Positions 1-54,313 of a stretch of DNA of 54,313 bases are shown here, in pieces. The stretch spans positions 1 to 54,313 of IMG/VR virus record IMGVR_UViG_3300043395_001470; one strand, 5' to 3'. Each line of letters opens with the position of its first letter. Within the stretch, counting starts at the first letter, position 1. The stretch comes from a virus. The notes below the pieces were generated by a model, which made no database searches, was not told the origin of the DNA, and saw only the letters and a list, made by a program, of their open reading frames with translations. The position numbers and the translations under genes are program-made.

Positions 1-494
1 GTCATACCACCACCAGTCTCATGTTTCCACTCTCTGCGTGGTTTTGCTGCTGGTTTTGGTGTTGGTGTTTCTGCTTTCTTCTTAGCAAGTAATTTAGTTG
101 CAGTCTTCTCTGCTTCTTTAGATGTTGGTTTCTTTGCTTCAGGTTTTGCACCTGCTTTCTTTGCTGCAATTCTTGCTTGTGCTGCTTTCCTTCTTTCTTC
201 CTTTGCTGCTGCTAATTGCTTCTCTCTTGCAGAACCTCTTTCCTGAGTTGGTTGCTGAACTCTTGTTTCTGACTTACGCTGAGTTCCAATATCTTTGCGG
301 GGTTTATATTCTACGGGTGCCATCTTTCCACCACCCACTGCCTTCATTCTGCGTTTTTCGGGTGTTGATTTCTTACGTTCTGCACCAATTCTTCCACCAG
401 GACGAGCACGCCTAATAGTTGCAGAAAATCCAAGTGCTTTAGATTTATCTTCAACTTCTTCGCAAAAAAGCATGAACTCTTGGAAAGTCTTCAT
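1..494 (-). CDS. Basic Lys/Ala/Arg-rich protein with T4 capsid-targeting-like N terminus (3' end outside window)
   Basis: The reading frame starts at an ATG at 494 and is still open at base 1, so only about 164 N-terminal residues are visible. It begins MKTFQEFMLFCEEV. From memory, this resembles the capsid-targeting sequence that starts T4 internal head proteins (MKTYQEF...). The rest is strongly basic, low complexity and rich in Lys, Ala, Arg and Gln, with no membrane segment. A CTAAATA late-promoter-like box lies 27-33 nt upstream. Its leader just before the ATG (TAGAGAAAATGAA) is nearly identical to that of the gene at 970-1188, which starts in the same way. I infer a late-expressed protein packaged in the head and possibly injected with DNA. 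A generic basic structural protein is the alternative. Confidence 0.75.
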   Translation of the reverse strand, partial: MKTFQEFMLFCEEVEDKSKALGFSATIRRARPGGRIGAERKKSTPEKRRMKAVGGGKMAPVEYKPRKDIGTQRKSETRVQQPTQERGSAREKQLAAAKEERRKAAQARIAAKKAGAKPEAKKPTSKEAEKTATKLLAKKKAETPTPKPAAKPRREWKHETGGGM

Positions 495-520
495 TTTCTC
501 TACACTAAACCCCTTTCAGG

Positions 521-527
521 TATTTAG
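521..527 (-). promoter_or_regulatory. Late promoter box (CTAAATA) for the gene at 1-494
   Basis: CTAAATA on the minus strand lies 27-33 nt before the ATG at 494. The same variant box stands in front of several other late-type genes here. Confidence 0.5.
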
Positions 528-533
528 CAAGAG

Positions 534-563
534 AGGGTGGTCAGTATTTTAACCGACCACCCT
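534..563 (-). terminator. Hairpin between two small genes, possible terminator
   Basis: A perfect 9-bp inverted repeat (AGGGTGGTC / GACCACCCT) with a 12-nt loop lies just after the stop codon of the gene at 569-772. It has no clear U-tract, so termination is uncertain. It sits immediately upstream of the late box at 521-527. Confidence 0.45.
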
Positions 564-568
564 GAGCA

Positions 569-772
569 TCAATCTTCTTTTAGTTTATCTTGAGCAGACT
601 TGCTAATCTTACATACAAGGTCATTATCATAAAAATACTTAACTCGTTCTCGTCGGGCAGCAATCAAGAGATCGTATTGTTCTTGTTGTTCACGAGTAAA
701 AGTGAAATCTTGTTTCCTCCAAGTCTCACGAAGTTCTTTAATGTGAGGCAGAACATTTACAGTGTCAGTCAT
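569..772 (-). CDS. Small conserved-type cyanophage protein, function unknown
   Basis: The product has 67 residues and starts MTDTVNVLPHIKELRETW. I chose this ATG because many neighbouring genes begin MTD or MTE, and because the three extra upstream residues would run into the previous gene. It is charged, probably helical, with a run like EQQEQYDLLIAARRERVKYF, and has no membrane segment or Cys motif. I recognise the pattern as recurring in T4-like cyanophages but know no function. It lies between an acidic 46-residue gene and a stable hairpin. Confidence 0.7.
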   Translation of the reverse strand: MTDTVNVLPHIKELRETWRKQDFTFTREQQEQYDLLIAARRERVKYFYDNDLVCKISKSAQDKLKED

Positions 773-777
773 TAAAA

Positions 778-918
778 TCAAAAGTCAAATTCGGAGTTAA
801 AGTTTTCAGTGAATGAGAGATCATCCATATCAATATCATCATCCCATCCTTTCATCTCTGGGAGATCAAAGATCTCACCAGGAGCATCTTGGATTTCAGA
901 CCAGAGATCATCGTTCAT
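778..918 (-). CDS. Acidic 46-residue protein, function unknown
   Basis: The frame runs from an ATG at 918 to a TGA at 778-780. About a third of the residues are Asp or Glu, including the stretch GWDDDIDMDDL. It is preceded, 10 nt before the ATG, by a 41-bp element (928-968) that is also present near 8072-8111 and contains a TATAAT hexamer on this strand. Strong acidity in a small early-looking phage protein can mean DNA mimicry or binding to a host regulator, but nothing here proves that. Confidence 0.6.
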   Translation of the reverse strand: MNDDLWSEIQDAPGEIFDLPEMKGWDDDIDMDDLSFTENFNSEFDF

Positions 919-927
919 AAGTGATTT

Positions 928-968
928 GTGCTTACATTATAGGTACACTTTGGAGGTGAGTAACTTTT
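928..968 (-). promoter_or_regulatory. Repeated intergenic element with TATAAT, candidate promoter
   Basis: On the minus strand this reads GTTACTCACCTCCAAAGTGT, then ACCTATAATGTAAGCAC. A copy at 8072-8111 matches at roughly four of five positions. Both copies lie directly after one gene's stop codon and just before the next start. The TATAAT could be a -10, but no TTGACA-like -35 is present. Confidence 0.5.
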
Positions 969-969
969 A

Positions 970-1188
970 TCAGTGCGAACCTCTGATGTCTTCGTCACTC
1001 TTTTTCAGCAGAGTTCTCATGTTTGCTTGATGTGCATCAAGTTCATCACGACTCTTCATTCTTAATTGACGATTGATTGTTGTTGCTCTTCTGACACTTT
1101 GAGATCTTTGTTGAGCAGTTTGTTGTGGTGTGGCAGGTTGCAATCTTCCACCTACAACTTGTTCACAAAATTCTCTAAAGGTTTTCAT
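970..1188 (-). CDS. Small protein with T4 capsid-targeting-like N terminus
   Basis: The product has 72 residues and starts MKTFREFCEQVVGG. I chose the ATG at 1188 rather than one 14 codons further up because the start MKTF.EF matches the gene at 1-494, and because a late box (CTAAATA, 1208-1214) and an identical TAGAGAAAATGAA leader lie right in front of this ATG. The body is basic and Gln/Arg-rich (TAQQRSQSVRRATTINRQLR). I infer a second candidate internal head protein. The alternative is a small structural or assembly factor. Confidence 0.65.
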   Translation of the reverse strand: MKTFREFCEQVVGGRLQPATPQQTAQQRSQSVRRATTINRQLRMKSRDELDAHQANMRTLLKKSDEDIRGSH

Positions 1189-1207
1189 TTTCTCTATACT
1201 TTTTGAA

Positions 1208-1214
1208 TATTTAG
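1208..1214 (-). promoter_or_regulatory. Late promoter box (CTAAATA) for the gene at 970-1188
   Basis: CTAAATA lies 20-26 nt before the ATG at 1188, at nearly the same place relative to the start as in the gene at 1-494. Confidence 0.5.
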
Positions 1215-1216
1215 TT

Positions 1217-1483
1217 TTACTCAAACTCAAAAGGTTTATTTACTCTGCGTTCTGGTGGTGTTGTATAGGATGGAATCCCTGCCTGATCCACATAAACTTC
1301 AACCACAGTCTTTCTGTCCCACTGACGAATCACACCAGCAACAATGAAAGCGTTAGTAATCAGATAAGTTGCAAAGATGATTGTACGAACAACTGCAACC
1401 TTATCAGATGTTTTATTGCATGAGGATGCTTTCTCACCAAGAGCCTTGCTCCACACATACCACCAGTTTTTAGGTTTCTTCAT
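1217..1483 (-). CDS. Small single-pass membrane protein, function unknown
   Basis: The product has 88 residues and starts MKKPKNWWYVWSKALGEK. One hydrophobic segment (about residues 29-49, VRTIIFATYLITNAFIVAGVI) is flanked by basic residues, suggesting a single-pass inner-membrane protein with a soluble C-terminal tail. The start overlaps the end of the gene at 1470-1643 by 14 nt. I do not recognise a family. Confidence 0.65.
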   Translation of the reverse strand: MKKPKNWWYVWSKALGEKASSCNKTSDKVAVVRTIIFATYLITNAFIVAGVIRQWDRKTVVEVYVDQAGIPSYTTPPERRVNKPFEFE

Positions 1484-1643
1484 TATATCGGATGTCAGCA
1501 GTTTTCTTATTGATGTTGTGTCGGATGAGGTATTTGTTAAGATGTGTCTTATCTTGGAAGTAACAAACTCTTGGTTGTTTGCCTTCCTTAAACTCCAACC
1601 GAATTGGGAATGAAACATAAGGGAAGTCTGTGGATGTATTCAT
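1470..1643 (-). CDS. Small protein, function unknown
   Basis: The product has 57 residues, from an ATG at 1643 to a TAA at 1470-1472. The start is supported by a strong ribosome-binding site (AAGGAG, 6 nt before the ATG). The sequence is basic and aromatic (RVCYFQDKTHLNKYLIRHNI) and suggests a small folded domain. Its 3' end overlaps the next gene by 14 nt. Confidence 0.65.
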   Translation of the reverse strand: MNTSTDFPYVSFPIRLEFKEGKQPRVCYFQDKTHLNKYLIRHNINKKTADIRYNEET

Positions 1644-1646
1644 AAC

Positions 1647-1814
1647 TTACTCCTTTGGTTTGGGTTTGTTACACTCGTTGCATACAGTAGAGTATCCGTA
1701 CTTGAATTTTTTTACGACTTGAAAGTGATCAGCATTCAATGGTTTTGTTATATCACAATACTGACATTTATATTCATTTGGAACAGATAGTGATGTTCTA
1801 TTGAAGAGTTTCAT
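1647..1814 (-). CDS. Small zinc-ribbon-like protein
   Basis: The product has 55 residues, from an ATG at 1814 to a TAA at 1647-1649. Two CxxC knuckles are visible: CQYC at residues 17-20 and CNEC at residues 45-48. A 24-residue spacer separates them, the pattern of a four-cysteine zinc ribbon or HNH-like core. No H-N-H residues are seen, so I call it a zinc-binding protein only. It overlaps the upstream gene by 17 nt. Confidence 0.65.
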   Translation of the reverse strand: MKLFNRTSLSVPNEYKCQYCDITKPLNADHFQVVKKFKYGYSTVCNECNKPKPKE

Positions 1815-2109
1815 TGTTTTTCCTCAACTCTTGCATAACTTCTTCAAGTGGATAAGTTTTAACTTCACCATTTTCTACCTGTTTCGCAAGTTTTTGTAAG
1901 TGTTCAAGAAAATGTTTAGGAAGTGTGGGATCATCATTTAATTCAGACCAGAACCATTCATAACACTCTTCATAAGGATCATCATACCACATTAGAGCAT
2001 AATCTGCATAGTTTCCAGTCATCAAGTCACGCCAAATACGGAAGCATCCTGCAAATGACTGGAACCACGTTGGTATAAGATATGTGATGATGTATTCTGC
2101 CCAAGTCAT
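1798..2109 (-). CDS. Aromatic-rich acidic protein, function unknown
   Basis: The product has 103 residues. Residues 1-60 are rich in Trp, Tyr and Phe (TWFQSFAGCFRIWRD, YEECYEWFWSEL). The C terminus is charged and probably helical (LQKLAKQVENGEVKTYPLEEVMQEL). The start ATG overlaps the stop of the preceding gene at 2109. No family is recognised. Confidence 0.7.
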   Translation of the reverse strand: MTWAEYIITYLIPTWFQSFAGCFRIWRDLMTGNYADYALMWYDDPYEECYEWFWSELNDDPTLPKHFLEHLQKLAKQVENGEVKTYPLEEVMQELRKNNETLQ

Positions 2110-2282
2110 TATAGGTAATGCGGTTTTTCTGTATCAAACTGATGAAACTTTACATCTTTCATATCAAGACACATTCTCACAGTTTCATGCTCTCTGTGTT
2201 CTCTATCTGTACCTTTATATATTCCTCTGCGTTGATAAGCACAGCACCAGACATTATAGTAAATTTTAGACTTATCGTTCAT
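2109..2282 (-). CDS. Small protein, function unknown
   Basis: The product has 57 residues and starts MNDKSKIYYNVWCCAYQRRG. I chose the internal ATG at 2282 because it overlaps the end of the upstream gene by 11 nt, the spacing style of this region. It is basic and Tyr/Cys-containing with no complete metal motif. Confidence 0.6.
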   Translation of the reverse strand: MNDKSKIYYNVWCCAYQRRGIYKGTDREHREHETVRMCLDMKDVKFHQFDTEKPHYL

Positions 2283-2517
2283 TTGGACAGTGTAAGAAAT
2301 ACTTGTATTCGGCAAGTGGACCATAGTGCCACTGTATTATATCACATTCTTTGTAAGTGCCAATGACTTTAGTGGACTGTCCTTCATCTGTCTTAGTGTT
2401 GGTTCCTGATAACCAGATGGTAAGAGAACATAACAGACAGAAAACAATAAAAACAATACTACCACCACCAAATCCACGGAGAAACTCTTTCAAGAATTCT
2501 TTATCGTCTTGTGTCAT
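2272..2517 (-). CDS. Small membrane protein, function unknown
   Basis: The product has 81 residues. A hydrophobic segment at about residues 18-37 (GGSIVFIVFCLLCSLTIWLSG) follows a charged, Gly-containing N terminus (FLKEFLRGFGGG), so it is probably a single-pass membrane protein. Two cysteines in the segment and two in the tail could matter. It overlaps both neighbours by a few nucleotides. Confidence 0.65.
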   Translation of the reverse strand: MTQDDKEFLKEFLRGFGGGSIVFIVFCLLCSLTIWLSGTNTKTDEGQSTKVIGTYKECDIIQWHYGPLAEYKYFLHCPNER

Positions 2518-2729
2518 TTTAGTTTAGCCCATTCAATGATGTTTGGATCATTACCCTCATAAGAATAGTTCACATAAAGATTCTCACCACCAATGTTCAT
2601 ATGATACATTTTACCATCATTCATATAAATTCCAAACCATACTGCACGACCTTCTTCCATCGTTTCGTAGTGAACCATCTTTACATTCTCCAGAATAATC
2701 TCATCTGGATTCTTTACAAATCTGCTCAT
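2514..2729 (-). CDS. Small protein, function unknown
   Basis: The product has 71 residues and starts MSRFVKNPDEIILENVKMVH. It looks beta-rich (AVWFGIYMNDGKMYHMNIGGENLYVNYSYEG). It overlaps the next gene downstream by 4 nt and the one upstream by 4 nt, which suggests translational coupling. Confidence 0.65.
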   Translation of the reverse strand: MSRFVKNPDEIILENVKMVHYETMEEGRAVWFGIYMNDGKMYHMNIGGENLYVNYSYEGNDPNIIEWAKLK

Positions 2730-3529
2730 ACTACACCATCAGCACTATCTTTAAATTCTTCGACCCTTTGAAGATAATCTTTACCCTGTTTATACAATCC
2801 TTCAATCAATGCGTTAATATCATCAGTAGAAACTTCACTGAACTCGTGATTGAGATTTTCACATCTCAACGCATCCAACATACACTCCAATGCCATTGCC
2901 TGTTGAAACTCTGGCGTGATATGTGTGCCCCAAGTGAGACCAGAAACTTCCGTATTGTAAAACTGATTATATCTTTCAAGAATACGATCAGTTCTTTGCT
3001 GTCGTTCCCATTCTTCTTTTTCAATCTCTGCTAATTGGCTCATTCCTTCTTGATTTTCTTCCATAAGATTATCAAGTGCTTCCAGTGCTTTTTTATTTGC
3101 CACCTCATCCAGAACTTTTTGATAATCTTCTTCGGATACTTTTGCTACGATTGCTTCTCTTTTTTCTGTTTCTTCCAACATAGATTCATCCCAGGGTTTC
3201 TGCCCGAAGTTTTCATAATCTATTCCCATAGATTCTAATGCTTCTTTGTTTATTGCTTCTCGTCGTGCTGCCTCTTCAAAAAGATAATCTGGGTAGTTTT
3301 CAGTCATTTCTTTAACCTCTAATTTCATTTCTGGAGTTTGAACCTTTCCCCAAGAACTATCATCAATTGTGAGAGTTTCTTTTCCTTTATCATAAAACCT
3401 CAACTTACCATCATTCATAAGTTTGCGGATTTTCTCCTTTCCGTATTTTGTGAGTTCTTGTTTCTTACTGCGGAGTTCTTGGATTTCCTCATCAGACAGT
3501 CCAATCACCCAAGGCATATCATCGTTCAT
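2726..3529 (-). CDS. Glu/Lys-rich helical protein, function unknown
   Basis: The product has 267 residues, the longest in this small-gene island. I chose the ATG at 3529 (MNDDMPWVIGLSDEEIQEL) over one 19 codons upstream because it overlaps the previous gene by only 11 nt. The middle (residues about 60-190) is strongly charged and predicted helical or coiled coil, with short imperfect repeats of the type EE..REAI.KEALE. No catalytic motif is visible. Confidence 0.7.
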   Translation of the reverse strand: MNDDMPWVIGLSDEEIQELRSKKQELTKYGKEKIRKLMNDGKLRFYDKGKETLTIDDSSWGKVQTPEMKLEVKEMTENYPDYLFEEAARREAINKEALESMGIDYENFGQKPWDESMLEETEKREAIVAKVSEEDYQKVLDEVANKKALEALDNLMEENQEGMSQLAEIEKEEWERQQRTDRILERYNQFYNTEVSGLTWGTHITPEFQQAMALECMLDALRCENLNHEFSEVSTDDINALIEGLYKQGKDYLQRVEEFKDSADGVV

Positions 3530-3752
3530 TTTTATTCTTGGAATTAATTGCACGGTCATGAAATGCATCCAGCAGATCTGAACCAATGGTTGAAATATCT
3601 GGAGGGTTAAAACTCTCCTGAAACTCTTTCCATCGTTTGTCTAGTTGACTATCCTTCCATCCCCATACACCGTGTTCCATACCATCAACTCCCGCAACAT
3701 CAATCTCATCTTGAATGAGTCTGCGGAGCATATCAATTTGTTCGTCAGTCAT
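3519..3752 (-). CDS. Small acidic protein, function unknown
   Basis: The product has 77 residues and starts MTDEQIDMLRRLIQDEIDVA. The ATG at 3752 coincides with the end of the upstream gene (stop and start overlap). It is acidic with a helical N terminus and a Trp-containing middle (VWGWKDSQLDKRWKEF). It belongs to a run of consecutive genes whose products begin MTD or MTN. Confidence 0.6.
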   Translation of the reverse strand: MTDEQIDMLRRLIQDEIDVAGVDGMEHGVWGWKDSQLDKRWKEFQESFNPPDISTIGSDLLDAFHDRAINSKNKNER

Positions 3753-3934
3753 TACTGTTCCCACGCATAAGATTTCAGGAGTTCGTTGTCCTTTTCCAAC
3801 TGTTCTATTCTATCACACAATTCGGTGATAACACCAATCAAAGCACGATAGTCAAGGTGCTCAATATCATCTCCAAATTCAGGATCATTGTAAGTCCAGT
3901 GTTGGAGTTCTTGAGTAAAGTTTCGGTCAGTCAT
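3752..3934 (-). CDS. Small acidic protein with C-terminal coiled coil, function unknown
   Basis: The product has 60 residues and starts MTDRNFTQELQHWTYND. The C-terminal part (ITELCDRIEQLEKDNELLKS) has a leucine-heptad pattern. The start overlaps the upstream gene by 8 nt. Confidence 0.6.
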   Translation of the reverse strand: MTDRNFTQELQHWTYNDPEFGDDIEHLDYRALIGVITELCDRIEQLEKDNELLKSYAWEQ

Positions 3935-4145
3935 TTCCATCACTCCAAGGATACTCAAATTCTACATCAATCTGTTCTAAAAGTGTGCGGGCAAACATAA
4001 TCTCACCATAATCAGAACCATCTTCAAAAATATCCCAATTATGGTGTGGATATTCATAATCTGGATTTAGATTATAACAAGTTGGTTGTTCTGCGTAATT
4101 TTTGAGAACTTTGATAAGATTTTGGAACTTTTGTTCGTCAGTCAT
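3927..4145 (-). CDS. Small acidic protein, function unknown
   Basis: The product has 72 residues and starts MTDEQKFQNLIKVLKNYAEQ. It has a helical N terminus and an aromatic, acidic middle (DYEYPHHNWDIFEDGSDYGE). The chosen ATG overlaps the upstream stop by 8 nt. Confidence 0.6.
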   Translation of the reverse strand: MTDEQKFQNLIKVLKNYAEQPTCYNLNPDYEYPHHNWDIFEDGSDYGEIMFARTLLEQIDVEFEYPWSDGND

Positions 4146-4383
4146 CGTATTCAGTAATAAAAGCAACTGCTAAACAAAATTTGCGTTGTTGGAAATCTAC
4201 ACTCATAAGAGAACTACCAAAGAAAGAAAACAAGATGTTAATACCACCAGAAGAATGAATTATTTTACCAGGAGTTTCACAAGACACCCAGAGTAGTGAT
4301 TTGTTTTTGATAATACCAAACTGCCAGGTGTGAGATACTTCACCATCCTGATAAGTTTGTTTGGAGTGTTCGTAGAGTTTCAT
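4138..4383 (-). CDS. Small protein, function unknown
   Basis: The product has 81 residues and starts MKLYEHSKQTYQDGEVSHTW. It looks beta-rich with hydrophobic strands (INILFSFFGSSLMSVDF) but has no clear membrane helix. It overlaps the neighbouring genes by 4-8 nt. Confidence 0.6.
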   Translation of the reverse strand: MKLYEHSKQTYQDGEVSHTWQFGIIKNKSLLWVSCETPGKIIHSSGGINILFSFFGSSLMSVDFQQRKFCLAVAFITEYDD

Positions 4384-4589
4384 TGGTGTGAATTGATGTA
4401 ATTAGGAATTTCAAGAATGCTGTATTCTCTTGCTAATCTATCATTCTCATAATCATAATAAGAAGGAAAGACAATACTGGGAACACAACCATCAAGAATA
4501 TCAGAAACTTGAAAGATTGCGTCATACTTTTCCAGAAGTTCTTTGAAATCTTTTAGGAAATTTTGATGTAGTTGTTCCTTGTTGGTCAT
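4380..4589 (-). CDS. Small protein, function unknown
   Basis: The product has 69 residues and starts MTNKEQLHQNFLKDFKELLE. I chose the ATG at 4589 because it overlaps the stop of the upstream gene by 4 nt. It has a helical N terminus followed by a mixed domain. Confidence 0.6.
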   Translation of the reverse strand: MTNKEQLHQNFLKDFKELLEKYDAIFQVSDILDGCVPSIVFPSYYDYENDRLAREYSILEIPNYINSHQ

Positions 4590-4771
4590 TTCAGTTGCTC
4601 CAGAGCATGAATAAAGTATGGAATACAATCTTTGGGAATGTGTGTGGTTTGAAATGTTGGTCCATTAGTGCCCTGAACACCTACAGTTCCATATTCATCA
4701 GTTGTGAAGACAAATTCCCAACCATCCTTGTCGTTGTGAATTGTAATTTGCTTTGTGATTGTGTAGGTCAT
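4586..4771 (-). CDS. Small protein, possible distant paralog of the adjacent gene
   Basis: The product has 61 residues and starts MTYTITKQITIHNDKDGWEF. The next gene upstream (4774-4995) starts MTVEITNQVRIQQYEDFW, with the same order of residues in the first 18 positions and a similar C-terminal helix. A tandem duplication is plausible but the similarity is weak. Confidence 0.6.
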   Translation of the reverse strand: MTYTITKQITIHNDKDGWEFVFTTDEYGTVGVQGTNGPTFQTTHIPKDCIPYFIHALEQLK

Positions 4772-4773
4772 TT

Positions 4774-4995
4774 TCAGTTCTTTTTGAAGAGTTTGTAGAT
4801 GGCATCAGCAATAGCAAGTGCTTGTTCTTCATTCATACAAATGTGTTGCACTCGTTTATCACCTTTCTCAACATCATATACCCAATAAGAAATGGTGCAA
4901 CCATCACATCCCACATCAAGGTGAGTGTCTTCTACTGTATACCAAAAATCTTCGTATTGTTGAATACGAACTTGGTTGGTGATTTCAACAGTCAT
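4774..4995 (-). CDS. Small acidic protein, function unknown
   Basis: The product has 73 residues and starts MTVEITNQVRIQQYEDFWYT. An AAGGA ribosome-binding site lies 8 nt before the ATG. It has a beta-rich N-terminal half (GCTISYWVYDVEKGDKRVQH) and a C-terminal helix (NEEQALAIADAIYKLFKK), resembling the neighbour at 4586-4771. Confidence 0.65.
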   Translation of the reverse strand: MTVEITNQVRIQQYEDFWYTVEDTHLDVGCDGCTISYWVYDVEKGDKRVQHICMNEEQALAIADAIYKLFKKN

Positions 4996-5021
4996 TTGGA
5001 GTTCCTTTGTGTATGAATGTA

Positions 5022-5084
5022 TTATAAGGCATCACAGGGGGATTTGGAGTGTCCCTGTGCCAGTTCTTCAAGTGTCTCACTCAT
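5022..5084 (-). CDS. Possible 20-residue peptide (MSETLEELAQGHSKSPCDAL)
   Basis: The ATG overlaps the stop of the upstream gene and the frame runs to a TAA at 5022-5024. It fills the only gap in this run of overlapping genes. Part of it can form a CACAGGG/CCCTGTG hairpin, so the stretch may instead be a regulatory hairpin. Confidence 0.25.
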   Translation of the reverse strand: MSETLEELAQGHSKSPCDAL

Positions 5085-5643
5085 CAATCCAGAAGAACCC
5101 CAAACAAGTTTTCATAAAGAACCTCACCAAACGATTGGGTTTATCCTTCATATAATACCTCAAATATCGTTGATTACCAATCGTATAATAACCTTTATGA
5201 TCATTTCCCTGTTTGATTACAAAAGAGGTTTCAGTATAAGGACTAGAATAAGCACTCAATCCAGTTGTTGTATAAGCAAGGTTTAGTTTGAGTGGAAACT
5301 GTCCGTGCTCCTTCGCATACTCAAAGTTCTTAATAATACCATCAAACTTTCGGTTGTATCTTTCCTCAGCATTTTCTCTTGACCAACCAGAACATAGTTT
5401 GAACTTTTCTATCTGGGCATCAATCTTCTCATCAAACTCTTGTTGGATTTCATCCAGAGTTTTGGGTTTCTCTGGAATATCCAAGTATGGTTTGATTTTA
5501 TCAAAATACTCATAATCTTCGGAGTAATGAAGATTACTACCAAACAGATAAGGAAGAATACTTTGAGATGCTCCTTTGAGTTTCTCTGGGTCTAACTTGT
5601 ATGCTTTTGGTGCTTGTCGTATTTTGAATATGGGTTTAGTCAT
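5077..5643 (-). CDS. Conserved-type cyanophage protein, function unknown
   Basis: The product has 188 residues and starts MTKPIFKIRQAPKAYKLDPE. It has a charged middle (residues 55-115, predicted helical) and an aromatic, basic C-terminal half ending near RFFMKTCLGFFWIDE. It has no membrane segment and no recognised catalytic motif. The start overlaps the stop of the 55-residue gene upstream (ATGA). Confidence 0.7.
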   Translation of the reverse strand: MTKPIFKIRQAPKAYKLDPEKLKGASQSILPYLFGSNLHYSEDYEYFDKIKPYLDIPEKPKTLDEIQQEFDEKIDAQIEKFKLCSGWSRENAEERYNRKFDGIIKNFEYAKEHGQFPLKLNLAYTTTGLSAYSSPYTETSFVIKQGNDHKGYYTIGNQRYLRYYMKDKPNRLVRFFMKTCLGFFWIDE

Positions 5644-5807
5644 CGTATTCCATTATCAAAGAGTTTTTTCAGTTCATTATACACCAAAATCAGTTCTCTA
5701 TCAACAGACAAATGACCGACATCTTTTGCCCCTCGTAGAAATTCGTAGAGTTCTTTTGCTTGTTGCTCTGTGAGTGTGAGTTTATACTGCTTTTCAATTT
5801 CAATCAT
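5640..5807 (-). CDS. Small helical protein, function unknown
   Basis: The product has 55 residues, from an ATG at 5807 to a TGA at 5640-5642, and starts MIEIEKQYKLTLTEQQAKEL. It is predicted mostly helical. Its stop overlaps the start of the 188-residue gene downstream by 4 nt (ATGA), suggesting translational coupling. Confidence 0.65.
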   Translation of the reverse strand: MIEIEKQYKLTLTEQQAKELYEFLRGAKDVGHLSVDRELILVYNELKKLFDNGIR

Positions 5808-5809
5808 TT

Positions 5810-6013
5810 TCAATCCTCAACATAATAATAGAAAGGTTCTTTGTATTTTCTCAGTAGTCGTATTGCTTCTTGTGCTTCTTGAAGTGTTTGGAATGTAGCA
5901 TCTGAATAAAGGAAATACTTTTGGTCCTTAATACTATAAGATTGAATGTAAAAATAAGGTTTCAAAGTTTTTAAATTGAGGTCTTCTACAATTCGGTAAT
6001 CATAAACTTTCAT
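5810..6013 (-). CDS. Small Tyr-rich protein, function unknown
   Basis: The product has 67 residues and starts MKVYDYRIVEDLNLKTLKPY. The ATG at 6013 touches the stop of the upstream gene. It is rich in Tyr and Phe, with strands followed by a helix (LQEAQEAIRLLRKYKEPF). No family is recognised. Confidence 0.65.
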   Translation of the reverse strand: MKVYDYRIVEDLNLKTLKPYFYIQSYSIKDQKYFLYSDATFQTLQEAQEAIRLLRKYKEPFYYYVED

Positions 6014-6231
6014 TATTTCCGTGCCTCCCAATACTTTCCTTCTTCACCACATCCACCATAATTTCGTCTCATTATATCACAAAAATGACCACCTTTGACT
6101 TTTCCAGTCACCAAATTTCCACTCAATACTGGATTGTGGCAAGTATCAAATCGGTCTCCACCATAAGTGAGGTGTTCAAACCAATCTTTCTTATACCACT
6201 TACAATCTTTACAAAGCTTTAGGTCAGTCAT
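6013..6231 (-). CDS. Cys-rich, probably metal-binding small protein
   Basis: The product has 72 residues and starts MTDLKLCKDCKWYKKDWF. Cysteines occur as a CxxC knuckle at residues 7-10 (CKDC) and singly in DTCHNP, HFCDI and GGCGEE, with nearby His. This suggests one bound metal. I chose the ATG at 6231, which overlaps the upstream gene by 8 nt. The substrate or partner is unknown. Confidence 0.65.
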   Translation of the reverse strand: MTDLKLCKDCKWYKKDWFEHLTYGGDRFDTCHNPVLSGNLVTGKVKGGHFCDIMRRNYGGCGEEGKYWEARK

Positions 6232-6460
6232 TCCACCTCCAAGTTCGTTCAATGATACCAATATCAAAACCAAACTTATATGCACAGAACAGAATACTCA
6301 AAGTAGAACCAGAACCTGATTTGATTTGAATATAAGGCCAACCAGGAAATTCAGTCCAACTTACGGATGATTGAAGCAAACTCCAACCTTTTATATTGAG
6401 AACTTGAACATACCAATCGTGTCCCCAATCTTTTCTATGCGTAAACTTAATAAGGTTCAT
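6224..6460 (-). CDS. Trp-rich small protein, function unknown
   Basis: The product has 78 residues and starts MNLIKFTHRKDWGHDWYVQV. It has many Trp residues and beta-type strands (PYIQIKSGSGSTLSILFCAYKFG) and looks like a small soluble beta domain. It overlaps the stop of the upstream gene by 4 nt. Confidence 0.65.
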   Translation of the reverse strand: MNLIKFTHRKDWGHDWYVQVLNIKGWSLLQSSVSWTEFPGWPYIQIKSGSGSTLSILFCAYKFGFDIGIIERTWRWND

Positions 6461-6633
6461 TTTTCTTCGAGAGGTTGGATAAGATGAAAGTCAGCAGGAT
6501 GCACCACAACACGAACCTCATGTGCTCGAGAAACACCTCTATTAACGAGGATTGAGATCGATTGTTCACTTACAAAAGCAATCACCCCAGTGATGTGTTT
6601 GTAAGATACTGTGATTCCTTCAGCAAACACCAT
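6457..6633 (-). CDS. Small beta-rich protein, function unknown
   Basis: The product has 58 residues, from an ATG at 6633 to a TGA at 6457-6459, and starts MVFAEGITVSYKHITGVIAF. Alternating hydrophobic strands (ISILVNRGVSRAHEVRVVVH) suggest a small barrel. I recognise the sequence style from T4-like cyanophages but no function is known to me. Confidence 0.65.
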   Translation of the reverse strand: MVFAEGITVSYKHITGVIAFVSEQSISILVNRGVSRAHEVRVVVHPADFHLIQPLEEK

Positions 6634-6793
6634 TCAGATACTCCATGAACATGTATTCTTCGGGTTCTTGACCATCAACTACAAACTCAAGATAGAGTGC
6701 ATCAGAATCATCTAAACGATCTTCTGTTACCAGTTCACACATACGGTTGTTCCAGTATGCTTCAAGTTCGCACATCATTTGTTCGGTGTTCAT
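6620..6793 (-). CDS. Small acidic protein, function unknown
   Basis: The product has 57 residues and starts MNTEQMMCELEAYWNNRMCE. It is strongly acidic. I chose the internal ATG at 6793, which overlaps the stop of the upstream gene by 4 nt. Confidence 0.65.
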   Translation of the reverse strand: MNTEQMMCELEAYWNNRMCELVTEDRLDDSDALYLEFVVDGQEPEEYMFMEYLNGVC

Positions 6794-7071
6794 ACGAAAC
6801 ATGCTTCAAGAGGGTTAAGATTCGGTAACATTGCCGAATAAGGACTGGTTCTCATAGGATCTACTACATCACCCACTGTCGATGAATTGACTGGTGAGTG
6901 CCATTGTTGTGTTTTGGAATTGTAGAATCCCCAAATACACCGAACAGGCTTGCCATTGTTATAGTCGTAACGGCAGTCAGGACAAATCCAAATTGCGGTG
7001 ACATTTCTCTTAAATGGAGTTTGATCATAATGATAACCTTTCGGTGCTTTGTGGGGAAACTTGACAGACAT
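6790..7071 (-). CDS. Small protein with a Cys pair, function unknown
   Basis: The product has 93 residues and starts MSVKFPHKAPKGYHYDQTPF. A CPDC knuckle at about residues 30-33 and a later Cys in VRCIWGF suggest a partial zinc site. The C terminus is Pro/Ser-rich. The start ATG overlaps the stop of the gene upstream at 7071. Confidence 0.7.
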   Translation of the reverse strand: MSVKFPHKAPKGYHYDQTPFKRNVTAIWICPDCRYDYNNGKPVRCIWGFYNSKTQQWHSPVNSSTVGDVVDPMRTSPYSAMLPNLNPLEACFV

Positions 7072-7310
7072 CAGGTGATGAACCGATCGATCACTTCAGA
7101 TTCTACAGCATCTGCCAGGGCAAAACGGGGTGCTTTGACGATATTGTTACGAAGATTTACATAGCACTCTTTATAGTCTTCATTATCAACTTCAGTAATT
7201 AAGTCAAAACATTCATCATCATGTTCTGCGATAACATTCCAGACGCCACCATATTCTGATTGAGGAAAGTTAACGAAATGATCCACGATATAAAGGTACT
7301 TTTTTGCCAT
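7071..7310 (-). CDS. Small acidic protein, function unknown
   Basis: The product has 79 residues and starts MAKKYLYIVDHFVNFPQSEY. It is an acidic alpha/beta-type small domain (GGVWNVIAEHDDECFDLITE) of a kind I recognise from T4-like cyanophages, without known function. The first start-to-start gap in this area lies just upstream (7311-7323). Confidence 0.7.
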   Translation of the reverse strand: MAKKYLYIVDHFVNFPQSEYGGVWNVIAEHDDECFDLITEVDNEDYKECYVNLRNNIVKAPRFALADAVESEVIDRFIT

Positions 7311-7323
7311 TTGTGTTTGTTAA

Positions 7324-7494
7324 TTACTCCTTAATAATATCAGTTTGACAGAGATTAGTCAACTGCCTTTGTAGTTCAACTTGAACAGAAATCAGTTTGC
7401 CATAAAGAAACTGTTGGTACTCATTTCCCTCTATGAGTTTCGTAAGATTGTCTATCTGTTGGAGTGCAAGAATGATTTTAGTTGTTTGATTCAT
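7324..7494 (-). CDS. Small helical protein, function unknown
   Basis: The product has 56 residues, from an ATG at 7494 to a TAA at 7324-7326, and starts MNQTTKIILALQQIDNLTKL. It is predicted almost entirely helical or coiled coil. The start overlaps the upstream gene by 17 nt. Confidence 0.65.
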   Translation of the reverse strand: MNQTTKIILALQQIDNLTKLIEGNEYQQFLYGKLISVQVELQRQLTNLCQTDIIKE

Positions 7495-7936
7495 TTTCAG
7501 CAGTCATTGCTTCAATCTCTTCATCAAGATACTGCTCAGCATCAGGATTCTCGCACCGTGCAAGTCTTGCTTTCATGTCACGAACTTGTTTTTCTAGTTC
7601 ATAATTCTTGTTCTCCAGAGGAATAACTTTGTTTCTATATTCTTCTAAAAGATACAAGTCATATTCATCAGCAACTTTTTTCATATCCTCAAAACTGCGC
7701 ATATCATTGAATGCAAGTGAGCAAGCACCTTTCATAATACCTTGCTCACTGTGTCCCATCGTGCGGGCAATCGTTCCAAAGAAACGGAAGAGTTGAATGC
7801 TATTAAGGTCTTCTGTAGGAATCTCGAAAGTATAGTGTTCTTCTGGAAGTGTCTCATCATCATAGATTCCAGAACCACCATAAGTAGGAGTCCATTCAGT
7901 ATCAAAGTGAACTTTGAGTGTTGCTTTATAAGTCAT
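7478..7936 (-). CDS. Protein with N-terminal beta domain and C-terminal coiled coil, function unknown
   Basis: The product has 152 residues and starts MTYKATLKVHFDTEWTPTYG. Residues 1-45 look like beta strands. Residues 95-140 have a clear heptad pattern (ENKNYELEKQVRDMKARLAR). No enzyme motif is seen. Its start overlaps the end of a possible GTG-started membrane peptide upstream. Confidence 0.7.
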   Translation of the reverse strand: MTYKATLKVHFDTEWTPTYGGSGIYDDETLPEEHYTFEIPTEDLNSIQLFRFFGTIARTMGHSEQGIMKGACSLAFNDMRSFEDMKKVADEYDLYLLEEYRNKVIPLENKNYELEKQVRDMKARLARCENPDAEQYLDEEIEAMTAENESNN

Positions 7937-8064
7937 TTAGATTTCATCTCAACTTGTGCTTTGTCATGATAATACTTCTGGAACATCTTTTCATCACGTT
8001 GAATCAAGAACGCGTTCCACATGAGTATGGATATAAATCCGAGAAATATGTAGGAAGTTTTCAC
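7933..8064 (-). CDS. Possible GTG-started small membrane protein
   Basis: The frame runs 43 residues from a GTG at 8064 to a TGA at 7933-7935 and overlaps the next gene by 4 nt. The N terminus has one hydrophobic segment (SYIFLGFISILMWNAFLI) followed by a charged tail. The repeated element at 8072-8111 lies 8 nt upstream. There is no good ribosome-binding site, so the start is uncertain. Confidence 0.5.
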   Translation of the reverse strand: MKTSYIFLGFISILMWNAFLIQRDEKMFQKYYHDKAQVEMKSK

Positions 8065-8071
8065 AGTGAGA

Positions 8072-8111
8072 GTGCTTACACTACAGGAACACTTTCGAGG
8101 TTACTAACTTT
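8072..8111 (-). promoter_or_regulatory. Second copy of the repeated intergenic element
   Basis: On the minus strand it reads GTTAGTAACCTCGAAAGTGT, then TCCTGTAGTGTAAGCAC, matching the element at 928-968 at most positions. It begins at the stop codon of the 54-residue gene upstream and ends just before the next start. Its -10-like hexamer (TGTAGT) is weaker than in the first copy. Confidence 0.45.
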
Positions 8112-8274
8112 AATCTCCTTTACCTTCTAGTGACCGAACAAAGAGCTCAGTGAATCTTTCTTGTTTTTCTGGATGAACTGATGCAGGATTTTCGTTGATA
8201 GCTACACGAAGTGCATTCAGTTCATTCCATTCTTCTGTTGTCAGATTTGATCCACCAGTTTTTGCTAGGGTCAT
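8110..8274 (-). CDS. Small conserved-type cyanophage protein, function unknown
   Basis: The product has 54 residues, from an ATG at 8274 to a TAA at 8110-8112, and starts MTLAKTGGSNLTTEEWNELN. It is predicted helical and soluble. A late promoter (CATAAATA, 8288-8295) and a GGGAG ribosome-binding site support the start and late expression. Confidence 0.7.
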   Translation of the reverse strand: MTLAKTGGSNLTTEEWNELNALRVAINENPASVHPEKQERFTELFVRSLEGKGD

Positions 8275-8287
8275 TGAAAACTCCCGT

Positions 8288-8295
8288 TATTTATG
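8288..8295 (-). promoter_or_regulatory. Late promoter (CATAAATA) for the gene at 8110-8274
   Basis: CATAAATA on the minus strand lies 14-21 nt before the ATG at 8274, followed by a GGGAG ribosome-binding site. Confidence 0.6.
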
Positions 8296-8367
8296 TCGAT
8301 ATCCTAACACTATTTAAAGGAGATATTAAGATTCTTAATGTTTTCTTTGGGATTGGTTAATAGTTCT

Positions 8368-8592
8368 TTACTCTCTAAAGAATGAACCAAATCCACCAGA
8401 GTCTCCTTGAATACGACTCTCAAGTTTATCCATCAGACTATCAAAACTCTGCAGTGTTTCAATCTCTTGAATCACCTTTGAGATTGTAGTACAAACCACT
8501 GGGCGTTCTTGACGGGCAGCAAATGCCAATGCTGCCCGAAGAGATGCCTCAGCCTCTTTCAAGTTTTTCTCTACTGATTCACTTAGTGCCAT
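8368..8592 (-). CDS. Small helical protein, function unknown
   Basis: The product has 74 residues and starts MALSESVEKNLKEAEASLRA. It is predicted all helical (ALAFAARQERPVVCTTISKV) with a Gly-rich tail. I recognise this type from T4-like cyanophages, where it is uncharacterised. It overlaps the upstream gene by 14 nt. Confidence 0.7.
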   Translation of the reverse strand: MALSESVEKNLKEAEASLRAALAFAARQERPVVCTTISKVIQEIETLQSFDSLMDKLESRIQGDSGGFGSFFRE

Positions 8593-9109
8593 TTACTTTC
8601 CTCATTTCAAAACTACCGTCACCACGGTCAATCCAGTGTACCATATCTCCTTCTTTAAGTCCAACTCGTTCAAGCAAATCATCAGGTAACTGAACATAAC
8701 ATTCGCCAGATAATCCATCAACTTGAACAGGAAGAACCCAACGATTTACTTTATCTTCAAAAGGATTTTCACGAGTTGGATCATTTCTATCATACTCATA
8801 CCAGTATTCTGAATGACCTTTACCATCTACAGAATATCCATCAACTTTAGTTTTTAAATATTCTTCATGACTTGACTCCCAAAAAGATGTACAATCATCA
8901 CCAAAATTTACTGAACGATGACCTTTCAATAAAGAAAGAAGTTCATTCATCTTAGATGCTTCAATTGTATGATACTCATAATCCTCACGAACTACTTTCA
9001 CAATCGTATCATAAATCTCCTGTGGTGTTACATCATCAGAAGAAATTGCATCTTGCAACCAGTTCTCAAGATTCTCAAGTGAATACTTTTTGTAATCAAA
9101 GTCAGTCAT
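8579..9109 (-). CDS. Protein with C-terminal AbrB/SpoVT-like domain, possible regulator
   Basis: The product has 176 residues and starts MTDFDYKKYSLENLENWLQD. Residues about 124-172 look like a swapped-hairpin AbrB domain (WVLPVQVDG...YVQLPDDLLERVGLKEGDMV.W). In the AbrB and MazE families this domain binds DNA as a dimer. The N-terminal part is helical and of unknown fold. I infer a DNA-binding or antitoxin-like regulator. No toxin partner is visible next to it, and the domain call rests on pattern only. Confidence 0.55.
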   Translation of the reverse strand: MTDFDYKKYSLENLENWLQDAISSDDVTPQEIYDTIVKVVREDYEYHTIEASKMNELLSLLKGHRSVNFGDDCTSFWESSHEEYLKTKVDGYSVDGKGHSEYWYEYDRNDPTRENPFEDKVNRWVLPVQVDGLSGECYVQLPDDLLERVGLKEGDMVHWIDRGDGSFEMRKVNGTK

Positions 9110-9272
9110 CGTTCTTTTTGTGAAGTTTTTTCAATTGCTTGTACTCTTGTTTGATTTCCTTATATGCCTGCTCTGGTGACATCTTATCACCAACTTCAAG
9201 ATTTACGATAATACCTACCCTATTCGCAAACATCGCCATTGCTTTCTCGAAATCCGTCAGATCGTAAGACAT
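9102..9272 (-). CDS. Small helical protein, function unknown
   Basis: The product has 56 residues, from an ATG at 9272 to a TGA at 9102-9104, and starts MSYDLTDFEKAMAMFANRVG. The C terminus is very basic (YKEIKQEYKQLKKLHKK). I recognise the type from T4-like cyanophages. It overlaps the next gene start by 8 nt. Confidence 0.7.
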   Translation of the reverse strand: MSYDLTDFEKAMAMFANRVGIIVNLEVGDKMSPEQAYKEIKQEYKQLKKLHKKNDD

Positions 9273-9378
9273 GATCGTTCTCCAATAGTTCTATTCTAGT
9301 TAGGAGTTCATAAAGAACATTTGTTGTTTCAATGTTCTCTTGTTCAAGTTTCTCAATACGATCAAACAGACTTTCCAT
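9220..9378 (-). CDS. Small coiled-coil protein, function unknown
   Basis: The product has 52 residues, from an ATG at 9378 to a TAG at 9220-9222. Residues 1-35 form a heptad-type helix (LFDRIEKLEQENIETTNVLY). The last 17 codons overlap the 5' end of the gene at 9102-9272 in another frame, an unusually long overlap. Its upstream end overlaps the gene at 9362-9526 by 17 nt. Confidence 0.55.
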   Translation of the reverse strand: MESLFDRIEKLEQENIETTNVLYELLTRIELLENDHVLRSDGFRESNGDVCE

Positions 9379-9526
9379 CACTTTTCACATGTGGATGAGG
9401 AGCATACAGAGGACCAGGATAGTTACCAGCAAACTTATTGAGTTCCTGAAGTGCATCAACTGTTTCCTTAGTTTCTTCCCACTCGTAAGTGTCACCAGAT
9501 TTGGTTACATAAGTTCTTTTAGTCAT
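9362..9526 (-). CDS. Small protein, function unknown
   Basis: The product has 54 residues, from an ATG at 9526 to a TGA at 9362-9364, and starts MTKRTYVTKSGDTYEWEETK. The start codon overlaps the stop of the upstream gene (TAATG). A beta-hairpin-like start leads to a helix and a Pro/His-rich tail (PGPLYAPHPHVKS). I recognise it as a cyanophage type. Confidence 0.7.
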   Translation of the reverse strand: MTKRTYVTKSGDTYEWEETKETVDALQELNKFAGNYPGPLYAPHPHVKSDGKSV

Positions 9527-9744
9527 TAGAGTTTCCCGCCAACTTCCGAAGAATAAGTCCTTTCTACAGTTTTGTCAAGTGTATTTTCTTGTTTCGCCTT
9601 CAAATACCAACGAGTAGCAGTTACACATTGATGTTCAGTTAATGAGGTAATGATACATTTACCCTCCTTATTGTAAGAATCCCAAAGTCCATATTTCTTT
9701 TCCTCCACATAAAAGCAATCATCATAAAGTTTCTTTTCACTCAT
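9526..9744 (-). CDS. Small conserved-type cyanophage protein, function unknown
   Basis: The product has 72 residues and starts MSEKKLYDDCFYVEEKKYGL. The block KKYGLWDSYNKEGKCIITSL, followed by a helix (VTATRWYLKAKQE) and VGGKL at the end, recurs in T4-like cyanophages as far as I remember. I chose the internal ATG at 9744, which overlaps the upstream gene by 8 nt. Confidence 0.7.
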   Translation of the reverse strand: MSEKKLYDDCFYVEEKKYGLWDSYNKEGKCIITSLTEHQCVTATRWYLKAKQENTLDKTVERTYSSEVGGKL

Positions 9745-9970
9745 TTTCAAACTCCTTCATAAGTTCTTCTGCCATTTTTATGGACTTTCTGTGCATATTC
9801 CACCTGACAATTGGATTATCAGGATTATACAACACCCACCATTTGAGTTTCTCATATTGCAATCTCCACCACTGACTGCATATAACAATCAATTGTGCGA
9901 TGGACATATCTGTAATCACAAGGTACAGAAAGAATGCAAATATGATTAACCAAAGGTAGTATGTTGTCAT
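9737..9970 (-). CDS. Small membrane protein, function unknown
   Basis: The product has 77 residues and starts MTTYYLWLIIFAFFLYLVIT. The first 30 residues form a hydrophobic segment. The rest is Trp-rich and basic (WWRLQYEKLKWWVLYNPDNP), as in proteins lying on a membrane surface. It is probably anchored in the host inner membrane. Confidence 0.7.
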   Translation of the reverse strand: MTTYYLWLIIFAFFLYLVITDMSIAQLIVICSQWWRLQYEKLKWWVLYNPDNPIVRWNMHRKSIKMAEELMKEFENE

Positions 9971-10125
9971 CTGATTTTATGTAAAAAATCTAAGAGTTGT
10001 TCCTGCACCCTGTCCAACTGCACATTACATCCTTCTTTTGTTGCTCGATTCTTAAGAAATGGATAATGTTTATAAACCATTTCTATCACTAAGTCAACTG
10101 CTTGCTGATGTTTGTTTTGGGACAT
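9967..10125 (-). CDS. Small helical protein, function unknown
   Basis: The product has 52 residues, from an ATG at 10125 to a TGA at 9967-9969. It overlaps the next gene by 4 nt and the previous gene by 32 nt. It is helical with a basic middle (YKHYPFLKNRATKEGCNVQL). No family is recognised. Confidence 0.6.
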   Translation of the reverse strand: MSQNKHQQAVDLVIEMVYKHYPFLKNRATKEGCNVQLDRVQEQLLDFLHKIR

Positions 10126-10282
10126 CTTTCTGAATGGTTACAGGACAGGACGGAACTACTTTACGAACTTCTTGAATGATTTCTAATCGTTGTTGTGGAG
10201 TTAACCCAACAACATTTGTGATTCTATTCACAAGTCCAAAAGCTTGGGAGCATGATAATATGGTTGATAAAAATACAACCAT
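10094..10282 (-). CDS. Small protein with signal-peptide-like N terminus
   Basis: The product has 62 residues and starts MVVFLSTILSCSQAFGLVNR. The first 15-16 residues are hydrophobic and end in a plausible signal peptidase site (SQAFG). A lipobox reading around the Cys at residue 11 is also conceivable. The mature part contains a helix and an Ile/Lys/Pro-rich tail. It is possibly exported to the host periplasm. Confidence 0.55.
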   Translation of the reverse strand: MVVFLSTILSCSQAFGLVNRITNVVGLTPQQRLEIIQEVRKVVPSCPVTIQKDVPKQTSASS

Positions 10283-10301
10283 AACTTTCTCCTATTCTGT
10301 A

Positions 10302-10502
10302 CTATTTAATAATTTCCCAGTGTTCGTTTCCAGTCTTAGGAACCCATGTAAAGTATTTGCGATTGATAGATGCTAGAAAGAGCATCTCATCAGTCTCTTG
10401 TTCTACTTCCATGGCATGAAGTGAATCCATGAGGTTTGCAAATCTGTTCTTTGCTTTAGAACTTTTAGGTTTGATGTTAACGAATTGTTTCTTGGTTTTC
10501 AT
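10302..10502 (-). CDS. Small basic conserved-type cyanophage protein
   Basis: The product has 66 residues and starts MKTKKQFVNIKPKSSKAKNR. A basic N terminus precedes a beta-type C-terminal half (MLFLASINRKYFTWVPKTGN). I recognise this pattern from other T4-like cyanophages but know no function. Confidence 0.7.
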   Translation of the reverse strand: MKTKKQFVNIKPKSSKAKNRFANLMDSLHAMEVEQETDEMLFLASINRKYFTWVPKTGNEHWEIIK

Positions 10503-10551
10503 GATGTTTTTAAGAACTTAGAGTTTGATCTTCAAACCCAACAAAGGTAGT

Positions 10552-10989
10552 CTAAAGGGTCTGATGGGTATCTGTCAAGTAGTTTAAGTATTCTTCATAA
10601 AGCACTTCTTCCATTTGAAATGCTTGTACCTCCCATGGTTGCTCAGAATAGTCCGTCTGAGAGTGGTCTATGCCCCTCCAATACCTCTTTCCTCTCTTAT
10701 CCTTAAGAGCACCCATAACGTGCTGATAAACGTGCCAGAGCTCATGTAGAAGCACTGTGGTATAATGTTCTGGAGTCATTTGATTGTGTAGTTCAATCTC
10801 AAAAGATCTTGGACGATAATCACAATCAGTCACACCAACCCATCCATAAACTTCATCACGCAACATCCCACGATGATTGACACTAATCTCAATTTTGTGT
10901 CGTGGAAGATGTTTTTTGATGAACCATTCAACAACCTTAGTACAACGCCTTTTGCTATAGTTGTACCCACTGGTGTATAGTGTAAGCAA
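10552..10989 (-). CDS. Putative zinc metalloprotease-like protein (HExxH)
   Basis: The product has 145 residues and contains HELWH at residues 82-86. A later acidic motif (QPWEVQAFQME) could supply the third zinc ligand, as in SprT/DUF45-type peptidases. The frame has no ATG before the conserved-looking start YTSGYNYSKRR. I place the start at a TTG at 10989, because an in-frame stop lies a few codons upstream. The HNH homing endonuclease gene sits directly upstream. The substrate is unknown and no signal peptide is seen. Confidence 0.65.
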   Translation of the reverse strand: MLTLYTSGYNYSKRRCTKVVEWFIKKHLPRHKIEISVNHRGMLRDEVYGWVGVTDCDYRPRSFEIELHNQMTPEHYTTVLLHELWHVYQHVMGALKDKRGKRYWRGIDHSQTDYSEQPWEVQAFQMEEVLYEEYLNYLTDTHQTL

Positions 10990-11035
10990 ATTCGTAACCA
11001 GGTTTCAATAAGGACACTATAAAGGATTTTTTCTG

Positions 11036-11866
11036 TCAGTGTGAACTCCTATGTGCCAGTTTTTCTACTGCCACAATATCTTTATATTTTTTCTTTTTAC
11101 CGCACGATACTTTATAAATCGCGCCTTGACTATAACCATTTTCTTTTGACCAGTTTGTTAATCCACACTGTTCAATTACGTTTCCATCAGCAAATGTAAT
11201 CTTCCACCACATAGAACGAGAATGATTTTCTCCACTCATTTTTTGTCTTATTTCTAAAGAATGTTTTTTTCCAAAATATGGATTATTTTCTCCACTATTT
11301 CTTTTACTTAACTTTTCTTTAAAATCCTCTGAGACCTTTCTCCCTTTGTTTAATTCACTAATTTTTCTCTTTGTTTCTTCAGAGTGATTTCTACCAAGCA
11401 TAGGATTTCTATTTCTTTTCTTTGCTGCTTCACTCATTTTTGCTCTACTTTCTAAAGACATTTTTTTGCCTGTATGTGCTTTACTTCTTTTTTCTCTTTC
11501 TTCTTCTGATATTTTTTTACCATACATAGGATTATTTTTTCCAGACATCAAAATACTTCTTCTTAACCTTGATGATTCATATAAATGTGAATTTATATAA
11601 GTATTTTTTGATTTTTGAGAATTCATACACCAAAAAGCGGTAATCATTTTTTTGGTTTTCTGGTGGTGTATTCCATACCTTTGAATACAAATTTTTTCTA
11701 ATAGTGCGTGTGCTATATAATGTTCTCTTGCAGTAAGAACAACAATTCTATTGTTTTTTCCAAATATACTTTTTGGAAATATATGGTGTTTTTCTATATA
11801 ACCCTCAGGAGGAGTTCTATTCTCTGCTTTCCTGATAAGATTACAATAAACCTTTAGATAGTTCAT
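11036..11866 (-). CDS. HNH homing endonuclease with NUMOD3 repeats
   Basis: The product has 276 residues and starts MNYLKVYCNLIRKAENRTPP. Residues about 24-60 carry an HNH (His-Me finger) core (IEKHHIFPKS, then NRIVVLTAREHYIAHALLE). At least four NUMOD3-type DNA-binding repeats follow (GKKISEEEREKRSKAHTGKK, GRNHSEETKRKISELNKGRK and others), then a modular C terminus. I chose the ATG at 11866 because the preceding TATAAATA late promoter and the AGAGTAGAA leader fix it. It is free-standing between the HExxH gene and the tail genes. See the inverted repeat upstream. Confidence 0.85.
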   Translation of the reverse strand: MNYLKVYCNLIRKAENRTPPEGYIEKHHIFPKSIFGKNNRIVVLTAREHYIAHALLEKICIQRYGIHHQKTKKMITAFWCMNSQKSKNTYINSHLYESSRLRRSILMSGKNNPMYGKKISEEEREKRSKAHTGKKMSLESRAKMSEAAKKRNRNPMLGRNHSEETKRKISELNKGRKVSEDFKEKLSKRNSGENNPYFGKKHSLEIRQKMSGENHSRSMWWKITFADGNVIEQCGLTNWSKENGYSQGAIYKVSCGKKKKYKDIVAVEKLAHRSSH

Positions 11867-11873
11867 TTCTACT

Positions 11874-11950
11874 CTAACTGACTGCATTAGTATTTATATT
11901 ACAAAGGAGAGTATTTCTACTCTCCCCACCCGAAGATTGCAGTCAGTCAG
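11874..11950 (-). promoter_or_regulatory. Late promoter and terminator enclosed by a 13-bp inverted repeat, leader of the HNH gene
   Basis: Outer arms at 11874-11886 and 11938-11950 pair over 13 bp with one G-U. Between them lie a TATAAATA late promoter (11891-11898) and a GGAGAGT/ACTCTCC terminator-like hairpin (11906-11925). The ATG lies 7 nt beyond the inner arm. The same layout precedes the other homing endonuclease genes. Confidence 0.7.
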
Positions 11951-12161
11951 GCAATATTATTTAGATTATAAAATCAAGAGACATTTTAGTTAATCTGACC
12001 ATCCAATTTAAGAATGCTATAAAACTACCAATGAAAATCAATCTGTCCAGCGTGGAGTACCTCATCGGTTTTGTGTGTCTCCACCTACTATAAAACCTCA
12101 CAGATCACTCTGTGAGGTTCAGTGTGTCAGTTTTTAAGGTGTCACAGGGACTTTAGGATGT
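11951..12161 (-). other. Intergenic stretch without a convincing gene
   Basis: Together with the leader above, this is the longest non-coding stretch in the window. It contains the terminator at 12102-12127 and several scattered stops. A 20-codon plus-strand frame near 12034 has no ribosome-binding site. Confidence 0.6.
12102..12127 (-). terminator. Intrinsic terminator after the gene at 12162-12374
   Basis: On the minus strand CCTCACAGA and TCTGTGAGG form a 9-bp stem with a 4-nt loop, followed by TTTTA. It lies 35 nt past the stop codon of the 70-residue gene. Confidence 0.7.
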
Positions 12162-12374
12162 TTATTGTTTTTCTTGACTTTCTTCGTTTTCTTCTTCCTT
12201 TTTTTCTGGTTCTGGAAGTGTAGTACCAGTTTGTTCTAGATACTCAATTGCACCTTGTACTTTAAGAAGAAGTTCTCTTTTTGATGTAAGTTGATTACTC
12301 AAGATATTCACATCAGAAATCAGTTGTTGATGTTGTTCGATCAGTTGAGTTAAATGTGTTTGTTGTTCAGTCAT
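12162..12374 (-). CDS. Small coiled-coil protein, function unknown
   Basis: The product has 70 residues and starts MTEQQTHLTQLIEQHQQLIS. Residues 5-45 are a Gln/Leu-rich coiled coil. The last 20 residues are almost only Glu, Lys, Pro and Gln. A CATAAATA late promoter lies upstream and a strong terminator downstream, so it forms the end of the tail-fibre transcription unit. Confidence 0.7.
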   Translation of the reverse strand: MTEQQTHLTQLIEQHQQLISDVNILSNQLTSKRELLLKVQGAIEYLEQTGTTLPEPEKKEEENEESQEKQ

Positions 12375-12394
12375 AACTTAGAATCATTTTCGAA

Positions 12395-12402
12395 TATTTA
12401 TG
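12395..12402 (-). promoter_or_regulatory. Late promoter (CATAAATA) for the gene at 12162-12374
   Basis: CATAAATA on the minus strand lies 21-28 nt before the ATG at 12374. Confidence 0.55.
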
Positions 12403-12421
12403 AGGTTACTAGTGAAGGGGA

Positions 12422-12550
12422 CTACTCTCCGTCAGGGATGGATTCCAACGCTTCCCGAATCGTGGTGAAGTCCCACGAACAGCAAGCATCGTCAGAATTC
12501 TCCAGACTCTTAAGCAGGGCCAGTGCCTGTTCCTTAAGGGTGTAAGTCAT
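12422..12550 (-). CDS. 42-residue protein downstream of a tail fibre gene
   Basis: The frame runs from an ATG at 12550 to a TAG at 12422-12424, four bases after the tail-fibre stop. The product, MTYTLKEQALALLKSLENSD followed by an acidic tail, is helical with a Cys-Cys pair. Its base composition is clearly more GC-rich than the surroundings and matches the 3' half of the fibre gene, so the two probably arrived together. The function is unknown. Confidence 0.6.
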   Translation of the reverse strand: MTYTLKEQALALLKSLENSDDACCSWDFTTIREALESIPDGE

Positions 12551-12554
12551 TTGA

Positions 12555-14462
12555 TTACGCGCTTTCAAGAGCAGCAACTTTGGCCTCAAGGGTTTCGATC
12601 TTGGTCAAGGCTTGCTTGAGTGCCAAGTGGTACATGGCTTGGAGCTTGGCGTTGTCGTAAGAGCGAATGGACCCCTCGTCATCTGTTTCGCCAGTGTCGA
12701 AGATAAGCGAAGGGTCAACGGCTTCTACTTCGTCAACGATATAACCATAGTTTGTTGACTCTGGATTGTTTTTATACGCAAAACTCCGTATCGGTAAGTC
12801 TCGCGCAACATTCCAAGAAATCTCTGGGCTCAGCGGCGCACTATCAATATCTTGCTTGAGGCGACGCTCCGATGTAAGCGAGGTAATCGTGGTGACATCA
12901 CACAAAATGCGATCCGTAAAGCGCACACGCTCAATAGGAGTAGCCGAAGCATCTGTGGCGCCATCTCTGTTGGTGTAAAATCGCAAATAACCGTTTGCGC
13001 GATTCGTGGCAGTATTATCCTGCGTGACAATAATTGCGGCTAGAGTTTTAGAGTTTCCGTTTGTACTTAGCCCTCCAAAAGAAATAACTCCAGCGTTCGC
13101 GTTAGATCCTCCTCTGTAGGCAAGGCCAATACCAGGAGCATTATCGCCACCAATATACGTACCGGCTCCAGTAATAAAACCAGCCGCATTGTACGAGTCA
13201 TAAACATAGTAGTTTTGAATAACGCTTCCATTACTCGTGATCCTCATCCGCTCCGTCGGAGAACTCGCACCATCCGCAGTAGTGGAGAACACTAGGCGGC
13301 CTGGCATGTCGTTGGCGCCAGGGGTGCCGTCGACTTCACACCTGATCTGACCACCAGCTATAAACTCAGTACCATCAGATCCTTGAAAATCAACGCTTCC
13401 CAACAGGTCATTATTTCCCACAAGGGTATTTCCACCTACCGAGCCAGATTTTTGCCTGGCCAGGATTAGATATGGACCGTAAACCGTATCAGAGCTGGTA
13501 ACAGAAAGAATTTGAGCGGTTCCCGTACCTTCGAGTTGAAGTTGGGGAGAGAAACTTGTTGTATTAAAGAAATTGCTACGCGCACTAGACGTACCAACTA
13601 GGAGCCTGCCGGAGCTGTCAACTTTAACTCTCTCAGAACCATTAGTACTTACAGTAAAAACGTTAGCAGTAGAACCACTAATCGTAACACCAGTACCTAA
13701 AGTAGCATTACCACCAGTAAGTACAATACCACTACGAGCAGTTACAATACCAATAGAATCTACATTAGTTACATCTTCATAAGTTAATGTACCACCAACA
13801 GAAACATTACCAGTAAATGTAGCAGCAACACCACTAATATTTCGTGCTGTTACATCAGGAGTTCCACCACTAATACCACTCTGAGAAATACTCAAAGTTC
13901 CAACATTAATCGTATTATTAGTTCCATCAAGAGTAATACTTGAAGTGCCAACAGTCAGAATACCAGTAACTCTTGCATTTCCGTTGACAAGAAGTGCTGT
14001 AGTTCCTGTTCCAGTGATTACTACATCACCAGAAGTATTCCAGGATGGTCCACCAGTTGAAAGTTTTGCTGGTGTTACAGTTCCATCACCAGGAACACTT
14101 ACAGCAACAGCAGGTCCTAATGATACAATCGAACAATCTAAACCAGCACTAGGAGCAGTTGTAAAAGTAATATTAGAACCTGATACAGTGTAATCTGTCA
14201 ATGGTTCTTGGACAATACCACCAAGAACAACTCTTAACTGTTGAGCATTTGCTGGTGTTAATGATACTCCAGAAACAGTAAGAGCAAATGTTTGAGTGGA
14301 ACCGTTAAAGGAACTCTCAATATTGTCAACGATACTTATGTTTTTTGATGATGATGCAGTATAACTTTTCCAAACAACTCCATCCCACTGATAAGTGAAT
14401 CCAGAGGTAGAATCTGCATATAACTGTCCCGTTGTGGGATTATCTGGAAAGTTTAAAGCCAT
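12555..14462 (-). CDS. Tail fibre with C-terminal intramolecular chaperone (peptidase S74) domain
   Basis: The product has 635 residues. Residues 1-50 (TTGQLYADSTSGFTYQWDG) look like a fibre attachment start. The middle is a low-complexity Gly/Ser/Thr/Asn beta repeat region (VTGNVSVGGTL type). The last 100 residues match the S74 pattern (RRLKQDIDSAPLSP, NYGYIVDEVEAVDP, and a final coiled coil LTKIETLEAKVAALE). In phage fibres this domain assists trimerisation and is cut off. From about 13630 down to the 3' end the DNA is more GC-rich than the first half, suggesting a transplanted tip. A CATAAATA promoter precedes it. Confidence 0.85.
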   Translation of the reverse strand: MALNFPDNPTTGQLYADSTSGFTYQWDGVVWKSYTASSSKNISIVDNIESSFNGSTQTFALTVSGVSLTPANAQQLRVVLGGIVQEPLTDYTVSGSNITFTTAPSAGLDCSIVSLGPAVAVSVPGDGTVTPAKLSTGGPSWNTSGDVVITGTGTTALLVNGNARVTGILTVGTSSITLDGTNNTINVGTLSISQSGISGGTPDVTARNISGVAATFTGNVSVGGTLTYEDVTNVDSIGIVTARSGIVLTGGNATLGTGVTISGSTANVFTVSTNGSERVKVDSSGRLLVGTSSARSNFFNTTSFSPQLQLEGTGTAQILSVTSSDTVYGPYLILARQKSGSVGGNTLVGNNDLLGSVDFQGSDGTEFIAGGQIRCEVDGTPGANDMPGRLVFSTTADGASSPTERMRITSNGSVIQNYYVYDSYNAAGFITGAGTYIGGDNAPGIGLAYRGGSNANAGVISFGGLSTNGNSKTLAAIIVTQDNTATNRANGYLRFYTNRDGATDASATPIERVRFTDRILCDVTTITSLTSERRLKQDIDSAPLSPEISWNVARDLPIRSFAYKNNPESTNYGYIVDEVEAVDPSLIFDTGETDDEGSIRSYDNAKLQAMYHLALKQALTKIETLEAKVAALESA

Positions 14463-14480
14463 CTTATTATACTTTTTAGG

Positions 14481-14488
14481 TATTTATG
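14481..14488 (-). promoter_or_regulatory. Late promoter (CATAAATA) for the tail fibre at 12555-14462
   Basis: CATAAATA on the minus strand lies 19-26 nt before the ATG at 14462. Confidence 0.6.
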
Positions 14489-14492
14489 TTGA

Positions 14493-15875
14493 TCACCACT
14501 CAACGATTACGAGTCCTGGTGCTCCGTTTGCTCCTGTTGCGCATCCACCCGCGGGTGGAGCAACAATTACACCTCCAGCACCAGATCCATACCCACATCC
14601 AGGGCATCCGGGTTGGATTGTTGTTGGATCAATAGAGTTGCCTCTGGTTCCACCAACTCCAAACGGCCCACTAGCTCCTGCACCTCCAATGGTTACCCCG
14701 GGATCTACTCTATATCCTCGACCATTAAAATGACATGAGATTGTACCGCACTGCAAGGTTGTAGGGAACGTAGCTGTATTTGAGAATATACCATAAGTTG
14801 CTGTTGCTGGAGCACTATTTCCATTAGATCCAGGAGCCCCACCACCAAACCCACCGCAAGCGTCATTGCCAAGGCAAGGACCACTACATCCAATACATCC
14901 ACCATGAGTTAAGAATACTGTAGGACCACCAAAAATTGTATCTCCTCCTGCTCCACCAACAGTCACCGGATAAGAACTACATGCTGGTGGTACTGATAAT
15001 AGTTTTACTGCTGCTGATCCTGCTCCACCACCACCAATAACACATCTTATAGATGGAGGGAGACCTGGAGTTGATCCTCCACCACCAGTGGCAGTAATCT
15101 TAAGACTTGTAGTTCCTGGTGGAACTGTAAAAGTTCCTGGGTTAGTAAATACACAAAATCCACCACCACCAGATAAACCAGTAATAGCACTGGAGGGAAT
15201 ATTAGAAAGTCCCGAACCATTTCCAGAGAAACATGAAGTGGCACAAACGACTCCACCAGTTACTGTTCCAGGAACTGTTGCTGTTCCTGCTGTTATGGTT
15301 CCTCTTATACATCCTGTGGTAGCAGTAATAATACCTGCTGTAACACCTGAAGAATTTAATGTAACAGCTGTTCCAACACGAATATTATCACTATTTCCAT
15401 CAAGTGCGATTGTTCCTTGACCGACTGAAAGAATTCCAGTAACTCTTGCGTTTCCTTCTACCAATAAAGCAGTGGTTCCAATACCAATCGTTACCTTTCC
15501 AATACCATTTGTAGTACCTAATGTAGAAATACCAGTTACATGTAGATTTGCGGTATTTAAGGTATTAGAGTTTGAATCAAAAGTTAAGTCACCATCAGTT
15601 GCAGATGCAGTCATCGTGCCTGATGTTTGAGTGGTGACTACAACTCTTTGAGAACCCGATGCAGCACTTAGAGTTGATCCAGTGTTTGTAAGATTACTTC
15701 CATCTCCAAAAAATTGACTCGCAGTTACTGAAGAACTTACAGAAACATTATTAGTAGTAACGACACCAACAACATTAATACCAGTAGAATTAATTGTAAC
15801 CGCAGAACCAACAACTACATTTTGTGCTGTGGATATGCCTACACCACCTACTAATTGTGCCTTTGTCTGTGACAT
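14493..15875 (-). CDS. Gly- and Cys-rich tail adhesin
   Basis: The product has 460 residues. Residues 1-230 are fibre-like repeats (GTTALLVEGNARVTGILSVG type) also found in the neighbouring fibres. The C-terminal half is Gly-rich with about 18 Cys (GGCIGCSGPCLGNDACGGFG) and ends PGLVIVEW. It shares nearly identical blocks with the protein at 21795-22610, at both ends of the Gly-rich part, while the centre differs. Gly-rich tips are known for receptor-binding adhesins of T-even phages (gp38), so I infer host recognition. The abundance of Cys in an extracellular tip is unusual. Confidence 0.75.
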   Translation of the reverse strand: MSQTKAQLVGGVGISTAQNVVVGSAVTINSTGINVVGVVTTNNVSVSSSVTASQFFGDGSNLTNTGSTLSAASGSQRVVVTTQTSGTMTASATDGDLTFDSNSNTLNTANLHVTGISTLGTTNGIGKVTIGIGTTALLVEGNARVTGILSVGQGTIALDGNSDNIRVGTAVTLNSSGVTAGIITATTGCIRGTITAGTATVPGTVTGGVVCATSCFSGNGSGLSNIPSSAITGLSGGGGFCVFTNPGTFTVPPGTTSLKITATGGGGSTPGLPPSIRCVIGGGGAGSAAVKLLSVPPACSSYPVTVGGAGGDTIFGGPTVFLTHGGCIGCSGPCLGNDACGGFGGGAPGSNGNSAPATATYGIFSNTATFPTTLQCGTISCHFNGRGYRVDPGVTIGGAGASGPFGVGGTRGNSIDPTTIQPGCPGCGYGSGAGGVIVAPPAGGCATGANGAPGLVIVEW

Positions 15876-15900
15876 TATGACTCGATAGTATCCTTTTTGT

Positions 15901-15908
15901 TATTTATA
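15901..15908 (-). promoter_or_regulatory. Late promoter (TATAAATA) for the adhesin at 14493-15875
   Basis: A perfect TATAAATA on the minus strand lies 26-33 nt before the ATG at 15875. Confidence 0.7.
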
Positions 15909-15909
15909 A

Positions 15910-16827
15910 TTAATTTTCTATTTCCTTTACGATTTTCTGATATGCCTCCTCGATTTCTTCCAGAGTAAATGCAATCCTATCTTCATTCAGACGATTAGCA
16001 AGATGGGATTGCATCCCCGAAATTCTCATGGTTGTTGGTTCTAACTTCACATCTCTTTTGATAATTTGGAAATGATCTGGATAAGAATTATTTTTTTCAT
16101 GAACTCCACCAATCACAACCGTTGCTTTCTTATTCAGAGCACGAGCAAAATGTTGACCGCAACTATCACAACCAACGAAGTAATCTGCTTCAGAAATAGC
16201 AGCAGCCCACTCTCTCAAACTCATATCAGGATCGGGAATATACGTCTTTCCGTCATGTGCCTGAGCAGGTCCAAAGTAGATTACATTATATTTCTGCATC
16301 AACTTATCAATCAAAGTATCATACATCGATTGGGGAATGGATCTTAAACTATCGTCAAACATTCCAATAGGATATAAGGTAGCAGTGCTTCCATATGGTT
16401 GAATAATGATTGTCTTTTCTTTTCCTTGTGCTTTCTTTGCCTTATGAATATGTTCTTTTCCTTTTAAAATCTCTGCTTGAGATAGTTTAATAATTGAATC
16501 TGGAAGATCTTTATGATCATGAGTTCCGTTGATTTCCACATCAAATGCTTCCGCAAGTGAAATCTCATTTCGATAATACTTAGGAACCTTATATGGTTCT
16601 GGTGTAATCACACGATCAGCATTCCAAAAATATCTCTCAAAAATTCCTTTATTTTCTGGATTAAAAGTTCTATTTTGAAGTTCTGGAATGCCCCAATACA
16701 TCCAATCCCATCCGCCAACCATTACATACCATTCTTCTTTTGGATGTAACTTGCCATATTTTAAGAGAGCAGGAATAGCAGTTACAACTCTTCCTGCTCC
16801 ACCATCGATGCAAATAACTGTTTTCAT
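15910..16827 (-). CDS. GT9-like (heptosyltransferase-type) glycosyltransferase
   Basis: The product has 305 residues. It starts MKTVICIDGGAGRVVTAIPA, like the N-terminal Rossmann start of GT9 enzymes. A C-terminal nucleotide-sugar motif region reads MSLREWAAAISEADYFVGCD followed by SCGQHFARALNKKATVVIGG. GT9 enzymes transfer ADP-heptose or similar sugars to lipopolysaccharide. Here the acceptor may be host surface glycan, virion protein or another metabolite. It overlaps the carbamoyltransferase gene by 4 nt (ATGA), so the two are co-translated. Confidence 0.7.
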   Translation of the reverse strand: MKTVICIDGGAGRVVTAIPALLKYGKLHPKEEWYVMVGGWDWMYWGIPELQNRTFNPENKGIFERYFWNADRVITPEPYKVPKYYRNEISLAEAFDVEINGTHDHKDLPDSIIKLSQAEILKGKEHIHKAKKAQGKEKTIIIQPYGSTATLYPIGMFDDSLRSIPQSMYDTLIDKLMQKYNVIYFGPAQAHDGKTYIPDPDMSLREWAAAISEADYFVGCDSCGQHFARALNKKATVVIGGVHEKNNSYPDHFQIIKRDVKLEPTTMRISGMQSHLANRLNEDRIAFTLEEIEEAYQKIVKEIEN

Positions 16828-18518
16828 GCTTTTCTCACAAGGAAGTTTCCAATCACAAGATAATCAATATCCATATTTAAAAATGAACGAATAGCATCTT
16901 GTGGTGTTTCGATAATTGGTTCACCATTATCGTTGAATGAGGTATTTAGAAGAACTGGAATACCCGAGATTTCATTAAACTTACGAAGAAGTGTAGTAAC
17001 ATGAGGACTTAAATGTTCATTTACAGTTTGAATCCTACAAGTCTTATCTTCATGAGTGATTGCTCCAAGAGTATCAATCTTATCATCTTTTACTGTCAGA
17101 GAGTAAAGCATGTAAGGAGAGTTGAAGTCTTCATTAAAGTATTCTGTCAGATGTTCCTCCAACATAATACCTGCAAAAGGTCTCCAATATTCACGATGTT
17201 TTACTCGATGATTCATCACATCCTTATTTTCTTTTGGTCCAGGATGCATTAAAAGTGAACGAGATCCAAGTGCCCTTGGACCAAACTCAGAACGATTCTG
17301 GAACCACCCAATAATCTTATTATTATTCAGTTCTTGTGCGGTAAACTCACAAAGATCTTCAAAGTTTTTATATCTTTCATAAGTAACTCCCGAATCATTC
17401 AGTGATGATTCAATCTCATCATTTGAGTATTCTTTACCCAGAAGAGCAATATTATCAGGAAGTTCGATTGGTTGATTATTTTTAAATTGACCAAAACATG
17501 CTGCACCAAAATGAAGACCTACATCATTAGGACATGGTGGAACATGAATATCCTTAAACAATCCACTTTGTTTGAGAACAGAGTTGCCAAGAACATTCAA
17601 GAATGAACCACCAGAGAAGCAAATATAGTCCTCAAGATAAGAGTTTTTCTTCAGTTCTGTAACATAGTCCAACAACGCAAGTTCGAAGTTCTTTTGAATA
17701 ATGAAAGCTTTCTCATCAGCATTTCGGAACTTAAATGCATTTGTTGGATCTTTCACAAAAGTCACATAAGGAATATCATCATAAGCAAGATCCTTTGACA
17801 TTTGATACATGAGGTTTTCATCAGTAAAGTTCATAGAACTTCCGTATGCCGAAAGACCCATGATCTTACCATCCCAAGTCTCACGATACTTTTCATCCCA
17901 TCCATCAATATTTTTTTGAACTTTTTCACAATAAATCTGATGAGAAAGTGAGTGATAAAATCCACCAAAATCATTTGATCCTGGAATACCATTAAAGAAT
18001 CGGAAGATGCCCTTTTCCTTATTAAAATAACCAATAGAGTTGGTCTCTGCCATCATGGTTCCAGTAAACCCACAATTAAATGTGAGAGAACCAGCACCAT
18101 CTAAAGTGATAAATGACCCTTCATTAAATTTTGAAGAAAACACTGAAGCAGCAGCATGACTTAAGTGGTGAGAAACCAACTTAAACTCTGCATTTGGAAA
18201 TCTCTCCTCAATCATTCTCTTTACAGTCCCTTCGTACCATTTCTTATAGAACATGGTCACACACATTGAAGGAACACAAACCAAATCTACGTCTTCTCCA
18301 CTGATGTTTCCAGCAGATAAACAATAGTCGATTGAGTTTTGTGGAAAGTTTCCATCATGCTTTTTACGAGTAAGTCGTTCTTCAGAAATAGAGCAGATAT
18401 GTTTTCCATTTACAAACAAAGTTGCCCCAGCATCATGACACCATGTGGGTTCACCTTGTTCGTTGACTGATTTATCTGCCCTCCAATCAAAAGAACCATA
18501 AAGACCAAGAGTAATCAT
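16824..18518 (-). CDS. Carbamoyltransferase (NodU/CmcH family)
   Basis: The product has 564 residues, the usual family length. The N-terminal Kae1-like domain has the metal-binding SHHLSHAAAS motif (His 117, 118, 121) and TLDGAGS at residues 138-144. The C-terminal domain has WFQNRSEFGPRALGSRSLL, the hallmark of carbamoyl transfer to a sugar hydroxyl or nodulation factor. Family members use carbamoyl phosphate and ATP. With a glycosyltransferase and oxygenases in the same operon it probably decorates a glycan or small metabolite. The start ATG lies 3 nt after the upstream stop. Confidence 0.9.
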   Translation of the reverse strand: MITLGLYGSFDWRADKSVNEQGEPTWCHDAGATLFVNGKHICSISEERLTRKKHDGNFPQNSIDYCLSAGNISGEDVDLVCVPSMCVTMFYKKWYEGTVKRMIEERFPNAEFKLVSHHLSHAAASVFSSKFNEGSFITLDGAGSLTFNCGFTGTMMAETNSIGYFNKEKGIFRFFNGIPGSNDFGGFYHSLSHQIYCEKVQKNIDGWDEKYRETWDGKIMGLSAYGSSMNFTDENLMYQMSKDLAYDDIPYVTFVKDPTNAFKFRNADEKAFIIQKNFELALLDYVTELKKNSYLEDYICFSGGSFLNVLGNSVLKQSGLFKDIHVPPCPNDVGLHFGAACFGQFKNNQPIELPDNIALLGKEYSNDEIESSLNDSGVTYERYKNFEDLCEFTAQELNNNKIIGWFQNRSEFGPRALGSRSLLMHPGPKENKDVMNHRVKHREYWRPFAGIMLEEHLTEYFNEDFNSPYMLYSLTVKDDKIDTLGAITHEDKTCRIQTVNEHLSPHVTTLLRKFNEISGIPVLLNTSFNDNGEPIIETPQDAIRSFLNMDIDYLVIGNFLVRKA

Positions 18519-18521
18519 AGA

Positions 18522-19244
18522 TTAACCATTCCCCATATCAAATGCAAATTGTGCTCGTTGTCCGTCTTGAAGAACATAATGGAAAAAGATTTGATGATAA
18601 TATAAACCTTCTTTTTCTACCTTTGCTCCATACCAAGTTCTTTTATATTCTCTTGGAAGAGGTTCCCTCCAGTGTGGTCTCTCACAACCTTTGTAAATCA
18701 TACCATCACCAGGACCAAGAATCACCGAACGATTCTCACCTTTCTTGATGATATTTGCTTTGGTCTTAGGGTCATCATAAGTATCTGGAGTTTTAATCCA
18801 AATAGGCCATGGATTACTTACATTTGAACTTACATGAATCGTAACTGAAATCTCACAAGCAGGACGATCTGCATGATTGGTCAGTGCTTGCCCTGGATTA
18901 TAAAACCTATCATAATAGTAAGTATTATAAAGTTTCTTACCGATTGCTTTCTCAAGTTTTAAACGAATCTGAGAATGGGCAAACTTGTAAGGAGGCCAAT
19001 AGTATCTTGAAGTTGATCCTTCAACCTGTCCTTCTAATGGAATGTGAGAAAACTTCTCAATCTTTCCGTAGTAATTGTATTGACCTTTGATTTCTGGTGG
19101 ATCACAATAAAGATCTTTTGGATCCCACAGATTTTTTAGAACCAGATATCCATCTCGATCAAACTGTTCATTATTTGTTGGCGATGAACCTGAGTTAATT
19201 CTTTCCTGCCAATCGATGGCATCTTGTGTCATTTGTTCTGCCAT
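18522..19244 (-). CDS. 2OG-Fe(II) oxygenase-like protein
   Basis: The product has 240 residues. An HxD pair (HADRPACEIS, His124/Asp126) and a distal His191 in LGPGDGMIYKGCERPHWREP fit the double-stranded beta-helix iron site. FDRDGYLVLKNLWDP at the N terminus is typical of phytanoyl- or prolyl-type oxygenases. It would hydroxylate a substrate using 2-oxoglutarate and oxygen. The gene lies 3 nt upstream of the carbamoyltransferase, so both likely act on the same product. The exact substrate is unknown. Confidence 0.75.
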   Translation of the reverse strand: MAEQMTQDAIDWQERINSGSSPTNNEQFDRDGYLVLKNLWDPKDLYCDPPEIKGQYNYYGKIEKFSHIPLEGQVEGSTSRYYWPPYKFAHSQIRLKLEKAIGKKLYNTYYYDRFYNPGQALTNHADRPACEISVTIHVSSNVSNPWPIWIKTPDTYDDPKTKANIIKKGENRSVILGPGDGMIYKGCERPHWREPLPREYKRTWYGAKVEKEGLYYHQIFFHYVLQDGQRAQFAFDMGNG

Positions 19245-19247
19245 AAT

Positions 19248-19955
19248 TTAAATCTCCTTTGATTTTATTCCCCCCAAAGTCCACCCTTCACCGGGACATT
19301 CTTTTGAGAATTTTTGTTGTTCTCCATTATTCCAAAGTTTTCTGCCAATTTTTGATTGACCTATTTTGTCACGGACATTTGGTGGAGTTACTTTTCCGTA
19401 ATTTGGATTGTTTTCTCCTTTGTTGTTTTCTCTAAATTTTGCTTTTGACTCTTCTGAATGTTTTCTACCTTTAAAAGGATGACCTAATGTTCTGAATTGT
19501 TCTAAAGTTTTTTGCCTTATCAATTCTTTTGTTTCTTGAGAATGACTTTTTCCATAAAAATGATTGTCTTCTCTATATTTTTTTATTCCAGGTCTTCCTT
19601 TTGAAGATTTTGAAAGTTTTTCTCTGGTTTCTTTTGAATGTTTTCTTCCGTAAAATGGATTATCTTCACCAAACTTTTTTTCTGCATAATAAAATCCAGT
19701 GGTTTTTTGTCTTGCCTTATTTGCAAAATGTGGATTTTTATCTACTTGATAAAACTTATGAAGATTTACTTCAGCCTGAAGTGCTTCTTCTCTTGTGGAA
19801 AAAGTTTCAAGAATTATCTTATGAGAAGGGTTGAAAGTTTCATCGTGATAAGAACCAAGATAGTTATCTTCTTCAGGAAGACATTTACAGGTTCTACAAC
19901 CTATGTAACCTCTACCAAACTCCTCATAAGAATAATAAACATAATGATTTTCCAT
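19248..19955 (-). CDS. GIY-YIG/NUMOD3 homing endonuclease
   Basis: The product has 235 residues. The start YVYYSYEEFGRGYIGCR gives a degenerate GIY-YIG strand (YVY...YIG). NUMOD3 repeats follow (GRKHSKETREKLSKSSKGRP, GKSHSQETKELIRQKTLEQF, GRKHSEESKAKFRENNKGEN). It is inserted between two 2OG-oxygenase genes of one operon, reading in the same direction. A TATAAATA late promoter sits in the loop of a small hairpin right upstream. The second repeat-flanked region (NPNYGK, NPFYGR) is typical of such modules. Confidence 0.8.
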   Translation of the reverse strand: MENHYVYYSYEEFGRGYIGCRTCKCLPEEDNYLGSYHDETFNPSHKIILETFSTREEALQAEVNLHKFYQVDKNPHFANKARQKTTGFYYAEKKFGEDNPFYGRKHSKETREKLSKSSKGRPGIKKYREDNHFYGKSHSQETKELIRQKTLEQFRTLGHPFKGRKHSEESKAKFRENNKGENNPNYGKVTPPNVRDKIGQSKIGRKLWNNGEQQKFSKECPGEGWTLGGIKSKEI

Positions 19956-19971
19956 AGTATTATTGGTCCTA

Positions 19972-19998
19972 GATGGAGTTATTTATATTACCTCCATC
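19972..19998 (-). promoter_or_regulatory. Late promoter in the loop of a 7-bp hairpin, leader of the gene at 19248-19955
   Basis: On the minus strand GATGGAG and CTCCATC pair around a 13-nt loop holding TATAAATA (19980-19987). An AGGA ribosome-binding site follows at once. This is a compact version of the layout seen before the other homing endonucleases. Confidence 0.6.
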
Positions 19999-20003
19999 GG
20001 GGT

Positions 20004-20639
20004 TCAGCGCCACCGGTTTCCCACGCACCATCCAACTAGTGACTTTCTGACACCACTAGTTACTTTCTGAACCCTATGTTGTGTCCTTGAATCAAAGAGA
20101 ATAATCGCACCTCTTTGACGAGGAGCAATATAAGATTTTCCACTCTCTCCAAGAAGTTGGAGATTGCCGCCTTCATAAGTATCGGGATCAGAAAGAAGCA
20201 AACTAAAAGATAACTTTCTTACTTTTTCGCAACTTTCATTAATAAAATCCTGAGCAATCTCATTTCCATTTCCACGATTACCTGCAGATACTGGCTTATA
20301 GAGACTATCAATACCTGCGTCATTATGCCAACCATAATACTCCCCTTCTCCATACACAGTATATTGAAGTGATTCGCCATCAATATTATCTAAATCATAT
20401 AAAAAGTTTTCACGATTTGCTCGTTGCACATAATGCCAAACAAATCCACCAATCCAGTGAGATGTTGGCACCCATGCATTTTTTGCGTTTCTTTTATCTT
20501 TATCTACAGTTCCATAATCTCCACCACCCACTCGTGAATCTTGAAGGTGTGGATCAAAGTTTTCTGCAAGGTCTTCTTCAATTATATCAATAATCTTATT
20601 CGGGATATCACTGTAGTACCAAATCGACTGATATGCCAA
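20004..20639 (-). CDS. 2OG-Fe(II) oxygenase (prolyl 4-hydroxylase type), TTG start
   Basis: The product has 211 residues. The iron ligands are visible: His105 and Asp107 in YYGWHNDAG, and distal His188 in FDSRTQHRVQKV. Arg198 in SGVRKSL is the 2-oxoglutarate-binding residue. The conserved SFSLLLSDPDTYEGGNLQLL core is present. There is no ATG. The start is a TTG at 20639, because an in-frame TGA lies two codons upstream and AAGGAG precedes it at good spacing. It is the first gene of the oxygenase/carbamoyltransferase operon and has a perfect sigma70 promoter. Confidence 0.85.
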   Translation of the reverse strand: MAYQSIWYYSDIPNKIIDIIEEDLAENFDPHLQDSRVGGGDYGTVDKDKRNAKNAWVPTSHWIGGFVWHYVQRANRENFLYDLDNIDGESLQYTVYGEGEYYGWHNDAGIDSLYKPVSAGNRGNGNEIAQDFINESCEKVRKLSFSLLLSDPDTYEGGNLQLLGESGKSYIAPRQRGAIILFDSRTQHRVQKVTSGVRKSLVGWCVGNRWR

Positions 20640-20668
20640 AAGTCAATCTCCTTATGTTATTCAGACAC

Positions 20669-20697
20669 ATTATATATCAGTTTTTTTATAGTGTCAA
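20669..20697 (-). promoter_or_regulatory. Perfect sigma70 promoter for the oxygenase operon
   Basis: On the minus strand TTGACA (20692-20697) and TATAAT (20669-20674) are separated by exactly 17 nt. The TGA inside TTGACA is also the stop codon of the upstream homing endonuclease. This indicates early expression by host RNA polymerase. Confidence 0.8.
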
Positions 20698-21317
20698 TTT
20701 ACTTTTTCAACCTTTATAATGTCCTTATATTTTTTTCTATAACCAAGTTTTACATTATAAATTCCAGAATAATGATATTCACTATCTTTCATAAAATCCA
20801 TAATATTTTTAATGATAATACTTTTACCATTATCAAAAGTAATTTTATGAGGACTTGATTTTGATGCACTCACTTTTCTTTTATGTTCTTCGGTACAAGT
20901 TCTACCTTTTCTAACCGCAGACATTTTTGCTTTTGTTTCTTCACTTAATTTTTTACCTCTATTACTTTCAGCAATCTTATCATAAACCCACTGTGGCCTT
21001 TTCTTACCAAGATTTGCTTGACGAAGTTTTTCTCTTGTTTCCTTACTTCTTACAGCACCAGAAGCACCATCTCCACCGTCACTTTTATTTCTTAAGATTC
21101 CATTATTTAAATCAATCCTACCAAACATTAAGATATAAAGTTTCTCTAAAAGAAATGCCTCTTCTTCAGTGAGATTATCTTTAATAATTTTAACTCTTGA
21201 TTTATCTCTTGGTGGTTTGACTTCTTTTGGACCTTTTGTATAGGCTCTTTTTCCAGAACCTTTACCGATATAATATGGACTATGATCTTCCCGTAAATAC
21301 GAGTAAACGTAATACAT
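20694..21317 (-). CDS. GIY-YIG homing endonuclease with NUMOD3 repeats
   Basis: The product has 207 residues. The N terminus has the GIY-YIG core (MYYVYSYLREDHSPYYIGKG) and the downstream Glu region (LTEEEAFLLEKLYILMFGRI, then LRNKSDGGDGASG), as in Seg-type enzymes. NUMOD3 repeats follow (RSKETREKLRQANLGKKRP, KLSEETKAKMSAVRKGRT), then a short C-terminal module (YHYSGIYNVKLGYRKKYKDI) resembling the end of the HNH enzyme at 11036. It is free-standing between a tail gene and the oxygenase operon. Confidence 0.9.
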   Translation of the reverse strand: MYYVYSYLREDHSPYYIGKGSGKRAYTKGPKEVKPPRDKSRVKIIKDNLTEEEAFLLEKLYILMFGRIDLNNGILRNKSDGGDGASGAVRSKETREKLRQANLGKKRPQWVYDKIAESNRGKKLSEETKAKMSAVRKGRTCTEEHKRKVSASKSSPHKITFDNGKSIIIKNIMDFMKDSEYHYSGIYNVKLGYRKKYKDIIKVEKVN

Positions 21318-21327
21318 TTCTACTCAA

Positions 21328-21395
21328 ATGAACCGCAGAAATATTTATACTAAAAAGGAGGGACTTTCACCCTCCTCCTGAAGTTTGCGGTTCAT
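21328..21395 (-). promoter_or_regulatory. Late promoter and terminator enclosed by an inverted repeat, leader of the gene at 20694-21317
   Basis: Outer arms ATGAACCGCA (21328-21337) and TGCGGTTCAT (21386-21395) pair over 10 bp. Inside are TATAAATA (21342-21349) and the terminator hairpin GGAGGG/CCCTCC (21357-21375) with its U-tract. The ATG is 11 nt beyond the inner arm, behind a TGAGTAGAA leader. Confidence 0.7.
21352..21375 (-). terminator. Intrinsic terminator after the gene at 21415-21759
   Basis: GGAGGG and CCCTCC form a stem with a 7-nt loop, followed by TTTTT on the minus strand. Confidence 0.7.
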
Positions 21396-21414
21396 CAGGT
21401 TTAGTTATTTATGT

Positions 21415-21759
21415 TTATACCGAAGGATTTACTACAGGATTTTCTACCAATATCCAGTTTACAGTATCTTCATCCCATTCATAATGAGATCCTTCTGGGG
21501 CATCAGTTGGCATAGGAACTGGTGCTTCCCATCTAAACTCATCATTAAGAATCCATGATGGATAAGGTGCATCGGGATAGAAAGCATTTGCAGTTGCATC
21601 GTAGTTATCATCACGATTGACTGGATAACCAATTGTATTAATATCCCAAGGAATTATATCACATTCAGTTGTCCAATATGGATCAAGGTCTGACTGACCA
21701 TCCCATTCAATATTATTGACGACTTTATTTGTTTCTTTAGATACTGCTGCGTAATTCAT
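21415..21759 (-). CDS. Tail-associated protein with Phage_tail_APC-like C terminus
   Basis: The product has 114 residues and starts MNYAAVSKETNKVVNNIEWD. The C-terminal half carries the pattern PYPSWILNDEFRWEAPVPMP, then APEGSHYEWDEDTVNW, typical of the phage tail assembly chaperone-like (APC) domain found at tail fibre tips or as separate small proteins. Strong AAAGGAG ribosome-binding site and CTAAATA late box lie upstream. It is flanked by an adhesin gene, so I infer a fibre accessory or chaperone role. Confidence 0.6.
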   Translation of the reverse strand: MNYAAVSKETNKVVNNIEWDGQSDLDPYWTTECDIIPWDINTIGYPVNRDDNYDATANAFYPDAPYPSWILNDEFRWEAPVPMPTDAPEGSHYEWDEDTVNWILVENPVVNPSV

Positions 21760-21786
21760 GGTTTTTCTCCTTTAAAGTTTTATGGA

Positions 21787-21793
21787 TATTTAG
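21787..21793 (-). promoter_or_regulatory. Late promoter box (CTAAATA) for the gene at 21415-21759
   Basis: CTAAATA on the minus strand lies 28-34 nt before the ATG at 21759, with AAAGGAG between. Confidence 0.5.
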
Positions 21794-21794
21794 A

Positions 21795-22610
21795 TTACCA
21801 CTCAACGATTACGAATCCTGGTGATCCTGTTCCAGCTGCTACTGGGCCTCCATCCCCGGAGGATCCTCCGGCACCAAATCCAGTAGCATTTCTAAAGCAA
21901 TAACCACCACCAGTGCCAAAATAACTAGATTGACCATGACCACTGCTGCCATAGATCGAACCAGGAGCTCCACCTGCCGATGTGACCAAGGTACAAGAAC
22001 ATTGTCTAACTTGTCCGGGATTACTAATTAGATGAGTGGCAGTACTAGGAACACATCCATAATTACCTTGAGATCCTCCACTAAAGCAGCCGCCGCCACA
22101 TCCAGTACACCCACCTTCTGTTAAGAATACTGTAGGACCACCAAAAACAGTATCTCCTCCTGCTCCACCAATAGTCACCGGATAAGAACTACATGCTGGT
22201 GGTACGGTTAAGTATTTAACTGCTGCTGCTCCTGCTCCGCCACCTCCAGATCGGTACTGATCCCCCCCGAAGAGGGGGCAGCTAGAACCATTACCACCAC
22301 CACCAATTGCAGTAATCTTTAAAGTCGTTGTTCCTGGTGGAACACTAAAGGTTCCTGGTGAACTAAAAGTACATACTCTAATACCACCTAAAGAACCAGT
22401 AATGGCACCTGAAGGAATATTAGAAAGTCCCGAACCACTTCCAGAGAAACATGAAGTAGCACAAACAACTCCACCAGTTACTGTTCCTGGAACTGTTGCT
22501 GTTCCTGCTGTTAAAGTACCAGTTACACATCCTGTAGCAGCAGTGGATACTCCAGCATTTACATTTCTACTGTCGTCTATTACTGTACAACCGTTGACTT
22601 TAATTGCCAT
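21795..22610 (-). CDS. Gly- and Cys-rich tail adhesin (paralog of 14493-15875)
   Basis: The product has 271 residues. The start (MAIKVNGCTVIDDSRNVNAG) differs from the paralog. The shared block GTATVPGTVTGGVVCATSCF leads into a Gly-rich domain with about 17 Cys (EGGCTGCGGGCFSGG, RQCSCTL), ending GFVIVEW. Conserved pieces, such as VFGGPTVFLT and PPACSSYPVT, alternate with segments that share nothing with the paralog. This is the signature of a receptor-binding tip under diversifying selection. An AATAAATA late promoter and GGAG ribosome-binding site lie upstream. Confidence 0.75.
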   Translation of the reverse strand: MAIKVNGCTVIDDSRNVNAGVSTAATGCVTGTLTAGTATVPGTVTGGVVCATSCFSGSGSGLSNIPSGAITGSLGGIRVCTFSSPGTFSVPPGTTTLKITAIGGGGNGSSCPLFGGDQYRSGGGGAGAAAVKYLTVPPACSSYPVTIGGAGGDTVFGGPTVFLTEGGCTGCGGGCFSGGSQGNYGCVPSTATHLISNPGQVRQCSCTLVTSAGGAPGSIYGSSGHGQSSYFGTGGGYCFRNATGFGAGGSSGDGGPVAAGTGSPGFVIVEW

Positions 22611-22641
22611 CGTCGTGTCTCCACTCGGCTTTTACTTTTGA

Positions 22642-24555
22642 TTATTTATTATTTTTTAACTGTTCTATCTCAGCAGAAAGTTCTTTTACTGCCTCAATAA
22701 GAACACCAATAATACCATTATAGTTCACAGTTTTTGGATCAGTATCTGTAACGAGTTCTGGTAAAATCTGTTCAAGTTCTTGTGCGATCACACCATAAGA
22801 AGGTTTATGATCTCTCTTCCACTCAAATCTTACACCACGGAGATCATTTACGATACTCACAGCATCACTTACGGTTGTGATGTTTTCTTTTAGATTAAGA
22901 TCTGATGTTGAGTTAAAGTCAAATGCAGTAACAACACCAACAGTGATAACTCCACCAGAAGTAATGGTAACTGCTGAACCAACTCGTGCTGATACTGCAG
23001 TTAGAACACCAGTTATACTAGCATCTCCAAATACATGAAGTCTTGATGTTGCTGTAGAACCAAGACCTACATTACCAGAAGAGTTGATGTGGATTCTGGT
23101 TTCTGCTTGAGTATTATCAGTGATTCTGAAGTTTGGATTTGATCCACTACCCTCAACATCAATAGCCCATGCATTTGTATTATCAGAGGCACGAGCAAAT
23201 ACAATTTCACCACCAGCAGAAACAGAGTCAAGTCTTGCTAATCTAAGGTCCCCATGAACATCTAAGAGACTAATTGGTGCGTTGGTTCCGATACCAACAC
23301 TACCAACACCAGTAACGACAAAAGGAGTAGCATCAACATTTGCTGAATCTTCAACTACAAGAGCATTTCCAGATCCAGTTTGAGTAATTCTGACAATATT
23401 ATCTGTTGAGTTTCCAGAGAATACTGCAAGATTTCCACTAAATGTACCAGCAAATCCAGTCGCAGAAGCAATACCAGTAACTACAATACCATTTGGATTT
23501 GCAGTTAAGATTGTATTTCCTACTGATACAATACCAAATTGTCCTGCTGTTGGTGAGAACCATCCAGTATTTGTATAACCTTCAAAATATGCTGATGGGT
23601 TATTTGCGGATCCCATAGAGAACGCAACACCAGCAAGAGTTGGATTGACACCAACATTAAATGGTGCAGCATCTACCCAGAATGCAGATGAACCAACTCC
23701 AAGAATCACCTCATCATAATAGATAAAGGTTCTACCATAATCAATATGATAGAATAAGTCACCATTTGTTGGTGCAGAAAGAATTGATAATGGAGTCCCT
23801 GGGAATGTGGAACCAATACCAATGGCTCCTCCACCACCTCCACCACCACCTTGGAAGAAGATAGTGGCAATACCTACAGAACTATTGTAGATAGAAGTGG
23901 ATACACCTGCTCCCTTAAGATCTAAGAAAGTAATTCCATAACCAACAACACCACCAGTGGTTCCAATACCAATACCTTTAATGGCATTTGATGCCAGATT
24001 CAGATATTGACCATCACCATAATATGTTACAACACCTGATGTTGCAGTTACAATACCAGAAACAATCCGAACAGTTCCAATCGTTGCTGCTGTACCTGTT
24101 AAGTTCGTTACTGTACCGTTGGTAACAATACCAGAAACAGCATAAAGGTTTGGAGTTAAAACTACTCCTGAGTTTAATGTAGTAGAATAAGAACTAGTAT
24201 AAGTTGATATTGTACCAGATAGATTGGTTACAACACCAGAAATAGCATTTACATTATTCGCATTTACGATTCCAAAGTTACCTGTGGTATATGTTAATCC
24301 TGTGCCTGTGATGGATGTAACAACACCAACATTAATGTAACCGTTAGATGCAAACGCATCAGTTGACTTCAATGTTGGAATCGTTGCAATACCAGTTACA
24401 ACTAAACTTGTAGCACCGATGCCACCATTAACTTGAAGTTTTTCTGGAGTTATGGTAGTTCCAATACCGACCGTATTTCTATCCTTATCGGCAAAAATAA
24501 GATTATCGTTTACCTCTATGCCGTTCTTGACGACAAAATTCTTTTGTACTGCCAT
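22642..24555 (-). CDS. Tail fibre with C-terminal S74 chaperone domain
   Basis: The product has 637 residues. It starts MAVQKNFVVKNGIEVNDNLI, a common start of cyanophage fibres. A long Gly/Thr/Val-rich repeat region contains a run of nine Gly near residue 240. The last 85 residues match S74 (DLNLKENITTVSDAVSIVND, KPSYGVIAQELEQILPELV, terminal coiled coil VLIEAVKELSAEIEQLK). It is organised like the fibre at 12555-14462 but has a different shaft and tip. It is transcribed from a palindromic late promoter shared with the gene at 24619. Confidence 0.85.
   Translation of the reverse strand: MAVQKNFVVKNGIEVNDNLIFADKDRNTVGIGTTITPEKLQVNGGIGATSLVVTGIATIPTLKSTDAFASNGYINVGVVTSITGTGLTYTTGNFGIVNANNVNAISGVVTNLSGTISTYTSSYSTTLNSGVVLTPNLYAVSGIVTNGTVTNLTGTAATIGTVRIVSGIVTATSGVVTYYGDGQYLNLASNAIKGIGIGTTGGVVGYGITFLDLKGAGVSTSIYNSSVGIATIFFQGGGGGGGGAIGIGSTFPGTPLSILSAPTNGDLFYHIDYGRTFIYYDEVILGVGSSAFWVDAAPFNVGVNPTLAGVAFSMGSANNPSAYFEGYTNTGWFSPTAGQFGIVSVGNTILTANPNGIVVTGIASATGFAGTFSGNLAVFSGNSTDNIVRITQTGSGNALVVEDSANVDATPFVVTGVGSVGIGTNAPISLLDVHGDLRLARLDSVSAGGEIVFARASDNTNAWAIDVEGSGSNPNFRITDNTQAETRIHINSSGNVGLGSTATSRLHVFGDASITGVLTAVSARVGSAVTITSGGVITVGVVTAFDFNSTSDLNLKENITTVSDAVSIVNDLRGVRFEWKRDHKPSYGVIAQELEQILPELVTDTDPKTVNYNGIIGVLIEAVKELSAEIEQLKNNK
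22643..22650 (-). promoter_or_regulatory. Late promoter (AATAAATA) for the adhesin at 21795-22610
   Basis: AATAAATA on the minus strand overlaps the stop codon of the fibre gene upstream and lies 33-40 nt before the ATG at 22610. Confidence 0.55.
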
Positions 24556-24581
24556 CGGTGGAGAGCGCCAACCTTTCTAGT

Positions 24582-24593
24582 TATTTATAAATA
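24582..24593. promoter_or_regulatory. Palindromic, bidirectional late promoter (TATTTATAAATA)
   Basis: The 12-bp sequence is its own reverse complement, so a complete TATAAATA box is present on both strands. It lies 27 nt before the minus-strand fibre gene (24555) and 26 nt before the plus-strand gene (24619). Confidence 0.75.
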
Positions 24594-24618
24594 CTAAAAA
24601 ACACTTTTAGGAAATCAT

Positions 24619-25023
24619 ATGGCTTCGCAAGTATTGAGTGGTTCTTCTAACCCTTCTTATACTAACAATACTGGACAAAATGTGAGAGTTGTGATTAACT
24701 TTATGTCCAACGTAACATCTATTAGTTGGGGTGGGGTATCGGTGTCAACGTCATCAACTCCAACAATTGGAAGAAATCTTGCTTTTATTAATGGTACGGG
24801 AAATGGTGACAGTAATAATATGATTTTACCATATACAACTACTACATCGCAGCAAGTACTAGTATCTACTGATAATTTTACAGGACAACAAAACTTTACA
24901 ACTCAATCTGTAACATCATCAAATTTAGCAGCATATCCAACTGAATTAATGCTTGCTCCGGGACAAGCATTTAATTCAACTTGCGGGGCGTATAATATCG
25001 TAGTTATTCCTGAAGCAGGTTAA
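24619..25023 (+). CDS. Ser/Thr/Asn-rich virion-like protein on the opposite strand
   Basis: The product has 134 residues and starts MASQVLSGSSNPSYTNNTGQ. It is rich in Ser, Thr and Asn, without Cys until near the end, and looks like a beta-sandwich or fibre-tip module. A TATAAATA late promoter and an AGGAA ribosome-binding site lie in front. Its TAA abuts the stop of the 1995-residue gene on the other strand. It is the only plus-strand gene among 45 kb of minus-strand genes, so it is probably a recent insertion. The role (fibre or decoration protein) is inferred. Confidence 0.75.
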   Translation: MASQVLSGSSNPSYTNNTGQNVRVVINFMSNVTSISWGGVSVSTSSTPTIGRNLAFINGTGNGDSNNMILPYTTTTSQQVLVSTDNFTGQQNFTTQSVTSSNLAAYPTELMLAPGQAFNSTCGAYNIVVIPEAG

Positions 25024-28000
25024 TCAGATAGGAATACTGAATCCACGAGTGGTGAATGGGTAGAGGTTTGCTGTTCCACTTGAGGTTGCTGCAACCTGTA
25101 CACTTGAACCAGTATAAGAAACAGTAATACCAAGACCAGCAGTTACACTTGTGATACCACTATTCGTGATAGTAGCAACGGTAATACCGGAACCAACAGT
25201 TGCATAAGAAATCGTAATACCAGTTCCAGCTTTAACTTCTTGGTTAGAAACCACCTTCCAATCAAGAACACCAGAACCTGTGGTATAAAGAACATAACCA
25301 GCAGTACCAATACCAGTTGGAAGTGTAAAGGTAATGTTGGAACCCAGAGAACCTGCTTGAAGACCAACATAGTTGCTTCTATCAGACTCATAGATTCTTA
25401 CTGCTCCAGTGACTGCAGCATTTCCGACAACATCAAGTGCTGCGATTGCTGCAACAGTATTAACACCAACATTTCCACTGACATCAATAATAAATGGAGT
25501 GGTATCTGTAGAAGTATTATCGATACGAACAATATTGCCAGAACCACTTGTGGATCTGATATTGATTGCTGGTTGTGAAGTAGCAGTAATATCAAGTTGA
25601 GCAGCAGGAACTGAGCTTCCGATACCTACCGAACCATCATTAGTAACAACAAATGGTGTTGGATCTCCACTTGTATCTTCAACATAGAATGCGTTTCCAC
25701 TTCCAGTTTGAGTTACCTTAAAAATTGTATTGCTCGAAGAACCTTCAACTACCAGATTGTTTCCGGCAGAATTGTAAAGGAAGATAGGAACACCGTTGAA
25801 CTTGTTGGAATCATTATATTGAAGTGAGTAGTTTGGAAGTCCTGGGAATGAACCACCAACACCAATCAGACCACTGGTATCTACGGTAACTGTTGCAATT
25901 CCTGTAGTTTGGTTAAATGCTGTTGTCAGTGTAACACCATAACCAACAAAGTTAATTTGTGTTGCAAGACCAACAAAATTATTCAGAGGACCACTTGAAA
26001 TTCCGATCTTCGGTGAAGCATTAAAATTAACAGTGGTAATGCCAGAAGTTACATCATTAACTGCTGTTAAATCAATACCAGTTGTTTGAATGTTAACGAG
26101 AGTCGAGAATCCAACATAAGTTCCATTAGAAGAAATACCAACTCCTGCTCCACCAATAAAACCAAATGGTTCCCACTGATTCTGAGTTACATAAGCCCAA
26201 CCAACAAATCCATTCTTAGTTGGTTCTGAGTTGAAGTTAATGTCACCATAGTTACCAGCAAGAGATGGCTTATCTTTGCTGACGGAGAACTTACGAGAAA
26301 CAACAGCATCACCTTGAATGAATACCGAACTTGCTTCAATACCTTTATTGGATGTTGAAGTGATCTTATTGTTGAAGACTACAGGACCATCAAATTCCGA
26401 AACAAGATTACCATCAGTACCACCTTCAACTCTCAGAGATCTTGTGATTGATGCTTCCAGTGGAGTCAGAACATCAAAACCAACACTGATATTTCCAGTT
26501 TCAATCTCTTCACCAGTTATAGATGGAACAGGTGCATCAAATACTTCTTCTTGACCAGTTGCAGAGTTAACTTTTTTGTTTCCAGTATAGAAGTCACCAT
26601 CACTGTTCATCGCAGTGAAGATGCTTACACCACCATCAACTTTACTATTTTGAGCAATCAGTTCTTCCTGAGGAGAAATGATTCTATCTTGTCTTTCTGG
26701 AAGAGCAGTAGAATAGTTACCAGGACCAAAACCAAGATATTCAAATGTGTGTCCAGATGCACGAATAATAGAGTTTCTACGAAGTTCAATAGGAATTACA
26801 TTGACTCTTCTGACAACTGAGTTAACAGTATGAGTTTCTCTTGTAGTTCCAAAGAGACCACGGAATACCGAAACAGAACTTCCAGTAACATCGGATTTGA
26901 TTCTGAAGATTTCACTATCGATTTGAATATAATCACCAAGTCTGAATCCAAGAGCATCAGCACCAATGATTACTAATGGTGTAGAATCTGCTGCATTTGC
27001 AAGAATCGCAGTGTTCAGAGTTGTTGTAATACCAGCATACTCAAATCCAAATCTTCCAGAAAGATTCTCATTATCTACAGTAATATCACCACCACTTGAT
27101 GCAAATCCATATCTATAAGCAGTGATAGATCCACCAGTTCCAACAACAGTTGTTCCAAGTCCTACATTAACTGTCAGAGTTGTAGGAGTAGAAACCTTCT
27201 TAACGATAAAATCACCATTAAAGAAGTTAACAGTAGCGCCACCAATACGCAGTTTGTTATCAACCTTAAATCCGTGAGGAGTATAGAATGTAAGAGCAGC
27301 AGTACCAACTGACGAATCATAAACAAATGTTGAGATGCCAAGAGCCTTACCAACGATCTTAGTATTGCTGTAAATTGTAGCAGTCACACCAAGTCCAACT
27401 TGTGTTGGGTTGTTGATAGGAACAGATGATTCAACTTCAAACTGTTTTGTATTACCAGTTGAAATGCCAGTTACTTTATAAAGAGTGTTATATTCGTTAT
27501 TAGATGACGGAATAATACCGTCAAGTTGAATACTATCGTTGATATTATCTTCAATGTAGGTAACCTGAACAACTGCAGGAACATGTGCAGTTGTAGTTGC
27601 AACACCAACAACAGAAAGTGTATTACCGATACCATAAGCACTACCACCGTCCATGATCTTGACAGCAGTAATGGTTCCTGAGGAGTTAAATGTAACAACT
27701 GCTGTTGCATTTGCTCCAGTTGTGGAACCTGCGAATCCTACAAGTCTTGCATTATAAGCATTTCCTGCTGATCCAGATCCATATCCAGAACCACCAGATA
27801 CAATGCTTACAGAAGTAATACCAGCAAGACCGTGATCTAATGCTGAGTAGAATGTGTGAGCAGTTCCTGCAGTATTGGACCTAATATCAGTTAATCCAAA
27901 ACCAACAGCAAAGTCAATCAGACCCTTACCAAGTGATTCCTTAGTAATACTCTTTTGAGTGTCATTAACAACAACTTGACCAATTGGATCGGGAAGAGCA

Positions 28001-31000
28001 AATGATGCTGAAGGTGCTGGATCTGAGACAGGATTATCTCTATTTGTTTGTGGATAAAGATTCTGAATTGGTTGTGGGAATCTTAAATCAGTGAATGGGG
28101 CAACAGTTGGTGAGTTAGATGCGTTACTGACAATTAAGTGATAAACACCGTCTTGAGCACCAGGAACATACTTTTGAATCTCTTGGCTTCTATAGATTTG
28201 ATATGTTCCAGGGAACTTCTTCTTTCTAAAAGCAGGAAGACTTGAAGTTCTTGCTGAAGTATCGTTTGTAAATGTACCTGGATTTGTCGTCAGGGCATAA
28301 CTAAACTGTTTTGTGCTGCTAATACCGGTAACTGTAAAGGTTCCGTTGAAAGCAGAGTTTGCTACACCAGTTGTATTATTTGTACTTCTGACATTAATAA
28401 CTTCAACTTGAGATCCAATATTCAGATCATGTGGAAGTTCTGTAATAACGCTTGCTGTATTAGAAGACCAAGTTGCATTGGCAATGAATCTTGGATTACG
28501 AAGTTCCGTTGAGTTTGAAAGTGTTGAACTATTTGTTGGATCGAAGTATTTCTGAATTTCAGTTGTTCCTGCTCCAATTACATTACCAGACTCTTCAATG
28601 ATGTATCCATCCAGTGGAGGACGAGCAGACAGTGCTGAATCTTTAGGAAGAACATAACGAAGACGATAGATTGTATCAATTAAACTTCTAGTATCAGGTT
28701 TTCTTGTAATATAAGTTCTTGGAGTAGCAGCACCAAGACCGGTAGTTCCAAGACCAACAACAGTAGAGTAGATTGTGTTCTCTGAAGAAGCAGTAGAAAC
28801 ATTTACATACCACTGCGAACCATCCCATTGAACTGGGTGACCGATTTCTCCAGGGGTCTTATCAGAAACTCTACTGACAATTGTAAGAATACCACCATTA
28901 CTATTGACAGTGATTGGTTGATCTCTTACAGCGTCATTCAGAGATTGAGCAATCTTGACTTGATTATTGCCAAGAGTTCCATCAGTTTGATTTGTAATGA
29001 CATTATAAACTTGGTTTGAATTCAGACCATCAGGAACATGTCCATTCTCACTGAATATTCTGACTGTTTCTCCAGTTAAGAAAGAGTGATTTGAAGTTAA
29101 GGTAAAAACATTTGCCGAAATGCTATTAATACCTACACCACTTCTTCCTACAGTGAATAACTTCTGAGAAGATAGTTCTGATGATGTGTATTGTGTATTC
29201 GGCATAATGATTCGTGCCGAATATTGAGTTGTTACACCTGCCTGAGAAATCTGAACGTTGAGAGCATCGTTTACTTTTGCACCTAAACGATAACCATCAA
29301 GAACTGTAGTAGGTGCTACGTCTTCATTGATTTCATTGTAAAGATAAAGTCTGTTTGTTGAAGCAATACCTACGGTCTTTGCTACATCAATAGCAACAAA
29401 CTCAATACTAGTTTCTGATGTCTCAATCTGCTTTGGAGGAATGACATGTGTAATATAACCAATGTCATCTCTTGGGAATGCTTCACTTCTGAAACCTGAA
29501 GCTACAAGAGATTTTGCACCAAAGTTTGAGTTAGAGTTTGTGATTGAAAGGTCGCCACCAGACTCGGATACAAAGTGCTGAGCATAACCAATCGCAAAGA
29601 TAGAAACTAACTGAAGGAACGCATTATTGGTTGCCTTAATGTGGAAGTTTTCATAAGTTGGTTTAAATCTTGCACGAGAATCACTATGAAGATTCTCAAA
29701 TGATGTCGAATCTTTATAAGTTCCAGAGGTTGAATCATACTTGACAAAAGCATTATCATCTTTCTGAAGTCCAATGCCCGTAAACTGAGCAACAACCATG
29801 GACTTGAATCCGTTTGCCTTACTACCATCAGCAAGCAAACCACACATACCATAAACTGAACGCAGAGAACAGTTAAAGATGTAGGGTGAAGCAGATGTGA
29901 CAGTATCAACAGCAATGTTCAGAGTTGCGCCTGCCACTGATGGAAGAGCATTTGTTGGAGCATTCTGAACCTGATAAACAATCTCAGTTGTGCTATTAAC
30001 TTCAGAAACAACAAACTGACCATCGTAACCAGGAGATCCAACTCCATTAATTTGAATTGGAGTATCAACATTCAGACCATTAAGTGCCGATGAAAGTGTT
30101 ACAGTAATCTGAGTATTTGGTGTTACTCCATTACCAGCCTTAATACTTGAGATTCCGACTTCAGCACCACGAGATCCAACAATACGATATTCGTCAACAA
30201 CAGTTTGAATATCCAGAGTAGATGAAGGATAATCTGGTTCAATAGGTCTACCACTTGATTGACCATAAGCAATACTAATTTTTTCATAATACATATCCAG
30301 ATCAGTTCTATCTGTAGAATAAGTCTGGAAAGTATCTGCAATACTTACATCATTTACACCATCAGCATACTCAAAAGCAGTGAGTTTGTGGTGAGAGAAG
30401 TTGGGAACAAAGGTATTTGTAGTGTAATCTTTATAACAAATACCATTTGGATCGGCATCAAGAACACTGAACTGCCAAAGGTAACAACCACCAGTTACAC
30501 GAAAAACAGCAGATCTCTCAATATTGTTGTTTTCTGGATTTGGAACATAAGTAGGACGAATCTTAGTCTTACGAAGATCCATACCAACGATAGAAACACC
30601 ACGAGGAATGATAACTCCACCGTGAACCGAGTTTAACTTATAAAGTGCGTTATTATTTGTTGTGAGATCAAAGTTTGTCGTTAAATCAAAGGGCACTAAG
30701 TCATTTGTAGTAGCACCACTACGCATTCTAAAATTATTTGCACCATCAGGAATATAACCTGGACGGTTATCTACAGTATGGTCTCCAGGATACAGAAGAA
30801 TCGTAGTCTTATTAAATCTATCGTTATCCAATCCTCTCTGATATGAGAATCGTGCTGCCTCAATCAGTGCCCTTTGAATTGTCTTAAAAGGTCTTGTAAG
30901 GCTGTTGCCCTGATTCTCGATACTATCAGTAGAATCTAAACTGCTTGGATCAACATAGAGAATGGTTCCACGAGTTGATTTCAGAAAATTATCTAATCTG

Positions 31001-31011
31001 GAGAGACCCAT
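25024..31011 (-). CDS. Very large virion structural protein with pectate-lyase-like N-terminal region
   Basis: The product has 1995 residues, the longest in the window. The N terminus ILYVDPSS...SLTRPFKTIQRALIEAARFS follows the pattern of right-handed beta-helix proteins (YVDP, PFKTIQ.AL). The middle has repeating beta modules (GLGTTVVGTGGSITAYRYGF type) and the C-terminal third has fibre-like blocks (VEDTSGDPTPFVVTNDGSVG) shared with the fibre at 22642. It lies between the fibre cluster and the Mom-like gene and has a GATAAATA late promoter. I infer a long tail or baseplate fibre. It is uncertain which T4 fibre it replaces. Confidence 0.8.
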   Translation of the reverse strand: MGLSRLDNFLKSTRGTILYVDPSSLDSTDSIENQGNSLTRPFKTIQRALIEAARFSYQRGLDNDRFNKTTILLYPGDHTVDNRPGYIPDGANNFRMRSGATTNDLVPFDLTTNFDLTTNNNALYKLNSVHGGVIIPRGVSIVGMDLRKTKIRPTYVPNPENNNIERSAVFRVTGGCYLWQFSVLDADPNGICYKDYTTNTFVPNFSHHKLTAFEYADGVNDVSIADTFQTYSTDRTDLDMYYEKISIAYGQSSGRPIEPDYPSSTLDIQTVVDEYRIVGSRGAEVGISSIKAGNGVTPNTQITVTLSSALNGLNVDTPIQINGVGSPGYDGQFVVSEVNSTTEIVYQVQNAPTNALPSVAGATLNIAVDTVTSASPYIFNCSLRSVYGMCGLLADGSKANGFKSMVVAQFTGIGLQKDDNAFVKYDSTSGTYKDSTSFENLHSDSRARFKPTYENFHIKATNNAFLQLVSIFAIGYAQHFVSESGGDLSITNSNSNFGAKSLVASGFRSEAFPRDDIGYITHVIPPKQIETSETSIEFVAIDVAKTVGIASTNRLYLYNEINEDVAPTTVLDGYRLGAKVNDALNVQISQAGVTTQYSARIIMPNTQYTSSELSSQKLFTVGRSGVGINSISANVFTLTSNHSFLTGETVRIFSENGHVPDGLNSNQVYNVITNQTDGTLGNNQVKIAQSLNDAVRDQPITVNSNGGILTIVSRVSDKTPGEIGHPVQWDGSQWYVNVSTASSENTIYSTVVGLGTTGLGAATPRTYITRKPDTRSLIDTIYRLRYVLPKDSALSARPPLDGYIIEESGNVIGAGTTEIQKYFDPTNSSTLSNSTELRNPRFIANATWSSNTASVITELPHDLNIGSQVEVINVRSTNNTTGVANSAFNGTFTVTGISSTKQFSYALTTNPGTFTNDTSARTSSLPAFRKKKFPGTYQIYRSQEIQKYVPGAQDGVYHLIVSNASNSPTVAPFTDLRFPQPIQNLYPQTNRDNPVSDPAPSASFALPDPIGQVVVNDTQKSITKESLGKGLIDFAVGFGLTDIRSNTAGTAHTFYSALDHGLAGITSVSIVSGGSGYGSGSAGNAYNARLVGFAGSTTGANATAVVTFNSSGTITAVKIMDGGSAYGIGNTLSVVGVATTTAHVPAVVQVTYIEDNINDSIQLDGIIPSSNNEYNTLYKVTGISTGNTKQFEVESSVPINNPTQVGLGVTATIYSNTKIVGKALGISTFVYDSSVGTAALTFYTPHGFKVDNKLRIGGATVNFFNGDFIVKKVSTPTTLTVNVGLGTTVVGTGGSITAYRYGFASSGGDITVDNENLSGRFGFEYAGITTTLNTAILANAADSTPLVIIGADALGFRLGDYIQIDSEIFRIKSDVTGSSVSVFRGLFGTTRETHTVNSVVRRVNVIPIELRRNSIIRASGHTFEYLGFGPGNYSTALPERQDRIISPQEELIAQNSKVDGGVSIFTAMNSDGDFYTGNKKVNSATGQEEVFDAPVPSITGEEIETGNISVGFDVLTPLEASITRSLRVEGGTDGNLVSEFDGPVVFNNKITSTSNKGIEASSVFIQGDAVVSRKFSVSKDKPSLAGNYGDINFNSEPTKNGFVGWAYVTQNQWEPFGFIGGAGVGISSNGTYVGFSTLVNIQTTGIDLTAVNDVTSGITTVNFNASPKIGISSGPLNNFVGLATQINFVGYGVTLTTAFNQTTGIATVTVDTSGLIGVGGSFPGLPNYSLQYNDSNKFNGVPIFLYNSAGNNLVVEGSSSNTIFKVTQTGSGNAFYVEDTSGDPTPFVVTNDGSVGIGSSVPAAQLDITATSQPAINIRSTSGSGNIVRIDNTSTDTTPFIIDVSGNVGVNTVAAIAALDVVGNAAVTGAVRIYESDRSNYVGLQAGSLGSNITFTLPTGIGTAGYVLYTTGSGVLDWKVVSNQEVKAGTGITISYATVGSGITVATITNSGITSVTAGLGITVSYTGSSVQVAATSSGTANLYPFTTRGFSIPI

Positions 31012-31042
31012 CTTATTAATGCTTATAGTTTCCGTTATGGAT

Positions 31043-31050
31043 TATTTATC
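31043..31050 (-). promoter_or_regulatory. Late promoter (GATAAATA) for the 1995-residue protein
   Basis: GATAAATA on the minus strand lies 32-39 nt before the ATG at 31011. Confidence 0.5.
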
Positions 31051-31054
31051 ATAT

Positions 31055-31087
31055 GAAAAAAGAGGAGACCCCTAAGGATCTCCTCTC
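31055..31087 (-). terminator. Intrinsic terminator after the Mom-like gene
   Basis: On the minus strand AGAGGAGA and TCTCCTCT form an 8-bp stem with a 10-nt loop, followed by TTTTTT. It lies 26 nt past the stop codon at 31113. Confidence 0.8.
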
Positions 31088-31112
31088 CGCACTTCCTTCA
31101 CACCATATTATT

Positions 31113-31721
31113 TTACCACTTCTCCTGCTTCCATGTCAACCTTTTTCTGAGTCCCTCATCGAATACCATAAGATACCGATGTTTACGAGACCTATCCCTC
31201 CACTCACCATCAGCACCTCTAATGCTACCTCTAGAATGCTTAGTTCCGTCAGCATAATAAAAATCCTTCTTAGGTGCAGTTAGACCGTAGTATTGAAAAT
31301 TGCAAGCTCGGTATATAACTCCAGTGTGGTGATTAGAGTCAGCGTAACTAAGAATAGCACGAACTGGGGCATCTTTTCTAAATCTCCTTATGCAACGACT
31401 GACGAACCAAGATGTGATATTATACTCTTCTTTTTGAACATCTGGGTGAATACAAAGTCTTGATAACTCATAGATGCCCTCTTGTTTATGCCTTTGTAAT
31501 CCAAAAGCACCTACTGCTATCTCTGGGACGGGGAGGCCAGTAAAGACACAAGTGCCCAAGCAACCACCAACCCTAAGAATGTCAGAAACCGAGGATCTGA
31601 AAAGCCCATAGTTGAAACCAGATTTAAAATCTTTTGATTCGTCTTTAAGATAATGATAGGTATAAAGAAGATCTTTGATTTCTTCTTTACCTACCCTATC
31701 TATATAAAAATCTGATTTCAT
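31113..31721 (-). CDS. Mom-like DNA-modification protein (GNAT-related)
   Basis: The product has 202 residues. The pattern YTYHYLKDESKDFKSGF, then VGAFGLQ...YELSRLCIHPD, then AILSYADSNHHTGVIYRACN fits the Mom family of phage Mu, which converts adenine in DNA to a carbamoylmethyl derivative and blocks restriction. Here it could protect phage DNA from host nucleases. It has its own terminator. Phage Mu needs the Com activator to express mom, and no Com-like gene is recognised nearby. A generic acyltransferase is the alternative. Confidence 0.7.
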   Translation of the reverse strand: MKSDFYIDRVGKEEIKDLLYTYHYLKDESKDFKSGFNYGLFRSSVSDILRVGGCLGTCVFTGLPVPEIAVGAFGLQRHKQEGIYELSRLCIHPDVQKEEYNITSWFVSRCIRRFRKDAPVRAILSYADSNHHTGVIYRACNFQYYGLTAPKKDFYYADGTKHSRGSIRGADGEWRDRSRKHRYLMVFDEGLRKRLTWKQEKW

Positions 31722-31731
31722 CTAAGTATTT

Positions 31732-31905
31732 TTACTCACTTTGTTTGCATTCTAACATATATTCTACAGTATTTGCCACATCATTCATTGCATCACGAAG
31801 AAAAGGTCTTTGTCCAGATTCTTGCCTACAAACAGGACGACTATTATCAGTCAAAGTCCAACGCCACTGATTCATGTCAGCACAATACCAGAGATTAATT
31901 TTCAT
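31732..31905 (-). CDS. Small protein with Trp/Arg-rich start, function unknown
   Basis: The product has 57 residues and starts MKINLWYCADMNQWRWTLTD. I chose the ATG at 31905 because this start resembles small cyanophage proteins I remember (WRWTLTD, then a C-terminal helix AMNDVANTVEYMLECKQSE). It overlaps the upstream gene by 11 nt. Confidence 0.65.
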   Translation of the reverse strand: MKINLWYCADMNQWRWTLTDNSRPVCRQESGQRPFLRDAMNDVANTVEYMLECKQSE

Positions 31906-32053
31906 TTTTGAAATGCTCCAGTTCGATCCAGTTAAGGAGTGTTTGAAATGCAGTGATGGAAGCATTCGTGCAATTATCATCCTTAAGTTTTTGAACATAA
32001 TATTCAAGTGCTTCAATGACCATCTCACGGTCTTGTTTGGATATTAGTGACAT
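31895..32053 (-). CDS. Small helical protein, function unknown
   Basis: The product has 52 residues and starts MSLISKQDREMVIEALEYYV. A longer frame exists upstream but would run through tRNA-Thr, so the ATG at 32053 is the real start. It is predicted helical (EALEYYVQKLKDDN, AFQTLLNWIELEHF). Confidence 0.65.
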   Translation of the reverse strand: MSLISKQDREMVIEALEYYVQKLKDDNCTNASITAFQTLLNWIELEHFKNEN

Positions 32054-32071
32054 TGGAGTTTTAGAACTCAG

Positions 32072-32143
32072 AGCCCCCGACAAGATTTGAACTTGCGACA
32101 TCGGCTTTACAAAAGCCGTGCTCTACCACTGAGCTACAAGGGC
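32072..32143 (-). tRNA. tRNA-Thr (anticodon UGU)
   Basis: On the minus strand the cloverleaf closes: acceptor GCCCTTG with CGGGGGC (two G-U pairs), D-arm GCTC...GAGC, anticodon stem CGGCT/AGCCG with loop TTTGTAA (anticodon TGT), and T-arm with GTTCAAATC. The discriminator base is T (U in RNA), and CCA is not encoded. Confidence 0.9.
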
Positions 32144-32144
32144 A

Positions 32145-32414
32145 TTAATCGGCAGGTAACATTTCTGGATTTTCCAGTTCAACCTCAAACATAAGAGGAT
32201 GACACTCTTCATCAATCAAATAGAACGATGAATGGTACAAATCCTCAGGTTCAAAGCGTCTTTCGTTATCTGCTAATTTGATTAATTCCAGATCATAAAT
32301 GGATTCGTCTGGAAGTTCATCAAAAGTAAATGGAACTTGATTTATGAAATACATCAGAACAATCATTGTTCCTTTATTGTACCAACAATATCTGGCATCA
32401 ATTCTGTACTTCAT
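32145..32414 (-). CDS. Acidic protein, function unknown
   Basis: The product has 89 residues and starts MKYRIDARYCWYNKGTMIVL. It is acidic and mixed in secondary structure (FTFDELPDESIYDLELIKLA). An AGGAA ribosome-binding site within an ATAGGAA/TTTCCTAT dyad lies right before the ATG. The gene sits between tRNA-Thr and an HNH endonuclease gene, with a CTAAATA late box upstream. Confidence 0.65.
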   Translation of the reverse strand: MKYRIDARYCWYNKGTMIVLMYFINQVPFTFDELPDESIYDLELIKLADNERRFEPEDLYHSSFYLIDEECHPLMFEVELENPEMLPAD

Positions 32415-32438
32415 AGGAAAGTTCCTATTACTTTTGGT

Positions 32439-32445
32439 TATTTAG
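32439..32445 (-). promoter_or_regulatory. Late promoter box (CTAAATA) for the gene at 32145-32414
   Basis: CTAAATA on the minus strand overlaps the stop codon of the HNH gene and lies 25-31 nt before the ATG at 32414. Confidence 0.5.
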
Positions 32446-32900
32446 AGTATCTTGTTACGACCTCTATAAGTATCTGTTTGTGCGTGGCAGTTTGGGCATA
32501 ATAATCGGAGATTTTCTAAACGGTTATCGTAGTTGATGCCATTTATATGATCCAACTCTAAAGGAGTTGGTCTATCTCTCCATTTTGTTATACCACACAT
32601 TTCACACTGATGAATTTTAATACCTTCCTGTAGTAGACGATTTTTTAATTTATGTGATTGATAGGGATGTTTTCTATCATTCACCAAAAGTTCTTCTACA
32701 GGTTTTCGTGGTCCAAGTGTTTTTCCCTTATTCCACGCCTGTCCTTTAAAATGTGAAGTATCTAACCCAAGATTTTTAACTCTTGTTTTGGCAATAGTAT
32801 AATTGCCACCTGCTTCCTTGAGTCCAAGTTTGTTTAGGACTTGTCTCATACTTGTTGAGGACTTTACAGCATCAATAAATTGTTCTTCAGTGTATTTCAT
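32442..32900 (-). CDS. HNH homing endonuclease
   Basis: The product has 152 residues. The C-terminal half is a classic HNH: CEMCGITKWRD, then LELDHINGINYDNRLENLRL, then CPNCHAQTDTYRGRN, with two CxxC zinc knuckles around the catalytic His. The N-terminal part (YTEEQFIDAVKSSTSMRQVL) looks like a helix-turn-helix DNA-binding module. It is free-standing between two small genes and near two tRNA genes. A perfect 10-bp inverted repeat encloses its late promoter and touches its ATG. Confidence 0.9.
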   Translation of the reverse strand: MKYTEEQFIDAVKSSTSMRQVLNKLGLKEAGGNYTIAKTRVKNLGLDTSHFKGQAWNKGKTLGPRKPVEELLVNDRKHPYQSHKLKNRLLQEGIKIHQCEMCGITKWRDRPTPLELDHINGINYDNRLENLRLLCPNCHAQTDTYRGRNKIL

Positions 32901-32944
32901 AGAAAAGGTAGACGTTATATTTATTTATAAAGTTTACCTTTTCT
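32901..32944 (-). promoter_or_regulatory. Late promoter in the loop of a 10-bp inverted repeat touching the HNH start codon
   Basis: The arms AGAAAAGGTA (32901-32910) and TACCTTTTCT (32935-32944) pair perfectly and enclose TATAAATA (32922-32929). The inner arm ends at the base before the ATG. A transcript that starts upstream would hide the start codon, while one that starts in the loop would not. Confidence 0.8.
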
Positions 32945-32947
32945 AAT

Positions 32948-33031
32948 GGGCAAGGGGGGACTCGAACCCCCACGGGATTACTCCCAGCGCATTTTAAGTG
33001 CGATACGGCTACCGGATTACGTCACTCGCCC
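32948..33031 (-). tRNA. tRNA-Leu (anticodon UAA)
   Basis: On the minus strand: acceptor GGGCGAG with CTTGCCC, D-arm with GGTAGCC, anticodon stem CGCA/TGCG with loop CTTAAAA (anticodon TAA), a long variable arm as in Leu tRNAs, and T-arm with GGTTCGAGTCC. The length is 84 nt. Confidence 0.9.
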
Positions 33032-33033
33032 AT

Positions 33034-33054
33034 AAAAACTCAGAGAAGACTGAG
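33034..33054 (-). terminator. Intrinsic terminator at the end of the 59-residue gene
   Basis: On the minus strand AACTCAG and CTGAGTT form a stem with a short loop, followed by TTTT. The hairpin includes the gene's stop codon. Confidence 0.7.
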
Positions 33055-33219
33055 TTGATTATTAGATTCTACCACATAAGTCGGGGGATGTAACCTACAA
33101 TATTCATTAAATGTAATTTTCATTTCTTTGTTCGTGAGACCACAGTTTGATGCTGCTTGAGGAATGTTCCACTTTGCAGTGAAAAGCATTTCCATCGATT
33201 CTCTTGTCTCTGGACGCAT
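33040..33219 (-). CDS. Small conserved-type protein (59 residues), function unknown
   Basis: The frame runs from an ATG at 33219 to a TGA at 33040-33042. The product starts MRPETRESMEMLFTAKWNIP and continues QAASNCGLTNKEMKITFNEY, which looks like a helix-turn-helix (QAASNCGLTNKEMK). A DNA-binding role is possible. I recognise the type from T4-like cyanophages. The region before the ATG is a repeated element also found before gp59. A terminator lies at the 3' end. Confidence 0.7.
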   Translation of the reverse strand: MRPETRESMEMLFTAKWNIPQAASNCGLTNKEMKITFNEYCRLHPPTYVVESNNQLSLL

Positions 33220-33272
33220 TTTGAAAAAGTAATAGAACTAAAATTTTACCGGGAATTTTTCCCCCTAAAAAT
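33220..33272 (-). promoter_or_regulatory. Repeated regulatory element A (GGGAA/TTCCC dyad) before the 59-residue gene
   Basis: On the minus strand TTTTAGGGGGAAAAATTCCC is followed by GG, an AT-rich spacer and CTATTACTTTTTC right up to the ATG. Element B at 50634-50690 before gp59 has the same order and nearly the same bases. Confidence 0.65.
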
Positions 33273-33277
33273 GAAAC

Positions 33278-33469
33278 TTAAAGTGGATTTGCGTAGGAGA
33301 GAGTATCCTCATCCACTGTGGCACGAACAAAGTCTAACACGTTCATGAACTCATCTACGGTCTCGCAGACCACTTCCTTTTCTGACCCCTCACTGGAGTA
33401 CAGATACACGGTTCGTTTGATTGGATCAACCACACAACGTGTCAGATACTCATCCTGCATTCGGTTCAT
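33278..33469 (-). CDS. Small protein, function unknown
   Basis: The product has 63 residues and starts MNRMQDEYLTRCVVDPIKRT. It has a beta-hairpin-like half (VYLYSSEGSEKEVVCETVDE) and a helix. It is driven by a near-perfect sigma70 promoter 18-46 nt upstream, with an AAGG ribosome-binding site. Confidence 0.65.
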   Translation of the reverse strand: MNRMQDEYLTRCVVDPIKRTVYLYSSEGSEKEVVCETVDEFMNVLDFVRATVDEDTLSYANPL

Positions 33470-33486
33470 CCGTTGATTACCTTAGT

Positions 33487-33515
33487 AATATAGCAGGTGC
33501 CGAGTCCCTTGTCAA
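33487..33515 (-). promoter_or_regulatory. Near-perfect sigma70 promoter
   Basis: TTGACA (33510-33515), 17 nt, then TATATT (33487-33492) on the minus strand. It should drive the genes at 33278-33469 and 33040-33219 and possibly the tRNAs early in infection. Confidence 0.8.
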
Positions 33516-33518
33516 GGG

Positions 33519-33752
33519 TCAGGCAAGTTTTAATGTCGTGGAACCGATACCTGCTACAGAAAAAGTAATATCGGATCCTGATACTGAGAATGTTAAAGTA
33601 TTTGTTCCGTTACTATTTCCTGTTGATGTAACAATTCCACTAACATTTAAAGATCCAAAAGATCCTGTTCCGGCAATTGTCAAACCACCAGAATTGGGAT
33701 CACTAGGCAATTCTGGTGCTTCTCTTGGGGTAAATCCACTAAATTCTGCCAT
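33519..33752 (-). CDS. Small virion-like protein
   Basis: The product has 77 residues and starts MAEFSGFTPREAPELPSDPN. The rest is Gly/Ser/Thr-rich beta sequence (FSVSGSDITFSVAGIGSTTL), like pieces of the phage fibres. It follows two baseplate-region genes on the same strand and is probably a small tail component. Confidence 0.6.
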   Translation of the reverse strand: MAEFSGFTPREAPELPSDPNSGGLTIAGTGSFGSLNVSGIVTSTGNSNGTNTLTFSVSGSDITFSVAGIGSTTLKLA

Positions 33753-33756
33753 TTAT

Positions 33757-34557
33757 TTACTCCTTAGTATCATAATGATATCCAGCAATAGATCTCTGAG
33801 AATTATCTCCAGGATAATCTTCAATTGTTCCTTCGTATTCTGGAATAAGTCTTTCTGTATCAATTCTTTCAGCCATGATGTGGTAGAAACAATTGATTGG
33901 CATACCTCCACGGGACTGAAGATATACTTTTTCATCATCCCACCGTTTTACAATAATATCTTGGTGGGCACCGATTGCCGTTAAGTTAACTGTAATAGTA
34001 TCAATATCAACAAGACCTTTCCAATAATCTGGAAGAAGAATCTCTGTAGTATTTCTAACTCTTCCTCGAATATAAACTGCTGCTTCAGGTCCTTCTACAC
34101 AAGTATGAGTCAGTCTCCATCCTTCTCGTGTTGGGTGAGGAATATCAAAGTTTTTCTTCGCAGAAAGTCTATGAGCACCACAAAAAGCAACTACATCTCC
34201 TTGAGATTGAATGAGTGCTCCTGCTCTTACAATTGCGCCAGCAGTAATGATTCCATCCACATCCAAATTGGAGAAAATAGCAGCATCACCAAGAACCGCA
34301 AGAGAATACGGTGAATTGTTTACGATTCCACAGGCAACAAGTGCTCCAGGAATAATAGGTGGAGGAGATTCGGTATTTGTGAGGGGGGCAATCATTACAG
34401 TTCCCCAAATATTAGGAAACACTAAAGGATTTCCAGTTATAGTTGGTCCCTCTAAGAAAGCAGATCCACGAATTTCTAATGGGCCCCTACCTAATATTTC
34501 AGGTCTACCTACACCAACAAATAGTCTTTTTCCAACATAAAGATCGGGTACTTTCAT
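33757..34557 (-). CDS. Virion structural protein near the baseplate spike
   Basis: The product has 266 residues. The N-terminal part has repeats of the fibre type (LGRGPLEIRGSAFLEGPTIT). The C-terminal part contains KKNFDIPHPTREGWRLTHTC followed by VEGPEAAVYIRGR, a block I remember from the ends of many cyanophage tail proteins. It is followed by a 4-base gap to the needle-like gene upstream, so they probably assemble together. The function beyond tail structure is unknown. Confidence 0.65.
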   Translation of the reverse strand: MKVPDLYVGKRLFVGVGRPEILGRGPLEIRGSAFLEGPTITGNPLVFPNIWGTVMIAPLTNTESPPPIIPGALVACGIVNNSPYSLAVLGDAAIFSNLDVDGIITAGAIVRAGALIQSQGDVVAFCGAHRLSAKKNFDIPHPTREGWRLTHTCVEGPEAAVYIRGRVRNTTEILLPDYWKGLVDIDTITVNLTAIGAHQDIIVKRWDDEKVYLQSRGGMPINCFYHIMAERIDTERLIPEYEGTIEDYPGDNSQRSIAGYHYDTKE

Positions 34558-34560
34558 ATT

Positions 34561-35148
34561 TTAAAATTTAAATCTATCTTCATTAAAGAACAATCCACCT
34601 TTGGATCCTTTAATTTTTGTCGCTCCATCGGCACAGTCAATTAGACCACCATAAATGTTAAGAATACCTTTACCAATACACTCTACAGTTTTCTCTGAGA
34701 ATATTTTGGTAGATACTTTACTATCTAGGTCGATCTGCTGAGACTTTAAGAGAATCTTTTCGTCAGCATCTAATATTATAACACCTTTTTCGTTTCCTGT
34801 CCCAGAGGCACGAATATCAACATTCTCTGCAGCAATTCTGAGTCTGCCCTTTGGTACATTAATTACAAAATCACCACTTGTTGCCTCAAAGTATATTCCT
34901 GGTATTTCTTTAGATACATCAGTTCCAGCAATAACTTGATAAGTTCCAGGACATCTATTAATAGTTCCACCTTTTCTGCCGCCTTCAGTGGAACCATCAA
35001 CATCCATTTGCATGTAATGTCTTCCGCCATCAGGTCCAGTCCTGAGCATAACCCCAGACTGAACATTATCATCATGAATATGTCCAAATCTTATCTCACC
35101 ATGATGAGTTCCATATCTTGTCGAATAACTATCTTTTTTCTGTCCCAT
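34561..35148 (-). CDS. Needle-like baseplate protein (beta-helical spike candidate)
   Basis: The product has 195 residues. Regular short strands with charged turns (GDFVINVPKGRLRIAAENVD, GVIILDADEKILLKSQQIDL) resemble the triangular beta-helix of the T4 gp5 C-terminal spike. The start overlaps the stop of the gp5-like gene by 1 nt, which supports a shared function. I infer that the spike tip exists here as a separate chain. Confidence 0.55.
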   Translation of the reverse strand: MGQKKDSYSTRYGTHHGEIRFGHIHDDNVQSGVMLRTGPDGGRHYMQMDVDGSTEGGRKGGTINRCPGTYQVIAGTDVSKEIPGIYFEATSGDFVINVPKGRLRIAAENVDIRASGTGNEKGVIILDADEKILLKSQQIDLDSKVSTKIFSEKTVECIGKGILNIYGGLIDCADGATKIKGSKGGLFFNEDRFKF

Positions 35149-37727
35149 TATGGTACTAACTCAAATTCTTGTTTTGGTGGTATTTTGCCTACGCAATCAA
35201 TTACAGAAATAATTCTTTCACCTGCTTGCTGTTTTCTTTCAAGTTCTTCTGGTGTTAACCTGAGAAGTGCGAAACGAGGAGCAAGTTTAGCATTAAATCC
35301 ACTGTTACTTATTACACGAATATTTGGATAACTTGTAAATGATTTGCCAGTGTTTCTAATTATAATAGTTTTAATAGCACCATTATTGTCAACTTCTCCA
35401 ACCTCCGCATCAACTCCATTATTTGGAGGATTATACTCTACAATAGTAGGAGGAACTACTGTTTCAGGTCCACTTACCTCATCTGGAGGAATAAAAACTA
35501 CAGGATCTCCTGGAGTGTAGTTTTGTCCTGGAGTTAAAATCACAACATCTTCAAGAACAACATCAATAGGATATGATGTGTTATCCACCGGAGTTGTTGG
35601 ATCAAAAGGTGATGGAGTTGGGAACTGTGGTGGTGGTCCTGGAGGATTTGCAGAGTTATAGTCTCCACAAGCAGGAGCAGTTACAGTTTGACTTTCTGTG
35701 ACTTGAACTGCTGCAGAGTTTGGATATTTTACCCAATCTCCAGCATTGAGATTAATAGTTTCTCCCGAAAGGTATGGAAGATCATAACATCCACTGGATC
35801 TCCTCACCATTGTTTCGCAATAGTTGGCAAAGGTTCTTCCACCACCACCTTCACTTCCATCATATCCATAGAGATAATCTTTTCCAGGTTCTTCAATTAC
35901 AACAGCAACAACTCTACCATTCTTCAATCCACTTAAAGAAATACATCCTTCTTTACCACTGTCACCACCAAAAGATGGATTATTTGTAGTTGCTCCTCCG
36001 CTTCCATTTTTAACATCAGGATCATATTCAAGGATTGCTCTTCCAACTGCCCCAGAACCTTTACCACAATTATCCTTGAATTTCACAAAAGGAGGTTCTG
36101 AATAATTGCCACCTTGAGTAATGATATCAACACCAAGAATCTCACCAGTAAAACCTATAATGGCATTTCCTGTGGCACCACTTCCTTCTCCACCATAAAA
36201 CTCAACAACTGGTGGACCACAACGAAATGGACCAACATCACAAGGAGCACCTAATGGACTAACATCAAATCCATTTGTTGCAGATTCAACAGTAGTCTGA
36301 ATAGAAGTGACTGCTCCAGTAACTGCTCCAACAGCACCCTCAACCTGATCTGTAATAGTTCCAGCAAAATTTGTTACCTGATTTACAAGACCTTGAATAT
36401 CAAATGTTGCTGTCTTTTCTACACCATTCCAAGGACTCCAAGAATCAATTTCAGGACAGTTTGGTTTAGTATCACAACTCAACCAGGAAAAGATATCGGC
36501 AATAAACCCAAGAATATTTCCTGCAATATCAATAGTTGTACCAATAATACCACTGATAGCTCCAAGAATTCCAGTTACTCCAGAAAGAATATCATTAAGA
36601 ACTCCACCAAGAATAACACTTACAAACTGCTGAGCAAAACAAGCAGGAACATTAATCAGTTTGTCGAATAAAGAAAGAAGTAATTTTGATACAAGATTAA
36701 AAAGATTTCCGATAATCTTTCTAAACAAACATGCGATCAAATCATTGACATTTTCTACAGCAGTCTTTAAATTTGGTCTCTCATTTGGAAAGATTGTATA
36801 ATAAAAATCTTTCATCTTATCATTGACAACCTTAATCACATTCTTTTCAATCTCAGTAACAATCCACTGGATTCCTTGTGTGATTTTATCTGCTACAAAC
36901 TTTACCTTATCTTCAATCCATCTTTGCACATCTTCTATACTTGTAGATACTTTTGTTTTCCAATCAGATAAGGTTTTTCTTGCAGTCTCAATATCTTTTA
37001 CGAGTTCTAAGATATCAAGTTGTATTTGACCTAATGGTTGTTTCTCGCAAACAGAAGTAAGTGGAACACTGTGCTTTTTCTGTCCTTCTGTTTTTTGTTG
37101 TTCTGATGCAGCATCTGCTAAGGAATTATCTCCAACAACAGATTGATTGATTGCATTATTTACGTTACCAGTATTACCTTCACGATTTAATGGATCAGTT
37201 TCGACGACATTAGGACCACCACTTTGCTTTCCTAATGGTTTTTCCTTTTCAGTTCTTAGAGAATATTTTGCTACGGTTTCTTCAGCAAATCTGTATCCCT
37301 GGAAGGGAATGAATCCAGCATCTGGAATGTTATTGAGAACTTGAGTATACTGGTTATATCCAAGCACACCCATAATGATTGGTTGCTGTGCATCTTCTCC
37401 ATCTAAGAAGAAACCATACACAAACATACCTTGCTTAAGGTTTGGTGTTTGAGACAATCCACCAGTTCCTGCGCCAGCAGTGACTGGATACATTACGGAA
37501 GCCCAAGGAAGATCATCATCTTTAAGTTCGGAAGGAACACCTGTGTGGTATCCCATAATGCGAACCTTATAACGATACTCAAAACCCTTATGATCTTCTG
37601 TTGTTGAAGTTCTGTAACCAGGAATATTTCCACTCCACTTGGTTTCGTCAACAATCTGACCTAACCACCAAATGAAGTTATCTCTTCCTACAAAATGTCT
37701 CTTAAATAAACCTTGCTCAACTGTCAT
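35148..37727 (-). CDS. gp5-like baseplate hub protein (OB-fold), without lysozyme domain
   Basis: The product has 859 residues. Residues 1-130 carry the gp5/VgrG OB-fold pattern (FIWWLGQIVDETKWSGN, KVRIMGYHTGVPSELKDDDL, PWASVMYPVTAGAGTGGL, GMFVYGFFLDGEDAQQPIIM). After a charged linker, a long helical and hydrophobic region (residues about 240-420) and beta modules follow. T4 gp5 carries a lysozyme after its OB-fold, and no such domain is visible here. Muralytic domains sit instead in the two genes upstream. Confidence 0.7.
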   Translation of the reverse strand: MTVEQGLFKRHFVGRDNFIWWLGQIVDETKWSGNIPGYRTSTTEDHKGFEYRYKVRIMGYHTGVPSELKDDDLPWASVMYPVTAGAGTGGLSQTPNLKQGMFVYGFFLDGEDAQQPIIMGVLGYNQYTQVLNNIPDAGFIPFQGYRFAEETVAKYSLRTEKEKPLGKQSGGPNVVETDPLNREGNTGNVNNAINQSVVGDNSLADAASEQQKTEGQKKHSVPLTSVCEKQPLGQIQLDILELVKDIETARKTLSDWKTKVSTSIEDVQRWIEDKVKFVADKITQGIQWIVTEIEKNVIKVVNDKMKDFYYTIFPNERPNLKTAVENVNDLIACLFRKIIGNLFNLVSKLLLSLFDKLINVPACFAQQFVSVILGGVLNDILSGVTGILGAISGIIGTTIDIAGNILGFIADIFSWLSCDTKPNCPEIDSWSPWNGVEKTATFDIQGLVNQVTNFAGTITDQVEGAVGAVTGAVTSIQTTVESATNGFDVSPLGAPCDVGPFRCGPPVVEFYGGEGSGATGNAIIGFTGEILGVDIITQGGNYSEPPFVKFKDNCGKGSGAVGRAILEYDPDVKNGSGGATTNNPSFGGDSGKEGCISLSGLKNGRVVAVVIEEPGKDYLYGYDGSEGGGGRTFANYCETMVRRSSGCYDLPYLSGETINLNAGDWVKYPNSAAVQVTESQTVTAPACGDYNSANPPGPPPQFPTPSPFDPTTPVDNTSYPIDVVLEDVVILTPGQNYTPGDPVVFIPPDEVSGPETVVPPTIVEYNPPNNGVDAEVGEVDNNGAIKTIIIRNTGKSFTSYPNIRVISNSGFNAKLAPRFALLRLTPEELERKQQAGERIISVIDCVGKIPPKQEFELVP

Positions 37728-37935
37728 AGACTCTACATTCTAAGGCATCAGGGTTTTCATCACAATACATTTCAAAACCAGTGGGATCGTGATCGGTATC
37801 TGGATGATTTGCTTGATACTTCTCAAGGTGTTCTACTTCATCCTCTAAATGACGACGACGTTGCCCACTGGTATTAGGATTATCGAGTTCATCCTTGTCG
37901 TCGTTGATATGTTGTTGTAGTGATTTGTCTGTCAT
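37717..37935 (-). CDS. Small acidic protein, function unknown
   Basis: The product has 72 residues and starts MTDKSLQQHINDDKDELDNP. It is acidic and helical with a conserved-looking end (GFEMYCDENPDALECRVYDS) with two Cys. It overlaps the gp5-like start by 11 nt and lies between the gp27-like and gp5-like genes, so a hub assembly role is plausible. Confidence 0.65.
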   Translation of the reverse strand: MTDKSLQQHINDDKDELDNPNTSGQRRRHLEDEVEHLEKYQANHPDTDHDPTGFEMYCDENPDALECRVYDS

Positions 37936-37944
37936 TTTGGTCTC

Positions 37945-39288
37945 TTAGAAAGGTTTTCTACCAAAGCTATCTCTTACGAGAGTCATACTTGTGAAAGTAG
38001 TTCTTGGGGTAATGCGATGGCACAAACTTGCTATCATATATATACCACCACTCTTCTTGTTTACTTCAGTAGTCTTTTCTATTGTAAGTCCAGGAAAATC
38101 ACAGTGAACCAAATCACCTGCTCTTAAACTAAAGTCACCAGGAATCACTACGTTAATCTTAATCAAGAACATCTGATTATATCTCATGATAGATTGAACC
38201 ATAGTGCTGGAAGCATCATAAGTTGGACTGAATGGACTATCCTTCCAGTTGGCAAGTTGAGAATCAAGGTCTTTGCCTTTTGGCAGAGTTCCAACATCAA
38301 GAACATGATTCATTAATCTTGACACTGGTTTTCTAAACTCTTCAGACACAGATAAGATCTCATCAAGACCACCAGTTACAATACCATCTTTCTGATTATC
38401 ATCAACACTATACTCACGAACCTTGTAGTCCATTGCGAAGAAATCAAAAAAGATACTGCGGTTTGCATAAGTTCCAAGAGTAAGATTATTACTCAAGTCA
38501 ATATCTCTTTCAATATTATATGAAAGAACCTTAGCATCATATTCTTCTGGTTTTAATTCTGTATTTGTATAAACATACTTCTTTTTATATTCTTGTTTAA
38601 AAAGAGCATCAATCGATCTAAAGTTATATCCATCATAAGTTTCGTAGAACAAATATCCAGCAGCACTGTCTTTTTTTCCTGCTTCTTTAGGAACAGACTT
38701 GGATGCTAGCCAAGTACAAACATAGAATGGTTTTTTATCATTACCAATAAAGTTATAGTCAATTAAAGTATCATCTACTTTAACTTCTTTCTTAGTCAAT
38801 AACCCCTTATCCTTAAAGAGAGGTTCTGTAAGTATTGCTTTAATGTTATCCGATATGTTTCCATCATATCTTTTTACCACACGACTTTGTTCATTTGCAA
38901 AGTGTTCTCTTGGAACATAATCAATAGAGTATAAGTCCTGTTGAGTTCCAGGATCAATATCACGAACACGATTCACATATAAAGAGTTCTCATTTTGAGT
39001 TTTGAACTCAAGTTTATTTGGTGTTGGTTGTTTATCTTCAATAAGAATGTACGCTCTTTCTCCTCCACGAATAGGAAGACCATCAACAATACCATTATTA
39101 CCAACAGGACTATCAGTAAAACCAGTATCAATTACAGTAGTTGTCATTGATACTGAGTTTGATAAGATATTTTCGTAGTAGTTTAACTCAACGATACCAG
39201 GAGAAATGTCAACAGATTTACTTCCATCAGCAGACTGAAGAATAAACGCACCTATACTACCTGCATTTGTTGATTGATTATCTGCCAT
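37945..39288 (-). CDS. gp27-like baseplate hub protein
   Basis: The product has 447 residues, against about 391 for T4 gp27. Size, position next to a gp5-like gene, and the beta-rich tail-hub pattern (SVDISPGIVELNYYENILSN, ending ITPRTTFTSMTLVRDSFGRK) support a hub ring that joins tube and spike. The start ATG overlaps the upstream stop by 1 nt. The similarity to T4 gp27 is positional and structural, not an obvious sequence match. Confidence 0.6.
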   Translation of the reverse strand: MADNQSTNAGSIGAFILQSADGSKSVDISPGIVELNYYENILSNSVSMTTTVIDTGFTDSPVGNNGIVDGLPIRGGERAYILIEDKQPTPNKLEFKTQNENSLYVNRVRDIDPGTQQDLYSIDYVPREHFANEQSRVVKRYDGNISDNIKAILTEPLFKDKGLLTKKEVKVDDTLIDYNFIGNDKKPFYVCTWLASKSVPKEAGKKDSAAGYLFYETYDGYNFRSIDALFKQEYKKKYVYTNTELKPEEYDAKVLSYNIERDIDLSNNLTLGTYANRSIFFDFFAMDYKVREYSVDDNQKDGIVTGGLDEILSVSEEFRKPVSRLMNHVLDVGTLPKGKDLDSQLANWKDSPFSPTYDASSTMVQSIMRYNQMFLIKINVVIPGDFSLRAGDLVHCDFPGLTIEKTTEVNKKSGGIYMIASLCHRITPRTTFTSMTLVRDSFGRKPF

Positions 39289-41054
39289 TATCCTTGTTTG
39301 TATAAGAACCCAGTAAGTTGAGCTTGATAGTAACTATTTAATAGTGCTTGTTTAGATACTCCAACAGGAAGTAATCTTGTTCCCCCACCACCCATCATCA
39401 TCGGTGAAGAACCACCACCGATAGGTATTGGAACTATTGTAGATGATGGAGTGCCACCAGGAACCTCATACTCTGCCTGCTGCATAATCTGAGGAACACT
39501 TGCCGATACTGCTGGTGCTGGTTGTGTTGGAGCAACTTGTGCCTGTGCTGGTGCTGCTGGTTGCGATGATGGTGCTGCTGCAGATGCCTGCTGTGGTGAA
39601 GGTAATGTGGGAGCAGGTGGTGCTTGAGTTTGTACTGCTGCTTGTTGTGGTGAAGGTAATGCGGGAGCAGGGGGTGCTTGTGTTTGTGCTGCTGCCTGTT
39701 CTGCTGCTTGCTGTGCTCTTTGATCTGATGTTTGTTGTCTGACTTGAGGTGAAGAAGTTTGCAACTGTGAACCATAAACAGATTTAGCAGCTCCAACTCT
39801 TTTTGCCAGGGATCCTTCTATTTCTGCAGCACTTGCTCTCTCTACCTCATAAGCAAATCCTCTAGTTTTTGACGCAACATCTGGACCATATGCCATAGCT
39901 TTTTTAAACTGAGCAGTCTCATATGAATTTCCACCTTTCAATTCCCAAACAATATAATCTAACTGAACATTCAAATCGGTAGCAGGTTTACCTTTTTGCT
40001 GAGCAAATTGAATTAATCTTGCTTTTCTTCCACCTAACCACTGCATCAATCCAAAAGCACCAGAGGTTGGATTTACTTCTCCGGTTCTAAAAGATGATTC
40101 TGCTCTAATATTTCCAGTGATAGCAGCTGCCTCTTCCTTAGTAAATCCTCTCTGAACTAATCCAGAGTAAATTCTATTTGCACTTGCAGTTTCACCTTTA
40201 CCTAAAGGAGTTTCTGGTCCAGAATATCCACCTCCTCCAGGTTGAGGTTGTGCAGACTCTCCACCACCACGAAGACTATCAATAGTCCTATTAATACCTT
40301 CAAAAAGATTTTTTAAGAAAGGAATTTTATTTTTAATCTCATCAAGATTCTTTTTGATATCTTTACTATTGAGATTTTTCTCAGGAACACCAAGTAATTT
40401 TCCAATTAACTTTGTTCCTTCTCCCGTAATCCATTTCAATCCACCCCAAACAGGACTAAAAAACTCACCAAGTTTTTTAATAAAATCTTTGATAGTTTGA
40501 AAAACATTCTTCAGAGTCTCCATAATCTGTTCAAGATTATTGAAGATCGCAAGAGCAAGAGATCCGAGTAAAACATTACCAAAGAATCTCATAATATTAA
40601 ACTTATCCTCAGGTGCCTTTATGTTTGGCATCTTAAATGGTTTTTTCTTTGCTTCCTTCTCTAACTTTTCCTCTTTTTCCTTTTTCTCATCTACTTTTGC
40701 TTGTTGTTTTTTATTAGTCTCTTCTTCTTTTTGAGTTTGATCTCTGTTACTTAATACATCAATAATACCTTGAAGAGTCTCACCAACTCTATCAAAAATA
40801 TCATCTAATCTACCAGTCTTTACATCTTTCTTAACTTCAGCAGCAGGAGGAAGTGCTTTGATTTGTGCTGGTGGAAGAAGTAAATTAGTTGATATTGTTT
40901 TCTTTTGAATCGTTGGTTGTTTTACTACAGAACCTTCATCATCAATCTTTTGAATAGAGGATGCTTTCTTCTTCTCAAAGAACTTATCCTTATCAACTTT
41001 TTTTTCTGATGGTAGTAATGCCTTTGCGGCAAATCCGACGAGTGCTGGTAACAT
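39288..41054 (-). CDS. Tape-measure-like hub protein with phage lysozyme domain
   Basis: The product has 588 residues, close to T4 gp29 in length. It has a charged N-terminal coiled region, then a hydrophobic block (FFGNVLLGSLALAIF, residues 158-171) shared with the next gene. A lysozyme-like domain spans about residues 290-410 (RIYSGLVQRGFTKEEAAAIT, IRAESSFRTG with Glu319 as likely catalytic acid, SGAFGLMQWLGGRKARLIQF). The Gln/Ala/Pro-rich tail has a 54-bp direct repeat. I infer a tape measure or hub protein that locally digests peptidoglycan. Confidence 0.7.
   Translation of the reverse strand: MLPALVGFAAKALLPSEKKVDKDKFFEKKKASSIQKIDDEGSVVKQPTIQKKTISTNLLLPPAQIKALPPAAEVKKDVKTGRLDDIFDRVGETLQGIIDVLSNRDQTQKEEETNKKQQAKVDEKKEKEEKLEKEAKKKPFKMPNIKAPEDKFNIMRFFGNVLLGSLALAIFNNLEQIMETLKNVFQTIKDFIKKLGEFFSPVWGGLKWITGEGTKLIGKLLGVPEKNLNSKDIKKNLDEIKNKIPFLKNLFEGINRTIDSLRGGGESAQPQPGGGGYSGPETPLGKGETASANRIYSGLVQRGFTKEEAAAITGNIRAESSFRTGEVNPTSGAFGLMQWLGGRKARLIQFAQQKGKPATDLNVQLDYIVWELKGGNSYETAQFKKAMAYGPDVASKTRGFAYEVERASAAEIEGSLAKRVGAAKSVYGSQLQTSSPQVRQQTSDQRAQQAAEQAAAQTQAPPAPALPSPQQAAVQTQAPPAPTLPSPQQASAAAPSSQPAAPAQAQVAPTQPAPAVSASVPQIMQQAEYEVPGGTPSSTIVPIPIGGGSSPMMMGGGGTRLLPVGVSKQALLNSYYQAQLTGFLYKQG
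39591..39698 (-). repeat. Two tandem copies of a 54-bp repeat coding for QTQAPPAPxLPSPQQA
   Basis: The two copies differ at a few bases and code for 18-residue Gln/Ala/Pro units in the C-terminal tail of the 588-residue protein. Confidence 0.7.
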
Positions 41055-43297
41055 TATCCTACGATGTTATAGATTGCTCTGACAACCATAGTAGTTGTGT
41101 TGTTTGGATCTTCAGAAGAGAATCTTGGAACTGGTGCTTGATTAGGTGCAGTTCCACTTGACGCCTGCTGTGCTCCACCTCCAGTTGGTATTGGTATAGG
41201 CACAATATTACCTCTACCAGTTGGTGAAGGTATTGATGGTGTAGGTGCTGGTGTTTGTGCTACTTGTGCTGCTGGAGACTGTGCTACTTGAGTTTGCGTA
41301 GTTGGATTTCCTAAAAATGCTATAGGATCTAATGTTCCCGCAAATCCAAAAGTTGTTGCTTTACCTTTTCTTATTTCATAATGAAAAACTCCAGTAGTAT
41401 TTGTTCCTTTGGTAACTGGAGTTCCTGGAGAAACTTTTTGACCTTTTCTGACTAAAATTGTATCTCCTTCGGCAATTCTTTCCGTTACCCCAAGTTCTGG
41501 ATTGTATATGTCAACATACTTATAGTATCCACCAGGATCATTTCCTATATTCGTAACTTCACCACCTATTCTACTATAAAATGAATCGTTAGGTCCTGCA
41601 TCAAAATCTACTCCCGCATGTTTTCTTCCTCCCCCTCTATCAGCACCATAGTGTTGTTTTCCCGGAAGAGTATTTGTTGGAGGTAATGATGGCAATCCTT
41701 TTTGGGATGGTGGTGTTCCAGGAACTGCTGGAGTTTGTGGTTGAATTGCTGGTTGTCCTAATCTTCCTACTGTTCCTCCTCTATCAGCAATTGCCTTTTC
41801 AAGTGCTGCCTCACCTACACCAATCTTTTCAAATTTTGCTTTGATTGCCTCTGATGCTCTATCTTTTTCTTCTTTTTTTTGTTTATATTGAGATTTAAGA
41901 TCATCATCAATTTTGTTAAATCTTTCTCTAAGTTGGTTCTTTTGCAATTGAGTTAAATTTTCATATGTTTTTGGATCTCTGGATCTATCTTTATTTTCTT
42001 TAATTTTTTTTTCAAGATCAAACATTTCATCATTCAGTTTCTTTTTATATCTCATGGTTGCCATGAGATCTTCATAAGGTTTCATTTGTTTATTGACTTC
42101 TGCTGGAGGAGCTCCAGTCTTAACCATAAAATCATATGCTTTATTTCTTAAACTTACAATATCTTCATACCTAAACTTCAATCCAGATTTTGTAACAGAT
42201 TCTCCTCCAACAAGTTGTTGAAGTGCAGGTCTAGCAACATTTTGTAATGTTGCTGCTGCTGCACCTGCTGCAAGACCAGCAAGTGCTGCAAGACCGGCAG
42301 GAGATGCTAAGAATCCAAATGCTGCAGTGAGGGCAGGAATGGCAATAGTAGAAATCGCACTGGTTAATGCTAATAAAGTTGGAGCAATAGGTAGTAAAGC
42401 AATAGCAAGTAATCCACCAAGTATTAACCCAGCATTATTTTGTAAGAAGTTAGCAAACCCATCAATTGCTTTTTGATTTGCTGGATCTTTCAACCACTTA
42501 AACAATCCAAGAACAACAGAACCCAAAAGAACATTCGTAAAGAATCTTTTAATCGCACCAAAGAAATCATCAACAGGTTTTGTAAGTGCTTTAAGTATAG
42601 GTGACTTTGGTTTCTTCTTTTCTAATGTTGATTCTCTTTCCTTCTTCTTTTTCTTTTCTGTTTCTTTTCTATCTTCTTGTGCTGCTTTCTGTTCTGTCTT
42701 ACTTTGACTTGATAACAAAGTTCTAATGGTAATCAAAGACTCTAAGATATTACCAATACCATTTAATAAGTCTTCCTGTAAATTTTCAGTATCAACTACA
42801 GGTTTTTTCTCTTGTTCGGGTGCTACCTCTGCTGCTTGTGGTATAAGTTTCTGAGCCTTTACAATCGCACCAGATGGAGTTGGTTGTTTACGATCTAATA
42901 CTTTATTAATATCAACCTTTTTAGGTTTAACCTTAAATCTACCAGTCTTATTCCTTACTCTCTTGAGTTCATTCGTAACTAACTCAATACTCTCAGTTGT
43001 CATCTGAGAGTCTGGCATTCTTCCCTTAACTGCTGCTTCTTTTAAGAGAGAAGCATATTCTTCATAAGTTAAGTCAAAGACTTCTTCCAATCCTAAGATA
43101 GAAAGAATCTGAGAGTCTATATCTTCTTCTACTAAATCTTCTGGTTTTTTTGGTATGACAGCAAGTGCGGAAGATGATTGTGGCGCATCCTCATTTTTAA
43201 TACTTTCCAACAGATCATCCAAACCAGGGATGTTATCATCATCCTCTTCTTGAATGCTCTTAAGTAGATCGTCTAAACTGGGAATGTTATCAGCCAT
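41054..43297 (-). CDS. Tape-measure-like hub protein with M23 (lysostaphin-type) domain
   Basis: The product has 747 residues. It starts with two copies of an acidic motif (NIPSLDDLLKSIQEED, NIPGLDDLLESIKNED). A helical region, a hydrophobic block FFTNVLLGSVVLGLF (residues 252-266) similar to the neighbour, and long Ala-rich segments (290-350) follow. An M23 domain lies at about 545-660: HAGVD (His560, Asp564) gives two zinc ligands and FHYE (His639) a third. The first His of the usual HxH is Val. The gene pair (this and 39288) looks like a duplication with two different wall-hydrolase domains. Confidence 0.7.
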   Translation of the reverse strand: MADNIPSLDDLLKSIQEEDDDNIPGLDDLLESIKNEDAPQSSSALAVIPKKPEDLVEEDIDSQILSILGLEEVFDLTYEEYASLLKEAAVKGRMPDSQMTTESIELVTNELKRVRNKTGRFKVKPKKVDINKVLDRKQPTPSGAIVKAQKLIPQAAEVAPEQEKKPVVDTENLQEDLLNGIGNILESLITIRTLLSSQSKTEQKAAQEDRKETEKKKKKERESTLEKKKPKSPILKALTKPVDDFFGAIKRFFTNVLLGSVVLGLFKWLKDPANQKAIDGFANFLQNNAGLILGGLLAIALLPIAPTLLALTSAISTIAIPALTAAFGFLASPAGLAALAGLAAGAAAATLQNVARPALQQLVGGESVTKSGLKFRYEDIVSLRNKAYDFMVKTGAPPAEVNKQMKPYEDLMATMRYKKKLNDEMFDLEKKIKENKDRSRDPKTYENLTQLQKNQLRERFNKIDDDLKSQYKQKKEEKDRASEAIKAKFEKIGVGEAALEKAIADRGGTVGRLGQPAIQPQTPAVPGTPPSQKGLPSLPPTNTLPGKQHYGADRGGGRKHAGVDFDAGPNDSFYSRIGGEVTNIGNDPGGYYKYVDIYNPELGVTERIAEGDTILVRKGQKVSPGTPVTKGTNTTGVFHYEIRKGKATTFGFAGTLDPIAFLGNPTTQTQVAQSPAAQVAQTPAPTPSIPSPTGRGNIVPIPIPTGGGAQQASSGTAPNQAPVPRFSSEDPNNTTTMVVRAIYNIVG

Positions 43298-43454
43298 TCT
43301 GTTGCTGTCTTAGTTTTTCATCTTCCAGATGTTGTTGTAATAAACCAATATAGACATCTCGTTCCCAAGGAATCAAGTTTTCAACCTCTGTTAATGAATA
43401 TTTATGGAACTGCATCAAGGCAAAGTTAATCTTGTAGTAGTTCTCAAGGTCCAT
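43290..43454 (-). CDS. 51: gp51-like baseplate hub assembly protein
   Basis: The product has 54 residues and starts MDLENYYKINFALMQFHKYS. The core VENLIPWERDVYIGLLQQHL is the pattern of T4 gp51, the catalyst of hub assembly. I chose the ATG at 43454 because AGGA lies 9 nt upstream; an ATG three codons earlier is possible. It overlaps the next gene by 8 nt and follows gp26 directly, which fits the family context. Confidence 0.75.
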   Translation of the reverse strand: MDLENYYKINFALMQFHKYSLTEVENLIPWERDVYIGLLQQHLEDEKLRQQQNG

Positions 43455-43465
43455 ATGGACCATTC

Positions 43466-44185
43466 CTATGCGAAAAAACTTGATAACCCTTCTAATACTA
43501 CAGTACTTTCTACTTTTGTCTTAGGATTTGTAAAGGTAATTTCGTGAGACAACTTAGGCATCGTCTCAAAGAACTTCTCAATTTGCTTGAACTGAATGGA
43601 GTTCATCTGCTCTAAGAAATCAACCAGTTCTTTCTTAGTTACATCAGCAGCAACCCACACTTCTTCTTGACTATAAATCTTATCCACACAAGAAGCAATC
43701 AGATCAAATGACTGATCGATACCAACATTACCAGACATATCAAAGTTGTTCTTAATGAACTGATCAAGTGATGGATACTTCATTTCCATCATCAAATTAT
43801 CATCAAGTTTAATCTTATTGGTATGATCTTCTTTCTTCTGAACTTGAATCTCATCAATATTGATCGTCACAGGCACTGATGTTTCTCCATCATCAGGTGC
43901 AATCAAATTCACTTGAATCTCTTCACCTACAGACTTACCACGAATGTTCAAGAACAGATATTCAATATCAAAGGTTGGTAATGTTTCTACCTTAATACCT
44001 TTTGTTTGAATACAATTCTTGAGTACTGCCTTAATAGCATTAGAAATTTCTTTTGCATCTTCTGTCTCAAGTGCCAAGACCAATAGTTTCTCTTCTTTAA
44101 CTAAGAATGGCCTGTACTTGATTGGTTTTCCTGTAGATGGCAACTCAAGTTCATAAGTTGGTGTCGAAATAGTTGGTAAAGGCAT
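43466..44185 (-). CDS. 26: gp26-like baseplate hub protein
   Basis: The product has 239 residues (T4 gp26 about 208). The start MPLPTISTPTYELELPSTGK, then IKYRPFLVKEEKLLVLALET, is the family pattern. The C terminus is FEMPK-like (IEKFFETMPKLSHEITFTNP, then VLEGLSSFFA). It acts in assembly of the central baseplate hub. An AATAAATA late promoter overlaps the stop of gp54 upstream. Confidence 0.85.
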   Translation of the reverse strand: MPLPTISTPTYELELPSTGKPIKYRPFLVKEEKLLVLALETEDAKEISNAIKAVLKNCIQTKGIKVETLPTFDIEYLFLNIRGKSVGEEIQVNLIAPDDGETSVPVTINIDEIQVQKKEDHTNKIKLDDNLMMEMKYPSLDQFIKNNFDMSGNVGIDQSFDLIASCVDKIYSQEEVWVAADVTKKELVDFLEQMNSIQFKQIEKFFETMPKLSHEITFTNPKTKVESTVVLEGLSSFFA

Positions 44186-44212
44186 AATAACCTATAGAAG
44201 TTTCAGTGTGAT

Positions 44213-44220
44213 TATTTATT
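44213..44220 (-). promoter_or_regulatory. Late promoter (AATAAATA) for gp26
   Basis: AATAAATA on the minus strand overlaps the stop codon of gp54 and lies 28-35 nt before the ATG at 44185. Confidence 0.6.
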
Positions 44221-45022
44221 GCCCAAATGGTTGGACCACTAATGGTATTGTAGGTGAATTATTGAGTATAATATCATCAATATCACCACCACCAATAATA
44301 TTATTAGGGATAAGTTCTGCCTCTCTTTCCTGTTGAAGTCTTGCTAACTCTGCAATACCAGGAGCATTTTGATTAACTTCAACAGGAGCAACAGAGGCAC
44401 CACTTCTTTTCATCACATAACGAATGAAAGAGAATGATATATTACATTTTAAAATCTGTCCTTGATCATAAGACACAGGCATAGAAGTAATACTGATAGG
44501 GAATCCATACACAAAAGTATAGTCTAAAGTTCTTGTGGATCCATTAAAATGATGATCTCTTTCGAACTTTGTGAGATAGAAGTTCACTTTATAATCATTG
44601 GCATATGCCATTCTATGATGAACATAAGGACTTTCAAATTCAGTTCTTGTAAATGTACTGCCAACACCAGTGATATAATCAATCCAACTTTCAAAAAACT
44701 CCACAACTTTATAATCTCTATCAACATAAAAAGTCATGTCAGCAGTTTCATCATAGAGTCTACGGTAGACCATCTTCTCACTTACACCGTGATAATCATT
44801 CGTAACATCATGAGTTGCTAATGTAGAACCAGGAAGATTTGCTTCAGAACACAACAAAGAAATATTATCTACATCCAAAGGAGATACTCCTCTCTGAGAT
44901 ACAAAAGAGGAGACAGCAGCAGGAACAGGAATGGTTAAACGATATAAAGAAGTCTGAGCAAGATTAAGTAACCTTGACTTGATATCACTTGTTCTTAGTT
45001 TTTCTGGGCGGATACCTGCCAT
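44216..45022 (-). CDS. 54: gp54-like baseplate/tail tube initiator
   Basis: The product has 268 residues (T4 gp54 about 320). LPGSTLATHDVTNDYHGVSE, then FYVDRDYKVVEFFESWIDYI, is the pattern of tail-tube-fold proteins that start tube polymerisation at the baseplate. Its neighbours gp26 and, on the other strand, gp48 act in the same step. It is divergently arranged with gp4, with only 32 nt between the starts. Confidence 0.75.
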   Translation of the reverse strand: MAGIRPEKLRTSDIKSRLLNLAQTSLYRLTIPVPAAVSSFVSQRGVSPLDVDNISLLCSEANLPGSTLATHDVTNDYHGVSEKMVYRRLYDETADMTFYVDRDYKVVEFFESWIDYITGVGSTFTRTEFESPYVHHRMAYANDYKVNFYLTKFERDHHFNGSTRTLDYTFVYGFPISITSMPVSYDQGQILKCNISFSFIRYVMKRSGASVAPVEVNQNAPGIAELARLQQEREAELIPNNIIGGGDIDDIILNNSPTIPLVVQPFGQ

Positions 45023-45023
45023 C

Positions 45024-45031
45024 TATAAATA
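45024..45031 (+). promoter_or_regulatory. Late promoter (TATAAATA) for gp4 and the downstream block
   Basis: A perfect TATAAATA on the plus strand lies 24-31 nt before the gp4 ATG at 45055, in the short gap between divergent genes. Confidence 0.75.
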
Positions 45032-45054
45032 CTTTTACCGATATATTATGTATA

Positions 45055-45501
45055 ATGGCAGAAAGCATTAAGAGTCGTTATAAACCTGAGTATCCAAAAA
45101 AGTATAAAGGTGATCCAAATAATATTATCTGTCGCAGTAGTTGGGAAAGAAAATTTTGTCGGTGGTGTGATTTAAATGAGAGTGTCTTGGAATGGGGATC
45201 TGAAGAGTTCTTTGTAAAATATTTTGATCCAGTTACAAACAGAGTTAGAAAATATTTCCCAGACTTTATCATAAAAGTTCGGGAACAGTCTGGTGAGATT
45301 AAAAAGTATGTGATTGAGATTAAACCGAAAAGACAAACGATGCCTCCTGTTCAAACAAGTAAAAAAAGAACAAGAACTTTTATTAATGAAGTAAAAACTT
45401 ATGCAACTAATGAAGCAAAATGGAAGGCTGCCAAGGAGTTTTGTGCTGATAGAATGCTTGAGTTTCGTATCATCACAGAAAACGAGTTAGGTATCGGTTA
45501 A
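45055..45501 (+). CDS. 4: gp4 head completion protein (nuclease-fold)
   Basis: The product has 148 residues and starts MAESIKSRYKPEYPKKYKGD. The pattern IICRSSWERKFCRWCDLNES, then FVKYFDPV...RKYFPDFIIKV and YVIEIKPKRQ, fits the gp4 family, which has a PD-(D/E)XK-like core (PDF...EIK) and is needed to complete heads after DNA packaging. I chose the ATG at 45055, behind the late promoter. A longer frame upstream would overlap gp54's start region. Confidence 0.85.
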   Translation: MAESIKSRYKPEYPKKYKGDPNNIICRSSWERKFCRWCDLNESVLEWGSEEFFVKYFDPVTNRVRKYFPDFIIKVREQSGEIKKYVIEIKPKRQTMPPVQTSKKRTRTFINEVKTYATNEAKWKAAKEFCADRMLEFRIITENELGIG

Positions 45502-45881
45502 TGGCACAAGGTTTCGGACAAGACGTTCAGAGACAATCACCAAGAATATCTCAACTTAAAAGAAAGTTGGATGGTTCTGAAGATGCCGACCTAATTATGA
45601 TGAGTATTATGGAAGTATTCCGAGAAATAGAATACGTTCCTGATCCTGGTAACTATTATACTTTTATATACATACCTAAAACTCCAGATATTCAATACGA
45701 TGAACACCCATTAGTTGCTGTAACCGAAGTACAACGATGGGGATTCCGTGGGTTTAATTATCACTGGAGAATGATGAGAAACTATACCTGGCAAGAAGTA
45801 GCAGGAGCACTTCATTTAGTAAAGTCAAATGAGATTGATTATCTTCGTTCATTACCTTATGGAAAAATCAGGACTAAATAG
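45501..45881 (+). CDS. Conserved-type tail or head protein between gp4 and gp48, function unknown
   Basis: The product has 126 residues and starts MAQGFGQDVQRQSPRISQLK. The blocks YYTFIYIPKTPDIQYDEHPL and WGFRGFNYHWRMMRNYTWQE look strongly conserved in phages, but I know no function. Its start overlaps the gp4 stop by 1 nt (TAATG). Position suggests a virion or assembly role. Confidence 0.75.
   Translation: MAQGFGQDVQRQSPRISQLKRKLDGSEDADLIMMSIMEVFREIEYVPDPGNYYTFIYIPKTPDIQYDEHPLVAVTEVQRWGFRGFNYHWRMMRNYTWQEVAGALHLVKSNEIDYLRSLPYGKIRTK
45874..45880 (+). promoter_or_regulatory. Late promoter box (CTAAATA) for gp48
   Basis: CTAAATA on the plus strand overlaps the stop codon of the preceding gene and lies 17-23 nt before the gp48 ATG at 45897. 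Confidence 0.55.
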
Positions 45882-45896
45882 ATAAAAAAGTCCATA

Positions 45897-47099
45897 ATGG
45901 CTGAATCTAAACCATATCTTTTACCTAATACTCAGGGAAGATATGTTACGGTTACTGTTACGAATACCAATGGTTCCGTTTTTAGGATAAATGATGATGG
46001 AACTAGAACGATTTATGGTGACTATTCTGTAGAAAATGGAAATACGATATTAGAAGCATCTACATTTTCATCACCAGAGTTTCAAAGAAACTTAGCACAA
46101 AATTCTCAAGGATATAATCGCACAATCAGTGGTTCTATTTTAGAAGCAAACGGACAAACTAATTCACAACCAGATCCGAATGGTCCTGGAGCACCTGGAG
46201 GTTCTACTCCAACTAATAAAGATAGTAATGGTTCTCCAACTGCTCCCAGTGGTGGTGGAGGAATATTAAGATATCCTCTGAATAATACTAGAGGTTATGA
46301 TTACTTATTAATAAGCACATATAGAAGAACACCAGCAGCAAATCTTTTAGGTGGAACTGGGTTTAATTTAGGTGATGTTGATGATGTTGCTGCAACTAAA
46401 GTTGGTGGTCCAGATATTGCCTTACCTATGCAACCAGGAATTTCGGATAGCAATTCCGTTGACTGGGGTGCTGATCAGTTAAATCCACTTCAACTAGCTG
46501 GAGCAAGAGTTGCCGCTGGTTTAATAGGAGGATTATCTAATCTTGATCTTGGAGGGGCTGGGGCAGAAGCTATGACACAAATAAAATCTTCTTTATCTCA
46601 AGCAGGATTAGATTTGACAGAAACCGATATTAAGGCATACTTTGCAGGTCAAGCAGTAGGGGCAAATATCTTTACTCGTGCTACTGGTAAGGTCATAAAT
46701 CCAAACCTTGAGTTGTTATTCAGAGGACCACAACTTAGAACCTTTAATTATAACTACACTTTTACTCCACGAGATCCTGATGAAGCAAAAGTTATACGAT
46801 CAATAATAAAGCACTTTAAGAAAAATATGGCAGTTCAAAGAAGCAATTCTGGACTGTTCTTAGAAACACCAAATATTTTTGAATTAAAGTACATATATTC
46901 TGGTGGTGGTCAACATCCATTCTTGAATAAAATTAAAAAATGTGCTCTTACAAACTTTAATGTTGAGTACACTCCAGATGGAAGTTATATGACATATAGA
47001 GATGGGTCTATGACTTCATATAACGTCAGTATGCAGTTCTCAGAACTCACTCCAATATATTCTGAAAATTACAAAGACACCGACGATATGGGTTACTAA
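45897..47099 (+). CDS. 48: gp48 baseplate tail tube cap
   Basis: The product has 400 residues (T4 gp48 about 364). The C-terminal region FNYNYTFTPRDPDEAKVIRS, then FELKYIYSGGGQHPFLNKIK and FNVEYTPDGSYMTYRDGSMT, is the family pattern. gp48 caps the hub and starts the tail tube with gp54. The N-terminal half has a Gly/Pro/Asn-rich linker (PDPNGPGAPGGSTP). It is followed by gp53 with a 2-nt gap. Confidence 0.85.
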   Translation: MAESKPYLLPNTQGRYVTVTVTNTNGSVFRINDDGTRTIYGDYSVENGNTILEASTFSSPEFQRNLAQNSQGYNRTISGSILEANGQTNSQPDPNGPGAPGGSTPTNKDSNGSPTAPSGGGGILRYPLNNTRGYDYLLISTYRRTPAANLLGGTGFNLGDVDDVAATKVGGPDIALPMQPGISDSNSVDWGADQLNPLQLAGARVAAGLIGGLSNLDLGGAGAEAMTQIKSSLSQAGLDLTETDIKAYFAGQAVGANIFTRATGKVINPNLELLFRGPQLRTFNYNYTFTPRDPDEAKVIRSIIKHFKKNMAVQRSNSGLFLETPNIFELKYIYSGGGQHPFLNKIKKCALTNFNVEYTPDGSYMTYRDGSMTSYNVSMQFSELTPIYSENYKDTDDMGY

Positions 47100-47101
47100 A
47101 A

Positions 47102-48124
47102 ATGGCAAGACCTTACTTCAGACAAGTTCCTAACTTTGAATATGTCAGCAGAAACTCTGGAGAACAAAACATCTCCGATTATATTGCTGTCAAAAATCTT
47201 TTCAAGAGAGGAAAGTTAAGAGATGATATCTTCGGAAATCTTAACTACTTCACAAAGTATAAGATCGTCGGTGATGAAAGACCTGATAATGTTGCATTTA
47301 AATTGTATGGAGATTCAACTCTTGATTGGGTTGTTCTTCTCTCCAATAACATTCTGAATATTCAAACAGAATGGCCTATGACTCAGAAAACCTTTGATCA
47401 AGTTATGCTTGAAAAATATGGTTCTTACGAAAATCTTTACTCTGGTATTCATCATTATGAAACAGAAGAAATTAGAGATTCTAAAGGAAGAATAGTTCTC
47501 AGAAGTGGACTCAGGATCTCACCAACTTGGAAAACAAACGGTAACTTTGTAGAGATTGTCAACTCTCAGATTGCTGTTATCTCATCAGGAGATTCAGTGA
47601 ATCCTTCATCAACTGTAACTGTTTATCTTGTAAATGGTATTCCTGGATTGGAAATAGGAAGTCAAGTTGCAATCAATAATGTTACCGAGAATCAATACAA
47701 TGGAAGACAAGTTGTAACAGAAATCCTTGCTCAGAATGGAAATGTTGTAACTGGTTTTAGATACAAACTATCATTTACTCCAAATATTGCATCTCCAACA
47801 TTATCAAATCCAAGAAAAGAAGAAGCATTATTCTTAGTTCCAGAAACATCTGCAGTTACAGCAAACTCTTATTATTATGAGTATTGGGATGCTGGTCTTG
47901 GATATTCAGTCTATGTTCCATCAACTTCTTTTGTGTCAACAGTAACCAATCACGAATACGAACTTCAGATTCAACAAGAAAGAAGAAATATTTTTACTCT
48001 GAAACCACAATATCTGAATGTCATCTTTAATGATCTCGATGATATTATGCCATATAAAAAAGGTGGCAGTCAGTATGTGAATGCCACCTTGAAGAGAGGA
48101 GAAAATATTAGACTGTTTGAATAG
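47102..48124 (+). CDS. 53: gp53 baseplate wedge protein
   Basis: The product has 340 residues, longer than T4 gp53 (about 196). The start YFRQVPNFEYVSRN, then YKIVGDERPDNVAFKLYGDS and TLDWVVLLSNNILNIQTEWP, is the gp53 family pattern. A beta-rich insert (residues 160-260) and a LysM-like end complete it. Its last 17 bases overlap the 3' end of the convergent homing endonuclease gene, and a terminator for that gene lies inside its coding region. Confidence 0.85.
   Translation: MARPYFRQVPNFEYVSRNSGEQNISDYIAVKNLFKRGKLRDDIFGNLNYFTKYKIVGDERPDNVAFKLYGDSTLDWVVLLSNNILNIQTEWPMTQKTFDQVMLEKYGSYENLYSGIHHYETEEIRDSKGRIVLRSGLRISPTWKTNGNFVEIVNSQIAVISSGDSVNPSSTVTVYLVNGIPGLEIGSQVAINNVTENQYNGRQVVTEILAQNGNVVTGFRYKLSFTPNIASPTLSNPRKEEALFLVPETSAVTANSYYYEYWDAGLGYSVYVPSTSFVSTVTNHEYELQIQQERRNIFTLKPQYLNVIFNDLDDIMPYKKGGSQYVNATLKRGENIRLFE
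48055..48090 (-). terminator. Terminator of the homing endonuclease inside gp53 coding sequence
   Basis: AAGGTGGCA and TGCCACCTT form a perfect 9-bp stem followed by TTTTT on the minus strand, while the plus strand codes for gp53 here. It lies 18 nt past the stop of the gene at 48108-48626. Confidence 0.65.
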
Positions 48125-48626
48125 ATTTTTTATTCCAAGGAATCCTTCCTTTGGTTGCTTCACTTATTTTTCTTTTAGTTTCTTCAGAATGTTTCTTTCC
48201 AGGTTTACCTTTTCTTTCTTGATGAATTTTTCTAAGTCTTTCTATACCCTCTGGAGTTTGTCTCGGTTTTCCTTTATTAGACTCTCCAATTTTTCTTTTA
48301 TGACTTTCACTAAGTTTTCTTCCTTTTAAGGAAGCACACATTTTTCTCCTTTCTTCATCCATAATAACACCAGAAACTCCATCACCACCATTTGTCTTAT
48401 TGTGAAGGATTCCAGTTCCTAAATCTTTTCTTCCAAACACAGCAATCATATAGATTTCGTGCTTAAATGCTTCTTCTTCAGTTAGATTTTGTTTGAGGAA
48501 CATTCTTTTATTTTTTTCTGGTGGATAAAATCCATTATGCTTTTGGTGGATTCTTCTACCTTTACCTTTACCAACATAATAAGGAGTTCCATCTTCACGC
48601 AAATAGGCGTAAGTGTAATAATTCAT
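48108..48626 (-). CDS. GIY-YIG homing endonuclease with NUMOD3 repeats
   Basis: The product has 172 residues. The N terminus MNYYTYAYLREDGTPYYVGK is a GIY-YIG core, with LTEEEAFKHEIYMIAVFGRK and the NKTNGGDGVSG block as in the gene at 20694. NUMOD3 repeats (KLSESHKRKIGESNKGKP, KHSEETKRKISEATKGRI) complete it. It lies between gp32 and gp53 and overlaps gp53's 3' end by 17 nt in convergent orientation, which suggests a mobile insertion at a conserved site. Confidence 0.9.
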   Translation of the reverse strand: MNYYTYAYLREDGTPYYVGKGKGRRIHQKHNGFYPPEKNKRMFLKQNLTEEEAFKHEIYMIAVFGRKDLGTGILHNKTNGGDGVSGVIMDEERRKMCASLKGRKLSESHKRKIGESNKGKPRQTPEGIERLRKIHQERKGKPGKKHSEETKRKISEATKGRIPWNKKSIQTV

Positions 48627-48635
48627 AATTCTACT

Positions 48636-48707
48636 CTGTAAGTCGCAATATTATTTATACAAGAAAAGGTGCCGAAGCACCCTTTCCACCCATAATGCGA
48701 CTTACAG
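48636..48707 (-). promoter_or_regulatory. Late promoter and UUCG terminator enclosed by a 12-bp inverted repeat, leader of the gene at 48108-48626
   Basis: Outer arms CTGTAAGTCGCA (48636-48647) and TGCGACTTACAG (48696-48707) pair perfectly. Inside are TATAAATA (48652-48659) and the hairpin GGTGC/GCACC with a UUCG loop (48668-48682). The ATG lies 9 nt beyond the inner arm, behind AGAGTAGAATT. Confidence 0.75.
48663..48683 (-). terminator. Intrinsic terminator after gp32 with UUCG tetraloop
   Basis: On the minus strand GGGTGC, TTCG, GCACC, then TTTTC form a classic stable terminator, about 35 nt past the gp32 stop. Confidence 0.8.
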
Positions 48708-48717
48708 GTAATGTTAT

Positions 48718-49653
48718 TTAGTCGTTGGCTAAACGAGAAAAATATGCCATCGCATCATCTTCATCCTCATCAGAAGTTTCAATCTTAGGAAGTGAAGGAG
48801 ACTTGCTGCGAGCAAAGGATTGCTCCAGTTCTGCAATCACATTCTCTTCCTTAGAAGGAGTTTGAGTGTAAGATTCATACTCATCTTCCTGCTCTTGAAC
48901 AGCAGCACGAGCAGACTTCTGACCCAGAACATACTTCAGACGCTTCTCAAGATCCTCATAAGACTTGAACTGATCAGGAGCAACGATAGCAGAGAGAGAA
49001 TACTCTTTCTTCCAAAGTGCTTCAAGTGCGTCATCATCATCCAGCAGTGCAGAAGGAGAATCAAACTCAGACTTATCATAGTTCCAGTAACCTTCAACCT
49101 TACGAATCTTCAGACGGAAGTTTGCTCCACCCCAGAAATCAAAAGGATTGATAGGTTCTTCATCTTCAAACTCAGGTTGCATTGCATTCAGGATCTTATC
49201 AAAGATCTTCTTACCAAACTTGAACAGGAAGACTTTACCTTCGTTCTCAGGATGGGCAGGATCCTTTACAACGTAGATGTTTGCAAAGTAAGACAGTTTG
49301 CGCTTCTGCTTACGAACAGTTTCTTTATCCTTCTCACTACCACTGTTCCAGAGTTCACGGTTGTGCTCGGACACAGGATCCTTCTGACCAATAGTAGTCA
49401 GAGAGTTCTCGATGTACCAACCACCGTTACCTTGGAATGCATGAGAATACATCTTGACCCAGGGGAGTTCTTCACCTTCAGGTGCAGGAAGGAAACGAAT
49501 AATTGCGGAACCAACACCAGTCTTATCCATTTCTGGTTTCCAGAAACGTTCATCAGCACCACCAGAACCAGTGCTCATTTTTTCTACTTCCTTCACCAGT
49601 TTCTCAGTGAGAGAACCCAGTTTAGATTGCTTTTTCAGATTTTCGAAAGACAT
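48718..49653 (-). CDS. 32: gp32 single-stranded DNA-binding protein
   Basis: The product has 311 residues (T4 gp32 is 301). The N-terminal basic part (SFENLKKQSKLGSLTEKLVK) resembles the cooperativity domain. The OB-fold core has VGSAIIRFLPAPEGEELPWV, SHAFQGNGGWYIENSLTTIG and WNYDKSEFDSPSALLDDDDA. The C terminus is very acidic (ETSDEDEDDAMAYF), as needed for contacts with replication proteins. The protein has no Cys at all, so the T4 zinc site is missing (only His71 remains). It is the last gene of a replication block. Confidence 0.95.
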   Translation of the reverse strand: MSFENLKKQSKLGSLTEKLVKEVEKMSTGSGGADERFWKPEMDKTGVGSAIIRFLPAPEGEELPWVKMYSHAFQGNGGWYIENSLTTIGQKDPVSEHNRELWNSGSEKDKETVRKQKRKLSYFANIYVVKDPAHPENEGKVFLFKFGKKIFDKILNAMQPEFEDEEPINPFDFWGGANFRLKIRKVEGYWNYDKSEFDSPSALLDDDDALEALWKKEYSLSAIVAPDQFKSYEDLEKRLKYVLGQKSARAAVQEQEDEYESYTQTPSKEENVIAELEQSFARSKSPSLPKIETSDEDEDDAMAYFSRLAND

Positions 49654-49701
49654 TTGTATACCTCGGATTGTTTGGATTTGGCCTTTGTGTACCCCATCAG
49701 T

Positions 49702-50046
49702 CTACAGGTCGGAACCTGTCTTGTCAATACGTTCCTTCATGGTCTCCAGCAGTTGTGTCATGTTGTTAAAAATGACATTCATATCAACATGAGGAGGAAG
49801 ACCCATCATCTGAGCAGACTCTTTGATTCTTTCTTTCATCTTGATTGCCTCAGGATCATCAGAAAGTTTCAAACGAGTATAAAGAATCTGTTGTTTGTTT
49901 AACAGTTTTTCCAGAAGAGAAACATGAAACAACTTTTCCTCCTTTGTCATTCGAGGAAATTCAAATACATTTCTGTATACATCTTCTTGTAATGTTGAGA
50001 TTTCAGCCATCTCAGCACGAACAAGATCGGAATCAAAAAAACTCAT
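49702..50046 (-). CDS. DUF1825 family protein
   Basis: The product has 114 residues and starts MSFFDSDLVRAEMAEISTLQ. This N terminus (FFDS.LV..E) with KEEKLFHVSLLEKLLNKQQI and LSDDPEAIKMKERI fits DUF1825, a small helical family known from cyanobacteria and their phages. The function is unknown. I chose the ATG at 50046, which overlaps the gp59 stop (ATGA) and has a GGAGG ribosome-binding site. A longer frame upstream is not likely. Confidence 0.75.
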   Translation of the reverse strand: MSFFDSDLVRAEMAEISTLQEDVYRNVFEFPRMTKEEKLFHVSLLEKLLNKQQILYTRLKLSDDPEAIKMKERIKESAQMMGLPPHVDMNVIFNNMTQLLETMKERIDKTGSDL

Positions 50047-50633
50047 GTTCCTCCAACAATCTGCTTGAGTATCTTTTTGTAATGGAATACATCTATATGT
50101 AGGAACGGAGAATATTTTTTCATTTTCAAACTGACGGTTTCCCACACAGGATCTTTTAATTTCTTATCAAAGTTTTTCCCGAACAGGAATATTTTGTCGT
50201 ATATGACTAGTGTTTCTATGCTAATTTTCCCGATCAGGAACATCTTTAAAAGGGGTGGATGTCCCTTAGAACAGTCAAAGACTTCTTCAAACTTATTTTC
50301 AAATAGTTGTTGAGACTCTTCCTTAAACAAATAGGATAGAGATTGTATTCTTTTTTGCCAAGACTTATATCGAGATTCCCCCTCTTTAATCATCTCTCCA
50401 ATCCATACAGTCTGAGGATCAGTACAACTTACAAAGTTTGCTACAAAGAAATCTATCACTTCCTTATCTTCTTTCTGTCGTGATAGTTTCTCAAACCAAT
50501 AACGATCCTTCCTCTTGTAGAAGGACTGAAGAGATGCACGACTTTTACCTTGATACTTGTGATAATCGTAAGAATCTTTTGTAAAGTGATTCTTTAGGGC
50601 AAGGTAAGTCTTATAAGTATCAAAAGGCACCAT
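50043..50633 (-). CDS. 59: gp59 loader of the replicative helicase
   Basis: The product has 196 residues (T4 gp59 is 217). The pattern KSRASLQSFYKRKDRYWFEK, then VNFVSCTDPQ-like block (FFVANFVSCTDPQTVWIGEM) and HPPLLKMFLIGKISIETLVI, is that of gp59, which loads the gp41 helicase onto gp32-covered DNA. T4 has the same order gp32, gp59, gp33, except for the DUF1825 gene here. The region before the ATG carries repeated element B instead of a clear ribosome-binding site. Confidence 0.85.
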   Translation of the reverse strand: MVPFDTYKTYLALKNHFTKDSYDYHKYQGKSRASLQSFYKRKDRYWFEKLSRQKEDKEVIDFFVANFVSCTDPQTVWIGEMIKEGESRYKSWQKRIQSLSYLFKEESQQLFENKFEEVFDCSKGHPPLLKMFLIGKISIETLVIYDKIFLFGKNFDKKLKDPVWETVSLKMKKYSPFLHIDVFHYKKILKQIVGGT

Positions 50634-50690
50634 TCAAAAAAGTAATATAGTGATTTTTTGCCGGGAATTTTTTCCCCCTAAAATGGAATT
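50634..50690 (-). promoter_or_regulatory. Repeated regulatory element B (GGGAA/TTCCC dyad) before gp59
   Basis: On the minus strand TTTTAGGGGGAAAAAATTCC is followed by CGG, an A-rich spacer and CTATATTACTTTTTTGA right up to the ATG. It matches element A at 33220-33272 in order and most bases. TATATT could be a -10 without a TTGACA. Confidence 0.65.
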
Positions 50691-50946
50691 AAAAGACTAA
50701 TCTGGCACGAGAAGTCTTCTTAAGGAAGTTTAACTCCATAGCCTCGTACTTGATCTTTTCCTTAAGAGGTTTGGAAATAAGTTTCGGAACAGACTCAACA
50801 TCAATGCTATTCTTTTCACAGAAGTGAACGATAGCATCAATGTAATTCATGTCTTCATTATGTTGCACGAGATTCTCGATCTCTTGGGCAAATCGAGAAG
50901 GGCAGAAAAACTTATTCTCTAATGCTTTTTCTAATTCATTCTCCAT
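50689..50946 (-). CDS. 33: gp33 late transcription co-activator
   Basis: The product has 85 residues and starts MENELEKALENKFFCPSRFA. The motif YIDAIVHFCEKNSIDVESVP, then KLISKPLKEKIKYEAMELNF, fits T4 gp33 (same layout YLEA...FLEENSIP...). gp33 binds the RNA polymerase beta flap and links it to the sliding clamp to activate late promoters. I chose the ATG at 50946, with AGGT 5 nt upstream. Its sigma-like promoter lies at 50993-51020. Confidence 0.85.
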   Translation of the reverse strand: MENELEKALENKFFCPSRFAQEIENLVQHNEDMNYIDAIVHFCEKNSIDVESVPKLISKPLKEKIKYEAMELNFLKKTSRARLVF

Positions 50947-50992
50947 TTGACCTAACACAGTGATGTACAATCTTTTTCCTCAACTTTTGTTC

Positions 50993-51020
50993 ATTCTAAC
51001 ATATAAAAATATAAAGTCAA
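50993..51020 (-). promoter_or_regulatory. Sigma70-like promoter for gp33
   Basis: TTGACT (51015-51020), 16 nt, TAGAAT (50993-50998) on the minus strand. Each hexamer has one mismatch from consensus. Confidence 0.55.
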
Positions 51021-51691
51021 GAAACCTGCTGGAGTTTATCGTTAACAAATTTCTTGATGTATTGTGTAAGCAGTCTTATGTATTTTGTTTTGTCGTATTC
51101 TTCGTAAACTTCTACTTCTCCATTTTCACAAGTCATGATAATCACGAACTTCTTTACGGATAATCCAGTGAGTTCATGAAGCATACAAGCATATGCGCAG
51201 CACTGAACAAAGTATCCGTCAATCCACTCTCGTGGTTTTGGTTGTTTAGAAGTTTTAAAATCGATGATTGATAGTTCTCCATCAAATTCAGCAATACAAT
51301 CTACAGTGCCAGCAACACCTAAGTATTGACTATAAAGAGAACCTTCAAGAGCATAAATATTATTTATACGATTAAGAGCAGGTTTTGCAATCTTAAATAA
51401 GTGTTCGGAAATCGGTTGAACATCGGATAAATTCCGATTATGTAAGTAATCTTCAACAAGTGTATGAAGATCTGTTCCCCGACTTGTAGCCTTACGAGTA
51501 ATCTTATCTGCTTCCTCTTCACCAACCTTGGCTCTCCAAGAAGCAAACTTTTCTTTACTATAATGACTGATGACAGAAGTGATAGAAACGAACTTTTGGA
51601 GTTCTTCTAAGGTAGGAACCTTATAATAACGAACTCCATCAATCATCTCCCTCTCAAGTTGAGGGAGATTCAATTCAACATGATTAAACAT
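51017..51691 (-). CDS. PD-(D/E)XK (RecB/Cas4-like) nuclease
   Basis: The product has 224 residues. Conserved elements: ITSVISHYSKEKFASWRAKV, RGTDLHTLVEDYL, then the active-site pattern GTVDCIAEFDGELSIIDFKT (Asp, then D-F-K) and QCCAYACMLHELTG. These fit the PDDEXK_1 family of exonucleases. It may degrade host DNA or act in recombination. The start overlaps the phoH stop, so the two are coupled. Confidence 0.8.
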   Translation of the reverse strand: MFNHVELNLPQLEREMIDGVRYYKVPTLEELQKFVSITSVISHYSKEKFASWRAKVGEEEADKITRKATSRGTDLHTLVEDYLHNRNLSDVQPISEHLFKIAKPALNRINNIYALEGSLYSQYLGVAGTVDCIAEFDGELSIIDFKTSKQPKPREWIDGYFVQCCAYACMLHELTGLSVKKFVIIMTCENGEVEVYEEYDKTKYIRLLTQYIKKFVNDKLQQVS

Positions 51692-52440
51692 CAGAGATTC
51701 AATTCCATTTTAGCAACAAGATATTCCTTACACAAACCTGAACGAACAATATCTTCTACACCAAACTCAATCATAGACATAGAAGGCATGACTCTCAGAA
51801 TACGCATGAAGTCAACGATACCATTGCGTTCATTAGTCTTCACGAGGTCCGACTGAGTTGCATCACCACAGAACATGATTTTAGAGTTCTCACCAACACG
51901 GGTGATAATCGAATCAAGTTCGTGGAAGTTCAAGTTTTGAAATTCATCTACAATAATGATTGCATTGTCCAGAGTAGTTCCCCGAATAAAAGAAGTACTC
52001 CAAAAACTAATCGTTCCTTGAGTTTTGAGGTTCCCATAGAGCATTTCGAAAGCAGAATCGTCTGGCATTTCGAACATGTATTTAACCATGTTCTTATAAG
52101 GAATCTGATAAAGACTTGACTTATCTTCGTGGTCTCCAGGTAGGAATCCAATCTCTCGTGTTGCTACCAGAGAACGAACAAGATAAATCTTTTCGTAAGG
52201 AGTCTTCTCATCAAGAACATCACGCAGAGCATTGTAAAGTGTGATGAAAGTCTTACCAGTACCAGCAGCACCGTAAGCTACAACATTTTGTTCAAGTTTA
52301 TATTGTTTAAATAATGCCTCCTGATTATCTGTCAAAGGATCAATCGTCTTCATTATGTCGAGATTGATTGGCTTCTTGCGTTTCATTTGTCTGTTGCTCA
52401 TTCCAAATGGTACAGGATTCGGTGCTCTTTTACGTGCCAT
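51691..52440 (-). CDS. phoH: PhoH-like ATPase
   Basis: The product has 249 residues. Walker A GAAGTGKT and Walker B IIVDEFQN are clear, with VRSLVATREIGFLPGDHEDK and ITRVGENSKIMFCGDATQSD around. This is a common cyanophage gene. PhoH is an ATPase of uncertain role, and in cyanophages it is not clearly controlled by phosphate. No Pho box is visible here. The gene is in the thyX-gp32 transcription unit. Confidence 0.9.
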   Translation of the reverse strand: MARKRAPNPVPFGMSNRQMKRKKPINLDIMKTIDPLTDNQEALFKQYKLEQNVVAYGAAGTGKTFITLYNALRDVLDEKTPYEKIYLVRSLVATREIGFLPGDHEDKSSLYQIPYKNMVKYMFEMPDDSAFEMLYGNLKTQGTISFWSTSFIRGTTLDNAIIIVDEFQNLNFHELDSIITRVGENSKIMFCGDATQSDLVKTNERNGIVDFMRILRVMPSMSMIEFGVEDIVRSGLCKEYLVAKMELNL

Positions 52441-52443
52441 ATA

Positions 52444-52692
52444 TTAAATTTTAAAAGGTTTTACAGTTGCTCCAGGCATTTTTGAAGCCTTACGAAGGAC
52501 TTCATTCCACCCTGGATTTTTCTTGACAAGTTTTTCTTGCCACTCACCCACCTCACCAACTCCAGCACATCCTTGAGACCAGTCTTTGTCCCAATCTGGG
52601 TTATCCTTTCTCCATTGTTCATAATCAGCAACTGACATAACAAGTTCTTGTGTATCACCTGTCTTTAAATTTTTAACTGGATATACTGGCAT
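52444..52692 (-). CDS. FmdB-like small protein without zinc cysteines
   Basis: The product has 82 residues and starts MPVYPVKNLKTGDTQELVMS. The N terminus resembles cyanophage FmdB-like proteins (PVY..KN.KTG....MSV.DYE.W). The C-terminal GWNEVLRKASKMPGATVKPF is also typical. Only one Cys is present, so a zinc ribbon is absent. The function is unknown. A late box AATAAATA overlaps the thyX stop upstream. Confidence 0.65.
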   Translation of the reverse strand: MPVYPVKNLKTGDTQELVMSVADYEQWRKDNPDWDKDWSQGCAGVGEVGEWQEKLVKKNPGWNEVLRKASKMPGATVKPFKI

Positions 52693-52714
52693 GATTTAAA
52701 ATAATGTATAGGGA

Positions 52715-52722
52715 TATTTATT
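52715..52722 (-). promoter_or_regulatory. Late promoter (AATAAATA) between thyX and the FmdB-like gene
   Basis: AATAAATA on the minus strand overlaps the thyX stop codon and lies 23-30 nt before the ATG at 52692. Confidence 0.5.
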
Positions 52723-53437
52723 CGATAGTAATAGATGGGGCATCAACACATTCAGAGCATCCCTCACGAGTCCAACCAAGTGCTTCAGATACAGCAGGGA
52801 ACTGGCAAGTGAAGATACAACGAACGAGTTCTGCAATCTCCATGTGTTCCTTCTGTGTACCATGAGCAGATCGCAGATCGATATAATGGATCCACGACCT
52901 TACAGAACCGGTCATATAGAGTCTTGTGGGGGTCGCCAAGGGCAGTACAAACCTTGCACACTCCTTTGCCACACCTTTATCAAGAAGACGATTGTAGAGT
53001 CGCAGAGCATTCTCAAAATGAACTCGGATATCTTCTGTCAGAGTCAGTTTTAAATAGTCAGGAATATCATCAATACTGTTCTGACGATTCTTAGTGTCCT
53101 GACGACGAAGTTCAGGAAGAGGAATTGTCTTATTCAGAAGATTAGTATCAGCATATCGTTGCGAAAATTCTTGATATGTGAAGGACCTATGGCGCAAAAT
53201 TTGTGCTGCAATACCACGAGTCGTATTGATCTCTACAGTCATTGATGCTTGCTCAAAGATGCTCCAGTGCTGATGCTGAATACAATACTTGAGTAGTCCA
53301 GAGAACTTTTCATTCTCCTGATTGGCAGGGTTACTTACGCGAGCACAATATGCCATGTGCTTTTCTGCGTCAGGAGTAACACTGATTAGTTTTACTTCTG
53401 GTTTCATAAACTCAAATTCTTCAATCTGGGTATCCAT
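52718..53437 (-). CDS. thyX: Flavin-dependent thymidylate synthase ThyX
   Basis: The product has 239 residues. The ThyX signature RHRSFTYQEFSQR is at residues 82-94. Other family blocks are VSNPANQENEKFSGLLKYCI, QHWSIFEQASMTVEI and RSWIHYIDLRSAHGTQKEHM. It makes dTMP from dUMP with FAD and methylenetetrahydrofolate. I chose the ATG at 53437 because a GAGG ribosome-binding site lies 6 nt upstream and it overlaps the preceding gene by 17 nt. A longer frame to 53491 has no such site. Confidence 0.95.
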   Translation of the reverse strand: MDTQIEEFEFMKPEVKLISVTPDAEKHMAYCARVSNPANQENEKFSGLLKYCIQHQHWSIFEQASMTVEINTTRGIAAQILRHRSFTYQEFSQRYADTNLLNKTIPLPELRRQDTKNRQNSIDDIPDYLKLTLTEDIRVHFENALRLYNRLLDKGVAKECARFVLPLATPTRLYMTGSVRSWIHYIDLRSAHGTQKEHMEIAELVRCIFTCQFPAVSEALGWTREGCSECVDAPSITIE

Positions 53438-53591
53438 CGTCGTCCTCAAAGATTTCATCATAGTCGGTAATGTGAGGAACAATGTCCTCATAGTTCATGT
53501 AAGAATCAACATCAGAATAAACTTCTGACTTAAGGCAATCAACAAGAGATTCCAGATTCCTAATGATTAGTTTTAGTCTTTCTTTGTCCAT
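53421..53591 (-). CDS. Small acidic protein, function unknown
   Basis: The product has 56 residues and starts MDKERLKLIIRNLESLVDCL. The C terminus is very acidic (DYDEIFEDDDGYPD). I chose the ATG at 53591 because GGAGG lies 8 nt upstream; a longer frame would run through the promoter and terminator. It is the first gene of the thyX operon. Confidence 0.7.
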   Translation of the reverse strand: MDKERLKLIIRNLESLVDCLKSEVYSDVDSYMNYEDIVPHITDYDEIFEDDDGYPD

Positions 53592-53613
53592 CTCATGAAC
53601 CTCCACAAAGGTA

Positions 53614-53642
53614 ATTATAAGTAAAAAAAAGAGGAGTGTCAA
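53614..53642 (-). promoter_or_regulatory. Perfect sigma70 promoter for the thyX-gp32 block
   Basis: TTGACA (53637-53642), 17 nt, TATAAT (53614-53619) on the minus strand. The -35 lies in the 3' arm of a terminator hairpin and the spacer is its U-tract. Confidence 0.85.
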
Positions 53643-53651
53643 GCACTCCTC
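53623..53651 (-). terminator. Intrinsic terminator fused to a promoter
   Basis: On the minus strand GAGGAGTG and CACTCCTC form an 8-bp stem with a 5-nt loop, followed by eight T. It ends transcription of the gene at 53661-53978. Confidence 0.85.
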
Positions 53652-53660
53652 TTTTAACAT

Positions 53661-53978
53661 TTAATCTCTTTGACGCCAATCTTCTGGTTTATCTCCTGTA
53701 AAGAAATCGATAATATCATCAGCACCATTAAATCCAGTGCGATGATTTGAAGGATCAGGATCACCCAAATCCAATGCATTCATAAAGTCATCCAGACTAC
53801 CCTCTTGCATATCTGGATTTGCAGCACGGCGTCTTGCTTGCCTTAACATTGTTGCAGCAGAACGATTTGCCTTTGCAAGTTTTTCTGCCCATATCATTTC
53901 ACTTAACTCTACGGATTCACCTTTAACAATTCTCTCGCAGATTGCTTCAAGGCGTAAACGATATTGAGTAGAGAGCAT
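53661..53978 (-). CDS. Conserved-type cyanophage protein, function unknown
   Basis: The product has 105 residues and starts MLSTQYRLRLEAICERIVKG. The first half is helical and basic (WAEKLAKANRSAATMLRQAR) and the second half acidic (LDLGDPDPSNHRTGF, DDIIDFFTGDKPEDWRQ). I remember similar proteins next to speD and thyX in cyanophages, without function. A CTAAATA late box after the speD stop and GGAGAAG ribosome-binding site lie upstream. Confidence 0.75.
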   Translation of the reverse strand: MLSTQYRLRLEAICERIVKGESVELSEMIWAEKLAKANRSAATMLRQARRRAANPDMQEGSLDDFMNALDLGDPDPSNHRTGFNGADDIIDFFTGDKPEDWRQRD

Positions 53979-53998
53979 ATACTTCTCCAGATATAGTA

Positions 53999-54005
53999 TA
54001 TTTAG
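53999..54005 (-). promoter_or_regulatory. Late promoter box (CTAAATA) for the gene at 53661-53978
   Basis: CTAAATA on the minus strand follows the speD stop codon at once and lies 21-27 nt before the ATG at 53978. Confidence 0.5.
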
Positions 54006-54313
54006 TTAACGCTCAATATAACTTAAGGTGTGATCTTGAGCATATAGTTGTTCAATAATAATATCACATCCAATTTTAGGATTACAATCTCCACAGGTAT
54101 AAACATCCACTGCTGCTTTACCTTCTTCAGGCCAAGTATGAATACTAATATGACTTTCAGATAATAAACAAATCACAGTAACACCTTGTGGTTCAAACTT
54201 CTTAGAGATAGTCTGAACCACAGTGGCACCACTGGCAGCAGCAGCATTTTCTAATAAGTCAATAAGACATTTTTCATCGTCCAAAAGAACGAAAGAACAT
54301 CCGTAAAGATTTA
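54006..54313 (-). CDS. speD: S-adenosylmethionine decarboxylase SpeD (5' end outside window)
   Basis: The frame continues past the right edge; reading upstream of 54284 gives NLYGCSFVLLDDEKC, a typical start region, so a few N-terminal residues are missing. The pyruvoyl motif SESHISIHTWPE (self-cleavage before the Ser of ESH) and YTCGDCNP are present. It makes decarboxylated SAM for spermidine synthesis. It is a frequent auxiliary metabolic gene in cyanophages and probably supports polyamines for DNA packing or replication. Confidence 0.9.
   Translation of the reverse strand, partial: NLYGCSFVLLDDEKCLIDLLENAAAASGATVVQTISKKFEPQGVTVICLLSESHISIHTWPEEGKAAVDVYTCGDCNPKIGCDIIIEQLYAQDHTLSYIER

Follow-up and report, generated by a model that had tools for sequence, protein, structure and literature searches.

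The window analysed here, the whole 54,313-nt stretch of IMG/VR virus record IMGVR_UViG_3300043395_001470, is a fragment of a T4-like cyanomyovirus encoding gp32, a gp53-like wedge protein, tail fibres and a 2OG-Fe(II) oxygenase, and its best DNA matches are Synechococcus phages. Three minus-strand ORFs linked to structured leaders carry NUMOD3 motifs and match phrog homing-endonuclease families (Table 1). The ORF at site 1, called as 11036-11887, probably starts at 11866 instead, since the predicted late mRNA begins at 11885, downstream of the ATG at 11887. This in-frame ATG is created by promoter and initiator sequence, and ORF callers would begin the endonuclease there. The site-3 endonuclease and the convergent gp53-like ORF (47102-48124) share 48108-48124, the 3' end of the latter; the gp53-like ORF encodes 340 aa, the baseplate-wedge gene beside gp32 in Bellamy and S-SM2 about 221 aa. 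A PDB search with the site-3 endonuclease as query returned no match.

A preliminary description had reported that the three leaders share one order of elements, and this order is real (11950-11874, 21391-21325 and 48707-48636, minus strand). In minus-strand direction, all three comprise a 5' arm, a GC hairpin with U-tract, TATAAATA, a 3' arm, (A/T)GAGTAGAA and the ATG. The arm pairs are CTGACTGACTGCA/TGCAGTCAGTTAG at site 1, GATGAACCGCA/TGCGGTTCATT at site 2 and CTGTAAGTCGCA/TGCGACTTACAG at site 3, and their scores were reached by 2, 4 and 0 of 2000 dinucleotide shuffles, respectively. Among the 10 TATAAATA sites in the window, the three leaders had the top arm scores (30.5, 25.5 and 33, the next being 18). 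Three further features had gone unnoticed: a second promoter box, [A/C]TAAATA, stands left of the 5' arm at 3/3 sites, the 5' arm is held in a local hairpin (CCTGA/TCAGG, termed P1), and arm pairing continues across the Shine-Dalgarno (SD) sequence. When the three window pairs were combined with non-cognate partners, the predicted duplexes reached -4.7 to -9.4 kcal/mol (cognate values in Table 1).

Table 1. Features of the three leader-linked endonuclease loci in the window, and examples of the second leader class in other loci.
Feature	Position	Strand	Remarks
Site 1 NUMOD3 homing endonuclease ORF	11036..11866	(-)	276 aa, phrog_655/314
Site 1 left late-promoter-like box CTAAATA	11958..11964	(-)	predicted RNA start 11952
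Site 1 predicted terminated RNA, ~50 nt	11899..11952	(-)	P1 GCCTGA...TCGGGT holding arm CTGACTGACTGCA
Site 1 terminator hairpin	11927-11904	(-)	after P1, with U-rich tail
Site 1 right late promoter TATAAATA	11891..11898	(-)	predicted mRNA start 11885
Site 1 predicted mRNA 5' end: arm' GCAGTCAGTTAG + SD GAGTAGAA	11867..11885	(-)	predicted duplex with left RNA -22.8 kcal/mol
Site 2 NUMOD3 / GIY-YIG-type homing endonuclease ORF	20694..21317	(-)	207 aa, phrog_15526/314
Site 2 left late-promoter-like box ATAAATA	21406..21412	(-)	predicted RNA start 21400
Site 2 predicted terminated RNA	21350..21400	(-)	P1 CCTGA/TCAGG, arm GATGAACCGCA, terminator 21379-21353
Site 2 right late promoter TATAAATA	21342..21349	(-)	predicted mRNA start 21336
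Site 2 arm' GCGGTTCATT + SD GAGTAGAA	21318..21336	(-)	predicted duplex -17.5 kcal/mol
Site 3 NUMOD3 / GIY-YIG-type homing endonuclease ORF	48108..48626	(-)	172 aa, between gp32 and gp53-like gene
Site 3 left late-promoter-like box CTAAATA	48715..48721	(-)	overlaps gp32 stop codon; predicted RNA start 48709
Site 3 predicted terminated RNA	48660..48709	(-)	P1 ACCTGTAA/TTATGGGT, arm CTGTAAGTCGCA, terminator 48687-48662
Site 3 right late promoter TATAAATA	48652..48659	(-)	predicted mRNA start 48646
Site 3 arm' GCGACTTACAG + SD GAGTAGAA	48629..48646	(-)	predicted duplex -20.6 kcal/mol
Class 2 leaders, examples	L083:2085, L149:2468, L277, L365, L476 and others

Further leaders came from IMG/VR, which we scanned three times by pattern and once by homology, and from 35 long contigs. 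This gave at least 232 distinct leaders, all with paired arms and followed by an ORF that mostly encodes an endonuclease, in cyanomyovirus contigs and isolates. Clustering at 80% identity left 92 non-redundant leaders of the at least 232 listed; the counts given here are of leaders rather than independent events, with shared ancestry reduced by the clustering. Among 75 non-redundant ORFs behind leaders, 52 match the homing-endonuclease family phrog_314 and 42 carry NUMOD3, others matching HNH families. The leader is present in the isolates S-SRM01, B23 and S-B68, and in ACG-2014f, S-N03 and RN05-S related endonucleases abut or overlap the upstream gene and have no leader. The pattern identified a leader at no fewer than 59 of the 80 loci closest to the site-3 protein, and inspection yielded a few more; most of the others have no leader at all. 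A scan of 85,000 bacterial and archaeal genomes with the right-hand pattern gave four matches, all without pairing arms and attributable to chance.

The left half of the leader resembles a transcription unit of its own. In 146 of the 147 leaders listed that had been recovered by their right half or protein only, [A/C]TAAATA stands left of the 5' arm, compared to a background of 0.8% per 20-nt window. Within the non-redundant set, ATAAT follows the left box, with a purine after it (95%), and nTAwT follows the right box, with G/A after it (98%), both boxes having equal spacing to the same initiator. Because the 92 leaders were selected for having TAAATA and TATAAA, only the flanking positions and the count of 146/147 are independent evidence. 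The left box has A (70%) or C (30%) in front of TAAATA, with a purine at its predicted +1; ordinary late-promoter-like TAAATA sites that precede other ORFs on these contigs are similarly composed (A 72%, C 28%, purine 81%). Its sequence agrees with the published late promoter of S-PM2, NATAAATA (PMC2984593). The P1 stem begins at the left predicted +1 or +2 and covaries (ACCTGA/TCAGGT, GCTTAA/TTAAGC, GTCTGT/ACAGAC, ACCTAA/TTAGGT), pairing on average over 4.91 bp with its own partner as compared to 3.86 bp (sd 0.09) when partners are shuffled among leaders. The 5' arm forms part of the 5' strand of P1 and part of its loop. A terminator hairpin follows P1 in 92/92 leaders; its U-tract has 5 or more T within 8 nt in 85/92 and is weak in the other 7/92. 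With P1 followed by the terminator, the left unit reads as a 5' hairpin with a recognition loop and an intrinsic terminator, a predicted RNA of ~50-60 nt having the anatomy of a small antisense RNA.

We then compared the two arms position by position across the 92 leaders. From the predicted mRNA +1 to +8, pairing amounts to 97-100%, with all four Watson-Crick types occurring at single positions. Beyond the predicted mRNA start it drops to 88% at -1, 32% at -2 and 12% at -4, such that the arm stops where, judging from the promoter sequence, the mRNA should start. At the other end, +1/+2 of the left RNA form covarying pairs with the SD, with one A bulged out in between: AC-GT (23), GC-GC (11), GT-AT (8). 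These positions are paired in 102/108 cases, compared to 89.5 in shuffles, and none of 10,000 shuffles reached as high a number. Together, the two results describe a complementarity that extends from one RNA's predicted 5' end, through the SD, up to that of its partner. Predicted duplexes are far more stable for cognate (-21.4 kcal/mol) than for non-cognate pairs (-8.1 kcal/mol), and the cognate arm is the strongest partner for 73/92 leaders. G-U pairs occur in the arms, and an RNAalifold run on 31 leaders arrives at the outer helix without prompting, 8/12 of its pairs showing compensatory changes. Pairing at the RNA level is well supported. Orthogonality of the arms within genomes was considered as proof of trans action and discarded (P=0.13): strong cross-pairs within a genome number 2 versus 5.2 expected, a depletion that is not significant, partly because identical or near-identical cassettes co-occur. 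Given this result and one contig holding two leaders with identical arms (G005), there is no evidence that arms are kept distinct per genome.

The preliminary description had proposed one mobile leader whose arms are either selected for pairing or recreated from the flanks of the insertion. The former agrees with the near-complete pairing in the 92 leaders and with the differing endonuclease families found behind them. The latter was not borne out at the gp32 site, the one site for which arm and flanks were compared. Over 400 nt around the empty gp32/gp53 junction of Bellamy and S-SM2, the site-3 arm matched at 8/12 positions, no better than shuffled arms, and the reading of the arms as copies of the insertion flanks was rejected for this site. 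The empty junction itself has adjacent stop codons and no box, hairpin, terminator or promoter. The arm is tied to neither site nor protein, since the same arm occurs with different endonucleases (ACCTGATTTGACCGCA precedes several ORF types in 19 contigs) and arms mostly differ between the sites of one genome. Related genes without a terminator or with unpaired arms, the counter-case named in the preliminary description, did not turn up where the leader exists: 169/170 left units found by the left half alone have a matching arm. Related genes without any leader do exist, abutting the upstream gene. The single exception (L339, minus strand, index 3388) retains an intact left unit, has TATAATA as right box, and has lost arm' as well as the endonuclease reading frame. 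Such decay would be expected if pairing were maintained only for as long as the gene is functional. Apart from this decayed cassette, no orphan left unit far from a target was present among the 170.

Anatomy, covariation, constant spacings and the association with many endonuclease families are features that can be read from the DNA itself. We consider it probable that the leader is a two-RNA module, in which the homing endonuclease is repressed by its own same-strand antisense sRNA, encoded in tandem, and the action of this sRNA is best read as being combined with, or replacing, a cis hairpin of the T4 type. The left [A/C]TAAATA late-type box would start an RNA of ~50 nt, composed of the arm-bearing 5' hairpin and the intrinsic terminator, and transcription of the endonuclease mRNA would begin at the other arm, from the second late promoter TATAAATA. 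Pairing between the initial ~15 nt of the sRNA and those of the mRNA, with the SD included and one A bulged out, would block ribosome binding. Transcripts reading through the terminator would fold the same arms in cis and should also be silent. The view of the terminator as a second barrier captures part of its predicted role, as it would insulate the upstream gene, and is incomplete, as it would also set the 3' end of a discrete RNA. Two-RNA control of this kind should render the endonuclease late, weakly expressed and privately repressed, and the control module would travel with the free-standing homing endonuclease gene. We infer that both boxes initiate transcription and that the small RNA accumulates, acts in trans and represses.

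Pure cis control as in T4 is a possible though doubtful alternative. Here, the arms would pair only in read-through transcripts initiated upstream, thereby hiding the SD, the internal late promoter would give a short translatable mRNA, and the left TAAATA would be incidental or add read-through. Such an arrangement is documented for I-TevI, segB and Aeh1 mobE (PMC2988022), the outer helix found by RNAalifold is present in the predicted cis fold of each window leader, and a purely cis structure would likewise predict that no left unit lies away from its target. However, cis control leaves unexplained why a near-invariant left box stands at fixed spacing, why P1 sits at the left +1, why a terminator lies between the arms in every one of the 92 leaders, and why pairing ends at the predicted mRNA +1.

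Two other readings were considered. One would treat the leader as a DNA-level element, with the arms being endonuclease recognition or operator sites, or target-site sequence duplicated on insertion. I-TevI autoregulates via an operator that covers its own late promoter and resembles the homing site (PMC2988022), and the late promoter in the cyanophage leaders is indeed flanked by arms. Yet G-U pairs, pairing with the SD and a start at +1 are RNA features, and the gp32-site arm fits the empty junction no better than shuffled arms do. We rejected the arms as protein operators because one arm serves different endonuclease families, and hold a DNA-level role to be highly improbable. It would be comparably surprising if the arms merely formed a mechanical stem, insulating the cassette by terminator reinforcement or mRNA stability and exerting no translational control; the terminator hairpin is always there, but the arm lies outside the terminator, separated from it, and covariation extends into the SD.

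Several known systems share part of this layout. In I-TevI, segB, Aeh1 mobE and seg43 of Aeromonas phage 25, a late promoter lies between the arms and the SD is hidden in longer transcripts (PMC2988022). Shared with these T4-type hairpins are the homing endonuclease gene, the two complementary arms flanking a late promoter, and the SD in the paired region. In contrast to them, the cyanophage leaders add a terminator between the arms, a second late-promoter box at the 5' arm and a 5'-arm hairpin, and one module serves different endonuclease families. Closest in logic is the C4 antisense RNA, which is complementary to the translation start region of its target, controls an antirepressor, is processed from an operon transcript and is confined to one locus. 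In the immI region (c4-icd-ant) of P1 and P7, it lies upstream on the same strand and has its own promoter P2c4, within the operon c4-icd-ant1/2 (PMC8198154). The cyanophage leaders, for which complementarity, promoter box and terminator predict a similar upstream unit on the same strand, differ in their late promoters, in a 3' end that the terminator would create and in the dozens of specificities present before homing endonucleases. The C4 Rfam family had no match in the window (gathering threshold) or in the three loci L001-L003 at E<=1. At gathering, Rfam yielded two tRNAs only in the window, and across six loci at E<=1 only a sub-threshold Gut-1 match, elsewhere in L277. By analogy, the cyanophage leader would work like C4 joined to the T4 homing-endonuclease hairpin, and is homologous to neither by any test used here.

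Type I toxin-antitoxin systems such as tisB/istR and shoB/ohsC rely on short non-overlapping complementarity, encode small membrane toxins and usually have a divergent RNA. The leaders would resemble them in pairing a small RNA, by short complementarity, with the 5' leader of a potentially harmful gene, but the cyanophage target is a nuclease and the predicted RNA lies in tandem. A cyanophage antisense RNA linked to a homing endonuclease gene has been described in S-PM2, where CfrI, ~225 nt long, overlaps psbA and F-CphI on the opposite strand (PMC2984593). The leaders differ from CfrI in their same-strand tandem order and in the tandem inverted arms, which CfrI lacks. Our literature search, with subscription journals mostly outside its reach, found no description of this arrangement.

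A second leader class (class 2) comprises 26 distinct leaders with 18 arms. It has an unrelated left hairpin, GGGCAGC..loop..GCGTAAGnCCC, whose loop contains the arm; a TAAATA-type box, arm' and an ORF, mostly for an endonuclease, come next. The left promoter of this class is not uniform, TAAATA being present in 7/26, and no Rfam family matched the class 2 leaders in the loci scanned. One class 2 leader is carried by the isolate Sf-CH5. This class suggests that the logic of an arm in a loop, a late box and a complementary 5' end arose or was assembled more than once.

If the left unit of the two-RNA module is a real sRNA, cyanophage homing endonucleases would be portable cassettes equipped with their own terminator, promoter and antisense repressor, which could help explain the presence of up to 8 endonucleases on a single contig and would provide a large, naturally occurring collection of antisense RNAs with their matching targets. 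More generally, what looks like a single nested hairpin in a leader can be a pair of overlapping units. We think it unlikely, if conceivable, that the cassettes are a swarm of selfish genes in which every member has its private sRNA, trans-acting and exchangeable in specificity, that silences the resident endonuclease and also same-arm endonucleases of co-infecting phages, amounting to RNA-based interference and immunity among homing elements.

Endonuclease cassettes can be very dense, with 8 in IMG/VR 3300040856_003054 (136 kb) and 5 or more in IMG/VR 3300007735_000887 (19 kb). In GenBank, NUMOD3-type endonucleases of S-SRM01 (62515-63273), B23 (41542-42165) and Sf-CH5 (156271-156693) are labelled 'translation initiation factor 2', apparently a propagated misannotation.
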